In this document: positions 1-64,000 of the stretch, in pieces
How positions within the stretch are numbered: position 1 is the stretch's first letter
How the letters are laid out: every line of letters begins with the position of its first letter
Assembly: GCA_001599975.1 (NCBI GenBank)
Contig: BCIO01000003.1
Span: forward strand, 496,001 to 560,000
Length of the DNA: 64,000 nucleotides
Direction: 5' to 3'
DNA from: Cystobasidiopsis lactophilus
Taxonomy: Eukaryota; Basidiomycota; Agaricostilbomycetes; Agaricostilbales; Chionosphaeraceae
Program-made: the position numbers and the translations under genes
Notes under the pieces: generated by a model
Database searches by the model: none
Told to the model about the DNA's origin: nothing
The model's input: the letters and a program-made list of their open reading frames with translations, nothing else

Positions 1-778
1 ACGACCCTGTTGTCGTTTTTAAAACGAGAAACCTGCACAAGCCAGCTTGAACTTACAAGCCCAGACAAAAGTATGCCTGCCAGTCTCGAGTTCGTTGTTC
101 AGGGTCAGGTTGCCCAGGCAGTAATGGTCATTGTCCGATCCGCCTGTGAGTCGTCAGCCACCTGCGAATGGCCTGGAAGTGTTGACTTGCCTTGGTCGAA
201 CTTGACAGTAGCATCGTCGCAATTGGCCCAGCTTCACTTGACTCAGGGTTCTGTGCAGACGACAATGCAACCAATGTTCATACTCAAATTGAGCCCATGG
301 AGTAGTAGCGAAGAGACTGTCATCCGGATTGTTCGTGTTGCTGTGAAAGACATAGGCATCTGCCGCGTCGCTATTAATGAAGAGATGCGGGGAATGATGG
401 ACAGTACGAACATCTCTTTAAGCTGAAATCGTCCGTTGGGCTCTTGTCCTCGCTGACGAAGGCGTGATTATCCGCCGCCCAGAGCAAGCGAACTGACTGG
501 TCTGAGTTGACTTTAGGTGCCTGTTTGCCTGACCACGTCTGCCAGATCTGCTCGTCTGCCGGAACCGTGTCTGGAGTGACACAGAGTGGGCCTGGCACGG
601 TATGGTCGTAGCTAAAGGGGTTGGGACTGATGTTTTCGTGGTAGGGAAAGTTGTCTACATCCGAGCAAGCCAGGTCATCGCCGGCCGTTGGGTCAAAGTG
701 GGTACAGCGCAGAAAAGAATGAGAAGAGACAGGCAGAAGGAGATCGAGTACGGCCAGAGAGAGAACGAGAGCCAGCAT
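1..778 (-). CDS. Secreted LPMO-like protein (3' end outside window)
   Basis: The start is the ATG at 778, followed by a hydrophobic signal peptide of about 20 residues. Cleavage before SHSFLRC or HSFLRC would leave an N-terminal His, as copper lytic polysaccharide monooxygenases require. A second candidate copper His lies in LLWAADNHAF. After splicing, later exons read FDWANCDDATVKFDQ, GGSDNDHYCLGN and HTFVWAW, a Cys-paired, aromatic-rich pattern like chitin-binding type-4/LPMO-like fungal proteins. Introns are about 37, 52, 47 and 49 nt. The third appears to be a GC-AG intron (AAG|GCAAGT). The gene runs off the left edge, so the C-terminus is unseen. A role in oxidative cleavage of chitin or another cell-wall polysaccharide is an inference from the His brace and secretion signal. 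A non-catalytic secreted relative is possible. Confidence 0.5.
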
Positions 779-1353
779 GAGATCAGGTTGAGTAGCGTGC
801 CGTCACAGAACTCGGCGAGGAAGAGGAGAAAAAGAGAAGCCAGAAAAGAGACGCGCCGAGGAGGTTCAAGTTGAACGCAGGACGGTGAATGGTCGTTACA
901 GTCGGGTCGAACGCATGTCTGAGGGCGATTCCGGTCGCCGTGAACAAGGGGAACCGCTTCAACTGGCGTAGTGATACAGAATACGAGGCAGGCCCGGCGC
1001 TCTAGAGTCTTGCGCAACCGGGAGGAGTGCAGGCGGACTCCAAGTTGGTGTCGGACGGTCATTTAAGTCGCGAACAGTGATCATTTCAGCTTCCCTGCTT
1101 CTTTGTCTGCTTGATTGCTTGTGTAGAAAGACGCGTCGAGGGCAAACCCGATCAGGCAAAGAGGCCCTCCTGCCATCGCCAGCTTCGAGGCTCCCGCCAC
1201 TGCTGGTGGCAGCGCGTATCAAGTCTGTCTCGAGGATATTGGCGTTCCAAACGAAGTAGCCGTTTGAGGACACGAGTGAATGAATATACAATGCACGGTC
1301 AGCCTTGACGAGGCGCGAAGGAGGGCGCTGCAGCTGTCAGCGCAATACCCGTC
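779..1353. other. Intergenic, no gene seen
   Basis: This 575-base gap lies upstream of the LPMO-like gene and downstream of the NADPH oxidase. Open frames exist on both strands, but none has a convincing start, splice pattern or family resemblance. It probably holds the promoter of the LPMO-like gene and the 3' flank of the oxidase gene. Confidence 0.4.
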
Positions 1354-3937
1354 TTAAAAGTGCTCCTTGAAGAAGTCAAACTTGACAATCCTGCTGCCCT
1401 GATTGGCTTCTTTGGTCTTTTGCTTGAGGGTCTTGGCCACTGTATGAATGTCCATAAGTCAGGCGCGACTTTGCAGACTCCCAGTGCAACTCACATGCCG
1501 ACGGGCCACAGTAGTAAACGCCTACCCAAAGACGCCATTAGAAAGCGCTTCATGGTCGATCAAGCGAACACTCACCGACACGAGTGATCAAGGAAGACTC
1601 GCGGCCTTGCAGCCAGTTGCCGCTCTCGACTCCGTTCCGCACGGTGGTAAAGATCCTGTGGTAGGAGGCGTGAATGAATGCTAGAGATCTGTTGCATCTA
1701 CTTACTGAGACCAGTCGGCTGAAGCAATGGCTGGTGAGCGCGGAGACGGAGACAAGGCCAAGAAAGAGGGGGCACCTACGCCTGCCGAACTGGGTCCTCG
1801 ATCTCAGCGTGGTGATCGCATCGCCGTCCTCGTCATTGAGCACAATGTTGTTGATCTGTTCTTCGGTCAACTTGGAAGTCAAGTAGGTGTTGAGACTGAT
1901 CAAGTCGTCGTCGAGCTGGTCCTCGATTTGTCGAAGCTGGAGCAAGGAATGAGTCTCAAGATCGCAGCAATTTCCTACGAGAACCAACGAACCAAAGTGC
2001 AGAACCATTCAAAGCTGCTGGCGTCCCTGTTGAGCCAAATGAAGACGACCTTGCGCAGCGCGCCCAGCTTGTTTTGTTTCTTCTGGGCGACAATGTGCTT
2101 CAAGACCGACGACCAAGGGGTGACGCCAATACCAGTGCCGATGAGAATCGCCACTTCCTTGGTGAAGACATCTTCAGCCGGCGCGCCGTAGGGGCCGTCG
2201 ACACGTAGAGTGGGAAGGGAGAGGCCGGCCTGGACGTCCGTGATGTCCACAAACTCGCCCGCGCCGTAGCCCATGTCAGACTTTTCCTTGCCCATTTTGG
2301 CATCATTGGTGAGTTGGGAGGCCAAAGTCGCAGTGCAGCCGAGGCGGGCGCCAAAGGCTCGAGTCCAGTCGCCGACTTGGCGGATGTGGACGCTAACATA
2401 GGGGTCAGAAGGCGCGCTCGAGATGGTGAAGGGATGATATTGGAACTGCGAGATTTCTGGGACGTTCAAGAACACTGCTCGGATGTTAGCAAGAGGTTGG
2501 CATGCCCAAGAACAGGCACCCTACGCCACTGGCCGGCCTTGTATTTGAACGAAGGCTTCTGGAAGCGGAGCTCCATGGCACCAGATGGATGCTGGGGCTC
2601 TAATCAGGCACATTTTGTGGCAAAGACGAGGGAAAAGACGTACCATAAGGACGCCGGTGATCTTGGTCTCGCGACGCACTCGGTATTCGCGATAGACCCG
2701 CTCTAAGAAGTAGAGGCCTCCACCCCAGACTGTGACCCAGACAGTGCCGTAGCCAAGGCACTTGACGGGCTCTCCAGGCAAAGCGCCGCGGACGAAGCAG
2801 CCAACAGCATGAGTGTAGAGCCCGATCATGAAGAAGAAGGCCAGCTGTACGCGTCGAGGTCAGATGGCCTCTGTGGCAAGCTTCGAGCAAAAGACGAACA
2901 TGATGCGTGTACCAGAAGGCCTCGAAGCATTGTTGTCTGACTTTGCGCTTAGGCCACAGCAATTTCCCAGCTGCAAGTCGGCCACTCACCGAATCTTGTA
3001 GTGCGCGGTCGTGTACATCAGCAGCATGATGAGGATCATGATGTGTCCCGTGAAACCGCCGGGCATCGAGTAGTGAATGCCTAAAGACAGTAGTGATCAG
3101 AATGGCCTGGGCTACGGAAGAGAAGCGACGACGCCACTGACCCCAAGCTAAGTCGCCTGGTCGAGCTTGCGTCAGCTCAACATTGATGAAGTTGACGTCT
3201 GAGAGGTGGGTCAGCTAGCGCTTCGTCGATGATCGATGAAGAGACGCAGGGAACGAACAGTGAGCGGTGGTGTGCACTATCGTGAAGAAGAGCATGGCGT
3301 AGGCGTATTGTCGATGGACCCACAGCTACGTTGACGACAGAAGGTTGAGCACAGACCTCCCGCCAGTCCGGTTCGGAGACAAGCCAATCTCACATTCTCG
3401 TCCAGTGGCATCTGTAGGAGGCGCGCACAAAGCTTGACTGGAGTCCAGAGAGGCCCAAAATCAGACACTTACCAGCCAAGTCAATTTGGGACGTATCACC
3501 AGCACCATATTCCGGCAGACTTGACGACGAGCCTATATCAGTCTTCAGACCGGACGGGAATAACAGAGGCACGCACCAGGAAGCAAAAGGATGGCGCCGT
3601 CATAGCCCAAGCACAGTCCGGCTCCTCTTGACGTCCAAACAGAGAAGCGAAGGGTGTTGAGGAGGGCTAGCCGCTCGTCCGATGCTTGTTTCTGGGCCTC
3701 GCCACCCTCAGCATCCCGTCCTTTGTCCTCGGCAAACCCTCGAGAGTCCACTCACCCACCACCCATACGCAAACAGGGCAATGTGAGAACCATAAAAGAA
3801 ACTGTTTAGTTCATCCCGAGCAAAAAAGGTCAGTGCCACTGCGGCGCCGCGTGCTGGCACAAAAATCGACTTTACATGTTCCAGACAAGCCTTCGCCCGG
3901 TCACTTCGCGCTTGAGGACGTCCATTGGGTGCACCAT
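1354..3937 (-). CDS. NADPH oxidase, NoxA/gp91phox type
   Basis: A transmembrane flavocytochrome b that passes electrons from cytosolic NADPH through FAD and two hemes to O2, making superoxide. In fungi Nox enzymes drive differentiation and invasive growth. In order along the minus strand: an N-terminal membrane exon (FFYGSHIALFAYGWW), SRGAGLCLGYDGAILLLPVC, then the heme-ligand helix HRQYAYAMLFFTIVHTTAH. Next come TAHYKIR, the FAD site HPFTISSAPSD, the NADPH sites DGPYGAP and ILIGTGIGVTP, then YYCGPSALAK and the typical tail FDFFKEHF. The stop is TAA at 1354-1356. I chose the start at MVHPMDVLKREVTG because Nox homologues begin this way; an in-frame upstream ATG at 4063 is probably 5' UTR. At least eight short introns interrupt it. 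No EF-hand is seen, which argues against a NoxC type. Confidence 0.85.
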
Positions 3938-5437
3938 GATAGAAAGAGTGTGACTGAGGCGAGAAAAGCGCCTGGGAAAGGGGTTGGCAGGGTATCTGGC
4001 AGCCTCAAAACATGAGCGCAGGCTTCGAAGCAGGCGAGGGCACGGGCGGCTTGCATAGGTCAATAGCGCTCGGGTTCACGAACGAGTCCGGCTCGCAAGG
4101 TTCCTCGGGCAGAGTTTGGTGGAGGAGAGGGAAGCGAGGAGCTGGCTCGAGCTTCACGCCACACCTTGGCGACAACGGATGCTTCGTGGATGTTTCAGCC
4201 TCACTGGCCCACAATCTAAGCATTAATCGACGTGTTGCAGTCATCGGACGATCGCTGCGTTCTAGGTTCATGGCCTGACGGGACCGCATGTCTCTGGCGG
4301 GCTGGCGAAGGCGAAAAAGCTGGTGGAAGCTGGGTGAGAGCGAGAGCCGGAGGTCACTGGCTTGCGCTTATGGCAAGAGCTTGTGTTGCACCATAGCTAT
4401 GTAGATCAGAACTAACATACAAACGCCCAAGCGTGGTTCGGATCAGCGAAAGAGAAGAGAGACGCGAAAGAAGACAGCTTGGGTGGCGTCGAGAAATTTT
4501 GGCGCGCCTCGACATTGTGGGCTAAGAGTAGGTTATACGGACACGCACCTTGAGACGTGCCGGCTCAGGCGGTCAGATGTGCCAGAAGAGCGAGCGCACA
4601 AGCGAAATCTGCAATTAGGATCCGGATCCCTCTCCGGCAAAACATGGCGAGACTCTGGCCAGCATGCAAATGCGACAACTCTTTCGCCGCATTCGTGTTG
4701 CGAGCTGGAGATCTTGGCGAGCGGCCTGAGCAAGGAGGTGCTGAGGAGTCGTTGGCGGACAGATGGGAATACGATGATGAAGGTACTGGCGGCACGAACG
4801 GTGGCAATCAGGTCTGCATTTGATGTAGTACTCGTAGAGAAAAAAAGGCGACCAGTCTGATCAGTCAGGCCCAATACTGAAGTCACAATGAAGCAGTCTA
4901 TCGGCCCTCCCTCCAGATGCGCATGATATATTTGAGCGGCTCTGTTCTGTTCTGTGACTCTGCTTCGTGAATCTGCTCTCCGTGCTAATGAGAAGAACAA
5001 CAGACGCACATGAATGTTCCTCTTGGCTCCCGGCAGGTTAGGCTCGCTCCAAATGGAGTTACATTGTCGGCATGTTGTCTAGCCTACGCCGACGCTGTCC
5101 TTCGCCCTCTTCAATCTCAACGCCTTCTCTCGCTTGATATACGTGTAGCAGACATGAGCAAACACGATGACCGACCAACGTGTATCCATCTCGAGCGAAG
5201 AGGGCAGACGCAAGACCAACAAAACAACAAGCCAGGCAGGCCAATCGACTGGCCTAATCGCCCCGACCAGACTGCAGTGGCGCTGGCCGTAGCTGACACA
5301 CACGGCTCGGAGGAGCCTAGACGCAGTACAGCAAACCATCAGTAAGAGCCGAGCACCGTCGTTCGCGAACAAGCAGTGGCCTTCGCTTGCTTTTTGGAGC
5401 CGGACAAGCAACTTGTGCGCAGGACCCTTGCTTGGCC
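3938..5437. other. 1.5-kb gap without a convincing gene
   Basis: Lies between the NADPH oxidase start and the divergent MYND gene. Several open stretches occur, such as 4533-5009 and 5079-5450 on the minus strand, the latter with hydrophobic segments. I could not chain them into a gene with consistent splice sites, and they resemble no family I know. The gap is long for this otherwise compact region, so a decayed or unusual gene may be present. Confidence 0.35.
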
Positions 5438-6347
5438 ATGTCCTCCTCAAATCTCGCGTTGCAGCTCGGTCCCGACTGGGAAGATGTGGCTCGGGCTAGA
5501 GCTCTGGAATACGAAGAGGCAATTGCAGCCGAAACCAAGTGGTGAGCACCTTTGCCTCCTCCGCTTCGCCAGGCTGTGGACCTATTGCTCGAGGTCAGCT
5601 GCAAAGTGTGCAAGAAGACTGACGTGGCGCTGAGCCTTTGTGGGGCCTGCAAAGGTGACAACTTGATTCTGCCCGGCAGTGGTGATCATGAGCACTGAAG
5701 TTCCATTGGAGCTGAACAGGCGTCAGATACTGTGTTGGTCTTCATTTGCACTTTGCATTAATGGAACTAACGAACATAGGGTTCAAAGTCGCCCGCCTGT
5801 CAACGAGCCGACTGGAAGTCTGAGCAGTGAGCTTGTCCCACTGTCACGGTCTGTGATGGCGCTCAGAGGTTCCATTCGACGTTGGCAGCAAGAAACGCTG
5901 CCGGGCTTATCAATCAGTGAACCGCTCTATCGATGCTCGCGAGCCGATGTTTTTGGCTGGGGCCCGCAACTGCATGGACATGCTGGACGCCTTTCTCCAG
6001 CAGCACTCCTCAGTCTGGCCTATGATGTATGTGGCCCTGCTGCGAAAGCGTCTGCTGGCGGATGGCTGTGCCGAGGAAGACCTCTTGGCCCGCACTCTGG
6101 CCGTGTTGGCTAAGTCGGAGTTGATCGGCCAGATTTTGTGGAACGCTGCTGGGAGGAAGGCAACATCAACGGGACGGTCCAATTCCGCTGTATGCGCCTG
6201 CTCGACACCAACTCTCTCTCTGTCCTCGACAAAGTGGGCGTCTTCAAAACTGTACAGGAAGCCGTCAAGCTGAACCCAATCCATATCGTCTTCGTATTTT
6301 CGCTTTACCCGACCACAGCCGTTATAACGACGCAAGCGTATGCCTGA
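5438..6347 (+). CDS. MYND-type zinc-finger protein
   Basis: It starts with ATG at 5438 (MSSSNLALQLGPDWEDVARA). A MYND finger emerges only after splicing four small exons: CCKVCKKTDVAL, CGACKGVRYC, then GSKSPACQRADWKSE. This supplies the expected CxxC...CxxC...YC...CQ..DW series of zinc ligands. MYND fingers bind proline-rich partners in chromatin and signalling proteins. Downstream exons (MFLAGARNCMDMLDAFLQ; VQFRCMRLLDTN) look coding but match no domain I recognise. The frame changes near 6130 between LLADGCAEEDLL and FVERCWEEGNING, so an intron or misread exon remains unresolved there. The stop used is TGA at 6345-6347. The finger is well supported; the rest of the model and the function are not. 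Confidence 0.6.
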
Positions 6348-7159
6348 AAAGTCGACGTCATTGCCCAGTGCTTGATATCAGCAGCCGCGCATCCATCCTC
6401 ATCCGGCGACGAAGCGACTTTCAACAGGATAGCTCTGGAACGCAAACTCACTCGCCAAGCGGTTGGCCTGACCACGTAGATTCCCATACCGTTTCAATGC
6501 GGATGGCAGGCATTCTTTTCCCAGTGCTGTTCCTCCGGCCATCCTCGGGTCCGTGCTTGCTCTTCTGCCACCTCTTCCTTTGTTCGATAGGTGCGTATGG
6601 TCCTTGACCATATGCTCATCCGTTGACTAACAGTAAGGTTGTCGGTGTCCAGACATGACTCCCGCCTTAGGTGCCGCTTCTCCCGCTCTATGTAGGGCAA
6701 CTTCACCATTCCTCTCTGGTGCGATTCCACGACACGGAAATGCTCAGACTCATAAATCCCTGCCGCCTTACCACTCTGGGCGCGGTTGGCTTGGTAGCGG
6801 GTTTGTGGACGGGTTGCCTTTTAGGTTTGGATGTATCTTGTTCGGGGGCCATCACTTCAAAGGCCAGACCCTTGGCCGCAAAGAAGTCGCCATTCTTTTG
6901 CAAGCATGTCCGTTGCTGTACAGTCAGGGCCAACCTATCAAACCATTACTTGAGCGCTTCGCTCGGTGGCGCCCAACGTGTTGCTCCAAATCCCTTCTCA
7001 CGTCCAACGCCGTCTTTGTTAACTCCGAGGTTTTTTAGCAAATATAGTGTTGCTCAAGCGACGTGAGAGGGGTGGCAAGAATGCCGGTTCCTGACCAATG
7101 GGTTTGTTCAAGGGGACGCAGTTGCTGCTCTCGGTGGCGGGTGAATTCCGATAGTCTCC
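6348..7159 (+). other. Unresolved stretch with possible exons
   Basis: Short plus-strand pieces look coding, for example a hydrophobic stretch reading AVPPAILGSVLALLPPLPLF near 6520-6590 and AVGLVAGLWTGCLLGLD near 6780-6840. Splice-like signals lie nearby (GTGCGT at about 6590, CTAACAG at about 6632). I could not join them into one model. It may be a membrane-protein gene, a decayed gene or chance open frames. Confidence 0.25.
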
Positions 7160-8813
7160 TCAGAGTTTTTTCAAAAGCTTAGAGCTTTCCCTGTACCTTA
7201 CAACAAGGAGCAGAGATAATGATAGGGTGGCAAATGAGCCAGCGAGCAAGATGGCCGGCTGGTATGCGGACGGTAATAGGCCGCCAGTGGCGTCCACCTT
7301 GGTGGTGTCAACGAGAGATCCTGCGATTGGCGCCCCGGCCATGCTTCCCACTGCCCAACTGGACGCCAATAGGCCAAGCACCATACCGACAGAGTGCTTC
7401 TTGAATAATGAGGCGACCACCGATCTGGACATTGGTCTGTTAAGGGCTTCCTCCAGACTCCAGCAAGATGCCTCACGTTGCCAGCGACAAATAGCCACCA
7501 GCTCCCACGCCATTCGCAAAGACGAAGAAGACCAAAGGTGTGAGGCTGTCGCTTAGGAGCCACGCGGTCCCTAGTGCCGCGGGTCTCAGCCAGATCAGAC
7601 AGCTGGCACGCATTCACTCACAGATGGAGAGAACAGTCAGAATCTGAGTGGCAATCAACGCATTGACTGGTCCAAGGAAAGTGTCGGCGGCCAGTCCGAA
7701 GCCAATTCGGCCGACAGCAGAGGCCAAGTTGTAGCCGGCCAACAGATAAGCGCCAGTCGACTGCGAACTAGAGCGAGATGCTATCAGGGTTGTCCAGTTT
7801 GAGTCATGAAAGGAACGCACTATCCCAAAGCCCTGGCATATGCCGGCTGAAGTCGCATCAGCCAGTGCTTGACCGGGGCAGACCAGCTACTCACAACGAA
7901 GAACGGAGCGACAAATACCGGGAACATGACGACAAGTCCAGAACAGAACACCAAGTCGAATTGAACCTAGATAGCAGGAAGTGAGCCAAGAAATAGCTGG
8001 CGGAGAGGACGAGCGCTCACATCTTTCATCAGCCGGAAGTCCAGTTTGGCCGCGGCTTGACCGGTAAACCTAGGCTTCAGAAACCAACATGCCGGAAAAC
8101 AAAATCCCCATGTCGCAAAACCGATGACACGATACGCCCAGCCGAGACCCACTGCCCCCAACAAATAGCTGAACGAAAGGGTAATGACGGCAGCACCAAT
8201 GCCGCCTGCTGCTCCGACTATCCCAACCGCCAGTCCTCTCCTCCTTTTAAAGTACTGCGATGCCAAGGGCCCAGTGCTCATATAGCACAGCGAGCAGCCG
8301 ATGCCATAAATGACGCCCTGAGTCAGGAAGAGCGCCGATACATTGTCGATAGCACTTCCGCTTGTAACCAGGCCCAATCCAACCAAGAGTACACCGACTG
8401 CTGCTGCCAGGCGGTTGCCAAAACGAGCTGCAATGGCCGCACTCGGGACCGAGAGCAAATAATCGATCCCCGGCCCAAGAGATCCGATCAAGGCCAAGGT
8501 GGCGGAGCTTGCCAGTCCTCGGTCCAGTAAGGCATCTTGAAGGATCCCCCAGCTGTACATAGTTCCGACGAACCAAAAGAAGACGAGGAAGGCCGAGGCA
8601 ACGACAACTTCAATCAATCCGTCAGCTGGTTCACCGCGAAAAACAGAGTGAAGTGAACACACGCCATGCTTCTAGGCCACCGTCTGGGTACGTGCCCTCG
8701 GAAAAGGCAAGGGCGGCATTTTCTGGTGGGTCGTCTGCCAGCGACGCTGTGGAGGCCGCTCGAGAACGATCCCCAGACCGCCTATCCAGCTCAAACTCGT
8801 CGACAGTGCTCAT
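7160..8813 (-). CDS. MFS transporter, monocarboxylate-transporter-like
   Basis: A plasma-membrane transporter of the major facilitator superfamily, in the fungal MCT/Mch-like group. The N-terminus (MSTVDEFELDRRSGDR) is a hydrophilic cytosolic tail followed by an intron. The large central exon gives helices 1-6, with GTMYSWGILQDALLDRG, NRLAAAVGVLLVGLGLVTSG and RRRGLAVGIVGAAGGIGA, which match the conserved MCT N-half. The last exon ends with LSLSLLLVVRYRESSKLLKK. Several short introns split the gene. The start at 8813 is the first Met of the acidic tail. It is divergent from the F-box-like gene at 9010, with under 200 bases between the two ATGs. The substrate cannot be predicted. A second MCT-like gene lies at 39943-41473. 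Confidence 0.75.
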
Positions 8814-9009
8814 AAAACCAAGTTTGATATCCAGCCATGGACCATAGTGGCCGATGCGGACCACTCCGTGAGTTTGGCTTTTGGAGCTGGTCGACGATGA
8901 CAAAGGTCTTAGGTCTTCGATCACCACTAGCACCAAGTAATCCAATCAGAGGACAGCTCTGAGCACCAGTCGACGTCGGCCTCAGCAAGGGGCAACACGA
9001 GCAACGGGA

Positions 9010-10412
9010 ATGGAGGAGGTTCGGCCGCCGGCGTCGACACGCCGAGCAGCGGTGGCAAAGGCTCCCAGGGCGACGCAGATCAGCTTCATTGACCTTCCGT
9101 TCGATTTGATGCTTCACGTCTTTCAAATGTGCTGGCAAGACGCTATTCAACCCAAGGGAAACAAATGGCCAAATCCTGACTTCAACATTGCTGGTTTCAA
9201 CGCCCAGCTGGCTGTCCTGTGCTTGATCTCACGCCACAGCCTCGAGGCAGCCCAGCAGATCTTGTATGAAAGTATACACCTCGAGTACGCTCAGAAGGCC
9301 CAGCTCTTGCTTCGGACCCTCAACGCGGCGCCGCATCTCTCTCAGCACATCTTCACCCTCTCCATCAAATGGGCCCAGAGTCTCGCGGGACCAAGCACGC
9401 ATCAGCAACTTCTAACGTGGAACAACATTGGGCTCCCGCTTTTGCAGCACCTCGCACGCTTAAAGCATCTGCTCGTATCGGCATTGCGGCCGCAGGGTGC
9501 GCGCTACATGAGCGTTCTGGATTTGGCGGAGTCCATAGCCAGCGATCAACTACAATGCATATGCCTTGACTCGACCCTTCTATGGCAGCGCACTGAAGAG
9601 GTGGCAGCTCTGAACAGTTTGGCGAACCGCGCGCAGGTCTTACATGCCGGCAGCCAGATATCATTAACCAGCTCGCTGTTCTTTGCACGAGTGTGGTTTG
9701 GTGGCAGGCCGGTGCATAAGGAACTGTCGCTTTGGCCTTTGGAGGAAGCTATGCAGCACCCAGAGCTGGTGGGGCAAGCGGAGGCCTTCTTCATGGAGAC
9801 GACCACGTTCAGGCGGGCCTCTGAGCTGTCCGATGTTGTGGCGGAGCGATGGGAGTACTTGCGAGAGTACGGGAGCTCCTTGAAGGCTTTGACCCTCACC
9901 GTGTTTCAAAGTGAGCAAGACCACTCGCGCATCGGATGACTGGGGCTAACGCACAGGATTCAGCAACTGAGGAGCTTTTGCTCAATATTACTACGACCAC
10001 TCCCAATCTGACGCACTTGACGCTCCACGGCACGCTCGAAATGGCCCTTGCCCACTCCCACTTCTTGACCGGTTTGCCGAAGTCGCTCGCAGTCCTATCA
10101 TGCTCCCTTCACAGCTCGCCTTGGCTCATCTTGGACAGCTTCGTGTCGGCTCGAACAGCGCACAGCCGGCCCACACATCCACTGTCGGTCTCAGCCTTCC
10201 AATCTGCCTTTGGCAATGAAGACTTCGGCCGCAATCTGAAATCCGTCAGCCTGCTCCTCAACAGTCAGGAGTATCTGGCGTCTCCTTTTCCTCTCAGCCG
10301 GGGTCCACAACTCCAGCATTACGTGAATGAATTTTGCCAGCTCTTTCGGAAGCGCCAGATCAAGTTGGAAACGAATCTCCATCTGGTGCTGGAGTACGCC
10401 AGTTTGGATTAA
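9010..10412 (+). CDS. F-box-like protein
   Basis: The N-terminus has a short basic stretch and then ISFIDLPFDLMLHVFQMC, a degenerate F-box, followed by LCLISRHSLEAAQQILYESI, the usual second half of such domains. The remainder is a long Leu-rich region (HLARLKHLLV, NLTHLTLHGTLEMAL) that may form irregular leucine-rich repeats. There is one intron near 9911-9965; splicing with the acceptor after GGATTCAG keeps the frame and gives VFQTTEELLLN. F-box proteins recruit substrates to SCF ubiquitin ligases through Skp1. Here that role is an inference from a weak motif. It is only distantly like the F-box cluster at 24.5-34.5 kb. It shares its promoter region with the divergent MFS gene. Confidence 0.6.
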
Positions 10413-10533
10413 TGTCAAGGGACCGAATAGGGCCACGCAAGGCCTTTGTTTATGACTCTAGTTTTATTGGCAAGAACACGGCATGCCATAATCCATGTCA
10501 TTACGTCTTGCACCCTTCTTCTTAATCGGATAT

Positions 10534-12601
10534 TTAGAACTTGATCAGATCCTGCTTCAGGACTTGGCGGTAGCGAACTTCCATCTTGGTGTCGCCGTGA
10601 AGCTGGGACACAGCGAGGCCGCATTGAGACATGGGCATCTCCATGATCCAGGCGTGGACGCCCTTTTTGACTGCAAGGTCCATCATCTCGATGGCCTCTT
10701 TCTTTGAGCCGACGTTGGTAGTGACAAAGTTGGACATGTTGGGAGCAAAGTCGGCCACTTCAAATGTCAGTAGGTCAGTAAAGGAAGTTCGGGTAGGGCA
10801 AGAAGCGACCCACAATTGACAGCGACCGGCTCATCCGGAAGACCAACGTTGATAACGACGCCGCCGACTTTAGTCAAGGAGAGAAGATCGCCCAACGGGA
10901 TAGCAGCAGCAAGATCGACAGTCGTGAGAATGATGTCGAGGTCAGCCCTGATCAGTGGCGCTTAGTCTCATCACCATGCCTTCAGGAAAAATCGGCTCAC
11001 AATCCGCTTTCTCTGACACCTCCATTGTACTTTCCGGTGGCCACGAAAGAAGTGGCGCCCATCTTCATGGCATCCTCCTGAAGCGGGCATGAGCTTGGAT
11101 CACAAGCTGCCTCGGACGACCCGGCTTACCTTCTTGTCATCGGTGTGAGAAATGACAATAACCTCATCAGCGCCCATAGCGGCGGCCCATTGAACACCGA
11201 AATGGCCGAGGCCACCCAAGCCGCTGTCAGTGGTCATCAGCACTCTTCACGACCTGAGTATCAAATCACACCCACACAACAGCGACTCGCTTTCCAGGCT
11301 GCAAATCGAGCGTCAGAATTTAGACGGAAAGATCGGCACGGCGAGGAGCTTACGCCGCAGCCATATCGCTTCAAAGGAGAGTAGGTGGTCAAGCCGCCGC
11401 ACATCATGGAAGCAGCTTGCTTCAAAGGCAAGGCGTCGGGAATGGGGAAGGCGAAGCGCTCGTGAACCCTGATGCAAGTGGAGTAGCCGCCGTGGGAAAT
11501 GTCGCCGTTGGGGTAGTACGCATTGTAAGCTGGAGGACGTTCGATTCAGCTTTATTTGCCATTGAGATGTTGAATAGAAGGGCTCACTGTCAACAGGGCT
11601 GCAAGAGGAATACATTAGAACGATAGATCTGCTTTTAATAAGGATCAGGCTTACTGCTTGCAGTATTGCTCATCGTCGCTGTTGCATCGGTCGCACTTGA
11701 GGCACGAGCAAGCCTGCGCGCCAACACCAATGCGATCGCCGACCTTGAAAGCCGTAACCTTGGGGCCAACACGGTGGACGCGACCCTGACATTCGGAGAC
11801 TTGCTCAGTCAACTGGCCAAAGCCAAGTTCAAAGGGAAAGAGCAAACAGTGATTTCGTGGCCAGTGATCATAGGCAGAATGATGTCCGCATCCCAGCCGC
11901 CGGTGATAGTGTGGACATCGCTGCACATTCGAAATCAGACAACATGCCAAGGATCACTTCTCGACTCGACCTCACCTAGCGCAGACGCCGCAGTACTCAA
12001 TAGCCACTTCGACATCGTGCTCCTCGAACCTCTTGGGCTCGAACTCGATGACGGAAAACTTGTTCCACTCCTCGATCGAGTGGGTGGCATAGGCCAGAGT
12101 TGGGAGGGGCTTGGACGCATCGTAAAAGACGCCCTTCTCAGCGAGTAGATCCTTCTCGTGCGAGATGCGCTGGATGTTGGGTCGGCGCTTGGGCTTGACG
12201 GCGAGGAAGGAGATAGTGAGCAGGACGAGGTCGGGCAAAAGAGCCAAAGCGTAGAGCACGACGGCGGCGGTCTTGGCGCACTTGAAAGCAGAATGGAAGT
12301 CAAGGAGCGAGGTGAGGAGCCAGAAGCCAAGGGAGGTCTTGGAGGAGGAGCCGACCAGGGCGAAAGTGGACAAGGCGACGCAGGAGGCCAGCGAGCCGAA
12401 AGCCTTCATCGGGCACATGTCCGAGCTCAAGGCCGAGCCGAGCAAGCTGAAATGCACCGCGGCGGTGGCATAGGCGGCGACCTTTTCGACTGTCGATTTG
12501 GAAGCCTTGCTGGATTTGAAGCCGGCTTGGTGAGCGGCGTAGAGGGCCGATCCGAGTTGGGCGACCGCGGCCGCTCCGCCAATCATGACCGATTTGCTCA
12601 T
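10534..12601 (-). CDS. Zinc alcohol dehydrogenase (ADH6/CAD-like) with N-terminal membrane domain
   Basis: The C-terminal part is a medium-chain, zinc-dependent dehydrogenase of the cinnamyl-alcohol/ADH6 group, which reduces aldehydes with NADPH. Visible are the catalytic-zinc region (EYCGVC, MITGHE), the structural-zinc run CLKCDRCNSDDEQYC and the conserved end MSQCGLAVSQLHGDTKMEVR. The unusual part is the N-terminus. One continuous exon from ATG 12601 encodes about 140 residues with roughly three to four hydrophobic helices (VMIGGAAAVAQLGSALYAA, AVVLYALALLPDLVLLTISF) before the dehydrogenase begins at EEWNKFSVIEFEPKRFEEHD. Cytosolic ADH6 relatives lack this. The enzyme is therefore predicted to be membrane-anchored. 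Four or more short introns lie in the dehydrogenase part. Confidence 0.8.
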
Positions 12602-12809
12602 TATGACCTTTTCTGGCTTCTGAGAGATGGCTGAAGGAGAGGAAGAGCAGAAGGAGCGCCCTGAAATTGTGCGTGGCGCCTATCAAGCGATTGGACCCCG
12701 TGACCTCCGATAGCCCATTTGCCGCGGCCTGAAATAGGTGGCAACAGGGCCGGTCAACTCTGCGGACATCTAAGGCAAAGGAAGGTAAGCTCACAAGGCG
12801 AAGGTGAGT

Positions 12810-14479
12810 TTACGAGACCCAGACCTGCCCAATGGCAGCGAACTCCGCCAACACTCCAGCTTCCTCTCCCTCCTCAGTCAGATCCAACACCCGCAAGCCG
12901 CCCAAGTCTGCCAAGCCAGTGGTGGCCGCGACAAACTGCATCTCAAACTCGAGCACCTCCTCTTCAAACTCGTCCACCGTCCCGAGCACTTCCTCCAGCG
13001 GTGGGACCTCTTGAGGGGAAGCCTGGTCTTCCGGTGGTTGAGAAAGAGAGGCCGGCCGCACCGTGGCCCTTGACCACGCTTCAGGCAAGGAAAATTCTGG
13101 TAGATGGAGGATAGGAGAGCCGAGATAGATCAACGCGTTGGCGTTGTCAGCGCTTGCCGCGGCTGGCGGGCCAGTCCGCTTAGACAGAGCTGGCGCAGGA
13201 TACTTGGTGGTGCTGGTGACCGCAACTGGATTGGTCCGTCCCGTCCCGCCATTGGATGAGGCGGCCAGATCGTGTGAAGCGGTCGCGATTTCAGCTTCGA
13301 GCAACGGCGGCTTGGAAGTGTCCAGGTGCTGGACTGCCAGCTTCCGCCGCTTCTTCCCCACTTCCTCGTCTAGCACAGCATGAGGCGCCATTAGAAGCTT
13401 AAAGGCCAGCTTGAAGGGCCGCTGAGGTTGGAGACGCGCTTCCGGGGCCGGGTGATGCCACACCAAATCGGAGCGGAAAAGAGTGGCAGAGGAGGAGGTG
13501 GGAGGTAGGGGGTGCGAATCAAGCTGCGGTGCTTTTAAAGGGATCTTGCGCATCAATTGGGCCGTTGTCAGCCGGCCCGTCTCGCCCATGATGCCGGACC
13601 AGACGATGTTCAGCTTGCCGAGGCCCAAGCCGCCTTGTCTGTTTGCCAGCGACATGGTTTTGGATGGAAAAGTCTTGGGTTTAATGAGGTAGAGGCTATG
13701 GGATCGGTCAGCATGATTTTGGCTGGACTGGAAGGAACGAGCGACTCACTACTGCCGCACGTCGCCCGGCGAGAGGAAGTCCAAACAGTCCGGCCGCACG
13801 TTGATGTCCTCCACCTGCAGCTCCTCGGCCGGTTCAAAGGAGACCTCTTTGAAGGACACCGGGGTCGAGCCGGTCATGTTGAGGATCTGAATCTCGAGGT
13901 AGGTCGTGTTGCTCTCCTCTTGCGAGTGCTGGCTCCAGGCATACTTGGACGAGTGCACCTTGGTCTTGACCGACAAAGGCTGCACCGTTTGGAACTTGTA
14001 GAGCCGCTTAAAAGTGCGAGGCGCGTCCTCTGCTGTCGCTGTCAAAGGCTTGTAGGAGACAACGCAAGCCAAGGCGTCTGCTTCGCGCTCGCGCTCTCAG
14101 TCATTTTCAGGAAGGATACGAATGAAATGAACTGACGCTGGCCTGGCTCCTTGATCTCGTGCTCGATTCGCGTCCCAAAGTTGGCGCCCGGCCCCAGCTG
14201 CTCGCCTTCCCCTGACGCCTGGTCTGCCAGCACGACTTTGGCATTGGCGGTCTGCATCTCGACTCTCAGCTGCACATCCTTCAGCGAGAGGCCCGAGTCG
14301 TTGACGGCGGTGATGACGGCCTGGAAGTTCTCGCCCAGCGAGCAGGTGCCAAAAGAGGTGGGCAGCATGAGCGTGCCATTCAGCGGCTCACTGGCCGCCG
14401 TCGACAGCGGGTTCGCAGGGAAGAAAGGCTTTTGCAGGCGCAGCACGCGCAAGGTGAGCGAGTGAGGGCCCTCGCTCAT
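12810..14479 (-). CDS. TRAPP complex subunit TRAPPC13
   Basis: A homologue of the DUF974/TRAPPC13 family, a peripheral subunit of the TRAPP tethering complex that works with Rab GTPases in Golgi traffic and autophagy. The first exon begins MSEGPHSLTLRVLRLQKP and continues LPTSFGTCSLGENFQAVI, AVNDSGLSLKDVQLRVEMQT, all typical of the family. The second gives TYLEIQILNMTGSTPVSFKEV. The last starts KLNIVWSGIMGETGRLTTAQL, the family's conserved C-terminal strand pair. The final 150 residues are Pro/Ala-rich and acidic, more divergent than usual. There are two short introns, near 13690-13750 and 14075-14130. A broken copy of the first exon lies at 16129-16312. Confidence 0.85.
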
Positions 14480-15021
14480 TGCTCACTGAGTGGCTGGCGC
14501 GCTCCAAGAGTCCAAGACCCTTCCAGCACGGAAAGGTGGACTTGTCCTCAACTTCTTCCGTTTGTGAGCTTATATATCTCATGAACGACCAGTCTACTCA
14601 GGTGCTCAGTGTATGCAAGCGGAAAGAGAAGGAAAGAGTTGCAAAAGGGTCAGGAGGGAGCGAACCAGCGCCTACGGTGGCAAACGAACGAGACCGGAAT
14701 ACAAGAAGGAAAGAAAGAGCCATGCTGCAGCGACTGATACAGCTTGGCTGCTAGCGATTGCGAACATCAGGAGGGTTTTGGTGAGGAAGCTCCATGCGTT
14801 CGCCTTGTGTCGTAGGCTGAACTGCGATGACGGGCTGGCGATGAGCGCCACGGACGAGCTTTCCGAAGCGGTCGTGAATGTGCCCAAGCGTGTCCACGGT
14901 CAGGCTGTGCGCGTGAAAGCAGCAATCGCACACGGCATTGCAAACCGCGTCCAGCTTCGTGTCTGAGTGTTCAAAGGGTCGTCAGCCATGGCCTTGTCTT
15001 GTCGCCGCCAGAAGAAAAATA
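14480..15021. other. Intergenic, upstream of TRAPPC13
   Basis: 540 bases between the TRAPPC13 start and the 3' end of the next minus-strand gene. Open frames are present on the minus strand (14751-14933, 14900-15211), partly hydrophobic, but they overlap one another and lack matching splice sites. Likely the TRAPPC13 promoter. The first 40 bases are also copied next to the TRAPPC13 fragment at about 16290. Confidence 0.35.
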
Positions 15022-15771
15022 TTACGGCAAGCATGGCAGCATCCAAAGCACCTCTGTAACGTAGCGCATCTGGAAGTGAGCGAAGACGGCTCCATAAGAA
15101 CGGAAACGAACGTAGCCGTGTCTGTTCTTCATGCACGCAAGCGTCAGGCATGCCGTACCGACGACACAGGCAATGCCTCCGTAAAGGACGCCTATGGCGC
15201 CTTCGCAGCAATGGTTAACGAAATCGGGATCAGCTCTGCCCAGCGAACGAAAGCCCGTCAGATCACGTACTAATGGGGCAAAAAGGGAAAGGGTATAGTC
15301 ACGGTCTAGTATAGATATGAAAAGTATGCCATGCACTAGAATCGTTCTGCTGGTTGACGGGCAAGATTGGGTAGGCCACGAATTGCGCCGAGCTGACATA
15401 CGGCTGGCTGTTGTTGGGAAAAGTCCGAAACTCAATCAAGGTGCCGTTCCATGTTTTTCCGTTATACTCCAGAAATCTGAGCAGAGAGCCGAATGGGTGG
15501 GCTGAAGTCTTTGTATGAATGAGGAGAAGACCGACGCGTTGCCACCCTTATAACTGCCGGCGCCCCCTTGGTAAGCCCGCTCCATGTACTCTAGATTGAT
15601 GAAGAGCGGCTCGGTCTGGTTGTCAATGGTCGTGTTCGTGTACAAGTCCCGGCGTGCGAGTGGCGTGCCGCCAGGACTTTTGGTGGGCGACGCAACCATC
15701 TGCGGGACTTCGCGCATGCCAGTGATGTTCAGTTTCAATGGGGAAGTGGTGTTCAGCTTTAATGGGGCCAT
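15022..15771 (-). CDS. Unknown single-pass membrane protein, tandem copy 1
   Basis: I do not recognise this family. The protein starts at ATG 15771 with a short internal repeat (LKLNTTSPLKLN), then REVPQMVASPTKSPGGTP. Exon 2 holds KTWNGTLIEFRTFPNNSQP and SAQFVAYPILPVN. The last exon has a hydrophobic helix (GAIGVLYGGIACVVGTACL) followed by a basic tail. Several N-x-T/S sites precede the helix, which suggests an exposed N-terminal domain and a C-terminal membrane anchor. No signal peptide is seen, so topology is uncertain. Two introns, about 50 and 70 nt. It aligns along its whole length with the neighbour at 16540-17252 (VPQM[IV]A[ST]PTK, AQFVA[HY]P.LP, C-terminal helix). The pair therefore arose by tandem duplication. 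Confidence 0.55.
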
Positions 15772-16128
15772 GGAGAACCGTTTGCTAATAGTACGGAGGG
15801 AAGGTATTCCTTAACCCTCTGCGAAAAAGGCCAACACCGCCACGGGGACTGCGGACGTGAAACAGCCTTCTGAAACGACCCTTCTTGCACAAGTCGTTGA
15901 GAAGACACCAGGTTCTCGACTTTGAGCGACAGTCTGAGCAAAACGCAAGACGAGAGGAAACCCGGGAGGCCGCGGCGGTTAAAGTTGGCTTGAATCTAGG
16001 ACTCGCAGGCGGGTGCCCAGTCTTCAGACGGTCGCAAAAGCGTCAAAGCATGGCACGAGAAAGGCAAACGCGAGCATTTAAGGAGCAAAGTGGATAAGGC
16101 GTTCTCGAAAGCTCGAGTTCAGCGGGCA
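15772..16128. other. Intergenic, no gene seen
   Basis: About 360 bases between tandem copy 1 and the broken TRAPPC13 fragment. No supported open frame. Presumably the promoter of copy 1. Confidence 0.35.
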
Positions 16129-16312
16129 AGTCCCGAAAGAGGTGGGCAGCATGAGCGTCACCGTATTAATGAGCGCCTCATTGGCCGCTGTCGAGAGCAT
16201 GTTTTCAAGGAAGAAGGGCTTCTGTGAGCGCAGCACGCGCAAGGTGAGGGAGTGAGGGGCCCTCGCTCATTTCTCAACGTCGAATCTTGGCTGGCGCGCT
16301 CCAAGCGTCGAC
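16129..16312 (-). pseudogene. Broken copy of the TRAPPC13 first exon
   Basis: This stretch matches the start of TRAPPC13 and some of its upstream sequence at 14346-14510 with high base identity. Shared runs include AGAGGTGGGCAGCATGAGCG, GCGCAGCACGCGCAAGGTGA and CTGGCGCGCTCCAAG on the plus strand. The ATG is kept (16269-16271), but one extra base five codons in destroys the frame, and the copy stops inside the first exon. It is too short to encode a TRAPP subunit. It sits between the two paralogues at 15022-15771 and 16540-17252, in the same relative position as the real TRAPPC13 next to copy 1. It therefore marks the end of a duplicated block. Confidence 0.85.
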
Positions 16313-16539
16313 TGAGGCTCTCCCATTCCCTCAGACAGCCGATCTCTCCTTTTTTGTGGTACTGGTGTGCTCTAGTTCAACTCAGGTAGGAACAGGCAAC
16401 AAAAGAAGAAGACAAGAGGCTCCCTCGAGCAGCCAGCTGCAAGGGCCGAGGTGGCGAAAAGTGGGAGAGAGAGAAAACGATGGATACGGTCAAAGGAGAA
16501 TGGACAACAAGAGAGACAGCTCCTGCATCACCGCGTCTA

Positions 16540-17252
16540 CTAAGGGCGGCGATTGTCTCCGAGAGGCTGACGCCGAGGGAGCTCGAAGTTGGCGCCCAGA
16601 CGAGGTCGCTTGCCGGTAAGCCTGCGCGCCACCAGCCCCCCTGCCGTGGCAAAAAGGAGAAAGCCACCTACAACAGCACCGACTGCACCGCCCGCTACTT
16701 TGTCGAGATCATCTTTGGCGGCCGCAGCCCCCCTACAAGAAAGGTCAGCGTTGCGACAACCAGCGACAAGCTGGAGGGGAGAGAGAGACTTTACTTTGGA
16801 TCGTAGACTGTAAAGTTATACGTGTCTGGGCTATTGTACGGTAGGTAGGGGTGGGCCACGAATTGCGCCTTGACGTCAGGAGGGTGAGCGCCAGTTGCAT
16901 TGCCCGCCAATGGGACCAGAGCTCCATTCGCGGTCTCGACATACTGGACCAGTTTGCCTTCATAAACTTTGCCGTTGGCATGCAAGGTCCTGTGAATGAA
17001 AGAAGGGAAGGAAGGAATCAATTGCGCGGATAATGCGAGCGGGCAGAGGTCATGAAAGACGAACGCATTGCCCGACGTGAAGAGGCCAGTGTGATAAGCA
17101 TCTATCATCATTTGCAAGCTTGAGAAGTCGAGCTCTGGGTGCCCCGTGATGTTTGCATATTGAGGGCCAGCGCGCTTGTAAGGCGTGCCGTCCAACTTTT
17201 TGGTCGGAGTCGCGATCATTTGAGGAACTTTGGGAAAGTTGATAAAAGGCAT
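16540..17252 (-). CDS. Unknown single-pass membrane protein, tandem copy 2
   Basis: A paralogue of 15022-15771. It starts at ATG 17252 (MPFINFPKVPQMIATPTKK), continues with LDFSSLQMMIDAYHTGLFTS, then after an intron of about 60 nt KVYEGKLVQYVETANGALVP, KAQFVAHPYLPYNSPDTY and NFTVYDPK. A second intron ends in CTTGTAG before GAAAAKDDLDKVAGGAVGAVVG, a Gly/Ala/Val-rich hydrophobic helix, and a basic tail ending at the TAG at 16540-16542. Predicted glycosylation sites (NIT, NAT, NFT) precede the helix. No enzyme motif is seen. Function is unknown; the layout suggests a membrane-anchored surface or organelle protein. Confidence 0.55.
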
Positions 17253-17412
17253 GGTCCAGTGTCTGCCAGAGGTGGTCGGAGAGAGAGGAAAGGACCGAGA
17301 GGCGACGCCTCGACTGGGGGCGTTGATGGCGATGACACGTCTTCTCGTCTTGTCACTTTCCTCTTTGCAACTGCCGCATGAGAAGTTGCCGCCCAGGAAA
17401 ACTGTTGCATCA

Positions 17413-17736
17413 TTAAAAGAGGATAAGCTCCGTGATCATGATGCCCAAGAGAGGCTCCGGCGAGGTCGAGCCCAGCACCGCCACGAGAGGACCCACCAAG
17501 GACAGGCATGCCAAGAATGCTGGCCGCACCTAAGACAAGGCACTAGCCGAGCGTACCCCATAAGAAAATGTGAGGAGGCGGCGGATACAGTCATTGCAGT
17601 CCTTAGACTCGTCCAAAGGCTCCTCTTTGAGAGGCGCTGGCAGACGCCGCCACTGATTTCGTTCGGTGATAGGGCACTCCTGACCCCAAAGAAGAAGCGC
17701 AGATGCTGAGGGTGAGAGCAATGCCAAAGAGGCCAT
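17413..17736 (-). CDS. Small predicted membrane protein
   Basis: Not recognised. The first exon starts at 17736 with a hydrophobic leader (MASLALLSPSASALLLWGQE), then a hydrophilic stretch with Cys residues (ESKDCNDCIRRLLTFSYG). The second gives a strong membrane helix, RPAFLACLSLVGPLVAVLG, and ends LLGIMITELILF at a TAA. Joining them in frame needs an intron of only 27 nt (GTACGC...TCTTAG), short for this genome, so the splice may be misread. Total about 98 residues. It lies directly upstream of the tandem unknown pair, on the same strand. Confidence 0.4.
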
Positions 17737-17995
17737 CCTATTAATTCAGGGCGAGTGGTCGCTGCACCTCAATGGGCGAATTCGCTCACGGCGCTCGAGT
17801 TGGTGGGGAGAGAAAGGCCGATTGGCGCGCGCTCAGCAATAATAGACTACCTAATCAAGGTCAGGCCTCGATTTGACCGAGAGTTATGAGAGCTCAAAAT
17901 GGCGGTGGCGACGAAGTGAGCAGTGAGGATGAGGATATTTCAACGCTTATCAGTAAGGGCACACGAAGGGAGGTGGCCATGGTACGATTGTGTGT

Positions 17996-18855
17996 CTAAT
18001 AATGGTCCCGTCTAAGAAGAGCCGGATTGATAGGACTGACAGGCGAATGGCTGACGGGGGAAGGGTTGGCAGCAAGTCCGGCGGGACTTCGCCCATTGGG
18101 AAGCATAAGGACAGGGAGCTGTGCGGTAGCTGAAAGGGGACGAGGAGGTACGAGAGGCGATTGGGATCGATAGCGACGCAAGGCAAGTAGCTCGACTTCA
18201 GACCGCTGCTCGGGAAATGGGCTGCCAGGTCGAGATGCGAGTTGCCCGTACCGCATGCCATTTTCGCTAGGAGGCTGTCGATCAGCATTATCGAGAGCCT
18301 CATTGATATCGGAGCAGCAGCACTTGGAGAGATGGGAGCAAGCGTGGTTGCAGACTTGGCCTGCGTTTCTTTCGAGGTGAGTCTTCGCCGTACTTAGCGC
18401 ATGTGGACCCACAGGTATTGCTGTTGTTGTTGAAGCACATCTGTAAATAGTAAGGAAAGCTGATTGAGGCAGCAGCCAGGCTTCGCACAGCCGAGGGGAA
18501 TGCTCACTCCAAGACAACGCTTCAAGCCTCGCATGAGCCCCCCACGATAGTGGTAGAGGCCAAAGACACTAAGCACGATGCTTAGAACTTGAAATGCTTG
18601 GTTTCTGAAGAAGACACTGTCACGGAATGACATTTTTTGTTAGAATGCGACAAACACTTACGTCGTGTCACGTTGAGGATGTTCAGCGAAGTGCTTTTCG
18701 AGTGCAGCCCCGACAATTCTCTCGATTCCCTGGTAGGTGATTACATCGGGGCTGGTGGGCGACGCGCCGGCGGCTGACGCAACGGGAGTCGAGCTGACAG
18801 TGACACCGCGATAGTCATGGCTTCTAAAGATGAGGGGAGAGACAGGAGGAGCCAT
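17996..18855 (-). CDS. Unknown Cys-rich membrane protein, tandem copy 1
   Basis: A family I do not recognise. From ATG 18855: MAPPVSPLIF, then SPDVITYQGIERIVGAALEK and EHPQRD, an acidic/amphipathic N-terminal segment. The next exon gives a hydrophobic helix (NQAFQVLSIVLSVFGLYHY) followed by RGGLMRGLKRCLG. A later exon carries a compact Cys motif, VCNHACSHLSKCCCSDINEAL, and then a Pro/Ser-rich tail of about 110 residues ending NPALLRRDHY. The neighbour at 19779-20707 has every element in the same order. The clustered CCC next to a helix resembles palmitoylated or metal-binding segments, but this is only a suggestion. Three or four short introns. Confidence 0.55.
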
Positions 18856-19778
18856 CCTGTCTAGAAGCGTATGAAATGCTCAAGTCTTGAAGTCGCTGAA
18901 GGAAGAGGAAAGATGCGAGCGTCCAAGGCCTTCTCTTGGCCCAGAATGCCCGGCGTCGGTCAAACGAGGGCCAGGAATTCATCCCATTGGAGAGGGCACT
19001 CAAACCGGGTATATGTACCGTTCATGCAGTCAAATGGCAGCAGCAGCAATGGCAACGGATGGCGAACCCAGTCTGAAGTCGCGAAACGAAGAGGCAGACC
19101 CTTGAGCCCGAGTTGACGTCGAGCAGCATCGACTTTTGGATAGCTCGTTCTCCAGCTCCGGCTTGGAATCGTTTGAAGCAAATCAAAGAACCCCGATATT
19201 GTAGCGCCCAATCGAGGAACAGCAAACGCGAGCATCGAGGGCATCTGTGTTTCGAGCGGTGCGTCGAGCGCTAGCTCGAACGGAATGCCAATCGATGACC
19301 CGAGTACCTTCATTGATATTCAACATGCAAAGCGAAACACCACCGTTGATCATCTCAGAGACCTCGTTTGAGGCCCCTAGTAGGACTGGCGTCGTCTTGG
19401 GGTGCGCGAACTTCAAGACCCGCGATGCTCTGTTGTGGCTATGCTTGCGCTCAGGATACCTGATGCTCCTGATCTTAAAAACGAAACTTGGGCAACAGCA
19501 TTCGTGGGAATAGATGCGCAAAATTTAACACGAGGGCTCGCCGCGGCGGTCCAAGAGCTCAAGCGGCCTCTCTGCCAGTGGCGGGTGGCGTCACCGCTGG
19601 TCCCTTCATTCAATCACAGAGTGAGGTTGTCTGAAATCAGTCTCGAGCGACTGTTCAGGGCTGGAAAAAGGAAGCGGGTGGCGATATGTGGCCTGGAATG
19701 GGCTAGCAATAGAAGTACAATGCAAAAAAGAGATGAGTCTCATAAGAATGCTGAAGGCGGGCGGGAGCTTTAGCTATC
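18856..19778. other. Gap between the Cys-rich pair; possible exons on minus strand
   Basis: Two minus-strand stretches look partly coding: 19320-19450 (VLKFAHPKTTPVLLGASNEV) and 18960-19253 (MPSMLAFAVPRLGATISGFF). A GTACTC...ACACAG intron could join them at about 19254-19316. I could not find a start or a family. They do not resemble the flanking Cys-rich pair. It may be a separate short gene or a decayed one. Confidence 0.3.
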
Positions 19779-20707
19779 CTAGTAGTGGCCCTGACACCAT
19801 TGGTTGTGGCCCTGGACGTTATCGCGGGGAGACTGCGCGATGGGAGAGGGATACTGGACGTCGGAGGTCACCTGGCCAGGATGATGCTGCTCTCCAGGAT
19901 GAGAAGCAAAGGGGTATTGAAGCATTGGGTAGGCTTGATAACCAAGTCGGCTGCCTGGAACGGGGGAGCCCGTGGGATAGTGATAGCCATGCCAGTTCTG
20001 TAGTTCGGATTCGATTGGAGAACTCAGATTGGAGGTGAGTGGACTGTTTGGGTGGGACATGAGGGGGCCGTATTGCATGTTGGGCTGGCGGGGCGGCGGC
20101 TGGACAACGACACCTTTCGACACAAGTGCACGCTCGACGTCGCCGCAGCAGCAACTTCTAAGTTGGGAGCAAGCGTCGGTGCAAACTTTGCCTGTGACCC
20201 GACCAAAAGCGTTTAGCCTTTTCCTGATGGGGCGCGTATGCACGGCAAGTGACCAAAGAAAATGAAACCTACAACATCCTCGAGCACACGTGTAGCCAAG
20301 CTGTAAAAGGGAGTAAAGACCGAATTGAGAAGTTTGTTGCATATAACGCATAGTAAAAGGCTTACTCCGCAGAAGTTCTTGCCTACATGCCAGATGGGGC
20401 CCCGGGTCTGGTATAGGCCAAGGCCAGTGAGGACGATGCCGGCGAACTGAATGGCCTCGTTACTGTTCGCGTGCATGGTCTCAGCCTGGAGCAAGAGGGC
20501 TGCCAAAGCCAGCGGAAAGGAGAAGATTACTGACGTGGGATTGTTGTCTCTGGGATGCTCGCGGAGGTGCCTCTCAAGAGCGGCCTGGACGACGGCCTGG
20601 AAGACGGCCTCCATGCCTTCATAGGTGACGACCTCGGAACCAGTGGGTGCAGCGACGGCGGGCGGGTTAGAACGATTCAGGCGCTGGCGAATGTCTGCAG
20701 GCGCCAT
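19779..20707 (-). CDS. Unknown Cys-rich membrane protein, tandem copy 2
   Basis: A paralogue of 17996-18855. It starts at ATG 20707 (MAPADIRQRLNRSNPPAVAA), followed by VVTYEGMEAVFQAVVQAALE and RHLREHPRDNN. A hydrophobic helix (AIQFAGIVLTGLGLYQTRG) comes next, then KNFCGVSLLL and the Cys segment VCTDACSQLRSCCCGDVERAL. The tail is rich in Pro, Ser, Gln and Tyr (NMQYGPLMSHPNSPL...) and ends QWCQGHY. Conserved with copy 1: TY.G.E, EHP.RD, the helix with GLY..RG, and VC..ACS.L..CCC.D...AL. The tails align only at GP/QL.S.P.SP and the final Tyr. Function unknown. Confidence 0.6.
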
Positions 20708-21680
20708 GTTTCTTGGACAGTTGAATACTCAGCGGCAAATGCGAAATTCGTTTGTGGGCTGCGGCTCTTGAAAAAAGCGAGAGAGAGGTTTTGGGTTGAA
20801 GGAGAACGAAAGAGCGAGACACGGGTGGGGTATGGTGAGAGGACAAGGTACGGGTTCGCGAGTCTTCTCAGGTGGCAAGAGGGTTCAGCTCTCTCATTCT
20901 CCCTCGTCCCTTTGTCGTCAGAGTTCAAGTTGAAGTTTCACTAGCTTGAGCCTGAAAGCTGGGCGTTCGGGGGCACGCCGCGCAGAGGCCGCAAAAGAGC
21001 AAACCAGGCAAGCTGGGCGTGCCAGTCTTGATCCTCGGAACAGTTTACTCCGCGGAACAACCAGTCTCTTCCTCCTCGGAACATGGAGTCTCTTCCTCCT
21101 TGGAACAAGAAGTCTGGCGGATTCGACATTTTGTCCTTGGGCTTCGGTACTGGGGCGCGCATGGTTCTTCCAACCCAGGTTCGGGTCGTTGGCAGGCCAA
21201 GAGACGGGAAGCCACCGAAGAGTGGACAGGGCAGACCCGGGGATCCAGTCCATCTAAGAGAGCCAAAAGAGAAGGTTTGAGGCTCGGCAAGCTTCGTTCT
21301 AGCAGCCCTCAGGAAGCGGGCTAGAATCAGATTGACTGGACCCGGCACAGACGCAGGCATTGCGCTCTGTCTTGAGTTGCGAGGACTGGAATTGGGTCTG
21401 GCAGCAGTAGTGGGGGCATCAGTCAACAGCAGGCCAAAGGCACAGTCGACAGCGCCCGCCGACGGACATTGGTGCAAGACGAGGCGAGGCCGGGCAGGGC
21501 GCCATTTGGCAGGGCCAACGCTCGGTTCATGGACCTCCCCATGACACACAACAGCAGCTATCAGAGCAAATTCAGAGCCAAAGTCGGCCGTCTGAGCGCA
21601 ACCCACAAACCCTCGCCCTCACGCCCGGCAAACTCAACTTCCACCAGACCCTTCTTGCTCTCCACCCACCGCTTGTCGAA
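20708..21680. other. Intergenic, no convincing gene; contains a small tandem repeat
   Basis: Nearly 1 kb between the Cys-rich gene and UBE2C, which point away from each other. Both strands carry long open frames (20941-21606 minus; 20946-21324 plus), as expected in GC-rich DNA. Neither shows family resemblance. Probably holds both promoters. The repeat at 21050-21121 is listed separately. Confidence 0.35.
21050..21121. repeat. 24-bp imperfect tandem repeat, about three copies
   Basis: Three successive units begin CGGAACAACC, CGGAACATGG and TGGAACAAGA. The first two continue with AGTCTCTTCCTCCT. Period 24, so it would add an 8-residue repeat in any frame. The third copy diverges in its last third. 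Confidence 0.7.
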
Positions 21681-22626
21681 ATGGCCACTGCTACTTCCAT
21701 CTTCCCCGTCGCTGCTACCTCATCGCCCAAGACTGGCTCCTCCGCCTCGGCGTCGAACGGCTCGGCGAACCTGACTGTGCGGGCTTGTTGTTTATCGCGC
21801 GCGTTTCCAACGGATCGCTGATGTTGGAGGAGCGAGCAGAAGCGGCTGCAGTCTGAACTGATGAACCTCAGTGCGTGTCTCACCGCCTTGGCTGGTGGGC
21901 TGGGTGCTAAGGCAGAGGAGCAGTGATGTCCGCGCCAGAAGGCTGCTCGGCCTTCCCATCTGGCGATAGTTTGACGGAATGGACGGGGCGAATCAAGGGG
22001 CCTGCTGATACCGTGCGTTGCCTGCTTACACTTCCTACCAGACAGTGCGCTGATAGCAGGAGGTAACAGGTCTACGCCGGGCTCGAGTTCAAGATCGACC
22101 TGCACTTCCCTTCGAGCTTCCCGTACCAGCCGCCCGTTGTCAAATTCGTCACGCCCTGCTACCATGTTCGTCTTCGTCTACCTGAGCTCTTTGATCCTGG
22201 GCTGATGACATTCGTTGATGAACAGCCCAACTTTGCGCTGCAAGGCGATATGTGAACCTCCTCCCTCACTCTCCCCCTTTGACCCCTACTAATACGCCAA
22301 GGGAACAGCTGCCTGGACATCCTCAAGGAAAAATGGTCCCCGGCACTCTCGGTGTCCAACGTGCTGATCAGCCTGCAGTCGCTCTTGAACGAGCCCAACA
22401 ACGAGTCGCCTTTGAACGTGGAGGCCGCTCAACTTTGTATGTCTTGCCTCTGATTCCGCAGTGCCTGGTGCTGAGTGAGAGCCGGCATGCAGGGGATAAT
22501 CAAGCAGAGGTCCGTCGAGCCGCCTTGGCTGCTTATGTTTCGCAAGACTTATGCGGTGGTGCGGTTGTCGAGCAGTTCAAGAAGCAGCTCTTGGCGCACT
22601 ACCAGCCTATCGAAGCTGACGACTAA
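21681..22626 (+). CDS. UBC11: Ubiquitin-conjugating enzyme E2, UBE2C/UbcH10 type
   Basis: The E2 that works with the anaphase-promoting complex to ubiquitinate cyclins and securin. Start ATG 21681 with a Ser/Ala-rich N-terminal extension ([17 protein letters not shown]) typical of UBE2C. Spliced exons then read [40 protein letters not shown], the E2 core [20 protein letters not shown], and [20 protein letters not shown]. The active-site Cys is in [25 protein letters not shown] and [11 protein letters not shown] are also diagnostic of UBE2C. The C-terminus ends [10 protein letters not shown]. At least five short introns split the gene. The phases agree at each junction I traced. Confidence 0.88.
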
Positions 22627-22946
22627 ACATCCTCACAACTTTCAAGAACCTTGCTCGCGGTGCAGCTTCTCAAAGAGACTTGGGAGCGCCACCGCCACAC
22701 ACCCACGCCACCACCGCCCGCCTTTTCTCACACAACAGTTCTTTGGACTGGGCCTTTTCCCGATTGTAACCTTATACACCTTGCATAGTCGTCTTCTGCT
22801 TTCTCTCACATGCTTGGCACTGGGCGATGAAAGCGAGGAGCTCGCGAGTTTCCTTGGTGGAAGTGGTTGCCACGCCACCCGGCACATTCGCGAGCTCAAA
22901 AGCGAACGAACAACCGCCGTGATCCTCTCAACTAGCCCAGGAGAGT

Positions 22947-23231
22947 CTAGGCAGCGCCAGAAAGTGAAAGCGCCAAAGTCGGCGTGGTAACGCTGATTCT
23001 CATCGCCCAAGTCGAGCCAGACGCCAATGCCGGGCCAGACCACGAGCCATAGCAAACGCACGCGCAATAGCCATCTCTCAGCAGCACCAAGGAGCAGCCA
23101 AAGGCGACCAAAGCGGGCAAAGCCACGCAGAATCTCAGATCGACATTGGCCAGGTCGACGGGAGCCCAAACGGCGGCCAAGAGGGCGCGGAAGGAGTGTG
23201 GAGTGAGAGGAAACAATGCCAAAGGGGCCAT
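22947..23231 (-). CDS. Hypothetical small membrane protein
   Basis: An open frame from ATG 23231 (MAPLALFPLTPHSFRALLAA) with hydrophobic stretches (CVALPALVAFGCSLVLL), about 95 residues, ending LALSLSGAA. An overlapping minus-strand frame (22642-23250, 202 codons, Trp/Leu-rich) competes for the same DNA. I cannot decide between them and recognise neither. It lies between the convergent UBE2C and eL42 genes. Confidence 0.3.
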   Translation of the reverse strand: MAPLALFPLTPHSFRALLAAVWAPVDLANVDLRFCVALPALVAFGCSLVLLRDGYCACVCYGSWSGPALASGSTWAMRISVTTPTLALSLSGAA

Positions 23232-23378
23232 GTCCCGGTTGAGGTTGCAAGAAAGCGGTAAAAAGGTGGTCCGTCCTCTCCGATGAGATCTCTCCCGCCA
23301 GAAAAATGCCAAATCCCCCCCAAACGCTCTTGCTTCCCCCGTCCCGAGTGTGTGGTGGAGAATATCGGTATAGTGCGC

Positions 23379-24021
23379 TTAGAAAACCAGAGCGGCCTGT
23401 ACGCGGCTGTGCAATAAGACACGGGCCAACAATGGAGGTCTAGAGGGAGAAGGCAACAACGTACACCCTTGGTCTTTTTGTCACCGCCCAACTCGAAGCT
23501 GTACCGGCCGCGGTGAGCTACTGTACTCAAATAGTAAGGTAAGGAAGGCGTCGTACTGCTTGCATCGCTTCAAAGTCATCTGTCGGCGCATCCGAAGTGA
23601 GCACCAAATCGACAGTGCTCAAGTAGGCGGACGAGAACCCACCTGCATCTTGTACTTGCAGACGGTGCACTCCAATCGCAGCACCACCTTCTTGGTCGTC
23701 TTGGCCTCTGTTCGCGCACACCACCAATTCCATCAGTGCCTGCAACAAATTGAGGGAACCGGGCAGCGAGACGCACTTTTGTGGAAGACGGGCTTGGTCT
23801 GACCTCCGTAACCGGACTGCTTCCTGTCGCTGTTTATACCCACCAACATCAGCCACGCAGCCAAGGCAGGGCAGAGGACGGAAGGCCACGAACTAGCGGC
23901 GCTTGCCCTGGGCGACGGTGGACGCCTTGCCGGCCTTGTACTGGGTCACTTTGTGCGGCGTGTGTTTCTTGCACGCTTTGCCCGCGCAGTACGTCCGCCG
24001 AGTCTTGGGGATGTTGACCAT
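23379..24021 (-). CDS. RPL42: 60S ribosomal protein eL42 (L36a/L44)
   Basis: A zinc-binding protein of the large ribosomal subunit near the tRNA exit site. ATG 24021 opens [20 protein letters not shown], then [19 protein letters not shown]. Later exons give [37 protein letters not shown], and [17 protein letters not shown] ending at the TAA at 23379-23381. The two Cys pairs (YC...AC and ECTVC) are the expected zinc ligands. Residue 56 is Pro (QTKP), the form linked in yeasts to cycloheximide sensitivity, whereas Gln there gives resistance. Four short introns, as often seen in ribosomal protein genes. The final exon is only six codons and is reached with donor GTACGT. Confidence 0.93.
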
Positions 24022-24508
24022 GGTTGCTGGAGCGGTTGGCTGGTGAAGAGGAGAGGGAGAGCGCTGGCATGAGAAATTTGGCTCTGGGTTGTGCGCCTTT
24101 TGGATTTGGGCTTGTGGTGGGTTTGGCAAAGGTTGACCAAAATGGGGGTTGTCAAGCTCTTGTTTATCTCAGAACGTTGAACGACACTTTTAAGGGCCAG
24201 AGGCCAAGGGAGAGGCCAAACGTTCAGAGACGGGCCAAGCGAGAGCCATCCGCCACCCAATTTCGAGCTGCTCGCTCTTGACCCATTTCCACCAGCGCCG
24301 CTCTGCCTGGTCCTCTTCTGCGCGTCTTGGTCTCTCATTGTGGCTCACCAATCATCTGCCGGACCCCCTCCGCATTCGTCGACTGCTTTTTCCGCCGACT
24401 GCTCTCCAGATCATTTTTTTTGGGCGCGTCGATTCTGTGCCTCTCTTCTGACCTTGACATTCTGCCGGTTCCATCTCGTTCCAATTCGCTTAGGCTCCTT
24501 CTCGCATC
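24022..24508. promoter_or_regulatory. Divergent promoter region between eL42 and an F-box gene
   Basis: About 490 bases separate the two divergent starts. No supported open frame lies inside. It must contain the promoter of a strongly expressed ribosomal protein gene; pyrimidine-rich stretches occur at 24305-24450. I cannot assign specific factor sites. Confidence 0.4.
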
Positions 24509-25456
24509 ATGGGCGCGCTCTGTAGCCTGTTAGTGCTCTTCTGGAAGTTGGGCATCGTGTGGGATTCGGTTGTGGTGGTGCTTTTGTGGATGTGGCAAGC
24601 TTGGCGCAGTGGGCATATGCGGGAACAACCTCAAGGGATATTGGTCGAGGTGTGTCCCTGCCGGCCGCTTTGATATGACGGAGCGCCATCTGAAGTGTAC
24701 CCACAGCCGAAACGGCCAAGAGTGCTACTCACCGATCTGCCCTTCGAGGTTTTGCTCCAAATCGGCACTTACGTGCATCAGAATGATTCAATGCAGATGA
24801 ATCTGTACTTTCATGCCTCCGTCATCGTCTTCGGCGCCATCGAATACTATTACACCACCGACAATGCCCCGACCGCCCCGATCAATCGTATCCTTTACGA
24901 CGCCTTCGTGCCCTCTCTTTGGCGTTCTTTCACAATCGATTTTCGCTGTGTTGATCTATCCAGTTACGGTTGCTTCCCATCCAAACGCGGCAGCGGCAGC
25001 AGCATTGTTTTGGAGGAACTGCTGGCGCAGGCGGCTTGGCGCTTGCAGCACGTCCGTAGCCTCGCCGTCCTCCTTTCTCAACAGAACGGTGCCGACTTCT
25101 CAGCTGAGTTCCGCAGTATTCTCGCCTCCTTCTCCGATAACCGCGCCGCGCTCGATTTAACGATTTCCGTCTTGTGCGGCACTCAAGGCGCGAGCCTGCG
25201 CCAGACGTTACCTAAGGGCCGTTTGTGGGCCGAGAGGATCACGAGGCTGTGCTTCAGCTGTGGCAAGAACTTCAAGGCGCCCATCTCGCTCGACCGCTAC
25301 CCTCGCTTGCGCGAGGTCGAGGTGTTTGATAACCCTTGCACGTTAATACTCGGCAACCAAACGGTCAAGGTGAATGAACTGGAAGAGGTCGTGTGGAACG
25401 TTCAAAATGGGCAGCTGGTGGAGGTCCATCGAGCCGAACTCTATCACTCGACTTGA
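24509..25456 (+). CDS. F-box-like protein, short form 1, possible N-terminal membrane anchor
   Basis: The F-box core is RVLLTDLPFEVLLQIGTYV. It is followed by the family's FVPSLWRSFTIDF and the shared KAPISLDRYPRLREVEVF near the end. I start at ATG 24509, because an upstream exon (MGALCSLLVLFWKLGIVWDS, then VVVVLLWMWQAW) joins in frame through a 42-nt intron. That would give a hydrophobic anchor before the F-box. If this exon is not used, the first in-frame Met is after 24780. The protein is about half the length of the related genes at 27.5, 31.3 and 33.1 kb and matches only their N-terminal halves. An SCF substrate adaptor role is inferred. Confidence 0.6.
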
Positions 25457-26189
25457 CAATGTCTGTGAGCGACTGATCTTTAGCAACTGGTCTTCTTGTT
25501 GATTTCTTTATAGATTGATAGATTGATAGCACCTTGGTTTGTCAGTGTGGTACTTGGGCGAGAACTGTGTTGTGCAAGTGGCAACTTGGGGCAGCGAGGC
25601 GTCTTGAGCTCAGCGGGAGACGTTGGCTTCAATAGATTTAGTCTTGAGTGCTGTTTCTTGTAGCAAAACTTTGCCAAAATGACGCGGTGGCGATATACCA
25701 TCCCTCTGAACTCCCTCCGAACAAAGTCTTCTCAGGACCGTTCTCCCTTTCTGGCTTCGTCGTCCACTTCTCATCTTGACGGGTCGTGCAATTGCTCGCT
25801 TCCAGTCGTCCTTGCGGAGTCCAGTCCTCTCAGTGCGAGCCGAGACCTTCACCAAAGCTTCAAGCGCTCGCCTTTTTTTTGGGTCCGACCGTGTAGACTC
25901 AGCTTCGTCTTGCTTCCTTCTCTTCCGCAGATTTTCAGATTCACCTTGTGTCTTGTGCATCTTTGCCTCCTTCCACCGTTTCGGTACATTGCTAAGGGAT
26001 CCTAAACGCTTTTCCCCTTGACCTCGCCTGCGCAACGGTTTGGGCTTGAAGTGCTTTGCTTGGCGGTCTGAGGAATTGGAAAGGCTAGTGCAGCTGTAGT
26101 AGATCTCAACGTGGAGTGGCTAAGGTGTGTTTGACTGCCACTTCTTTTCAAACAGCCCGCTCAACTGATGTGCAAATCCCACAGGCAAA
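25457..26189. other. Intergenic between F-box genes
   Basis: 730 bases. Open frames on both strands at 25610-26035 are low-complexity (Arg/Lys-rich on minus, Ser/Phe-rich on plus) and unconvincing. A short GATTGATA repeat occurs at about 25515-25530. It may hold remains of the missing C-terminal half of the upstream short F-box gene, but I see no clear homology. Confidence 0.35.
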
Positions 26190-26939
26190 ATGCTGCTCAC
26201 CGACATGCCGCCCGAAATCCTGTTTCGGATCGGCAACTACTTAAACTCGAACTCGACTATTGCAGAGATCGTGCTCCGCTCTGATGGCGACGTCATCCAC
26301 TGCATCAGCATCCATCCGCCCTGGAACGCAGCAGCGGCTCGAACCTCCAACAAGCTCTACCGCGCCTTCATGCCTTCGCTTTGGCAGTCTCTCTCGGTCA
26401 ATTTCACTTGTTCTAACTCGCATGATGAGAGGTGCCAATTGCGACCGGAGCTCGACCACAATGGTGGTGTGCTCTCGTGGCTGCTCGGTCGGCTCGCTCG
26501 ACCCCTGGGGCACGTTCGCCGCTTCGACCTACAATTCTACGAAGAGGAACGCCACCCGTGCTGCTTTACTTCAGCCCTCATTGAACTCTTCGCCTTTCCA
26601 TCTGTTGCCTCCAACCGCTCCTCAATCGATTTACGGGTTCGATCTTTCCAAAGGGCGGCCGGCCGAAGTGTGCCTGATTGGGTGCCTTACGAAGATGTTT
26701 GGCCAGAGAGAGTCACAGAGTTGGCTCTTACATCGGGGACTGGCTTCAGGGCCCCAATCTCTTTAGACCGTTATCCTCGGCTGCAGATTGTGCGCGTAGC
26801 CGATACTGTCTGCACCCTGACTCTCGGCGGTCAGACCAAGGAAGCGACTCTACGTGCCGGGTTGAGTCGCTGGGTTGAGGCCGGGCAGTTTGTCGAGGCT
26901 GACACCTGGAGTCGCGCGGAAGTTCCCGCGTCGCCATGA
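26190..26939 (+). CDS. F-box-like protein, short form 2
   Basis: A single exon of about 250 codons from ATG 26190: MLLTDMPPEILFRIGNYL is the F-box start, then SNKLYRAFMPSLWQSLSVNF. It carries RLARPLGHVRRFDLQFYEEE and ends with FRAPISLDRYPRLQIVRVAD and a short tail. It aligns with the short gene at 24509-25456 throughout (LTD[LM]P.E[VI]L, F[VM]PSLW.S, APISLDRYPRL). It aligns with the N-terminal half of the three long family members. The paralogue's upstream membrane exon is not apparent here. A role as a ubiquitin-ligase adaptor is likely only if the divergent F-box still binds Skp1. Confidence 0.65.
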   Translation: MLLTDMPPEILFRIGNYLNSNSTIAEIVLRSDGDVIHCISIHPPWNAAAARTSNKLYRAFMPSLWQSLSVNFTCSNSHDERCQLRPELDHNGGVLSWLLGRLARPLGHVRRFDLQFYEEERHPCCFTSALIELFAFPSVASNRSSIDLRVRSFQRAAGRSVPDWVPYEDVWPERVTELALTSGTGFRAPISLDRYPRLQIVRVADTVCTLTLGGQTKEATLRAGLSRWVEAGQFVEADTWSRAEVPASP

Positions 26940-27539
26940 TATAACAACTCGGGTAGTGTGCTTTGTCTTTCTGTATAACATCGCCACTTGCTGACCAGTG
27001 CTGTCTTCAGAAGACGTCGCGCTCGAGTGCCGCCCTGCAGTATTGGTTTGGCGGCGTTTGGTGTGGCGAGTGGCACTATGGCGTATACTGCTTGTTCTTG
27101 TAACGCCATATACTGCTCTCTCCACTTTGACCAAAAGTCTCGGCAGCCCAGCGGTGCGCGCTCGTAGCGTGGCAGTGCTGAACGCTTCCGCACTTGATCG
27201 CACTCCGCCAGGTGGTATCGAGACTGAGTCCAGCTGCTATCTTCTAGCTTCAGTTCTGGCTGCAAGACCTTGTTTTACAATCCAACATTTCTCGGCATCA
27301 GTCCATTTCTACAGCTACTGCATCTTTGAGCCTTCCTTTGCTTCATACGTAGAGGATCGCTTGATGCTCGCTTCTGTCGCCCTTTGACCCAAGACGGCAA
27401 TCTCCCTGCTTCTATCGTCTTGCCTGGTTTGATCGACAGGCTGCGGAACGCCGCTCCTGCCTCGCAAGCTTTGCGCTTCTGCTAAGATTCCTAAGAAGCC
27501 GCTTCTCCTTTGTCCACTGCTTCCAAGAATTTCCCCGTG
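26940..27539. other. Intergenic between F-box genes
   Basis: 600 bases. The plus-strand open frame at 26998-27387 and minus frames at 26831-27265 have no recognisable content. Nothing further supported. Confidence 0.35.
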
Positions 27540-29038
27540 ATGGCAGAGCCGGCGCCGGAGGCACGTCCTTCTTTACTCTTTAGACCTTGTGTGAAGTGAC
27601 TTAACAGGTCATCCGCTTGGAACGGCTGCCTGTCGAAGTTGTGGAAATGGTGGCAAAGTTTGCCGACTTGCTCCGCGTCCCGCCCTATCTCATACTCAGC
27701 CCACGTCCACAAACGGGCGTCTCTCTTAAATTGGTCTGGCCAGAGTTCCAGTGCCTTCCCAAGGACGACATTGTCATCATCAAGCTCAAGTGGCGAATCC
27801 GCAATATCCTCCGCTTCCGTGTGTGGCGCTTGGTCGAAGTCAAGCTAGAAGACAAGCTTACCGCACCAGATGCGTCTATTCACCAATATGCCCAACATTA
27901 TCTGGACGCTTTCTGCCGCACCTACCCAGCTTTTGTCTGCCAGCGCCTGTCAGTCTCATGCACCAGACCGGCCAGTTTCGGCTTCCTCGCCATGTTGCTG
28001 GCATCGCCACACTTTCCGCATTATGATCTCCGTCAAGCGCCGCTGGAAGTCAAGTGGCCGGCCGAGCACGTTCCCGCTTTAGGACAAGTGCTGCAGAGTG
28101 TTCCGGGACAGGCGGGCTGCTTGGTTGAGCTGGAGGTGGGAAGGCTCAAGATGTTTGGACGCCGGAATAGGGTGGATTTCTGTGACCTGGACGACTTTCC
28201 GTCGCTGAAGAGGTTGGGCATATACAAGACCAGCGGCAACTTTCGGTGGCGCGAACGGATGATTTCAACGGGCATCGAGGACGAGTACGAATGGCTGGCC
28301 AGCGACCGGAACCCGAACGAGTTCGACTTGAAGCACTTTCACATTGGCCTAGAGGACGAGCACCCTTTGTGCAGCGGACAGCTTGACTGGTTGCGTGTGA
28401 TGCTGCTGGCGCCCTTTCGCCCATGTTCCTTGGTGGCAGTCCATGCGCATTCCAGCTCACAAGACGATCGACGCATTACGTTGGCGTCTTTGATCGCTGA
28501 TATGCCCGCGGAGACGCCATCCTTTCGCTTCCAACTTGACTACGATAGCAACACCACAGCCAGTCTTCGTTTTCGTGACTTCAATGACTGGTCTTTCCTC
28601 TCTCATTTGGTACGGTTGCACCATCTGGAGCTCTCATTCAGCCATGAACAGCCCCTTTTTGGACTCGCTGCGCCAAATAGGTTCGTCAGCACTCCCGTCC
28701 CTCATGACAACGATGGCTGCTTCGCTCTAGACACACTTTTCTTGCCCCTGTTGAAGTCGCTTATGATCGAGCTGGACCGTCCCAAGTTCCCCTCCCGCTC
28801 TGACCGCCTCCCAATCCAGCACAAAACGCAACTGCTCAACGCTCTTCTCGATCTGGTTCTGTCTCCAACAGCACTTCCCAAGCTGTCGACATTGACACTC
28901 CAATGCCTGAGCTACGATGGTATGAGGGAGTTGGAGGAGACCATGGACCTCGTCAAGTTGGCATGCGAGGAGCGCATGATCCGTTTCGTGTTCTACAGCA
29001 GGGGGTGGGCTTTGATTGGGTCATTTCTGTTTCACTGA
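27540..29038 (+). CDS. F-box-like protein, long form 1
   Basis: The long exon from about 27608 begins VIRLERLPVEVVEMVAKFAD, an F-box start without its initiator Met. It therefore needs an upstream exon. The ATG at 27540 (MAEPAPEARPSLLF) fits the frame, but only through a 17-nt intron (27591-27607), so the start is uncertain. The family marks are all present: HPLCSGQLDWLRVML, FNDWSFLSHLVRLHHLELSF, NDGCFALDTLFLPLLKSL. About 490 residues. The C-terminal half is Leu-rich and probably repeat-like. Related long genes lie at 31318-32680 and 33080-34456 on the other strand. Confidence 0.65.
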
Positions 29039-29952
29039 GCAGAATGCTGATGCGTTCTTATTCAGATGATGATGGGTGTGGCTAGCACTTGGCATCAGGA
29101 AGACTAAGGGTTGGTGGCGGAAGCGGCTAGGGGAGTGCGTCGATGGCTCGGCTTGTATTCGGGTGTAGGCAGTGACTTGGAGGTTCTTGGCTCGATTTCT
29201 CACATGTAGATGAGCAGTCTCACTTTGTCGGCAGTCTAGTAGTTTCAGGTAGCTGTTTCCGATCTTTGTAAAATCACATCGCTCTTTGTGGTCGTTCTTT
29301 TCTGTCTAGGCGCAGATACAATGGCTGCTCTATACTAATGGGGCGATCTGTATCACAATCTGAGGCATCCCTAAGCAGGGCCCGATACTTGCGGCCAACG
29401 TCGAGACGATGCGATCTTGGTTTGGCTTTCAGGATGCTTTGCCTTTTTACTCTGCTCGTCCAGCCGAATGCGGTAACGATGTCGAGAGCCTGCAACGGTA
29501 AGTCGATGAGGCGGATCTTCACAAGGTGGGCCTGATTCCTCCACCCTCCGGTCTTCGCTTGCCCATTGCCACACAGCCGACTGAGACTCGCCCGGTCGGA
29601 TCCCATGCAGCACCCTTAAAGGTCAAATATCAGACAGGCTGGTGGACACGCATGCAAATGAGCTTCCACAGACATGGAGAGAGTGGAGGCAAGACCAACC
29701 TTGATTTCGACAGTCAAAGTTGAATGGCAGCTCTTAGTCTTCGCTGGCCCATGGTTAGACCAAGCGCTGGGACCGAGCTTGAGACAAGGCCAAAAGTGCC
29801 CCGGACCGAAAGCCAGTGGTGGTGGAAGGTGGTGAGCCACCCCACCCCTTCAAGCCCAGTCGGCCAAGACTGTTGCCTTGGAGTCCAGCGTTGCCAGAGG
29901 AGTCAAGTATTGTACACGCATCCAAGGTGGAGATTTGAGTCTAGGAAGTGCT
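29039..29952. other. Intergenic, no gene seen
   Basis: About 900 bases between the 3' ends of two convergent genes. Open frames exist on both strands but without recognisable motifs or splice patterns. The second half (29630-29900) may include the 3' UTR or a last small exon of the membrane-protein gene to the right. Confidence 0.35.
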
Positions 29953-30874
29953 TCACACAACGCCGACATTAGGAGAGGAGGAGGACTGGAGGCCAATGCG
30001 GGCGACGAGCTTGATGTACTGGGCGGCGGCAAGCTTGCGGTGCCGAAAGAAGAGCACGATCAAAGAGACGGCTGCGAACGCCAGGTTGCAGAGCTGTGCG
30101 GCAACAAAGTCGGCCATATCAAAACAGGCCCGCATGAAACTCGAAGACGGCAAGAGGCAACGCACGACGAACTCGCCAAAGTCGGCGCGCTCCTTGGTGA
30201 CCACTCGAGCGCAAGGAGCCCAGCTCTCAAACGTCGCGCCCGCCCGGTCCACGCCCTGCTGCTTGGCTTCGGCGATGCGCACCTGGTCCCAGTTGATCTC
30301 GTTGAGCAGCTTGCTCGCGTGGGACAGGGACGTCTCTTGATCCATCCAGAAGAAGTCTCGTCGGCTCAGCAAGGACGAGCGGCGGTGCGAGTCGCTGGGC
30401 GGGATGGGCGCAAAGTGCAGGTCGCCTCCAGCTCCCGGGGCCAGCGAGTGCAGAGGGGCGCAGGTGAGCTTGCGCCGGTTGCCAAACGGGCGGCAAGCAG
30501 GCTGAACAGTGATCGAGTTGGACCAAGCCGGGCAAGCCTCGCACAGGCCAGACGGGAAGCACTTGAACGCCTCGTTCTGCGCCGTCGCCAATGAGGCCAG
30601 CCTGCGCGCTCGTTTTAGCTTGCAACGGGCTTGGCTGCTAGGTGATCACTAACAGCAGCAGAGCTAGGCCTAGCATTGGTCCAAGCAGCTCAATTGGCGC
30701 ACGAAGCAAGGGCAAACTTGGCTGGTGCGGAAAGGCTGGCGTGAATTCTGCCCGCCAGCTGGCGAAGGCCAGAGTGGCGTTGATGGTCCCCGGCTCACTT
30801 GCGTTGGAGAGTAGGTCATGCAGTGTAGGTAGTGCAGAATTTGTGACTAAAGACAGGGGAATTCGATGTGACAA
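29953..30874 (-). CDS. Predicted two-helix membrane protein, unrecognised
   Basis: The first exon from ATG 30874 (MSHRIPLSLVTNSALPTLHD) contains NAT and NAS glycosylation sites and ends in a strong helix (IELLGPMLGLALLLL). A 31-nt intron leads in frame to the second exon, which begins LKRARRLASLATAQNEAFKC. It has a Cys-rich segment (FPSGLCEACPAW, CRPFGNRRKLTC), an acidic/hydrophilic middle, and a second helix, AQLCNLAFAAVSLIVLFF. The likely layout is two membrane spans with a Cys-rich loop between them. I do not recognise the family. It interrupts the F-box cluster. The 3' end may continue through another exon. Confidence 0.5.
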
Positions 30875-30924
30875 CTAGAAGACGAGCCCTTTTGCAACCA
30901 ACGCGACCAACAAGTCTCTTGGGC

Positions 30925-31290
30925 CAGATTCGACTGGGTGCCTTGCGTAGGGTCAGCTCACAGTAGACCGAATGCGTAATGGTCACAACAAGGCCTTACA
31001 AATCCACAATGAACGTGGAACCGGTTGTAGGGGTGAGGAATGTCACGGAGGGGGCGGAGTAGGCGGAGGATTTGGACGGCCTTGACCTTCTCATCTGTGG
31101 ACGCCAAAAAAAAAAAACGAAATAGATCAATGTCTTGGCCTAAATCCAAAGGTAGAGTCAGAACCCACTCATGCCTTGATAATTTCAGGCCAGCAGGCAG
31201 AACGTCAGTTGCCACCGCCGCCTCTTCCCGCTCCTCCTTGCCATCCGGCTTCTTCAGGTGAAAGGCTTGGTCAGCACCCTAGAAAGCAAA
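30925..31290 (-). pseudogene. Degenerate fragment of the ChAPs (exomer) gene
   Basis: The minus strand reads STDEKVKAVQILRLLRPLRD and PYNRFHVHCGFVR. The intact ChAPs gene has FTDEEVKAVQVLHRALQDFP and SYNLLHVQCDFLR at 36850-36950. The intron that follows in the parent and the next exon start (CCCACTCAT... GGCCAGCAGGCAG on plus) can also be found, at 31107-31200. The copy was therefore made from DNA, not from spliced RNA. It covers only about two exons, has lost the downstream frame, and contains an A12-like run in the former intron. It lies about 5 kb from its parent. Confidence 0.75.
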
Positions 31291-31317
31291 GGAGCGAATA
31301 GATCAGACTCACGGAGA

Positions 31318-32680
31318 CTAATTGGGAGGCTCCCCGCGGTGGATCCACATTTTGATCCCTCGCCGCCTGATCGGTAAAGTCAACCCTGTCAACTCTTCTT
31401 CCAGGTCCGGCCAATGGCTTTGGGCAAGATGAAAGTCCAAGGAGCGAAGGGAAGGCAGCTGGGAAGGATCTTGCTTGACCAGGCGCACCAGAGAGCGACC
31501 AATGGCGAGGGAGTGCTGGAGAGGCAGGAGCGCCACCGTATTCGTCTCCACGGTGAGGTCCTTCAAACTGGGCAGGCTGAGGCCGCTGAGATCGAAGACT
31601 CCATCGTTCTGCGACCTGATGCCGGGCCCTGGATCGGCAAGGAACCCAAAGTTGTCCGGGGTGGACTCGAAAGAGATCTTCAGCCGCGTTAGGCCTGTCA
31701 GATGCGATACTGTCGTCCAGTCTTGTATGTGAGAGAACCCAAGGGGGCCAGCATCGGAGAAATATTGAAAGACGAAACCGAGGCTTTTCAGGCTGGCAGG
31801 AAGCGCCGACACCGTTTGCCGCCAATCGCACTGAGGGCCTCCCGAGTGGACACGAAAGTGGACACGCTCGAGTCCATGCGCTTGAGTGCTCCACATAAGT
31901 TGCCGCCATGATGGTCCGCCCGCTCCCAAGAGCGGATGACTGTCCACCAAATCCAGCTCTTGCGTCTTCGCTTGCAGCTTGCCGTCTCCCACATGCCATT
32001 GAATGTCGTCTCTGTGCCCAAAAGGATAGGTTGTGCCGCGATATTGAACCGAAAGTGGGCCTGTAGCGAATATTGACGTCTCCACTCCCACTGTGCGAAG
32101 GCGTGGAAAGGCGTCCAAACAAAGTGGACCGAGCTGGTCCTCAAAGCTGCCAACCTCCAAATTGGTCAACCATGGCTTCTGGAGGCCATCATTTGGAAAG
32201 AGCTGGTTCCATATAGCGTCCGTCATGCCAAACAGTTGAAATCGGCATTCGAACACCCTGTCGACGAAAGGCGGCGATGACAGGAGCGCATTCAATGCGT
32301 CAATGTCCACGTAGTTCTCCATAACTCGGCAGTAAATCCTAAGGCGCCGCACAAACATGAGCCGATGTTGTGCGTCGTCCAACAGCGACCGGAGCTGTTC
32401 TAGCGTGCCATGGTCGCGGGATTCTGGCATGCGGAAGAGTAGAGAGGACCACATGACGGGACTGAGGGCGTGGCGGAGAGAGCGACATGTGTCGAGGACT
32501 GCGAAGTTTGTGGAGCGAAAAATGGTCCAAGAGTACATAACTGTCGCTTTCTTCCTTGTAGGCGAGGACCATATAAGGCTCGTCCAAAATCAGGCCCCTT
32601 TCAGATCTCGGGTTGCGGTCCAAGTTGCTCCCAATCTGGCCTAGCACCTCCGCAGGCATCTCCGAAAGAAGCATGGCCAA
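31318..32680 (-). CDS. F-box-like protein, long form 2
   Basis: The first exon from ATG 32680 gives MAMLLSEMPAEVLGQIGSNL, the F-box start, and ends in EPYMVLAYKEESD. A 44-nt intron (GTTATG...TTCGCAG) joins in frame to ILDTCRSLRHALSPVMWSS. Without it the frame would appear broken. The large second exon carries CLDAFPRLRTVGVETSI, HPLLGAGGPSWRQLMWS, IQDWTTVSHLTGLTRLKISF and NDGVFDLSGLSLPSLKDLTV, the shared marks of the long family members. About 440 residues. The C-terminal half is Leu-rich. A substrate-recognition role in SCF complexes is inferred from the F-box alone. Confidence 0.72.
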
Positions 32681-33079
32681 GCTGGAGCCAGACTCTAAGC
32701 TCTCGTACTATGCTGCCGTTGGAACTCACTTGTTGCTCGTGTTCTACCAGGCAAAGAACGAGATTTAGGAAAGCGGACGAGATTTTGCAAGAGGATCGCG
32801 GCGGCAGCTGGACAAAGCTGCGATCGTTGGGCTCAGCTTGAGAAACCAGGCTGGTGGCGCTCATGGGTTCGCAAGATGTTGTTCTTTGCATTATGGAGTC
32901 TAAGATCATGAACCAGTGCTGGTGAAGGTAGAAAAATCCCGATTCTGTTTGCCCCCCGTCGCTTGCATGTTTGCATTAAGGTTTGCCACCACGACGAGCA
33001 CTTCTTCAAGAGGCAATATGGTGCCGCTAAAACGGTCCCGAGTGAGAAAAGAGTCACACAGAGCAGGGAAATTCCTCAC
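32681..33079. other. Intergenic between two F-box genes
   Basis: 400 bases upstream of long form 2 and downstream of long form 3. No supported gene. Probably the promoter of long form 2. Confidence 0.35.
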
Positions 33080-34456
33080 TCATGCGCCATTGACGTAGAC
33101 GGCGACGCCATGGAGCTCGCCCGCCGAGCGAAGCTCCGTCACCATCTCTGTGCCCAGCACTTGACGCCAGTCTTCTTCACATTCCGAATGCAAATTGACC
33201 ATGCGAAGATACGGAAGGTTGGAAGAACTCCGACGCAACATGCGCAAGAGAGCACCGGAGAGTGCCTTCATCAGTTTCGAGACGCTGGGATCGGGCGGGA
33301 GCGAGTCGCTGTCTGAATCGCTGTCTGAATGATAGACGCGTTTCCGTTCCACGTTGATGCGGACTTCAAGATCTCTTAAACGAGGTAATGCCAGAGTGTC
33401 GAGAGCTAAGGCACCGTCATTGCGTGACGCCTTACAAGTTGGCCCAGGGATGAGAGGGTGGAAGGTGAGCGTGAACTCCACCAAGTCGTTCAGGTGAGAC
33501 AACGGCGACCAGTCCAAGAAGTTCCGAAGAGCAAGAGTGCTGAAGTCGCCAGAGACGTAGTGCAAATCTAGGATGAAAGCTCTCAGTTTGGGTGACAAAG
33601 CGCCCATCGTCTTCTTCCAATCAAGTCGATTTTGCATCGAATGAGGGAAGCGCAAAAAAAGGACCGAAGGTTCCACGGATTGGAGGGCGCCCAGTTGCTG
33701 CCACCAAGACAGCCCTCGAGGTTGGCATCCTGGATGCTTGTCGTCCAAATCGACAATCGCCTGACGATTGAAAGGTAGTAGCTTCGATCCTTCAACTCGG
33801 TAGGAGACGAGCTGGCCACATTTATCGCCAGAGTAGATCTTGCTGCGATAGGACAGCGGGATATCGGATTCGCGGCGGATGGTCCGAAGGCGCGTGAAAG
33901 CATCCAAATTGACGGGCTTCTGGAAAGACATCTCTGGCAAGTCGAGCTCGACCAACCACTCTTTCTCCCACACCCGGCTGGTCAGCAGCGCTTCGCAAGC
34001 CGCTTCTGGGCAGCCGTGCAGTTCGATTGCCAGTTCCAGCCCATTTTTCGGCCTGTTGCGAAAAGGCGGGGAGGAGAAAAGTGCGTCCAGGTATCCCAAC
34101 GCCGTCCTGTCGTAGACCAGGAGCTCCACTCGGCGGACGTGGTGGAGCGGGCGTTCGAAGCGCTTTACGACCTCTGTGAAGCTTTTCAGACTGTCCTGGG
34201 TGAACGATTCGACTTCGGGCATGTAGACGTCGAGCCGGTGCCAGAAGCAAGGTGCAAAAATTTCGTAGAGTTGGCGGCAAGTCAAGAGCGCCGCGCCGGC
34301 GAACAGCAGATCGGCCTTCCAAGAGATCTTCTCGGTGGATAGGGATGTATACCAACCCTTGATGTGAAACATAGGAACGTGATCGATTAAGTGGCCAGCG
34401 ATTCGCTCAAGTACTTCCACGGGCAAATCGGTCAAGCGCAAGCTGCGCTTTGCCAT
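33080..34456 (-). CDS. F-box-like protein, long form 3
   Basis: A single uninterrupted exon of about 458 codons. It starts MAKRSLRLTDLPVEVLERIA, the clearest F-box of the family. I prefer this Met to the in-frame one seven codons upstream because it places the F-box at the very N-terminus, as in the paralogues. Then come CRQLYEIFAPCFWHRL, LDAFTRLRTIRRESDI, HPGCQPRGLSWWQQLG, LDWSPLSHLNDLVEFTLTF and NDGALALDTLALPRLRDLEV. A Ser-Asp repeat (SDSDSDSDS) sits near residue 390, encoded by an imperfect repeat at about 33308-33330. The end is GVAVYVNGA. Confidence 0.75.
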   Translation of the reverse strand: MAKRSLRLTDLPVEVLERIAGHLIDHVPMFHIKGWYTSLSTEKISWKADLLFAGAALLTCRQLYEIFAPCFWHRLDVYMPEVESFTQDSLKSFTEVVKRFERPLHHVRRVELLVYDRTALGYLDALFSSPPFRNRPKNGLELAIELHGCPEAACEALLTSRVWEKEWLVELDLPEMSFQKPVNLDAFTRLRTIRRESDIPLSYRSKIYSGDKCGQLVSYRVEGSKLLPFNRQAIVDLDDKHPGCQPRGLSWWQQLGALQSVEPSVLFLRFPHSMQNRLDWKKTMGALSPKLRAFILDLHYVSGDFSTLALRNFLDWSPLSHLNDLVEFTLTFHPLIPGPTCKASRNDGALALDTLALPRLRDLEVRINVERKRVYHSDSDSDSDSLPPDPSVSKLMKALSGALLRMLRRSSSNLPYLRMVNLHSECEEDWRQVLGTEMVTELRSAGELHGVAVYVNGA

Positions 34457-34464
34457 AACCTTGA

Positions 34465-34713
34465 TCAACGACCACAAATCAGTCGCAAGTCACACAGACA
34501 CAGACCGTGAAGATCCATGCAACGCACTTCTGGCTGGGCAGGCTGCACACGAAGCATTGCCAATGCATCCTCCACGCATTCCAACCGGTTCTCCATCCGG
34601 CCCAACCGACTCTGAATGTCACTCAGCGACGACTGGAGTGGCGCCAAGGCATCTTGTAGAATCGTTTGCAGGTCTGTGGCCGGCATTTGGTGGCTTGACT
34701 TGCGGCGGGCCAT
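34465..34713 (-). CDS. Possible small coiled-coil protein
   Basis: An open frame just upstream of the F-box long form 3 on the same strand. MARRKSSHQMPATDLQTILQ is followed by a heptad-like segment (LQSSLSDIQSRLGRMENRLE) and LAMLRVQPAQP, about 60 well-ordered residues before a less convincing end. It could be a separate small gene or an upstream reading frame in the F-box transcript. No family recognised. Confidence 0.3.
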   Translation of the reverse strand: MARRKSSHQMPATDLQTILQDALAPLQSSLSDIQSRLGRMENRLECVEDALAMLRVQPAQPEVRCMDLHGLCLCDLRLICGR

Positions 34714-35007
34714 TGCCGACTTGGGAATGCACGCAGGGGCAACGGATGGGCAGGCCTGCTGTTTTTGGATTCAGCCTGCGTCAGATTCGCCAGTAGAGCA
34801 ATTTCTCATACTGCTCGGAGACTCAAGGGAGTGTACCCCAGCAATTATTCTGAAGGGATGCAAACAACAGGCTTGAATCGCGCGGAAGGTGGCGCCAGGC
34901 CGGGCGCTGCTGGTACGCCAATGGGGTAGTTCTGTGTAATGAGTGTGTAGTGTCGATTGGTCACGTCTAGTAGCAGGGCAAACTAGGAGTTTTAAGGAGA
35001 TTGCAGT

Positions 35008-38000
35008 CTACAGCTCCGACCCTTCCACCCTGAACGTTTGGGCCCAGTTCAAATACTCTCTGTGAGTCACACAGAACCAAGATCAGCAAGATCAAGTTGA
35101 TGAAATGTGGAGTGAAACGCACTGCATCACTTTTAAGATCGACTCAGGCAGCCGCATGGACACGAGCGAGAACGAGACTTTTGACAAGCCCTCTTGCTGA
35201 ATGAGCTTGTAGAATTGATGCCCGACCGCGCTGGGATACTGTGAGTCTCCGCAAAGGCGTCAGACGATGTTTGAGTGGGCTTAAAAAGGGGAAGAGAACG
35301 CACGGCACATTCGTGATACCACCGCTGATTGTAACCGGACAGTCGTGTGGCAGCGTTCAACGCCCGACTGAGGTCCTTCTCCTCCACATACATGGTCAGC
35401 AGCTCCATCCACGCCTTGGCCAAGAACTTGGTGTCCGTCGCTCTTTGGTAGGCGTCTTTTGCCTGTGTTTCCGCCAAAATGACTTCAGAAACAAAGGCGG
35501 CTGACTTTGTAGAGGGCCCTAGACGCACCTCTTCCCGCTTGTTGAGCCTTAGAGCGAGGTCACCGAGGATCTCCCACTCGGTCGACGTGCGCTTGTAAGG
35601 CATGTGCTGCGCCTTGAACTGGGCCATCTCGGACCGCCACACCGTTAAGACCCGTAAATCTGTCAGCACAGGAATTCATGCATATGAGAGTCGTTCAAGT
35701 GATCAGGGAAGCTCGCACTAACCTTCGTAAAGGACCTGTTCAATCCGACAAAATCTATCTGAGCTGAGAGCAAAAAACGGATGTGGCAAGAAACGGCGAA
35801 CCATGAACAGATTGTCCAACCATCTTTCACACAGCCTCTTGTTTGAGAAAGCCACCTCGACCTCTGCCGGGTTGAACGCTCCGGCCGTCGAGCCCGCCGT
35901 CGCCGGGGTCGGGGAGACGACCTGCTCCTGTTGCAGATGGTGCGCGAGTTCGGACTTGGTAGTGACCGCTGAAGGCCGGTGGATGGCTTTAGCGGCGGCC
36001 TGCTCGGCCTTGATTTGCTCGTCCACCTCTTCCTCGCCCGACATCCCGTTCTTGCTCGCCGGGTCTGGGGAAAGGATGCCTTCGTCCCGCAGCCGGTCCC
36101 GCTCGCCGTCAGACTCGGAGGACACTTTGATGGTCGGAATGGGGCTTGACGGTAGGGACATCTTGCCCGAAGTGCTCGAGTCGGGCGGTGGCGCCGGAGA
36201 CTCGTGGACGGCCTTGATGGAAGCCTTGTCGTCGTTTTCAGAGGTGAGGCCGTTCGGGTGTACCTCTTGCTGGGCGTGAGTGTGAGAGGTCGGGGAAGTG
36301 ATGGAGTGGGAGGAAGAGTGGTGGGCTTGCTGCATCCGGTACTCCTCTTCCATGACGAAGACGGTGGACCTGGCTTTTAGGAGCTCATCCCATCCAATAG
36401 CGGACACCAATCGTGTAAGAAGCCGGTAGGCTTGCTTGAAGGTGCCTTTTAGAGCCGGTGCCGGCAAACGGAGGAGGATGGGGTCGGAGGAAGCTTCGTC
36501 GGGGAATTCGTTGGGCAAGAGACCCTGGTCGTTAGGTGGTTCGAGAATGTTGGAGTCGACCAAGAACTGTTTGATCGGCAAGTGCGTGCGGGAAGGGGAC
36601 GGCATCCGGTGCAGATCCTTGTCGTTGTAGGTGAACATGGGGCACGAGTTGAGCGTCAGAAGGGCGTCATCGAATCGCTGCATGTCGATATAGCACTCGG
36701 CCATCTTGGCCCAAGTGACAAATTCCGAAGGCGCGCAGTTGACGGCCGATTTGGCCAGCTGGAGCGCCCACTCGCCCTTGCCCTGTGAAACCCAAATGGG
36801 CAAAGATTCGCACGAATCATGGCGAGACACAAGCCTACCTTCGTCCGTAGAAAGTCACACTGGACGTGGAGCAGGTTGTAGGACTGGGGAAAGTCTTGGA
36901 GGGCGCGGTGGAGGACTTGCACGGCCTTGACCTCCTCGTCTGTGAACACCACAACCAGACACAATCAAGACTGTGTGAGGAGACTTTAGGCAAGGTGTGC
37001 ACCCACTCATTCCTAGGTAGCTCTTGGCCAGCAGGCAGGCGACTTCGCCCTCCTTGACCAGCAGCTTTTCGAATAGGTTGACGGCCACTTGGAATCTGTT
37101 CGATGCCAAAATCTTCTTAAAGACTGCCTCTGGTCTTAGGAGTGAGATGAAAAGAACGAACCTGGATGCTTCGCCAAAGTACTTGATGATGGCGGAGGCC
37201 AAGTGGTTGTTGACGACGGTCGCGACCTGGATCTCGGGGTCGCTGCCCAGCACCCAGCCTGTGCAGCCAGTCAACGACTCTATCTTAAGAAATGAGATAC
37301 AGTGAAGGCGGCAACGCACCTTGGGAGAACAGCTGCTCGGCCGCGGTCAAGAAGCGGTGTTCATCCTCCAGCGTCTTGATGGGCAGCAGCTTGCGATATC
37401 CGGCCAGCTTGTACGCCTCGTCGTCCGCGTAGAGAATGCTCCTGATCACGCCGGACAGGTAGGTCTCTTGCCAGATGCGCTGGTGGGCGTCGGAGGACAC
37501 GGAGAGCTGCTGCTTGTCGCCCCGAGCGTCGAGGAAGTAGGCCTCGACGCCGCCCGGGATCTTGACCTCGACGCGGACGTCGACGCGGCTGAAGGCGTTG
37601 TAGACGCAGTAGCAGCCGCGCACGATGCGGTGCTCGGCCTTGGCCTTGCCGCCCAGCCAGGAGGAGGGCTGCTCGATGGTGTAGGAGAGGGAATTGAGGT
37701 AGGCGGCGATGGACGCGGAGGAGGAGGCGTCGACGCCGGAGACGTAGTGATAGCTGCCAATCTGTGCAGACTTTATGAACAGTGATTAAGCGTGTAATCA
37801 ATGGGGCCAAGACACACGTCCTTGGAGCCAGGCCGGCCAGCTTTGACGATGTGCGCCAAATCAGGCGGGCCCAACTCGCGGAAGGTGGCTGTACTCGTTT
37901 CGGTCAGCTACTGATACGCAAAGGTATAAGGCAAGGCAGAAGCAAGTACCGAGGCATTCAGTGCGCGCAAGCAGCGACTCGGAAATGCTGCTCCCATCCG

Positions 38001-38089
38001 CGCTCAGCTCGCCTGCGCCCAAAAGCAGCCAGCGTTGCTCACTCTAGCTCCGTGAACTCTGGCACATCCTTCAGATCAGGGCTGGCCAT
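35008..38089 (-). CDS. ChAPs family exomer subunit (Chs5-Arf1-binding protein)
   Basis: Homologue of yeast Bch1/Bud7/Chs6/Bch2, cargo adaptors of the exomer coat that carry chitin synthase and other proteins from the trans-Golgi to the surface. From ATG 38089 (MASPDLKDVPEFTELE), spliced exons give FRELGPPDLAHIVKAG, GSYHYVSGVDASSSASIAAY, VRGCYCVYNAFSRVDVRVEV and QRIWQETYLSGVIRSILYAD. Later come TPR-type helices (KVKAVQVLHRALQDFP-like, NLLHVQCDFL) and KSAVNCAPSEFVTWAKMAEC. A Ser/Asp/Glu-rich low-complexity linker lies at about 35880-36320. The C-terminus ends in the family's conserved EYLNWAQTFRVEGSEL. About nine short introns. A degenerate piece of this gene lies at 30925-31290. Confidence 0.85.
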
Positions 38090-38366
38090 CAATTCATGCG
38101 GCTTGGGGCCTAATCAAAGGGCGCGAAATTGGCTCGACGGGATCAACAAAGGCAGAGGGCCTTCGAATGCATGAATGGACTTCTAAAGGCTTATGGGGCA
38201 TCTAAAGCTAAGCTATTTGTTCGTTCGTACAACAGTCCTAAGCTGCGATGAGGGAGAAGCAGGCTCTGAAGGGACCAAGGGCGAGCGACGTGTCCAACGC
38301 TGGGGCGGATGTCGCGCGCGCAGCTTCTCGGTGGGCAAGCCAGAAGGCAGGCGAAATCTTGAGTTT

Positions 38367-39686
38367 TTAGATGGGCAACAAGCGAACTGCGTTGGCTACC
38401 ACTTCGCAATGGATGACCTGTTCATCAGTTGTCGAATTAGCACAAGCGAAGACAGAGCTGATGGAGGACAAAGACGAACCAATTTGTCGCCTCCCACACC
38501 GTTCTCCCTGTGCATCCCAATGGACTTGGTCAGTTGGCATCCAGCATGCAAAGATGCAGGAGACATACCGGATGGTGAAGTTGACATTGATTAACCTGTT
38601 CGTCATCAAGAATGTTGAGCTCGAGCTGAGCAAATAGGCAGACGCCAAGAGACAAACCCATTAGCGCCCATAGCAGCCGCTTCTTTTTGCAGCTCGGCTA
38701 AAGCGGCCTTCTTTACCGCGGCGCTCATGGCGGCCGAGAATGGCTGTCGTCACAAAGGTGGCGGTGTCACGGTCAGATGGGGTCGACGGTGAGACATGAG
38801 TGACGACTTTACCTGGTCATTGCCTCTGTTCATAGTCAAGTAGTTGGTCAACTTGAAAACGTGTGAGCTGATGTGTGAGCACAACGAACCTAGGTGGCGA
38901 GTCGTACGCTCCCCAACTGTCGAGCGATGCGTGAGAATGTGAATGGCTAGCGCCAATGGGGTAAACCTTACACTGTCCCAACCGCCTGTAATTAATATAC
39001 ATCAGTTCACGGACCGTTCTGAAAGAAGAGTCAGCAACGTACAGCGACAATCCTAAAGCCAAAGATGGTGGCGGTTTCCGAGAACGGCATAAACGGGACC
39101 AGCCTGGCGCGTTCGCATGCTTAATAAGCACAATGAAGAGAGTTGAAGAGGAGAAATGATAACGCACGGCCCAGAGGAGAACGGATTAGTCGGGAACTGG
39201 AACTGGGGGAAGTTGCCGGCTTGGGCAATCTGCATGGGGCCGAACGGCATTCCTCCCATGGGACCCATCGGCGGCATCCCTGTGGTTCTTGGATCAGAAG
39301 TGGCCCGAAATCTTGTCGCAGTCGGAGCAAGGACTAACCCATGCCCATGCCCATTCCCTGCGAGAAGGCTTCAGCTGTTGTCGACTGAAGGCGAAGAGGA
39401 CGAAGCGTACCATTCCTCCCATCGGCGGCATGCCTTTTGAATACGAATAAGCTTGCTGACTTCCAACATCTTGGACCAGAAAACTTTACCCATGCCCATA
39501 CCCTATTGCAAACACTTCAGCTTTGGTCAAAGGTCTACAAAGAGACAGCCGTTTACCATCGCGCCCATTGGAGGTCGAAAGGCTCCTGGTGTTGCAAGGC
39601 CGTTTCTGAATGCGCCACTTTGCGTCAACCTACGGGAAGAAAGTTCGTTAAAAAGAATGTTGCTACTGACCCCATCCAGAAGGCAT
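38367..39686 (-). CDS. YbjQ/DUF74-like domain protein with Met/Gly/Pro-rich leader, built of microexons
   Basis: The frame can be followed through about thirteen exons. Tiny exons at 39490-39502 (13 nt), 39411-39433 (23) and 39339-39357 (19) encode a leader of PPMGGM/GMGMG repeats. It continues as GMPPMGPMGGMPFGPMQIAQ and NFPQFQFPTNPF. The next exon reads LVPFMPFSETATIFGFRIVA. Then come exons of 14 nt (38972-38985), 27 nt (38890-38916) and 11 nt (38813-38823), then AAVKKAALAELQKEAAAMGA, then 27 nt (38569-38595), 28 nt (38480-38507) and VIHCEVVANAVRLLPI. The part from ATIFGFRIVA onward follows the YbjQ/DUF74 pattern (EY/IV.G, ALEEL..EA..LGA.AVV.V, ..GTAVR). YbjQ proteins are suspected metal or ligand binders; their role is unsettled. 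The first exon is uncertain. Confidence 0.6.
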
Positions 39687-39942
39687 TTAGCTCCTGACAG
39701 GTGTGATACTGACTGAAGAGTTGTTGAGAGGTCGGTCGTCGAAGCAAGAGAAGGGTCGAAAAAATGCGAGGTAAGGGAGAAGACCGGGGGCAGTGCGCGT
39801 GCTGTTCAAGGTAAGAGTCGGGGCACTGCGTTTCGTCGTATTACAGAGCATCATTGATAGACTTGAATAAGGCCTTGTAGTTGTAAGCGGGAGGGGAGGA
39901 GGATCGTGGCGCCATTCTGGTGGCGGAGGCTGGGGTCGGACC

Positions 39943-41473
39943 TTAGGTTCGCTTCTTGGCCCGGCGAGCTGCAAAGTAGCTGCCAGCTTCAATCAGGCCA
40001 GCCACGCCCAAAAGAACGCCCGTGAAAAGGATCAAGGAGCCATAGATGCCGTCAGCGCCACCCAGGCCGTCAATGGCTTTCGAAGGGCCGATCAGCGAAG
40101 ACGAGATGAAGCCGGAGACGATGGATCCAATGCCTCTGGTGAATGAAAGCATAGCAAAAGTGCTGGAAGCTTCTCTTTGCTCGCCTGCGAGGTCCGAAAG
40201 TTTAGCCGGGACCGGAGGAGGCGGAGGGCGCAAGGAGTCATAGATGCTCACGAGTAGACTCTCGAACGAGACCAGAGAACAAAGAGGTGAAGCCCCCTCC
40301 CACAAAGCCGTAGGTCAGGGCAAAAACAAGTAGCCAGGTCAAGCTGTCGGCCAGCAAGCCCCAGAGGACAAACACGCAGAGGGCGGTGGTGAGCAGCGAG
40401 ATGGTGGCCAGCAAGTGGACCGAGCTTCTGTCGGCCAGCCAACCGACGATGATTCGAGCGATCAAAGCGGTGCCGTTGATGGCCGCGATGGTGGCTGAGC
40501 CTTGTGACGGAGTGAGGTGAATCGATTCAGCGTACGTCGGGAGCCACAAAGTCGGAATGAAAGCGGTCAAGGCTTGCATGGTGTTGATGACCAAAAAGGC
40601 CCAGACATAAGGATTGCGCCAGACACGTCCGCTGTAGCCCAGTTTGGCAGGCGGCTGGTCCTTTGTCGGCTGGCAGCGTTTTTTTTTTTAAGAAACGATG
40701 GAGGCCAAACACCAAATTACAGACTTACGAGGCGCTCATGGACGAATGGAAGGCTACCAAAGATGAACAGAGCGACCGCAACAGCCAGGCAGCGCAACGT
40801 CGTGGCGATTGAGTACTTGGCCAGCAGCGCTTGCAGGATGAAAGGCCAAGCGATACCGCCAACGGAAGTGCCCCTGAGCTCAGGGTTCAGGAAAGCGTCA
40901 ATCGCCAGACCTGGGAAAGGTGGCTCACGCGAACAAGATGCCGTTGGCGAGGCCTCTTCGTACGACGAACCACTCGAAGAGGTAGCTGAGCCCAACATAA
41001 TAGCACAAGGCGCCTCCTATTGAGTACGTTATGCCTTGAGTGATCAGCAGGTGGACAGGCTTGGTGGCAAAAGAGGCGGCCACCAGAGACAGCGGGCAGA
41101 TGAGCCCTCCGATGATCATCATATGCCGTCTCTTGCTCGGAAACCTGTTGCACCCAGCGACCACAAACACTCCCAGCAGGTACATCAATCCATTCATGTT
41201 GCCGGTCAAAGGTAGAAGAACCGAGGCGCTCGGTTGTTGGCCGATCGACGAGAGGGCAGGGTTGTTATAGGCCGTCAGGAAGACGCCAAAACATGTAGGG
41301 AAGCCGAATATGGTCATTTCCAGCACGAACGCTCCGGTCAGAAATGCCCACGCCGCCCGACTGGTGTCGACCGCAGGAAGGCCATCCCCGTTTGTCTTGA
41401 CGATGGGGCGCCGACTGGAGGCAATGGATGACGCTCTCGAACGTAGTTCTATGTCCTCTGATGCTGTGGACAT
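39943..41473 (-). CDS. MFS transporter, monocarboxylate-transporter-like
   Basis: A second MCT-type major facilitator. ATG 41473 opens a cytosolic tail (MSTASEDIELRSRASSIASS), then WAFLTGAFVLEMTIFGFPTC and FGVFLTAYNNPAL, PLTGNMNGLMYLLGVFVVAG, ITQGITYSIGGALCYYVGLS and YLFEWFVVRRGLANGILFA, matching the MCT N-half. After short introns, the C-half has MVINTMQALTAFIPTLWLPT, GSATIAAINGTALIARIIVG, SLLTTALCVFVLWGLLADS and GFVGGGFTSLFSGLVRES, ending SYFAARRAKKRT. In-frame Mets lie upstream to 41596, but the acidic tail start resembles the other MFS gene's N-terminus (MST..E.EL..R). Substrate unknown. Confidence 0.78.
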
Positions 41474-41673
41474 TGCTAGCGAGGGTCTCTTAAGCTGATA
41501 TCGTTGGTGCGGACAGAGAAAACTCGAAGCGTGCGCGATGACGGCAAGTCTTCGAGTCAGAGCATGCTGTCCCAGAAGCGGTATTTTGCATGGCATGAGC
41601 GGTTTAAAGTTCTACGGTTCATTTGGAGGCCAAGAGCGCGCTCTAGACGAAAGTTCATCTAAGGCTTAAAATT

Positions 41674-42703
41674 TCAGTGGGTGCCGGCACGGCCGAGGTA
41701 AGCTTGATGACCAAAGCTCGCGAAGAGGAATGCGAGGTTCTGTGAGAAAATGAGAACGCAATGAAAGTCAGAAGGTGATGCGAAATGACAGGTGTAGACA
41801 CCAACAAGCAACGAGGAGATGCCATGCAAGATGCCGAACTTGCGGCTGAGAGCCTTCATCTCTGGAGATGGCTGGCCCTGCACGCCCTCATTAGCACTGG
41901 AGTATGTGCAAAGGCAAGTCATGTACAGTGGTAGTCTCGGGAGCCTTGCCCTCTTGTCGCTCGAGCTTGTGGCGGTCCTTCATGGTCCTGCAACGGAGAC
42001 TCCCTTCAGCGAAACTCGGGTCGTTCGGTGATTTAGCTCACTTCGAGGTAGCAGGACCAACGACAACGGTGTTGATGAGAGCCGTGGTCGACATAATCTA
42101 TTCGACGACTTCGACGGTCAGCATATGGGCCAGCTGATACGGCCACACTGACGATTAGGAGCCAGGCATTGAAAGAATCCCAATCAGAAGGGTGGGCCAA
42201 AGCAGACAAGAGGCTTTTGGAGGTCAGCGAAGGGTGGAGCTTGATCCACGTTGCTAGGAGGCCAGCGCTCAACGCAGTTTGCCCAGCGAAATAGACCGGG
42301 AACAACCGCTGTTCGGCGTGGTTCATCCACTGTCCCAGTATCGAGAGACGTGAATGACCTTACGGCTTGGATTTGGCCAAAGGTTTGACGGGGCACAGTC
42401 TGGAAGGCGTTCGTCATGATGAACCCCCAGACACGCCGGCATCGACGAAGCAGACGCCCACCTTATAGGTCAGGGGGCTGTCTCAACACGTCACTTCATG
42501 GCTTCAACCTCATACAAAGCTGTCGAACTAACCCGGAGATGAACGAGTGCCTGGAAAGCCACCCTCATCATGAGCGGCTCATTTCGATGATGCTCGAGAC
42601 TTGCTCACCAAACCGTCGTTCCGAGCACGATGGCTGATCCTACGGAATGCAAAGCATCCGTCGAGAGACCGAGAGTGGCTACAGAGTAAAAAGTGACCGG
42701 CAT
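41674..42703 (-). CDS. TMEM205-like (DUF4149) membrane protein
   Basis: A four-helix membrane protein of the TMEM205/DUF4149 family. The probable start at 42703 gives MPVTFYSVATLGLSTDALHS and VGSAIVLGTT, helix 1. An exon at about 42500-42520 reads WHSFISG, and the next gives FIMTNAFQTVPRQTFGQIQA, then RLFPVYFAGQTALSAGLLAT. Then LLIVSVAVSA, NTVVVGPATS, RHKLERQEG, PEMKALSRKFGILHGISSLL and the last helix; it ends at 41674. WxSFxSG, LPRxxFGxxQxxLFPxYF and LHGxSxLLN are family marks. The junction between the WHSFISG and FIMTNAF exons could not be read with standard GT-AG sites. Function in fungi is unknown; human TMEM205 is linked to platinum-drug tolerance. Confidence 0.7.
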
Positions 42704-43068
42704 CCTGTCTGAAACTTGTCGTCGTCAGTGGCGGAAACAGGGCCGCGGTGGCGTTGCCCAGTGGTCGAGCCATCGGTGGTTCTCGATGATTTCCATCTGC
42801 TCCCTCTAGCATGCTCTTCAAGATGCTCGATTGCTGGGATAAAACGGCGCTATGTGATGGTGATGCCCAACTTCCTTCTCCCTTTTCATTGTACAATCGT
42901 CAGTGGAAGTATGTTTCCTAGAACTACATCAGATGCTCCTTGTCCCGTCAATCCGAAAAGGGGTCACACATCAATCACGGCCTGAAACGTACGGCCTGCA
43001 ACGTAGCCCAGCACGCCCACCGCTAGGCTTTGATCAAAACGCCGACAGCGTGAGGCAAGAGACTGGCA
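42704..43068. other. Intergenic, no gene seen
   Basis: 365 bases between the TMEM205-like start and the 3' end of the next minus-strand methyltransferase gene. No supported open frame. Confidence 0.4.
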
Positions 43069-44095
43069 TCAGAGTCTTGCGAGCTGTGAGAGTTCATGAT
43101 TGAGCCGCACAGAAACATCGTTGAGATGGGGAGCATACGGCCTGTGAAGCTTGACATCCTTCCACTCGCCGCTCTGAATAGCAAGATGCCCACTTCGCCT
43201 GTTCAGCTCGCAACCACCCATAGCAGCTCGCCCTTTCGGACCACCAAGTCAGCCGAGACCGCCTGCAAAACATGGACAACCCACAAAGAAAGCTTGTCCA
43301 GAACGACTGAACGCGCAAGGTGAGAGGGTCATCGGAAGCGACATGCTCGAACAAGATCAAACTGCCGCCTGGCTTCAGCATGGAGTGCATGCGTTTGAGG
43401 AAGCCTTTGGGGTCGGGAATGCTGCACAGCACTTGCACCGAGACGACGCAGTCAAACTGAGTGGATCCAGAGACACCGGCTTTGGCCAGCGCTGATTGAT
43501 CTTCGATAGAGGCGCCAACGATCTGGTACTTGGACGACAAGCCATTCTTTTCGATGGAGGCGCGCAGTTCGCCGTGGATGGCCTCAAAGGGCTCAATGCC
43601 GTAGATCTTGTCGACCTTGCTGGCATCGTAGTACTTCAACGTCGCACCAGATCCAGGGCCGACTTCGAGAACGGTCTGTAGGACGACTTGTCAGAATAAG
43701 GTCATTCGGTCTAGAAGACTCTTAGAAAACTTGCGCCGTAAGCTTGGGAAACGACCTCGCGTTTGACATCAGCTGTCGCATAACGTGAGCTTATGCTAGG
43801 GCAAGACAGCGGTGTCAAAGAGGTCTTACTGAACATCGTGTCAGCGATGTTGAGCAGCCCGCCAAAGCCATTGGAGAAGATCAATTGCCACCATACGGAA
43901 GGGGAGAACAAAGCATTTGGCTTGTAGTATTGGCTGAGGATGGCGTTCCACACTGATCGACGTCGAACTCGTTCTGAAGCGTCTCTCGCGCTCTCAAAGA
44001 AAGTGAAGCTCACATCCGAATCTGATGACCATGCCAACATAGACCCAAGGGAGCACCAAAGAGTTTAGCAGACGCTGGCCGAGGAGCAGTTCCAT
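43069..44095 (-). CDS. METTL7-like SAM-dependent methyltransferase, tandem copy 1
   Basis: A membrane-anchored class I methyltransferase of the METTL7/OMS1-like type. ATG 44095 opens with a hydrophobic anchor (MELLLGQRLLNSLVLPWVYV). After a splice comes NAILSQYYKPNALFSPSVWW and SNGFGGLLNIADTMF. The SAM site is VLEVGPGSGATLKYYDASK, then IYGIEPFEAIHGELRASIEK, YQIVGASIEDQSAL and FDCVVSVQVLCSIPDPKGFL. LKPGGSLILFEHVASDDPLT follows. The last exon, read in the correct frame, gives ELNRRSGHLAIQSGEWKDV. The C-terminus runs about 27 residues further than in copy 2 (LHRPYAPHLNDVSV...). Substrate unknown; METTL7 enzymes methylate thiols or lipids. Confidence 0.8.
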
Positions 44096-44805
44096 ATTTG
44101 AGAGGCGGCGAGGCTGACTTGGCAGATGGTCCAAATGAAATCTTTGAGTGGCGGAGTTGGTGGAGTGGAGTCGACTTGACAGGTGGGGATGGCAGGCGTT
44201 CGGGTCGTCGATATTTCGTGGCAAGCGCGGGTTGGGGGGTTGCTTTACTTCACTTCTAAGCTGTCTTGGGCAAATGATAGCGCTTGAGAGGGACAGAGCG
44301 GACTGAAATCAGAGTGGAGAAGCGCGGAGAGCTGGCGGCAAGTGTGGACGGAGCAGACAGAGCAAGGCTCTACGAATGAGCGAGATGAATCTCAGTAGCC
44401 TCTGAGTCTTCAGCCAAGCTTACGAGGACGACCAGCTGGCTGTCCGCGGCCAAGGAGCAGAACGGCGATCCCGTCCACGCTCGCGCAGGCACCTGACCTC
44501 GCCTTGTCTCAGTGCCAGTGGAGTACCGCCTTTCATTTCGCACGTTCTCTTCTTCCCTTTTCAAAACTCAAACATGAAGCCATGGGTCGAGGGAGACTCC
44601 AAGTTAAAGGGAGGGGTCGGTCGGTGGCAAATTGAGCAGCTTTCAGGAGTGATTCAAGCCTATGTGCGATATGACAAAGGTGCGTTTGAGCCTGTCAAGC
44701 TTTGACTAGGACACCAACTGCATGGGGAAGAAGGCTGGCACCGTTCTCTTGGGGCCTGTGGACGAAGTGGTTCAAGCCAGCGCGATGCGCGCATGATCCA
44801 AAAGC
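44096..44805. other. Intergenic between the methyltransferase pair
   Basis: 710 bases between copy 1's start and copy 2's end. Short open frames (44370-44564 minus; 44702-44929 plus) have no recognisable content. Presumably the promoter of copy 1. Confidence 0.4.
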
Positions 44806-45805
44806 TCACGCTGCATTGATGTTGATCTCCTTCCATTCGCCACTCTGGATGGCAAAATGGCCACTTGGCCTGTTAAGCTCGCAGCCACCAAACAGAGATC
44901 GCCCTGATCCCAGGTCAGTCCATGGCTAACTCCTCTACGGGTTGACCTACACAAGAAGTTGGTCCAGAAGGTCTGCGCCCGGGAGGTGATGGGGTCCTCG
45001 GAAGCAACGTGCTCGAATAGAATCAAGCTGCCACCCGGCTTAAGCATGTTGTGCATTCGCTTGAGGAAGCCTTTGGGGTCGGGAATGCTGCATAAGACTT
45101 GGACCAAGACGACGCTGTCGAATTGAGCAGATCCAGTGACTCCAGCCTTCGCCAAAGCGGCTTGGTCCTCAATGGAAGCGCCGATGATCTGGTATTTCGA
45201 CACCAAGGCGGTCTTTGCAAGCGACTCGCGCAGTTCGCCATGGATAGCCTCGAATGGCTCGATGCCATAGATCTTGTCGACCTTGCTGGCGTCGTAGTGC
45301 TTTAGAGTGGCGCCAGCTCCAGCTGAACAAATGACGCTCAGTTGAGAACTGCACAGAGCAGAAAAAGAATCTCACGGCCGACTTCAAGCACGGTCTGCGT
45401 CGAGTAGAACAGAAGTGAGCCAGGACTAGGAACGCTATCTTCTCGGATCAACTCACGCCGTAAGCTTGAGAAACGACGCCGCGTTTGACATCCGCTGCAG
45501 TTCTCGGTCAGCGAGTGATGTCGAGGGACAGGATGCAGTCTCCTACCGAACATGGCGTCGGACCCGTTTAGCAAGGTGCCGAAGCCATTGGAATAGCAGA
45601 GCGACCACCACATGGAAGGCGAAAGCAGAGCAGTCGGCTGGTAATATTGGCTGATGACGGCCTTTTTGACTGTGTGGGAGAACTCAGACTGTTCCTCATA
45701 ACGACGGGAACCAGAGCACTCACAGCCATAGCGAACAATCAAAGCCACATAGATCCAGGGTTTAAGAAAGACGTTGAACAAGCGCTCGCCAAGGAGGAGC
45801 TCCAT
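44806..45805 (-). CDS. METTL7-like SAM-dependent methyltransferase, tandem copy 2
   Basis: A close paralogue of 43069-44095. It starts at ATG 45805 (MELLLGERLFNVFLKPWIYV); an in-frame Met 28 codons upstream exists, but copy 1 supports this one. Exons give VKKAVISQYYQPTALLSPSM, SNGFGTLLNGSDAMF and the SAM motif with GAGAGATLKHYDASKVDKIY. Then SKYQIIGASIEDQAALAKAG, VLVQVLCSIPDPKGFLKRMH and GGSLILFEHVASEDPITSRA. The last exon gives GCELNRPSGHFAIQSGEWKE and ends ININAA at 44806. The intron positions match copy 1. It is divergent from PSF2, so the 430 bases between the two ATGs form a shared promoter region. Confidence 0.8.
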
Positions 45806-46238
45806 TCCGCTTTGCTGGGTGAGATTGGGTCTGACGGTATTACAACAGGCAACCGGTGCAGCAACAAACAACAGAAAATATCGATCCAAAGTCGTTTGCT
45901 ACACTGGCGGAGAGTGCTGAAGCCTTGAACGATCGCGACAGCTTAGCCGGAGTTGCAGAGGCGGGAGTGGCAAAGTGGCAAACGGTGGGCTCTGGGTTGC
46001 ATGCGCGATGAACTCAAGCATTCAGACTGGGTCTGAAGCGAACGTACCGAGCGTACGACTGGCCGTCAAAGAGAGAGAAGCGCTCGCTGTCCGACAGTCT
46101 GTGCGGCTCGCGTGCCGAGATCTGTGCCAGACGGGCTGAGCCGACACACGCCTAACACATGCCCAGTCGACTCTGCCTCATCATCGTTTCTTCTCTGACA
46201 AGGGCACTGACTGGGAACCAACAGAAAGACCGAAAAGC
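45806..46238. promoter_or_regulatory. Divergent promoter region, methyltransferase / PSF2
   Basis: 433 bases separate two outward-facing starts. No open frame is supported here. No specific binding sites could be assigned. Confidence 0.4.
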
Positions 46239-47186
46239 ATGGTGCTGGACGAAGCGCTCAAAAAGACTTTCACGCCGTATGAACTCGAGTGCGCCCCTGG
46301 CTTCTCATGCCCACCCAAGGCCCACCCTTTGATTAACGCGAGCAAACAGGTTCATTGCAGAGCTCGATGATGTGGAGATAGTGCCGTCCTTTCGCATGCC
46401 TCAGATGCGGACAATCGCGGTCAGAGGCCTCCCTTCATTTAAGTCGCGCACGCGCTCAAAGTCCCTCCAAACAGGGCATGATTGGCCCATTCGAGCCCCC
46501 ACGCAAGGCCAAGGTGCCGATATGGATCGCTGCCACGCTCAAGAAGCGGAAAAAGTGCCGCATTGTGGCTCCAACCTGGATGACAATCGGTCAGTTGGCC
46601 ATGCTTCCTCCTCTTGGGCCTGGCTCTGAGACTCGGCGCGCAGATCACCTGGAGGGGCTCTTAAAAGCAGAAATCACACAACCAGGCTTCTCAGCGTTAC
46701 CCTTTCGATACATGGAGATCTCAAAATTGCTCCTCGACGCGTGAGTCGCTTGTTCCATCGATCTGCTGCGACCCGCTCTGAGACCGATAGCGCTACCCTC
46801 AGTGCACCAGACGACATTCCATCACCGGATAAAGTCCGGTCCCTGCTGAAAGACTTGCGGGAAACTCGGCAGTCGAAGAGCCACCAGGGTCTGGAAGCGC
46901 TCAATGCTGTTCATGTCGACGTACGGCTTTCCCCCCTTTCGCATTGGAGTGTACTAAGGAGATGTCTGTAGATGACCAACATCTCGGCCATGGAGCTCAA
47001 CGAGATCCGCCCGTTCTTCAGTCTCGCCATGAAGCGGCTGATCACCTTGGATCCGGAAGAAAGAGGTGAGCGATGAATGCACACGCAAAGGGATGCGCTG
47101 ATGTCCAGGTGCTTTCAGAACGAGCGGACGCGGGGTTGCTCAACGAGAGCGGGACGGAGGCCGACGAGTCGTACGCGTATGATTGA
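46239..47186 (+). CDS. PSF2: GINS complex subunit Psf2
   Basis: A subunit of GINS, part of the CMG replicative helicase at eukaryotic origins and forks. ATG 46239 gives MVLDEALKKTFTPYELE, and after an intron FIAELDDVEIVPSFRMPQMR. Then MIGPFEPPRKAKVPIWIAAT, LKKRKKCRIVAPTWMTI, EHLEGLLKAEITQPGFSALP, FRYMEISKLLLDA, KVRSLLKDLRETRQSK and MTNISAMELNEIRPFF. The end is ADESYAYD at the TGA at 47184-47186. The length of about 205 residues and the order match Psf2 throughout: WL.xL..R.xCxI..P.WL in the B domain and FxExE..FxxR.LPL.Y.E. Six short introns. Convergent with the ABC transporter gene, with about 220 bases between them. Confidence 0.92.
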
Positions 47187-47403
47187 GCTATGAATCGCCC
47201 GGGGAACGGGAGGAGATGTGAAAGGAAGCGACTGGGCAAGCATTGCAAGAGGCTACCGTCTAGCGGCCATTATTACCAAGGGGAGAGGTGCGATGGTCTA
47301 AAAGGATGCAGGTCACTCGGATTTCTCCTTCTTCTCCTTCTTCGGTTTCCTGTACATTGTAACATCTTTGAGCACTCGGACCTGGCTTTAATAGAGTGAT
47401 GAC

Positions 47404-50400
47404 CTACGGCACGCGAGCCCAGTAGTAGAAAACGAAGGCCATGGCGATGTTGAACATGATGAAAGCCCACATCTGGATAGCCCCGTTAGCACAACACCTC
47501 AACGTCGGGGAAGCTTGATGAGACGCACGATACCAAAATTTCGCCATCGGTCGTTGTAGTGCAGACTAACCGAAGCCAAGAAACTGTTGGTCGAATCCAA
47601 AGTGCAGAATTGACAACTCGACGTAGAGTCTCCATTGACAACATAACCGCCCGAGGCGTTAATGTAGTTCTGTAGGTAGGACGTGCAGGTCTGCCCGCTG
47701 GGCGGATCGAAAGCCAGAAATTCGTTGGAAGCGCAGTGCACTTCCTGGTTCGCGAGACCAGTGACGAGGAGGCCTGCGTTAGGGCAATAAGTTACCGTAG
47801 CAAGGCATCATGCGATAGCCTCACCTCCGGCCAGCCACGTGAAAGGAGAGACTGGATATTATCGGTAAGGACAAGGAATGATTAATAACGATAGGGAATT
47901 AGAACCAACCATAGTACATAAAGATCCAAAACCTGGGCAGAAGGTTGGGCGCGCGAAGGATGCCGTTGACTACACCACATGCTTAAATGAGGGCAAAATG
48001 ACCAAGGACAGAGGAAACTCACAAATCAAGCTGAGGGAGAACAGCAAGTTGCCAAGGTTGCCCGCCACTTCGGCCGACTCCATGCCAGCGATCAACATGT
48101 GCGAGAAGGTCGAGGTGAACATCAAGAACTCCCAAATGAAGAGGAAGAACAGAGCGCCGCGCTCGTGGACGGCGCCAGTGGGTTCTGCGTTCCGGTACAG
48201 GCCGATCGGGTAGTATAGAGTGAAGAACAGGAAGACAGAAGCCAGCGAGTTCCATGGGAGTTCGACCAAGATTTGCACCAGGAGCCAGGCGTACCAGCTG
48301 CGGCCCCGACTGAGCTTTGAACACAAACGGGAAAAGTCGACCTCACGAGTAGATCTTGGAAGGCCGCTCTCGAGACTCGTAAAGCGATCGTTGAACAACG
48401 AAGTTGGGCATGATTTGCTGGGTGAGTTGACCAAAGACAGTGAACCTGCAGAGGGTAAAGTGAGCTCAAGTCGACCAGCGAGAGAACTAGCGGAAAACGT
48501 GCGTCATGAACACCTGAATGCGTCTCTTTAGTAAAGTCCAATGCTAACACAATGTACAACTCACAGCGAAGAGCTGGTTTTGCAAGCCAGTCTCGGTGGT
48601 GTTGAGGTTGATGAACGAAAGGCCCACGAAAAGGCCGCTGAAAATGCAGAGCAGCAGCTTCGAGTAGATGTAAGAGGGCGTTCGCCAGTCTGTCTGAGCT
48701 TCAGCAGTGGTGTGGGAGGGAGAAGAAAGGGGCGACTCACATTGCTGCCAGACGCGCAGGAAAACCTCGCGGAACTGAAGACCAAAGGGCGCCGCAAACT
48801 CGGCGTATTCTTCTTTGCGCATGCCAGAGATGATGGAGACTTTATCGGCCTTCTCTGGAAGCTCCTTCTTGAAGGTATCGAGAGTCGCTTTCACCGCCTT
48901 GAACTCTTCCGAGGAGCGCCAAGTATCGTGCCAGTCGACGTCGGTATGGGATCCAGGAGCAGCACCGATGCACTCCAGCATCCATTCAGCAGGGTTGGCA
49001 CCGATGGGCATGGGCTCTTTGGCGCCATGGGATTCGAGGTATTCGACCAGCTTGTGTGCTTTGGCGCCAACCTCTCCAAAGTAAATAGTCTTGCCACCTT
49101 TGGCCAGCAAAAGCAATCTGTTGAAGCGGCTGAAGAGCATGGCAGACGGTTGGTGGACAGTGACGATGATTGCCTGGGACGACTTGGCGAGTTTCTCGAG
49201 CAAATCCAAGATGGACCACCTGCGACCTCAGAGATGAGAAGAGTCTGCCATCTCCACAGCGAAGGTCTCACGATGTCTGAGAGTCAAGTCCGGAGGTGGG
49301 CTCATCGACAAAGAGGAGCAGTTGGGGCTTGGCGGCCAGCTCGACACCGATAGTCAAACGTTTGCGCTGCTCGACATTCAGACCTTCGCCTTGAACACCG
49401 ACGACTGCCTCCGCATAATCTTGCATGTCCAGCATTTCTTTGAAGCCGAAGTTAGAGCGACTCAAAGAGCAATTGACGACACACGCACTGATGACCTCGT
49501 CCACGTAATCGAGTTTCTCCTTGCGAGTGAGGTGGGCGGGCTGGCGCATCAAGGCGCTGAAGTTGAGCGACTCGCGCACAGTAGCAGTGGCCAGATGCAG
49601 ATCTGCTTGCTGGCAGTAACCGGTCTTGCGCTGGAAGCTGATGTCTCTGGGTCGCCCGTCGACACTGCAGACGTTGCTTAAGTTCAGGCAATAGGATCGA
49701 GCACAATGCAACTGACAGCATCTCGCCAGTGATGACTCCCATGCTGACTCGCGAAGCCAGCACGTCCAATAAGGTGGTCTTTCCGGCGCCAGATACGCCC
49801 ATCAAGCTGTCGGTCACTTCCATGAGCGCCGCAAACCAAAAAGCAGCAAGCCATCCATACGCGGTCATTTCACCGGGCTTGATCCATCCATCAACATGGT
49901 CGAGAACTAATGATAGTGGCGTTGAGCGTGGTAGCGAATGGCAACGAGAAGTACGTACTCCTGCGGGTCTCCTTCTTAATCTTGATGTCGTAGGTCACAT
50001 CTTCCCAGTGGAAGATAGCGGTTTGTCGCATGATTCCGATCTCGCCTTCAGTGTTGCTGGAAGCAGCGGAGGCGGCGAGTGACTTTTCCGGCAGACCGCC
50101 GGCCTTTTCTTCGTCAGGCGAAGACGCCCGCTGGAACTTCTCGGCACTTGCTTGGCCGCGCGGGAACACGAGGACCTCGCCCTTCGACTTTTTCGCGGTG
50201 ACCAGCTACAGAAGACCGGAATCTAAGGCCCTGGCTTGCTCGATCAAGAGGGATGGCTTACTTCGGCTGCAATGAGGTAGGCAATGGTGTTGAACAAGGT
50301 AAAGCCGACCAAGATACCACTAATGGCCCGTGAGAAGCGAACGGCAGGCAAGCACGAAATCCAACCTACAAGTTGCGCCACTTGTGTCCAGACACGTAGC

Positions 50401-52830
50401 CATAGGCTGTGGAGATGTAATGGCCGCCATTGACCACGTTGGAGCCAGCGACGGCGCCCTGTGCGGAGCAAACCCGGTTCGCAGCAGCCACATCGTCGTA
50501 GCCAGGCCCAAAAGGAACGAAATCCGAGCAAGCATATTCTTGATTCCAAAACTCGTTCTGGAGATCGTAGCTCAGTCTTCGTTCTCGAGAGAGAAAGACG
50601 ACACGCACGATCATGTAGGCCTCGAAGCCGTACGCAATCGGGTCCACATAGTTGATCCATCTAGACCAGCCTGGCATATTGTTCACGTTCAAAGCAAAGC
50701 CAGTATAGATGATGAGCGCCAAGATCAACACGGCTGCTGGCGTCAGAGCTTGTACGAGTGATCGTGATGCAGAGGCGATGAAGCGGAAAAGGCCGGACAT
50801 CGCCATGGTCATCGTAAACGCAATGAGCAGGAAGAAGAAGAAGGCGCCAGGTTCTCGTCGCAAGTTGGTCATGAAGTAGATGATGAGATTGAAGCAAATG
50901 GCGTTGGTGATCTTGTAGGGCAGGTCGCAGATCATGGACGCCCAAGCCTCTGCTGACGGGTGATAAAAGGCGTAGCGAGCGTGCTTTTCGACGATGGGAC
51001 GCTGGGCGTAAAGGACCAGCATTTCCAGGGCGGAAGCGAAAGCCGAAAGCAGAATCGAGAAGAACAGTAGAGCCGAGCGGGAGAAGAAGCTAGCCGTGTC
51101 GTGCTTCAGATTGAAGAATAGGGAGGACACGATGAGCCCCATCTGCAAGACTATTTTAGCAGTAGACGACGAAGAAAACGGAATGCTACTTGCAGACATG
51201 TTGCCGATGATAGACGAGATCAAGATAGAGGGATCGCCTTTGAGCCGCTTGAAGCCACGCCACAAACAAAGGTTGATCTGCTGGACATAGGACAGAGTGT
51301 AGGGCGAAGACACGCGCTGTTGCTTGGCTTGTTGAGCTCGGCGGGAAGCTTTGAAGTCGTCCAACTCCGGGCCACCGATCGGATGGGCGAGGTCGTATCG
51401 ACTAATCTCCTCTTCGAGCGCAGCAAAAGTCGAAGACGCCTTCCATCGCGCCACAAACTCGTCAGGAGTCTTTGGCACTCGGTTTTCAAAGCCAGGGCGG
51501 ATTTTGCGTTCCTCGGGTGCGGTGATGGAGGTGAGGAAGTCGGGGGCTGCATGAGCACGTGGTGGTGAGTAGGAGCCCTCGAGTGGCCAAGGGAAAGCTC
51601 ACTGGTCTGCTGATCTGGGCAATCGAAGCCCATCTCCTCGAAGTAGACTTTGGCAGCGTGAATCCCACCAAAGTAGATCTGTCGCCCAAGATAGAGGACT
51701 GTGACCTTGTTGAACAGGTCGTAGGCGGCTTGAGGAGCTTGGTAGATAGCGACCACAGTGGCCGAGCCGTTGAGCTCAGTGGAGAGCTTGATGGTCTTGC
51801 AGAACTCGATGGCGTTGGCCGAGTCGAGACCTCGGGTAGAGTTGTCCCAGCACTGCAGCGGGGCCTCCGACAAGCAAGCCTCGGCGATGGTGACCCGCTT
51901 CCTTTCGCCTCCAGACACACCGCGGACGTACTCGTTTCCGACCTGGGTGTTCTTGGTGTGCGAGATGCCGAAGGCAGCCATAATGACATCCCTGCGATGC
52001 TCTGCCCACGCCGCTTGCGAAAGACCACCTGGAGGCGTTCTCGGAGCGCGAGCACGGGCTGCCACATACAGTGTGTCGTTGACGCTGAGATTGGGGAAAT
52101 GCACGTCGGTTTCTCTGCGAGAAGATCGGCGTGAGAAAAGAATGCCGCGGGCTAGCTCAAAAACCTACGCCGTGTAGATAGCCTCGCCTCGGAAATCCTT
52201 GTGCATCTGCTTAGCAGGAATGCTCTTGTAGTTGATGTGGGACTCGGGGTCGACGTTGAGGCCATGCAGCTCGCCGGCGATAGTCTTCAGCAGAGTTGAG
52301 CAGCCCGAGCCGGGCGAACCGAGGACGACCAGCATCTCGCCTGAGTTCACACAACCATTGAAGCGATCCAGGATCTGGATACGGTCGTGCTCTTGGTTCA
52401 TACCAAAGGCGGAGCGGATGATGGCTTTGGTGGAAAGGGGTGCGTTCACCACCGTTTTCTGGAAATCAGTGGCCGACCCGTAGCCATGCACCGATAGATC
52501 CCGGAAAGCGACACCTGATGATCGAGGAAGGACATTGTCGGCTTGTTGAACGCGCAGGAGAGCTTGCGCCCAGGCCTTGTACGAGAAAGACTCGGAATTG
52601 GGGTCGAGGTTGGAGCCAGCTGGCGCGCTGAAAAGGTTGCTTTCGCCAGCATGAGCGGACGCGTTGGTGATAGTGCGTGCCAACTGCAGCACCTCTTCTT
52701 TCCTCTCCGCTTCCTTCGGGATAGCGGCGTCCTCCGTTTGCTCGGCGTCGCTCGCGCCCACTGCGCTCGACTCGACCGTCGGCTGGTCGTGGCTGCCGCC
52801 GACCGGGCTGGCAAACGACGAAGTGGCCAT
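47404..52830 (-). CDS. PDR-type ABC transporter (ABCG full-size)
   Basis: A plasma-membrane drug/lipid efflux pump with the fungal (NBD-TMD)2 layout. ATG 52830 starts [23 protein letters not shown]1 shows Walker [17 protein letters not shown] (Cys in place of Lys, normal for PDR NBD1), signature [13 protein letters not shown] and the deviant Walker [17 protein letters not shown]1 lies at about 50.2-51.2 kb ([40 protein letters not shown]). NBD2 has [20 protein letters not shown], the degenerate signature [15 protein letters not shown] and [16 protein letters not shown]2 ends [12 protein letters not shown] at the TAG at 47404-47406. About ten introns. Deviant sites in NBD1 and an intact Walker A in NBD2 are the usual PDR asymmetry. 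Divergent from MAD1. Confidence 0.93.
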
Positions 52831-53970
52831 TGGGCCGGAGAAGGGTGTGGCGGTCGAGGACAGAGTTTTATGCTTTTAGGGCGAAAAAGAAAGCGGCGCG
52901 CGCCAAACAAACAACAATTAAGTGAAAAGTGTGAGGGTTGGGGATGTTTGGAGTGAAGTGGGTGATTAGGATGGGAAAGAGGTGAGTTTTGTGGTGGTGT
53001 AAAGGGTTTGGGAGTAGGAGGAAATGGTGAAATTGGAGAGAGAAAGGAGAACGCCCGCGCGCGGCATGGAAGCGGAAGCGGAAGCCGACCTCGGCTCCGA
53101 GAAAGTGCAAAGCTACATAGTAGGGGCCAACTCTAGTCGATCTAGTCAGAGTCCGCCCGCTCAGAACATGCCAGCTATGATAAGGGTATTTGGCCCCTGA
53201 TTTGTGTAAACGAAAACCGAATGACCCCAAAGGTTCCTTATAAAATTGAGACGAAGACCTCTCTATGATATGAGGACCACACATGTCACATGGTCATTAT
53301 GAGGTGCCATGAGATTGAATGAGTCCAAAAGGGCTCCCTGCAGAAACTTATGCGCATGAAAGGAGTTCGCACTGGCATAGGCAGATCAGACCAGGCCAGA
53401 CAAGACCACCAGCCAGTCCTAATAGAGCACCGGATGCTCCAAAAGTGCCAAACGCTGACCAGAAGGGCGCCGAAAGGTACCGAGTCGAAGGGTGTGAGAA
53501 GGCCAAGTTGCCACCGCCCGTCTTTTCTCCAATTCCTGAACGAAGCCGAGTCATATCCCTCGAGCGGGTTCTTCGGTGAGCATTGAAACGACTTCGGAAG
53601 GCGGCATAGAGGACAACTGCGGACAAGTTAGGCTCGACGGGGGCCAGCACCACGCTGTTCCAAAACAGGCCTCTTTTCCGCATCGACAGCTATTGATTGC
53701 TCACAGACGTGACCTTGCTTGTATAATGTCAAACCTAGAGGGGCAGAACGCAGGCACAGAAGGGCAGAACTCGTCCAGAGTTGCAGGAAAGTTGCCAGGT
53801 TCGCCTGAGCCTACCGGGCACCGTTCGAGGGCATTTTCGGGTCGTCTGTTTCGCCATACAACTGCAAGAGTTCATATTTACCAGAGTAAGGGCAGAGCAA
53901 GCTCGATCACAGATAAAATAGGTCGTTGCCCAGCTCCAAGCCGCTTTCTTCCCGTGTCAACGACTCGAAG
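52831..53970. promoter_or_regulatory. Long divergent promoter region, ABC transporter / MAD1
   Basis: 1.1 kb between outward-facing starts. Open frames within it (53319-53683, both strands) show no family features. The part next to the ABC gene (52890-53040) is purine-rich on the plus strand. Pleiotropic-drug-resistance genes often carry long regulated promoters, but I could not identify factor sites. Confidence 0.4.
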
Positions 53971-56171
53971 ATGAAGCGGCCACTCTCCGCTCAGGACTCT
54001 GAGGGCGCCAGGAAGAAGCCGCTCAATTTTGTCGATGTATCGACCCGCTCGCTGCAGACGCAACTGCTAGAGGCGCAGATCGCCAAAACAGAGGCGGAAT
54101 CCAATGCGCGCCATCTGGGCCTGACCTTGCAGGAGCGCACCTCTCGCATCCACAAGTTGGAAGCAGACCTTGCCTTCTTGAACGAGCGGGACGACGAAAG
54201 GCGGCAAGACTGGATTGACGCGAGGGAGGAGGCTTGGGCTGTCGCCCGCACCGAGCTGGAGAAGGAGGTCTCGACGCTGCGCTCGACTTTCGCCGCACTG
54301 CAAGACCGGGTCCAAGACTTGGAGGCCGAGAACCGCTCCGTTTCGCACGCGCTGGAACTAGCAACCCAAAAGCAAGAGGCCGCTCAAGGAGCTCTTTTCG
54401 AGGTCCAAAAGGTCAACTCAGAGCAGCAAGCAGCCCTGGAAGCCCTCCGCTCGGCGCCTGCTCCTTTGACCCCGTCTAAGTCATCGCACAAGGATCAAGT
54501 CGGCAAGGACGTCCTGAATGATGTCGTCCAGCAAGAGCTGAAGCGCCAAGTCAAGCACATCAAAAGGCTTGAAGCGGCCAACGCCACCCTCACGCTCGAG
54601 AACGCCGCTTTCAAGACTCGGTCTGAGTCTACAACGTTACTCAAAGAGCAGAACCGATCCCTCTCCCTCCAAGTGGCCTCAATAGCCACCCTCCAGCGCA
54701 AGCTCGCCGACGCCCAACAGGCACTCGATGTGGCCCAGTCAGAGAAAGAAGATTGGACGACGTTTTTGAAGAGCAGCGACTTTGACTCTGAATTTGCGAC
54801 ACCTTCTACCGTGGCTAAAGCTCTGGCCGCTTCCCAGTTGCAGGCTGTCGCGTTGGAGGAGCGGCTCAAGGCGAAAGATGCGGGCATTGCCGCTCGGGAT
54901 GCCCTTTTGGGTGAGCTGGAGGATAGGATAGTGGAGGTGGAGACGCAGAAGGCGGACGTAGAGGAAGGCAAACGGAAATGGGAGGCCAAATGGAAGGCTG
55001 AGTGCCGGCAGAGCAAGCTCCTTCGACAGGAGCGCGATTTTCTGCAGTCGCAGCTGGTGGGCCTCACTGTTCTTATGCTGTTCTTGCTTGTCTGAGTGCT
55101 TCCTTCCAGAAAACGTATGCCGTAGAAGAGGAATTGATGGCCGCGCCGGATTCAGTCGACAAGCTCAAGACGCAGCGCATCGTCGACCTGGAAGCCCTTG
55201 TTGCATCTGCCCAGGAGTCGTTGTCTGTGGCCACTGAAGAAATCAATCAACTCCAAGACGCGGCAAAGGCATCAACTTCTGTCCCTGAAAGGAAGGTCGA
55301 AGTCAATTCCGTTCAAACCATGCTCAGCAAGATTGACGAGCTGGAGTCTGGTAGGCCGATTGTGCCTCTCAATTGCGGTCAATTGTCTCATCACTGCTGG
55401 GTGTGCAGACTTGACGGAGTTGCAAACCGAGTTCCAGCTTTTGAGCAAGACCTGCGATTCTCAAGCGAACGCCCTTGACCGCCAATCCACCCTAGACCAG
55501 CTTGGCCACTTCAATCCTGCCACAACGCGCGTTTTAGAGCTGAAGGACAACCCGGCTTCAGCGGACCTGGCTCTTCGCACCGAGACATTGGACCTGCTCC
55601 GAAAGGAGAATGCCGCTCTGCTGGCCAAGCTGCGACTGCTCCAGCATCCTTCTCTGAAAGCTTCCGGAGAAGAGGAGACCGTACCATTCGCTACTCTGGC
55701 TCGAACGCAGAAGGACTTGGAGCAGGCAATGGCGCAAGTGGCCACAAGTGAGAAGTCCACCGAACGGCTTAAAGAGGTGATTGTCTTCACCTATTCCTCT
55801 TAGGTGTCTTCAGCTGAAGTTCAGTGAGCAATGACCAGGTGTTCCGGCAAAAGGCCTCAGACCTAAGACACGCTGTTGGAGGGTTGCTGGGCTACAACAT
55901 CGATTCCAAGACAGCCGACCAAGTCCGCCTGACCTCGATCTATGCCCCATCCAAATCCCACACCCTGCTCTTCTCTGCATCTTCTTCGGACAAGTTCAAG
56001 CTGATTGGCGATGGCGAGAAGGGCCTGACCGAGCAGGAGCGGCGCAACTTTCGGTTCTGGGTCGCCGAGCGGGACTCGATTCCTCTCTTCTTGGCAAGCA
56101 CGCTGCTGGAGCAGTACGAGAGCGTGACGAGGGGCGGGAAGCATTTGGGATACAGTCGCGGAGGGGAGTAG
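53971..56171 (+). CDS. MAD1: Spindle assembly checkpoint protein Mad1
   Basis: Binds Mad2 and recruits it to unattached kinetochores and nuclear pores. ATG 53971 starts MKRPLSAQDSEGARKKPLNF. Almost the whole protein is coiled coil (ARHLGLTLQERTSRIHKLEA, EKEVSTLRSTFAALQDRVQD, QQELKRQVKHIKRLEAANAT). The last two exons give DQVFRQKASDLRHAVGGLLG and YNIDSKTADQVRLTSIYAPS, then FKLIGDGEKGLTEQERRNFR, which is the conserved RWD-like C-terminal domain of Mad1. Introns lie at about 55060-55110, 55352-55410 and 55780-55835. Splicing at the first removes the apparent stop after VLMLFLLV. Around 690 residues, similar to other fungal Mad1 proteins. Confidence 0.85.
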
Positions 56172-57126
56172 CGCTGTCGCAATGCATCTGGGTTGACGTA
56201 CGAGCACAAGAAGTCCAGTTTAATTAACAGCCCGGCTTGACCTGCGACAGCCGCCTCTTGCTCTTAGTACCTGCTGTGACTGGTGTCAGAAGGTGCCAAC
56301 AGCTGCAACCGACACCAGCTGTTGTGGCCAGTCCAAGAACGCGACGCTCATGCTCGCGCGCGATTTTTGGTCTCGAGCATGTTGTTCGCTTGCCTCTTGC
56401 GCTAGTGTCCAGGGCCTTGGTTGGATTGGCTTTATGTGTTCTTGCAAAGTCGACAAGGCGGTGCTGGAGCCTCGATGGCCAGCACCAGCATCAGCATGGC
56501 TTCAACACCAAGAGCGCTGCCGCCTGCACTCGTATCCTTCAGCCAGACGCTTCGCGCTCTCGGACATCTGATCCAAGTCCGACCTTGCTGTCACCCCGCG
56601 ACGTCAGTAAAGTGACCGAGAAATGTCAGCGGCGAATTTAAGAGGGAGGAGGATAAGGAGCGCCCAGGTCGGCAAAAGCGCCCTGAAGAGCAAGCCCCGA
56701 AAGAACCCGCCTCGACGTGACTGGCGCTGTGGAAGCTTCAAGGTCGTCTGTGAAGGCTTTGTGGGCAGCTTGGCATGAGTCAGGTATGCTTAAAGATGCC
56801 GCCAAGGCTGTTGCGGATCATTTGGCTCATCAGCTCTTTAGCGTTTTCGACAATCTCCCTTGGCGTGGGGGCGGCTTCTTGTGCTGGCGCATACAGTGAT
56901 ACGAATATAGCAACTGCACTGGGACCGCTGCTGTTGGCTATCCTATCAGTTGAAGAAGCGCAGGCGCAGAGGAAGCGCTCTGCCGCTCCGAGGCCGGGTG
57001 CAGCACGATCAGGTCCCGGCTTCATTTCCGATTGTCCTTATCGTGCGGCGGCTGTCCAATCCAGTCCTCTATCTCCCGGTGCTCCCTCTCTTTCCTTCCC
57101 ATCTTCTATCCAACAAGCACATCAAG
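56172..57126. other. Intergenic, no convincing gene
   Basis: 955 bases between MAD1 and the first permease. Plus-strand frames at 56237-56641 and 56775-57206 are open, but have no recognisable motif and shift against each other. Likely the MAD1 3' flank and the permease promoter. Confidence 0.35.
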
Positions 57127-59370
57127 ATGTCCGAAAAGAAGGGATCCGACTACACCACGAGCGTTGTCGCAGCACACGAGCTCGGCGGAGGTGCCGACCG
57201 CGCTGAAGAGGACCACCGCTTGGAGGGCCTTGGTGAGCAATCTGCTTCCTTTTGCAGCTCTGCACAGCTCACATTTCATTCTGCACAGGCTACAAGGCCG
57301 AGTTGTAAGCCGGCTGATTTGCCCCGACAGCCCTTCGGTCGCTGATTGGCATTCAATCAGCCACCGAGAGTTCACGACATGGACTGTCTGGTGTGTCGCT
57401 TTCGCCGTCACTGGCTTGTTCGTCGGCATTTCTGGGTCTCTCTTCTCCACTGTATGTGTCCATCCTTTCCGTTGCTTGCCGTTCCGGGCTGATTGGACTG
57501 CGCAGATTGGTTACTCGGGAACGGCGGGTCTCGTCTGGGCATGGCCAGTGTGCGCCATCTTCGTTATCATCGTCTCCATGTGCATGGCAGGTTCGTTGTC
57601 TCGTCCTTCTTCAAGCAACGTTCATGTCCTGAACCGATCTCGCAGAACTGGCGAGCTCTATGCCGACCGCGGGTGGCCTCTACTACGCTTCTTATCACCT
57701 CGCTCCTGATGGCTACGGTCCGCTTTGCTCGTGGCTCACTGGCTGGTCGAACATGCTCGGTCAGGCCACTACCGCTCCTTCGACCAATTGGATTTGCGCC
57801 AGTACCATCTGCGCTTGCATTTCGTAAGTTCTCTATCGCCACCCCATCTAGAGCAGCTCAGCTTATCCACGGTCTTGCAGTCTCTACATTGACTACACCC
57901 CGAAGGCTTTCCACCAGTACTTGGTCTACCTCGGCTTGCAGACCATGCATGCTTGCCTCGCTTGCGTGCCCACTCGCTATGTCTCTTACATCAACACGTA
58001 AGCCCTTTCATATCTGGCATCACTATCAAGACTAATCAGAACGTTTTCAGTGCTGGTGCCTGCATGCAGGTCCTGCTGATCTTCATTTTCGTTAGTGAGT
58101 GACACAGAACCCCACAGAAGTGCGCATTCCCAGGCTGACCACCATCCCTTCCAGTCGTCATGCCCGCTGCGACTATTCAACGTCCTCGCTTCTTGACCAA
58201 CAAGGAAGTCTGGGGCACACTGACCAACTCGACCGGCTGGCCCGATGGCTTCTCGTTCCTTTTGGGCTTCTTGTCTGTCATCTTTGTGCTCTGCGGCTAC
58301 GATGCTCCGTACGTCTCACTTTCCTGCTCTTTTACTTCATGCTCATCGGTCGCCACAGTTTCCACTTGTCGGAGGAGACCAAGGATGCCAGCCGCAGCGT
58401 GCCCAAGGCTATCGTCGCCACTGCCGTCTCCACCGCCATCAGCGGTTGGGCCGTTTGCATAGTCTATGCCTATACGATGATTGATGGTGAGTTAAAAAGA
58501 TCAAAATTCTGTTGGCAGGCATTGATTTGGCCGTCCTCCAGTTTCGGGCATTCTCGGCTCGTCCGCTGGCTCACCTTTGGCGCAATACCTCTTCACCAAC
58601 TTGACCCACTCCGGATCCGTCGCCATGGCAGTGCTTTGCATCGTCTCCCTGTGGACCTGCGGCATGGGCTGCTTCACCGCTTCGTCCCGCGTCGCCTTCG
58701 CCTACGCTCGTGATGGTGTTTTGCCCGGCTCGAGGTGGTGGAAGCAAGTGAACCCGGTCACCAGGACTCCAGTCAACGCTGTGTGGCTTGTCTGGCTTTA
58801 TGGCGGTCTCCTCGGCCTCCTGTCGCTTGCGTCGCCTGTTGCCATCAACGCCGTCTTCTCCCTTGTCTCTATCTCTCAATTTGCCGCCTTCACCTTCCCC
58901 ATCGGTGTCAAGCTATGGGCACACTTCAAGGGCGTCGACAAGTTCAAGCCGGGCCCATGGAACCTGGGTCGCTGGAGCATTCCCCTCAACATTGTCGCCG
59001 TCGCTTTCATCGCCTTCATCGTAAGTAGCGGTCGCTTTGGGTGACCTCACTGGCGCTGACCCTGTTTTTAGATCCCTGTTCTGTGCTTCCCGGCATACCC
59101 CATTGGTGCCGGCCTCAATGACCAGACCATGAACGTGAGTTGACGCTGCGTTCCTTTGACCGTCTGAGCAATCACTGATACGCTCCTTAGTACACTGCCC
59201 TGCTCTACGGTGGCTGCATGATCCTCACGACGACGTGGTACGCGCTTGGGGCAAGGAAGTGGTTCAAGGGCCCTGTCAACAACCTGCACGAGGCACCCGG
59301 GCACGCCTTCGAAGGCGTTGAGGCGATCCGGCCCGAGGCTCCTTATGAGGAGAAGCTTGGTGACATGTAG
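57127..59370 (+). CDS. GABA/choline-type amino acid permease, tandem copy 1
   Basis: A 12-helix APC-superfamily permease of the fungal Uga4/Hnm1 group. ATG 57127 opens MSEKKGSDYTTSVVAAHELG, then a 16-nt microexon (57289-57304) leads into the first helix: REFTTWTVWCVAFAVTGLFV. Family marks follow: ELASSMPTAGGLYYASYHLA, GWSNMLGQATTAPSTNWICA, HLSEETKDASRSVPKAIVAT, SSRVAFAYARDGVLPGSRWW, KQVNPVTRTPVNAVW, and LNIVAVAFIAFI. It ends APYEEKLGDM at the TAG at 59368-59370. About ten introns of 40-65 nt, with phases consistent throughout. Transport of GABA, choline or another amino compound cannot be told apart from sequence alone. The tandem copy at 59810 has the same exon plan. Confidence 0.87.
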
Positions 59371-59809
59371 AGGAGTTGTGTGATGTAGGGTGCCAGACGC
59401 AGTAGACTATTGTGCATAATGAAAAGGGCTGTTGACGCAGTTTCAGGACTTCACCACTATCAACCAATGCTGCCTTTTGAGTCTTGCCCAGGTGTTGAAA
59501 TGCGCTTCTTGGATCTTGTGCTTGTTCTCTATGATGCTTTGGACCAGCCAAGTCCTTTGGCTTTGCGCGCACTTGGAGCCTCGAGCTCATAGGATTTCCG
59601 CTCCAATAATAGCTAGTCGCCGCCCTTCGACCATATACTTGCCGTCCCCGCTCCTTGGCCATCTTATCAGTGTGCTATTGTCAGCAGGATTGATGGCCAC
59701 TCAAATATTGTCTTGGCCGAGGAAGACGCCGTAGCGCTTCCGACCTTGATATTAAGCGCGTCGCCGCCACCTCTGTGGAGAAAGTTGCCGTCGACCTTGC
59801 ACCATCAAG
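59371..59809. other. Intergenic between the permease pair
   Basis: 440 bases, holding the 3' end of copy 1 and the promoter of copy 2. No supported open frame. Confidence 0.4.
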
Positions 59810-62084
59810 ATGTCCGACAAAGGAGAGAAGGCTCCACAGGCTGCTGCCAGCATCGTGTCGGCCACAGAGTTCGGTGGCCATGACCGTGCGGTGGAAGACG
59901 CCCGCCTCGAGGGGTTAGGTAGGGGACCTGCATATCGGAGTGCGCCTAAGCCGAGCTCGCTGACTACCATTGAATACAGGCTATAAGGCCGAGTTGTAAG
60001 CGCACAAGCCCTATCAAGGCACCCTGCCGCCACTGACAACTTGTCGCAGCCACCGAGAGTTTACGACATGGACCGTTTGGTGTGTCGCTTTCGCCGTCAC
60101 TGGGCTTTTTGTTGGCATTTCTGGTTCTCTTTTCTCCACCGTAGGTCTAAATTGCACGTTCGCTGATAAGGAGCTCTGAACCGAAGGGACCGTGACAGAT
60201 TGGCTACTCCGGAACCGCGGGTCTCGTCTGGGCATGGCCAGTGTGCGCTTTCTTCGTCATCATCGTTTCTATGTGCATGGCGGGTACGATTCGTCCGCCT
60301 TCTCCTAGGTCGAACTGCACTAAAGCGACCGCAGAACTGGCAAGCTCGATGCCCACTGCCGGTGGCCTTTACTACGCGTCCTACCACCTCGCTCCCGAAG
60401 GATACGGCCCGCTCTGCTCTTGGTTGACTGGCTGGTCGAACATGCTCGGGCAAGCCACCACCGCACCTTCGACCAACTGGATTTGCGCGAGCACAATCTG
60501 CGCTTGCATCTCGTGAGATCTTGCGTCATATCCACCTCTTCAACCCGCATCCTCATCTTCTGTACACAGTCTGTACATTGACTACTCCCCTAAAGCGTTC
60601 CACCAATACCTGGTGTACCTCGGGCTGCAGACGATGCACGCCTGCTTAGCTTGCGTGCCCACCCGCTATGTTTCGTACATCAACACGTAAGCACTTCCAT
60701 TTTCATACCCAACAAGCACCGCTCATGAGAAAGAGTCAGTGCCGGAGCATGCATGCAGGTCCTCTTGATCTTCATTTTCGTTAGTAAGTGCGAATCTATC
60801 TTTGCTGCTGTGAGTCCTGTTGACGGCGGGCCTCGAAGTCGTTATGCCTGCAGCGACTACCCAACGGCCTCGTTTCTTGACCAACAAAGAGGTCTGGGGC
60901 ACTCTGACCAACTCCACCGGCTGGCCGGACGGCTTCTCCTTCCTGCTGGGTTTCTTGGCCGTCATCTTCGTGCTCTGTGGCTACGATGCTCCGTACGTTT
61001 TTTTTTGATAACTTGCGAAAGCCTACGGGCTGAGAGACGCACGCAGCTTCCATTTGTCGGAGGAGACCAAGGATGCCAGCCGCAGCGTGCCCAAGGCTAT
61101 CGTCGCCACTGCCGTCTCGACCGCCATAAGCGGTTGGGCCGTTTGCATAGTCTATGCCTATACAATGATTGATGGTGTGTTTTTGTTTGGGGTGGATCCA
61201 CAGCGAAAAAGTGGCACTGACATCGGCCTTTGCAGTTTCGGGCATTCTCGGCTCGTCTGCTGGCTCACCTTTGGCCCAGTACCTCTTCAACAACCTGACG
61301 CACTCAGGTTCCATCGCCATGGCTGTGCTCTGTATTGTCTCTTTGTGGACTTGCGGCATGGGCTGCTTCACTGCCTCTTCTCGTGTCGCCTTTGCCTACG
61401 CTCGGGATGGCGTCTTGCCTGGCTCGAGGTGGTGGAAGCAAGTGAACCCGGTCACCAGGACCCCAGTCAACGCCGTGTGGCTGGTCTGGCTTTACGGCGG
61501 CCTCCTCGGCTTGTTGTCCCTTGCGTCACCTGTTGCGATCAATGCCGTCTTCTCCTTGGTGTCTATCTCGCAATTTGCCGCTTTCGTTTTCCCCATCGGT
61601 GTCAAGCTTTGGGCCTACTTCAAGGGCGTGGACAGGTTTAAGCCAGGCCCATGGAACCTGGGTCGCTGGAGCATTCCCCTCAACATTGTTGCGGTCACTT
61701 TCATCGCCTTCATCGTAAGTTGTCCAACGCATAAGGTCTCACTTGACCTGATCGAGATATTAGATCCCTGTGCTCTGTTTCCCGGCTTTCCCCATTAGCG
61801 ATGGCCTCAACGCTCAGACTATGAACGTGAGCCGCTATTCCTTCTCTTACTCTTTGCCTTTGCTGCGGCAGCCAGATTGACACCACTTCCAGTACACGGC
61901 TTTGCTCTACGGTGGTTCCATGACCCTAACGTCGCTCTGGTACGCGCTTGGGGCCAGGAAGTGGTTCAAGGGCCCCGTCAACAACCTCCACGCGCCCGGC
62001 CACGCCTTCGAGGGCGTCGAAGGCATCAGGCCCGAGGCTCCTTACGAGGACAAGATCCCAGCCATGACTCCGCCTCTGAAGTGA
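59810..62084 (+). CDS. GABA/choline-type amino acid permease, tandem copy 2
   Basis: A tandem paralogue of 57127-59370 with the same intron positions, including the 16-nt microexon (59980-59995). ATG 59810 gives MSDKGEKAPQAAASIVSATE, the most divergent part. The membrane core is nearly identical in protein: REFTTWTVWCVAFAVTGLFV, SMPTAGGLYYASYHLAPEGY, SEETKDASRSVPKAIVAT, DGVLPGSRWWKQVNPVTRTP. The C-terminus ends EDKIPAMTPPLK at the TGA at 62082-62084. Exon-by-exon base identity is uneven (see findings). It converges on the mitochondrial carrier gene, with only about 100 bases between stops. It may differ from copy 1 in regulation or N-terminal control rather than substrate, which is an inference from where they differ. 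Confidence 0.87.
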
Positions 62085-62187
62085 GCTTAGAGGGTGGCAC
62101 GAGTCTAAAACGAAACCGCTTTGGTATAATTTTGTATCGTGGTGTGTAGTGTTGCAATTACAAGTCTCTCTAAAGTGATACACGCTT

Positions 62188-63310
62188 CTAGCCAAATTTC
62201 TGTTCGAGGAAACAAAAGTTGAAGAGTGGACGCTGGGGAAGGATAGGCGTTAGAACTCACACTTTCTAGGAGAGCGTAAATGCTAAAGATCAAAGCCGAA
62301 CTGCCGCCACTGCGGATGCAGGTGACGCCACAGCCTTCGTACAAGCCGACGAGGCCTTTCGATGCCAAGATCGAGCGGCCGGTGGCGAAGAAGCCCGGCA
62401 TCTTTGCGCCGAGCACGCCGGTCTCTGGGCGCGTTTGGATGTTGGACTTGATGGTGTCGGCAGGGTAGAGCGACACAGTGTAGGAGATGCCAGCCAGTGC
62501 GCCGGAAGCCAGGAGCTCGAAGATGGACAGGTCGCTCTTGGTTGCCGTCGGCGAGTGGCGCCAGGACAAGAACTGCCGGCACGCCAGCTCGTAGGCGACG
62601 AACCAAGACATCGATCCGCCAGTCTCCCGCAGCAAGGTGCCCGTCTGGCCCAGCCACAGGCCCTTGAAGCCGTTCTCGCGCAAGACTTGGCGGGTGATGG
62701 AGACTGGGCCCGGTGGCCGGAGAGCACCGCCGGCGAACTGGGGCGACAGCATCTGCACTTGCATCCGGCACTTGACGAGCTCGACCGGCGTCAGGACGTA
62801 GGACACAGCGAGGCCTGCTGCTGAGCCGGCGCCGACGAGGTGGGAGATGGGCGTCGGGCCTTGGTAGGGAAAGAGCGAAGCCAACAGCTGTTGGGATTGG
62901 TTGTAGACGACAAAGAGGGTGGCATTCTCAGCCATGGCGCCAGCGACAGGCATTGAGAGTCCCTGATTTGCTCCGTCAGCTTGGAGTGATCCGAGAAGCA
63001 AGCGAGGCGGACTCACTCGGTACAACCCACGCAGCCCTTCACCCTTGATGGTCGACGCAAAGCAGTTGAGCGGGCCGGTGAAGTGCAGTGGGCGGCCATT
63101 CTCCCAAGGCTGGGACTGAAGCCGTACTTTGACCAAATCGAAAGGGTGCTCAAAGCCCTTGGCGATCATGCCTGCCGTCTGCGATAGTTGGTTTTAGGAA
63201 CAGGAGTGCATTGCATGTACAAAACGAAGAGAGCCTACAGAGCCGTACAACACATCCTTCCAGGCCGGCCGCTCAAGGTGAGCCTGCGTATCTGGCTCCG
63301 TGCGTTCCAT
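62188..63310 (-). CDS. ORT1: Mitochondrial ornithine carrier (ORT1/ARG11-like)
   Basis: An SLC25 inner-membrane carrier that exchanges ornithine for protons or other basic amino acids, linking mitochondrial ornithine synthesis to cytosolic arginine synthesis. ATG 63310 opens MERTEPDTQAHLERPAWKDV and TAGMIAKGFEHPFDLVKVRL. The three carrier repeats each carry the P-x-D/E-x-x-K signature: PFDLVKVRLQSQ, PVELVKCRMQVQ and PADTIKSNIQTR. GAMAENATLFVVYNQ after the first repeat is typical of ORT1/ARG13. Three introns. The last has two in-frame acceptors (28 or 61 nt), giving ends of either SRPLFN...QKFG or SKFG. The stop is TAG at 62188-62190. Confidence 0.87.
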
Positions 63311-63521
63311 TTTGAAGAATCAAGCGGGTCGACCACGATGCCCTGAAGGAAGCCATGGCGCGAGAGTCAGCGTCGACGTTCCTTCACACCAGGTTGGTAT
63401 AGGGGAGAAGGATCAGAAAGCCGTTTAATATCACGCCGTGGCGCCTTTCTCTTCAAGAAGGACCTTCGCACGGCAGCTTGACTTTCGTAAGAGCCTCGCC
63501 TGCCACTTTCGCCTTTGCAAG

Positions 63522-64000
63522 CTAGTCATGACGGCTACAGCCCTCCATAATCGCCTTGCCAGCCTGTGCGAAAAGTCCAGACTCCCGAATGCGAACGAAA
63601 AGCACCACATAGAAGTCATTGAATGGATATACGAAAGTTTTCGTCTTGAACAGGGTGGTGGGAGAAGCTGGCGGATAGAAGGAGGAGAAAAAGGTCGCGC
63701 GTACATCTGCAAAGCACAAAGGTAAAGGTCAGCATCGAAGTCCGCTTTGCAAAATGACAATCAAGCTTGAGGAGGAGGAGGGATCAGTAGAATTGGTAAG
63801 TTTGGTAAAATGCAGTGTCTTCATTCTGTATTCAGAAGCAGAACTGAAAAATAGCTAAATCTCATCACGCAAAGCGGGTCGAAGGGGATGGGGGCACGAA
63901 GGAGGAAGATGGGCAGAGGACACGTACTGTTTTCACTCGGCCAGCATTCTTGACGTGACCTATAGACAGCAACACAGCAGTCAGCATCGAGTCCTTGGAA
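63522..64000 (-). CDS. 3' part of an unrecognised gene (runs off window)
   Basis: The last exon reads LFKTKTFVYPFNDFYVVLF and IRESGLFAQAGKAIMEGCSR and stops at 63522. Upstream, near 63925-63960, HVKNAGRVKT follows a splice acceptor and precedes a GTACGT donor. An alternative minus-strand frame (63431-63760) overlaps the last exon, so the reading is not secure. I recognise no domain. The 5' end lies beyond 64000. Confidence 0.3.

Follow-up and report, generated by a model that had tools for sequence, protein, structure and literature searches.

The region 38367-39686 of the window (the whole 64,000-nucleotide stretch of DNA that was analysed) was read on both strands. Its minus strand very probably carries a genuine coding gene, in a fungus rich in introns; the gene would encode a YbjQ-type protein of about 152 residues, be spliced constitutively by intron definition and belong to a family with high intron turnover. 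The gene lies between a predicted MFS transporter gene (41122-39943) and a predicted ChAPs gene (38089-35008; the ChAPs match is 481 bits, as would suit a fungus), both of which are also on the minus strand. The genome comprises 22.1 Mb in 8 contigs.

Gene models were obtained with a gene finder trained on the genome itself, using 263 kb of sequence (the window and 20 stretches) and no annotation. The learned splice signals resemble GTRAGT at the donor and GCTGAC at the branch point, with CAG as the acceptor, and the median intron length is 57 nt. Between 39431 and 38367 the gene finder predicts eleven exons, which measure 21, 19, 112, 61, 14, 27, 13, 86, 27, 28 and 51 nt from 5' to 3' and are separated by introns of 53-69 nt. 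Six of the nine internal exons (19, 14, 27, 13, 27 and 28 nt) are no longer than 30 nt. The exons are given below, with their residue identities to two paralogs, L087 and L086a, where these were compared.

39411-39433, minus strand: exon B1, 23 nt, carrying the repeat unit MPPMGGM; the translation start chosen by the gene finder is the ATG at 39431, giving an exon of 21 nt (39431-39411).
39339-39357, minus strand: exon A2, 19 nt, carrying the repeat unit GMGMGMG; its omission costs 4.4 nats and the paralogs have no counterpart.
39168-39279, minus strand: 112-nt exon with the final MPPMGPMGGM unit, then NFPQFQFPTNPFSSGP, which can be aligned with the paralogs; identity to L087, 15 of 31 compared residues.
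39043-39103, minus strand: 61-nt exon, LVPFMPFSETATIFGFRIVA; identity to L087, 14 of 20 residues.
38972-38985, minus strand: 14-nt microexon AVGTV, holding a G-x-V stretch common to L001 and L002, two other YbjQ loci; its omission costs 8.2 nats; identity 2 of 5 (L087) and 3 of 5 (L086a).
38890-38916, minus strand: 27-nt microexon WGAYDSPPR; identity 7 of 9 (L087) and 6 of 9 (L086a).
38813-38825, minus strand: 13-nt microexon GNDQ, with a weak donor, GTAAAG; identity 2 of 4 (L087) and 3 of 4 (L086a).
38658-38743, minus strand: 86-nt exon holding the GAN motif of the YbjQ match; identity to L087, 18 of 29 residues.
38569-38595, minus strand: 27-nt microexon LINVNFTIR; identity 5 of 9 (L087) and 3 of 9 (L086a).
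38480-38507, minus strand: 28-nt microexon ENGVGGDKL; identity 6 of 9 (L087) and 0 of 9 (L086a).
38367-38417, minus strand: last exon, 51 nt including the stop codon; identity to L087, 8 of 16 residues.

The gene can be classed as a fungal microexon gene, having internal exons of 30 nt or less, one coding frame and consensus splice sites, although the 13-nt exon is followed by a weak donor. An early model that placed two introns, of 24 and 25 nt, in 39042-38986 was rejected, and a single intron of 57 nt is preferred there because it matches the intron lengths of the genome and joins the YbjQ frame. The preliminary description had proposed a one-frame chain of about thirteen exons, at least eight of them shorter than 30 nt. 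The gene finder bears this out for the eleven exons from 39431 to 38367, and the paralogs do so for those from 39279 onwards, but the exons upstream of 39433 have weak splice sites and are doubtful. The core holds six internal microexons, and a total of eight (13, 23, 19, 14, 27, 13, 27 and 28 nt) is reached only by counting the weak exon A1 and the whole 23 nt of B1. An 11-nt exon that had also been claimed was not found.

The gene model scores 12.0, and the same eleven exons are returned with a score of 11.5 when the 16-kb chunk that contains them is excluded from training (60 genes and 360 introns in this hold-out training). These values are low, in that the genes used in the last retraining round all scored above 20. 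In the hold-out run, however, the best prediction in reversed sequence scored 6.4. There were 69 predictions scoring above 10 in the real sequence and none in the reversed or the Markov-1 set (one set each), and the reversed set gave one prediction above 5. Dropping any single exon among exons 2-11 lowers the score by 4.4 to 11.7 nats. It is highly improbable that the chain arose by chance, through relaxed splice rules acting on a non-coding stretch or a decayed copy. The coding score per exon is small and the splice sites of the upstream exons are poor, as such an origin would predict, but no decoy scored above 10, and 69 of 111 domain residues, taken across the exon joins, are identical in L087. 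The paralog alignment thus contradicts a chance origin for 39279-38367, whereas chance could account for the upstream exons.

The preliminary description had extended the gene to 39686. The ATG there is out of frame (it reads MPSGWG and then a stop) and the in-frame upstream ATG is at 39675. Three doubtful exons lie upstream of the core:

39671-39675, minus strand: doubtful first coding exon, ATGGG, in frame.
39557-39605, minus strand: doubtful exon 2, 49 nt with a CAG acceptor, or 73 nt from 39629 with a TAG acceptor; it ends in PPMGAM.
39490-39502, minus strand: doubtful exon A1, 13 nt, a GMGMG unit; the sites of the next intron are weak.

Support is poor for introns 2 and 3 and for the start. 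Both the donor and the acceptor of intron 3 are poor (site sum 2.1, compared with 4.9 at the 1st percentile of trained introns), and forcing A1 into the model reduces the score from 12.0 to 5.3. Starting at the ATG of 39675 gives the longest model, which scores -10.8 if intron 1 uses the TAG acceptor and -0.5 if it uses the better CAG acceptor. Nevertheless, the repeat (PPMGAM, GMGMG, MPPMGGM, GMGMGMG and MPPMGPMGGM) reads in frame across the upstream and the repeat exons, so the upstream exons may be used, old or optional. It had been described beforehand that the repeat units are distributed over microexons, and this holds, as does the frame arithmetic: each of these exons shifts the frame alone, but 13 plus 23 nt gives 36 and 23 plus 19 nt gives 42.

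It follows from this arithmetic that skipping of the 13- and 23-nt or the 23- and 19-nt pair would remove 12 or 14 residues in frame, and the repeat microexons might then form a regulated cassette that tunes the number of Met-rich units. We consider this rather unlikely. The phases permit it, the units follow the order B-A-B-A-B, in which introns occupy equivalent positions, and the upstream exons have weak splice sites, which often accompany optional exon use; the weak sites may, however, simply mean that the exons are unused. Duplication of an exon-intron-exon-intron unit was examined through intron similarity. Introns 2 and 4 were the most similar of 78 intron pairs (z 3.5), but this score is inflated by the branch-point consensus that both contain, and introns 3 and 5 are dissimilar (z 0.2). 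The paralogs have no counterpart of the Met-rich repeat exons, which may represent a local expansion near the start codon. If the repeat exons do prove optional, they would offer a simple case of microexon pairs altering a low-complexity tail in frame. For the microexons of the core, we think that inclusion is constitutive.

The spliced protein matches Pfam PF01906 (YbjQ_1) with 26.5 bits, which passes the curated cut-off of 23. The 86-nt exon alone gives 12.9 bits and its unspliced read-on 18.2 bits. The match spans profile positions 53-87 only (35 of 103), which is the GAN region. In local alignment with the YbjQ domain of L001 the protein reaches a z of 12, matched by none of 1000 shuffles, and its C-terminal half was likewise equalled by none of 1000. 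The HMM search that the preliminary description called for agrees with a YbjQ/DUF74 domain in the C-terminal part. With L002 the alignment is weaker (z 2.2, 39 of 1000 shuffles as high), and there the C-terminal half is within chance (94 of 1000). For the N-terminal half, shuffles were as good in 6 of 1000 cases with L001 and in 3 of 1000 with L002. A bacterial YbjQ profile gives the protein 8.6 bits only, and a search of solved structures yielded a single chance match (E 1.9). The L001 protein was read from its Pfam match, disregarding an intron that the gene finder had placed within the open YbjQ frame.

The protein resembles the YbjQ_1 (DUF74, UPF0145) family in exceeding the cut-off in the GAN region and in a G-x-V-x-G stretch that aligns with L001 and L002. 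It differs in that the final GTA motif reads NAV, and in its Met-rich tail and a DSPPR..DQP.SA motif, both of which are missing from the bacterial consensus. Its relative L001 also passes the cut-off of PF23025 (YbjQ_2, the YbjQ-like domain of C2 domain-containing protein 5) with 33.6 bits, whereas the protein itself is absent from the YbjQ_2 matches at E 0.5 and L087 scores 15 bits, below the cut-off of 29.1. With YbjQ_1, the paralog L086c passes (23.3 bits) and L087 and L086a fall short of the cut-off of 23 (21.2 and 19.9 bits), so that the label is borderline for the family. Judged from these comparisons, we call the domain a putative divergent YbjQ-type domain. The gene would accordingly be read as encoding about 152 residues, or more if upstream exons are used, with a Met/Gly/Pro-rich N-terminal tail followed by this domain. 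Because the Pfam name is 'putative heavy-metal-binding' and the core model has 11 Met in its first 30 residues, our guess at a putative role is that the domain and its tail could bind a soft metal, for example copper. Among the matches listed for YbjQ, UPF0145, DUF74 and PF01906 in the literature, there was no title on fungal YbjQ proteins. A side observation is L023 (positions about 3965-5836; G000:C5), which is predicted to encode a coiled-coil-like protein whose YbjQ domain gives matches to YbjQ_1 as well as to YbjQ_2 of the C2CD5 family.

Domain searches of the genome place the family at seven sites including the gene described here. The others are L087 (C4, 731.6 kb), four places on C3 at about 1.2963-1.3025 Mb (L086 and L089) and one on C6 at 1.407 Mb; two more distant YbjQ genes lie elsewhere in the genome. 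A scan of viral contigs with L087 found no relative. The same gene finder supplied the paralog models, which score 25.8 (L087), 9.7 (L086a), 8.5 (L086c) and 15.9 (L089, whose first exons changed in the hold-out run). L089, within the C3 array of paralogs, is also predicted as a microexon chain (exons of 15, 22, 19 and 23 nt). In the domain, 62% of residues (69 of 111) are identical between the gene and L087, and 40, 41 and 45 residues are identical in the three other modelled copies. L087 and L086a can both be aligned gap-free with the residues that the 14-, 27-, 13-, 27- and 28-nt exons encode. In L086a, all five of these stretches are contained in just two predicted exons (145 and 65 nt), whereas in L087 the 14-, 13- and 28-nt stretches are uninterrupted and each of the two 27-nt stretches holds an intron of its own at another place.

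Intron positions were compared over the shared domain (333 alignment nt) in the gene, L087, L086a, L086c and L089; the middle copy of L086 and L088 have no gene model and are outside the comparison. The five copies have 8, 5, 4, 4 and 9 introns, respectively, in this domain. Five pairs of positions agree exactly (1.0 expected at random, P 0.004), nine within 1 nt (3.1 expected, P 0.006) and 13 within 3 nt (7.3 expected, P 0.03). Exact sharing above the random expectation indicates that some of the introns are old. The gene and L087, however, have a single position in common to within 3 nt, and for three of the eight introns of the gene none of the four modelled paralogs has an intron within 3 nt. 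On these models intron turnover in the family is high, and gain in the gene and loss in its paralogs would both fit. The interest lies in this turnover within the family rather than in the single gene: the paralogs amount to a small natural experiment, and because the closest modelled pair is 62% identical yet shares one intron position, the timing and mode of intron change could be dated by sequencing near relatives. A broader version is that repeated intron gain at copy-specific places has cut the whole YbjQ-like family into microexons and that one copy has pairs of microexons encoding Met-rich repeat units, perhaps metal-binding, and varies the number of these units by skipping such pairs in frame; this we regard as unlikely.

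We also think it very unlikely that the gene was acquired from bacteria and then filled with introns, a possibility that had been raised from the bacterial type of the domain. Such a history has been published for an actinobacterial alpha-amylase in Agaricomycotina (PMC3584928), and another YbjQ gene in the genome, L002, shares 59% identity with an actinobacterial record. However, the bacterial profile reaches just the 8.6 bits given above, plasmid records contain no match to the gene at E 1, and the closest relatives to emerge, from searches of this genome and of plasmid records, are paralogs within the genome itself. High intron turnover is supported by the 8 and 5 introns of the gene and L087, with one agreement within 3 nt. 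Bacterial transfer of this gene is not supported by the sequences compared.

For transfer with later gain of introns, L002 is a stronger candidate than this gene. It is a classic YbjQ gene (positions 980-1806; G000:C3, about 121.9-122.7 kb) with seven introns and three consecutive microexons of 30, 25 and 15 nt among exons of 115, 30, 25, 15, 43, 106, 39 and 53 nt. One of its introns is GC-AG; the gene finder disallows GC donors and missed the gene, which was spliced by hand. Its best matches are an actinobacterial record (59%) and a Chloroflexi record (58%), with plasmid records of other bacteria reaching up to 51.5%, and a search of solved structures returned 1y2i (E 0.00011) and one chance match. 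In bacterial and archaeal genomes there were 142 pattern matches to L002, of which 61 encode a relative, and all 61 align with L002. The residues of the three microexons are 58, 68 and 44% identical across these loci, compared with 32-71% for the remaining exons; the loci are a selected set, since they were found by exact 8-residue query patterns.

For the gene between 39431 and 38367, the reading that we prefer is constitutive splicing in which the spliceosome would pair splice sites across the introns of 53-69 nt. Under such intron definition, exon length would hardly be limited and microexons would be included constitutively. Several of the microexons may then be remnants between closely spaced introns, in keeping with the paralog copies in the genome, which differ in intron positions. 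Work on intron definition in S. pombe is cited in PMC11121469. Gene finders that penalize short exons would miss most of the protein.

Published parallels are known. In Phanerochaete chrysosporium, P450 genes contain microexons of 2-10 residues and frequent introns of 45-55 bp, and exons of 29 bp or less occur in 41 genes (PMC1184071); these are spread over P450 families, whereas here they make up six of the nine internal exons of one small gene. The alpha-amylase of Agaricomycotina averages 13.3 introns per gene, with gains and losses between copies and possible sliding (PMC3584928); dense introns are common to both cases, but transfer was demonstrated there and not for our gene. A single-nucleotide exon in Fusarium CYP621A (PMC12940212) and a microexon switch in Trichoderma Xlr2 (PMC11121469) resemble the present case as fungal microexons that keep the frame or switch isoform. 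These are lone microexons with RNA evidence, in contrast with the chain here.

Short exons are also frequent in this genome. The 64 genes with scores above 20 contain 316 internal exons, of which 47 measure 30 nt or less; three of the 47 are shorter than 5 nt and may be artefacts. Among the 69 genes scoring above 10, one besides the gene described here has six microexons, out of 15 internal exons. The eL42 gene (23379-24021 of the window), which served as a splice control, has a predicted internal exon of 23 nt; the alignment of its product to solved eL42 chains covers 106 of 106 residues. L002 was the second control for microexons. As microexons are common in the genome and have been published for other fungi, the wider novelty is reduced, and the gene seems to be a clear instance of an architecture that is widespread in this genome, not a gene of a novel kind.

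Some further predicted genes were noted. L013 (3016-5027) has six internal exons that do not exceed 30 nt. In the window, tandem amino acid permease genes at 57127-59370 and 59810-62084 (Pfam was run on the first only) have almost identical predicted exon patterns, in which one exon measures 16 nt. Two adjacent genes at 43023-44095 and 44806-45805, whose products we take to be methyltransferases from the way they read, have similar predicted proteins and differing predicted exon patterns.
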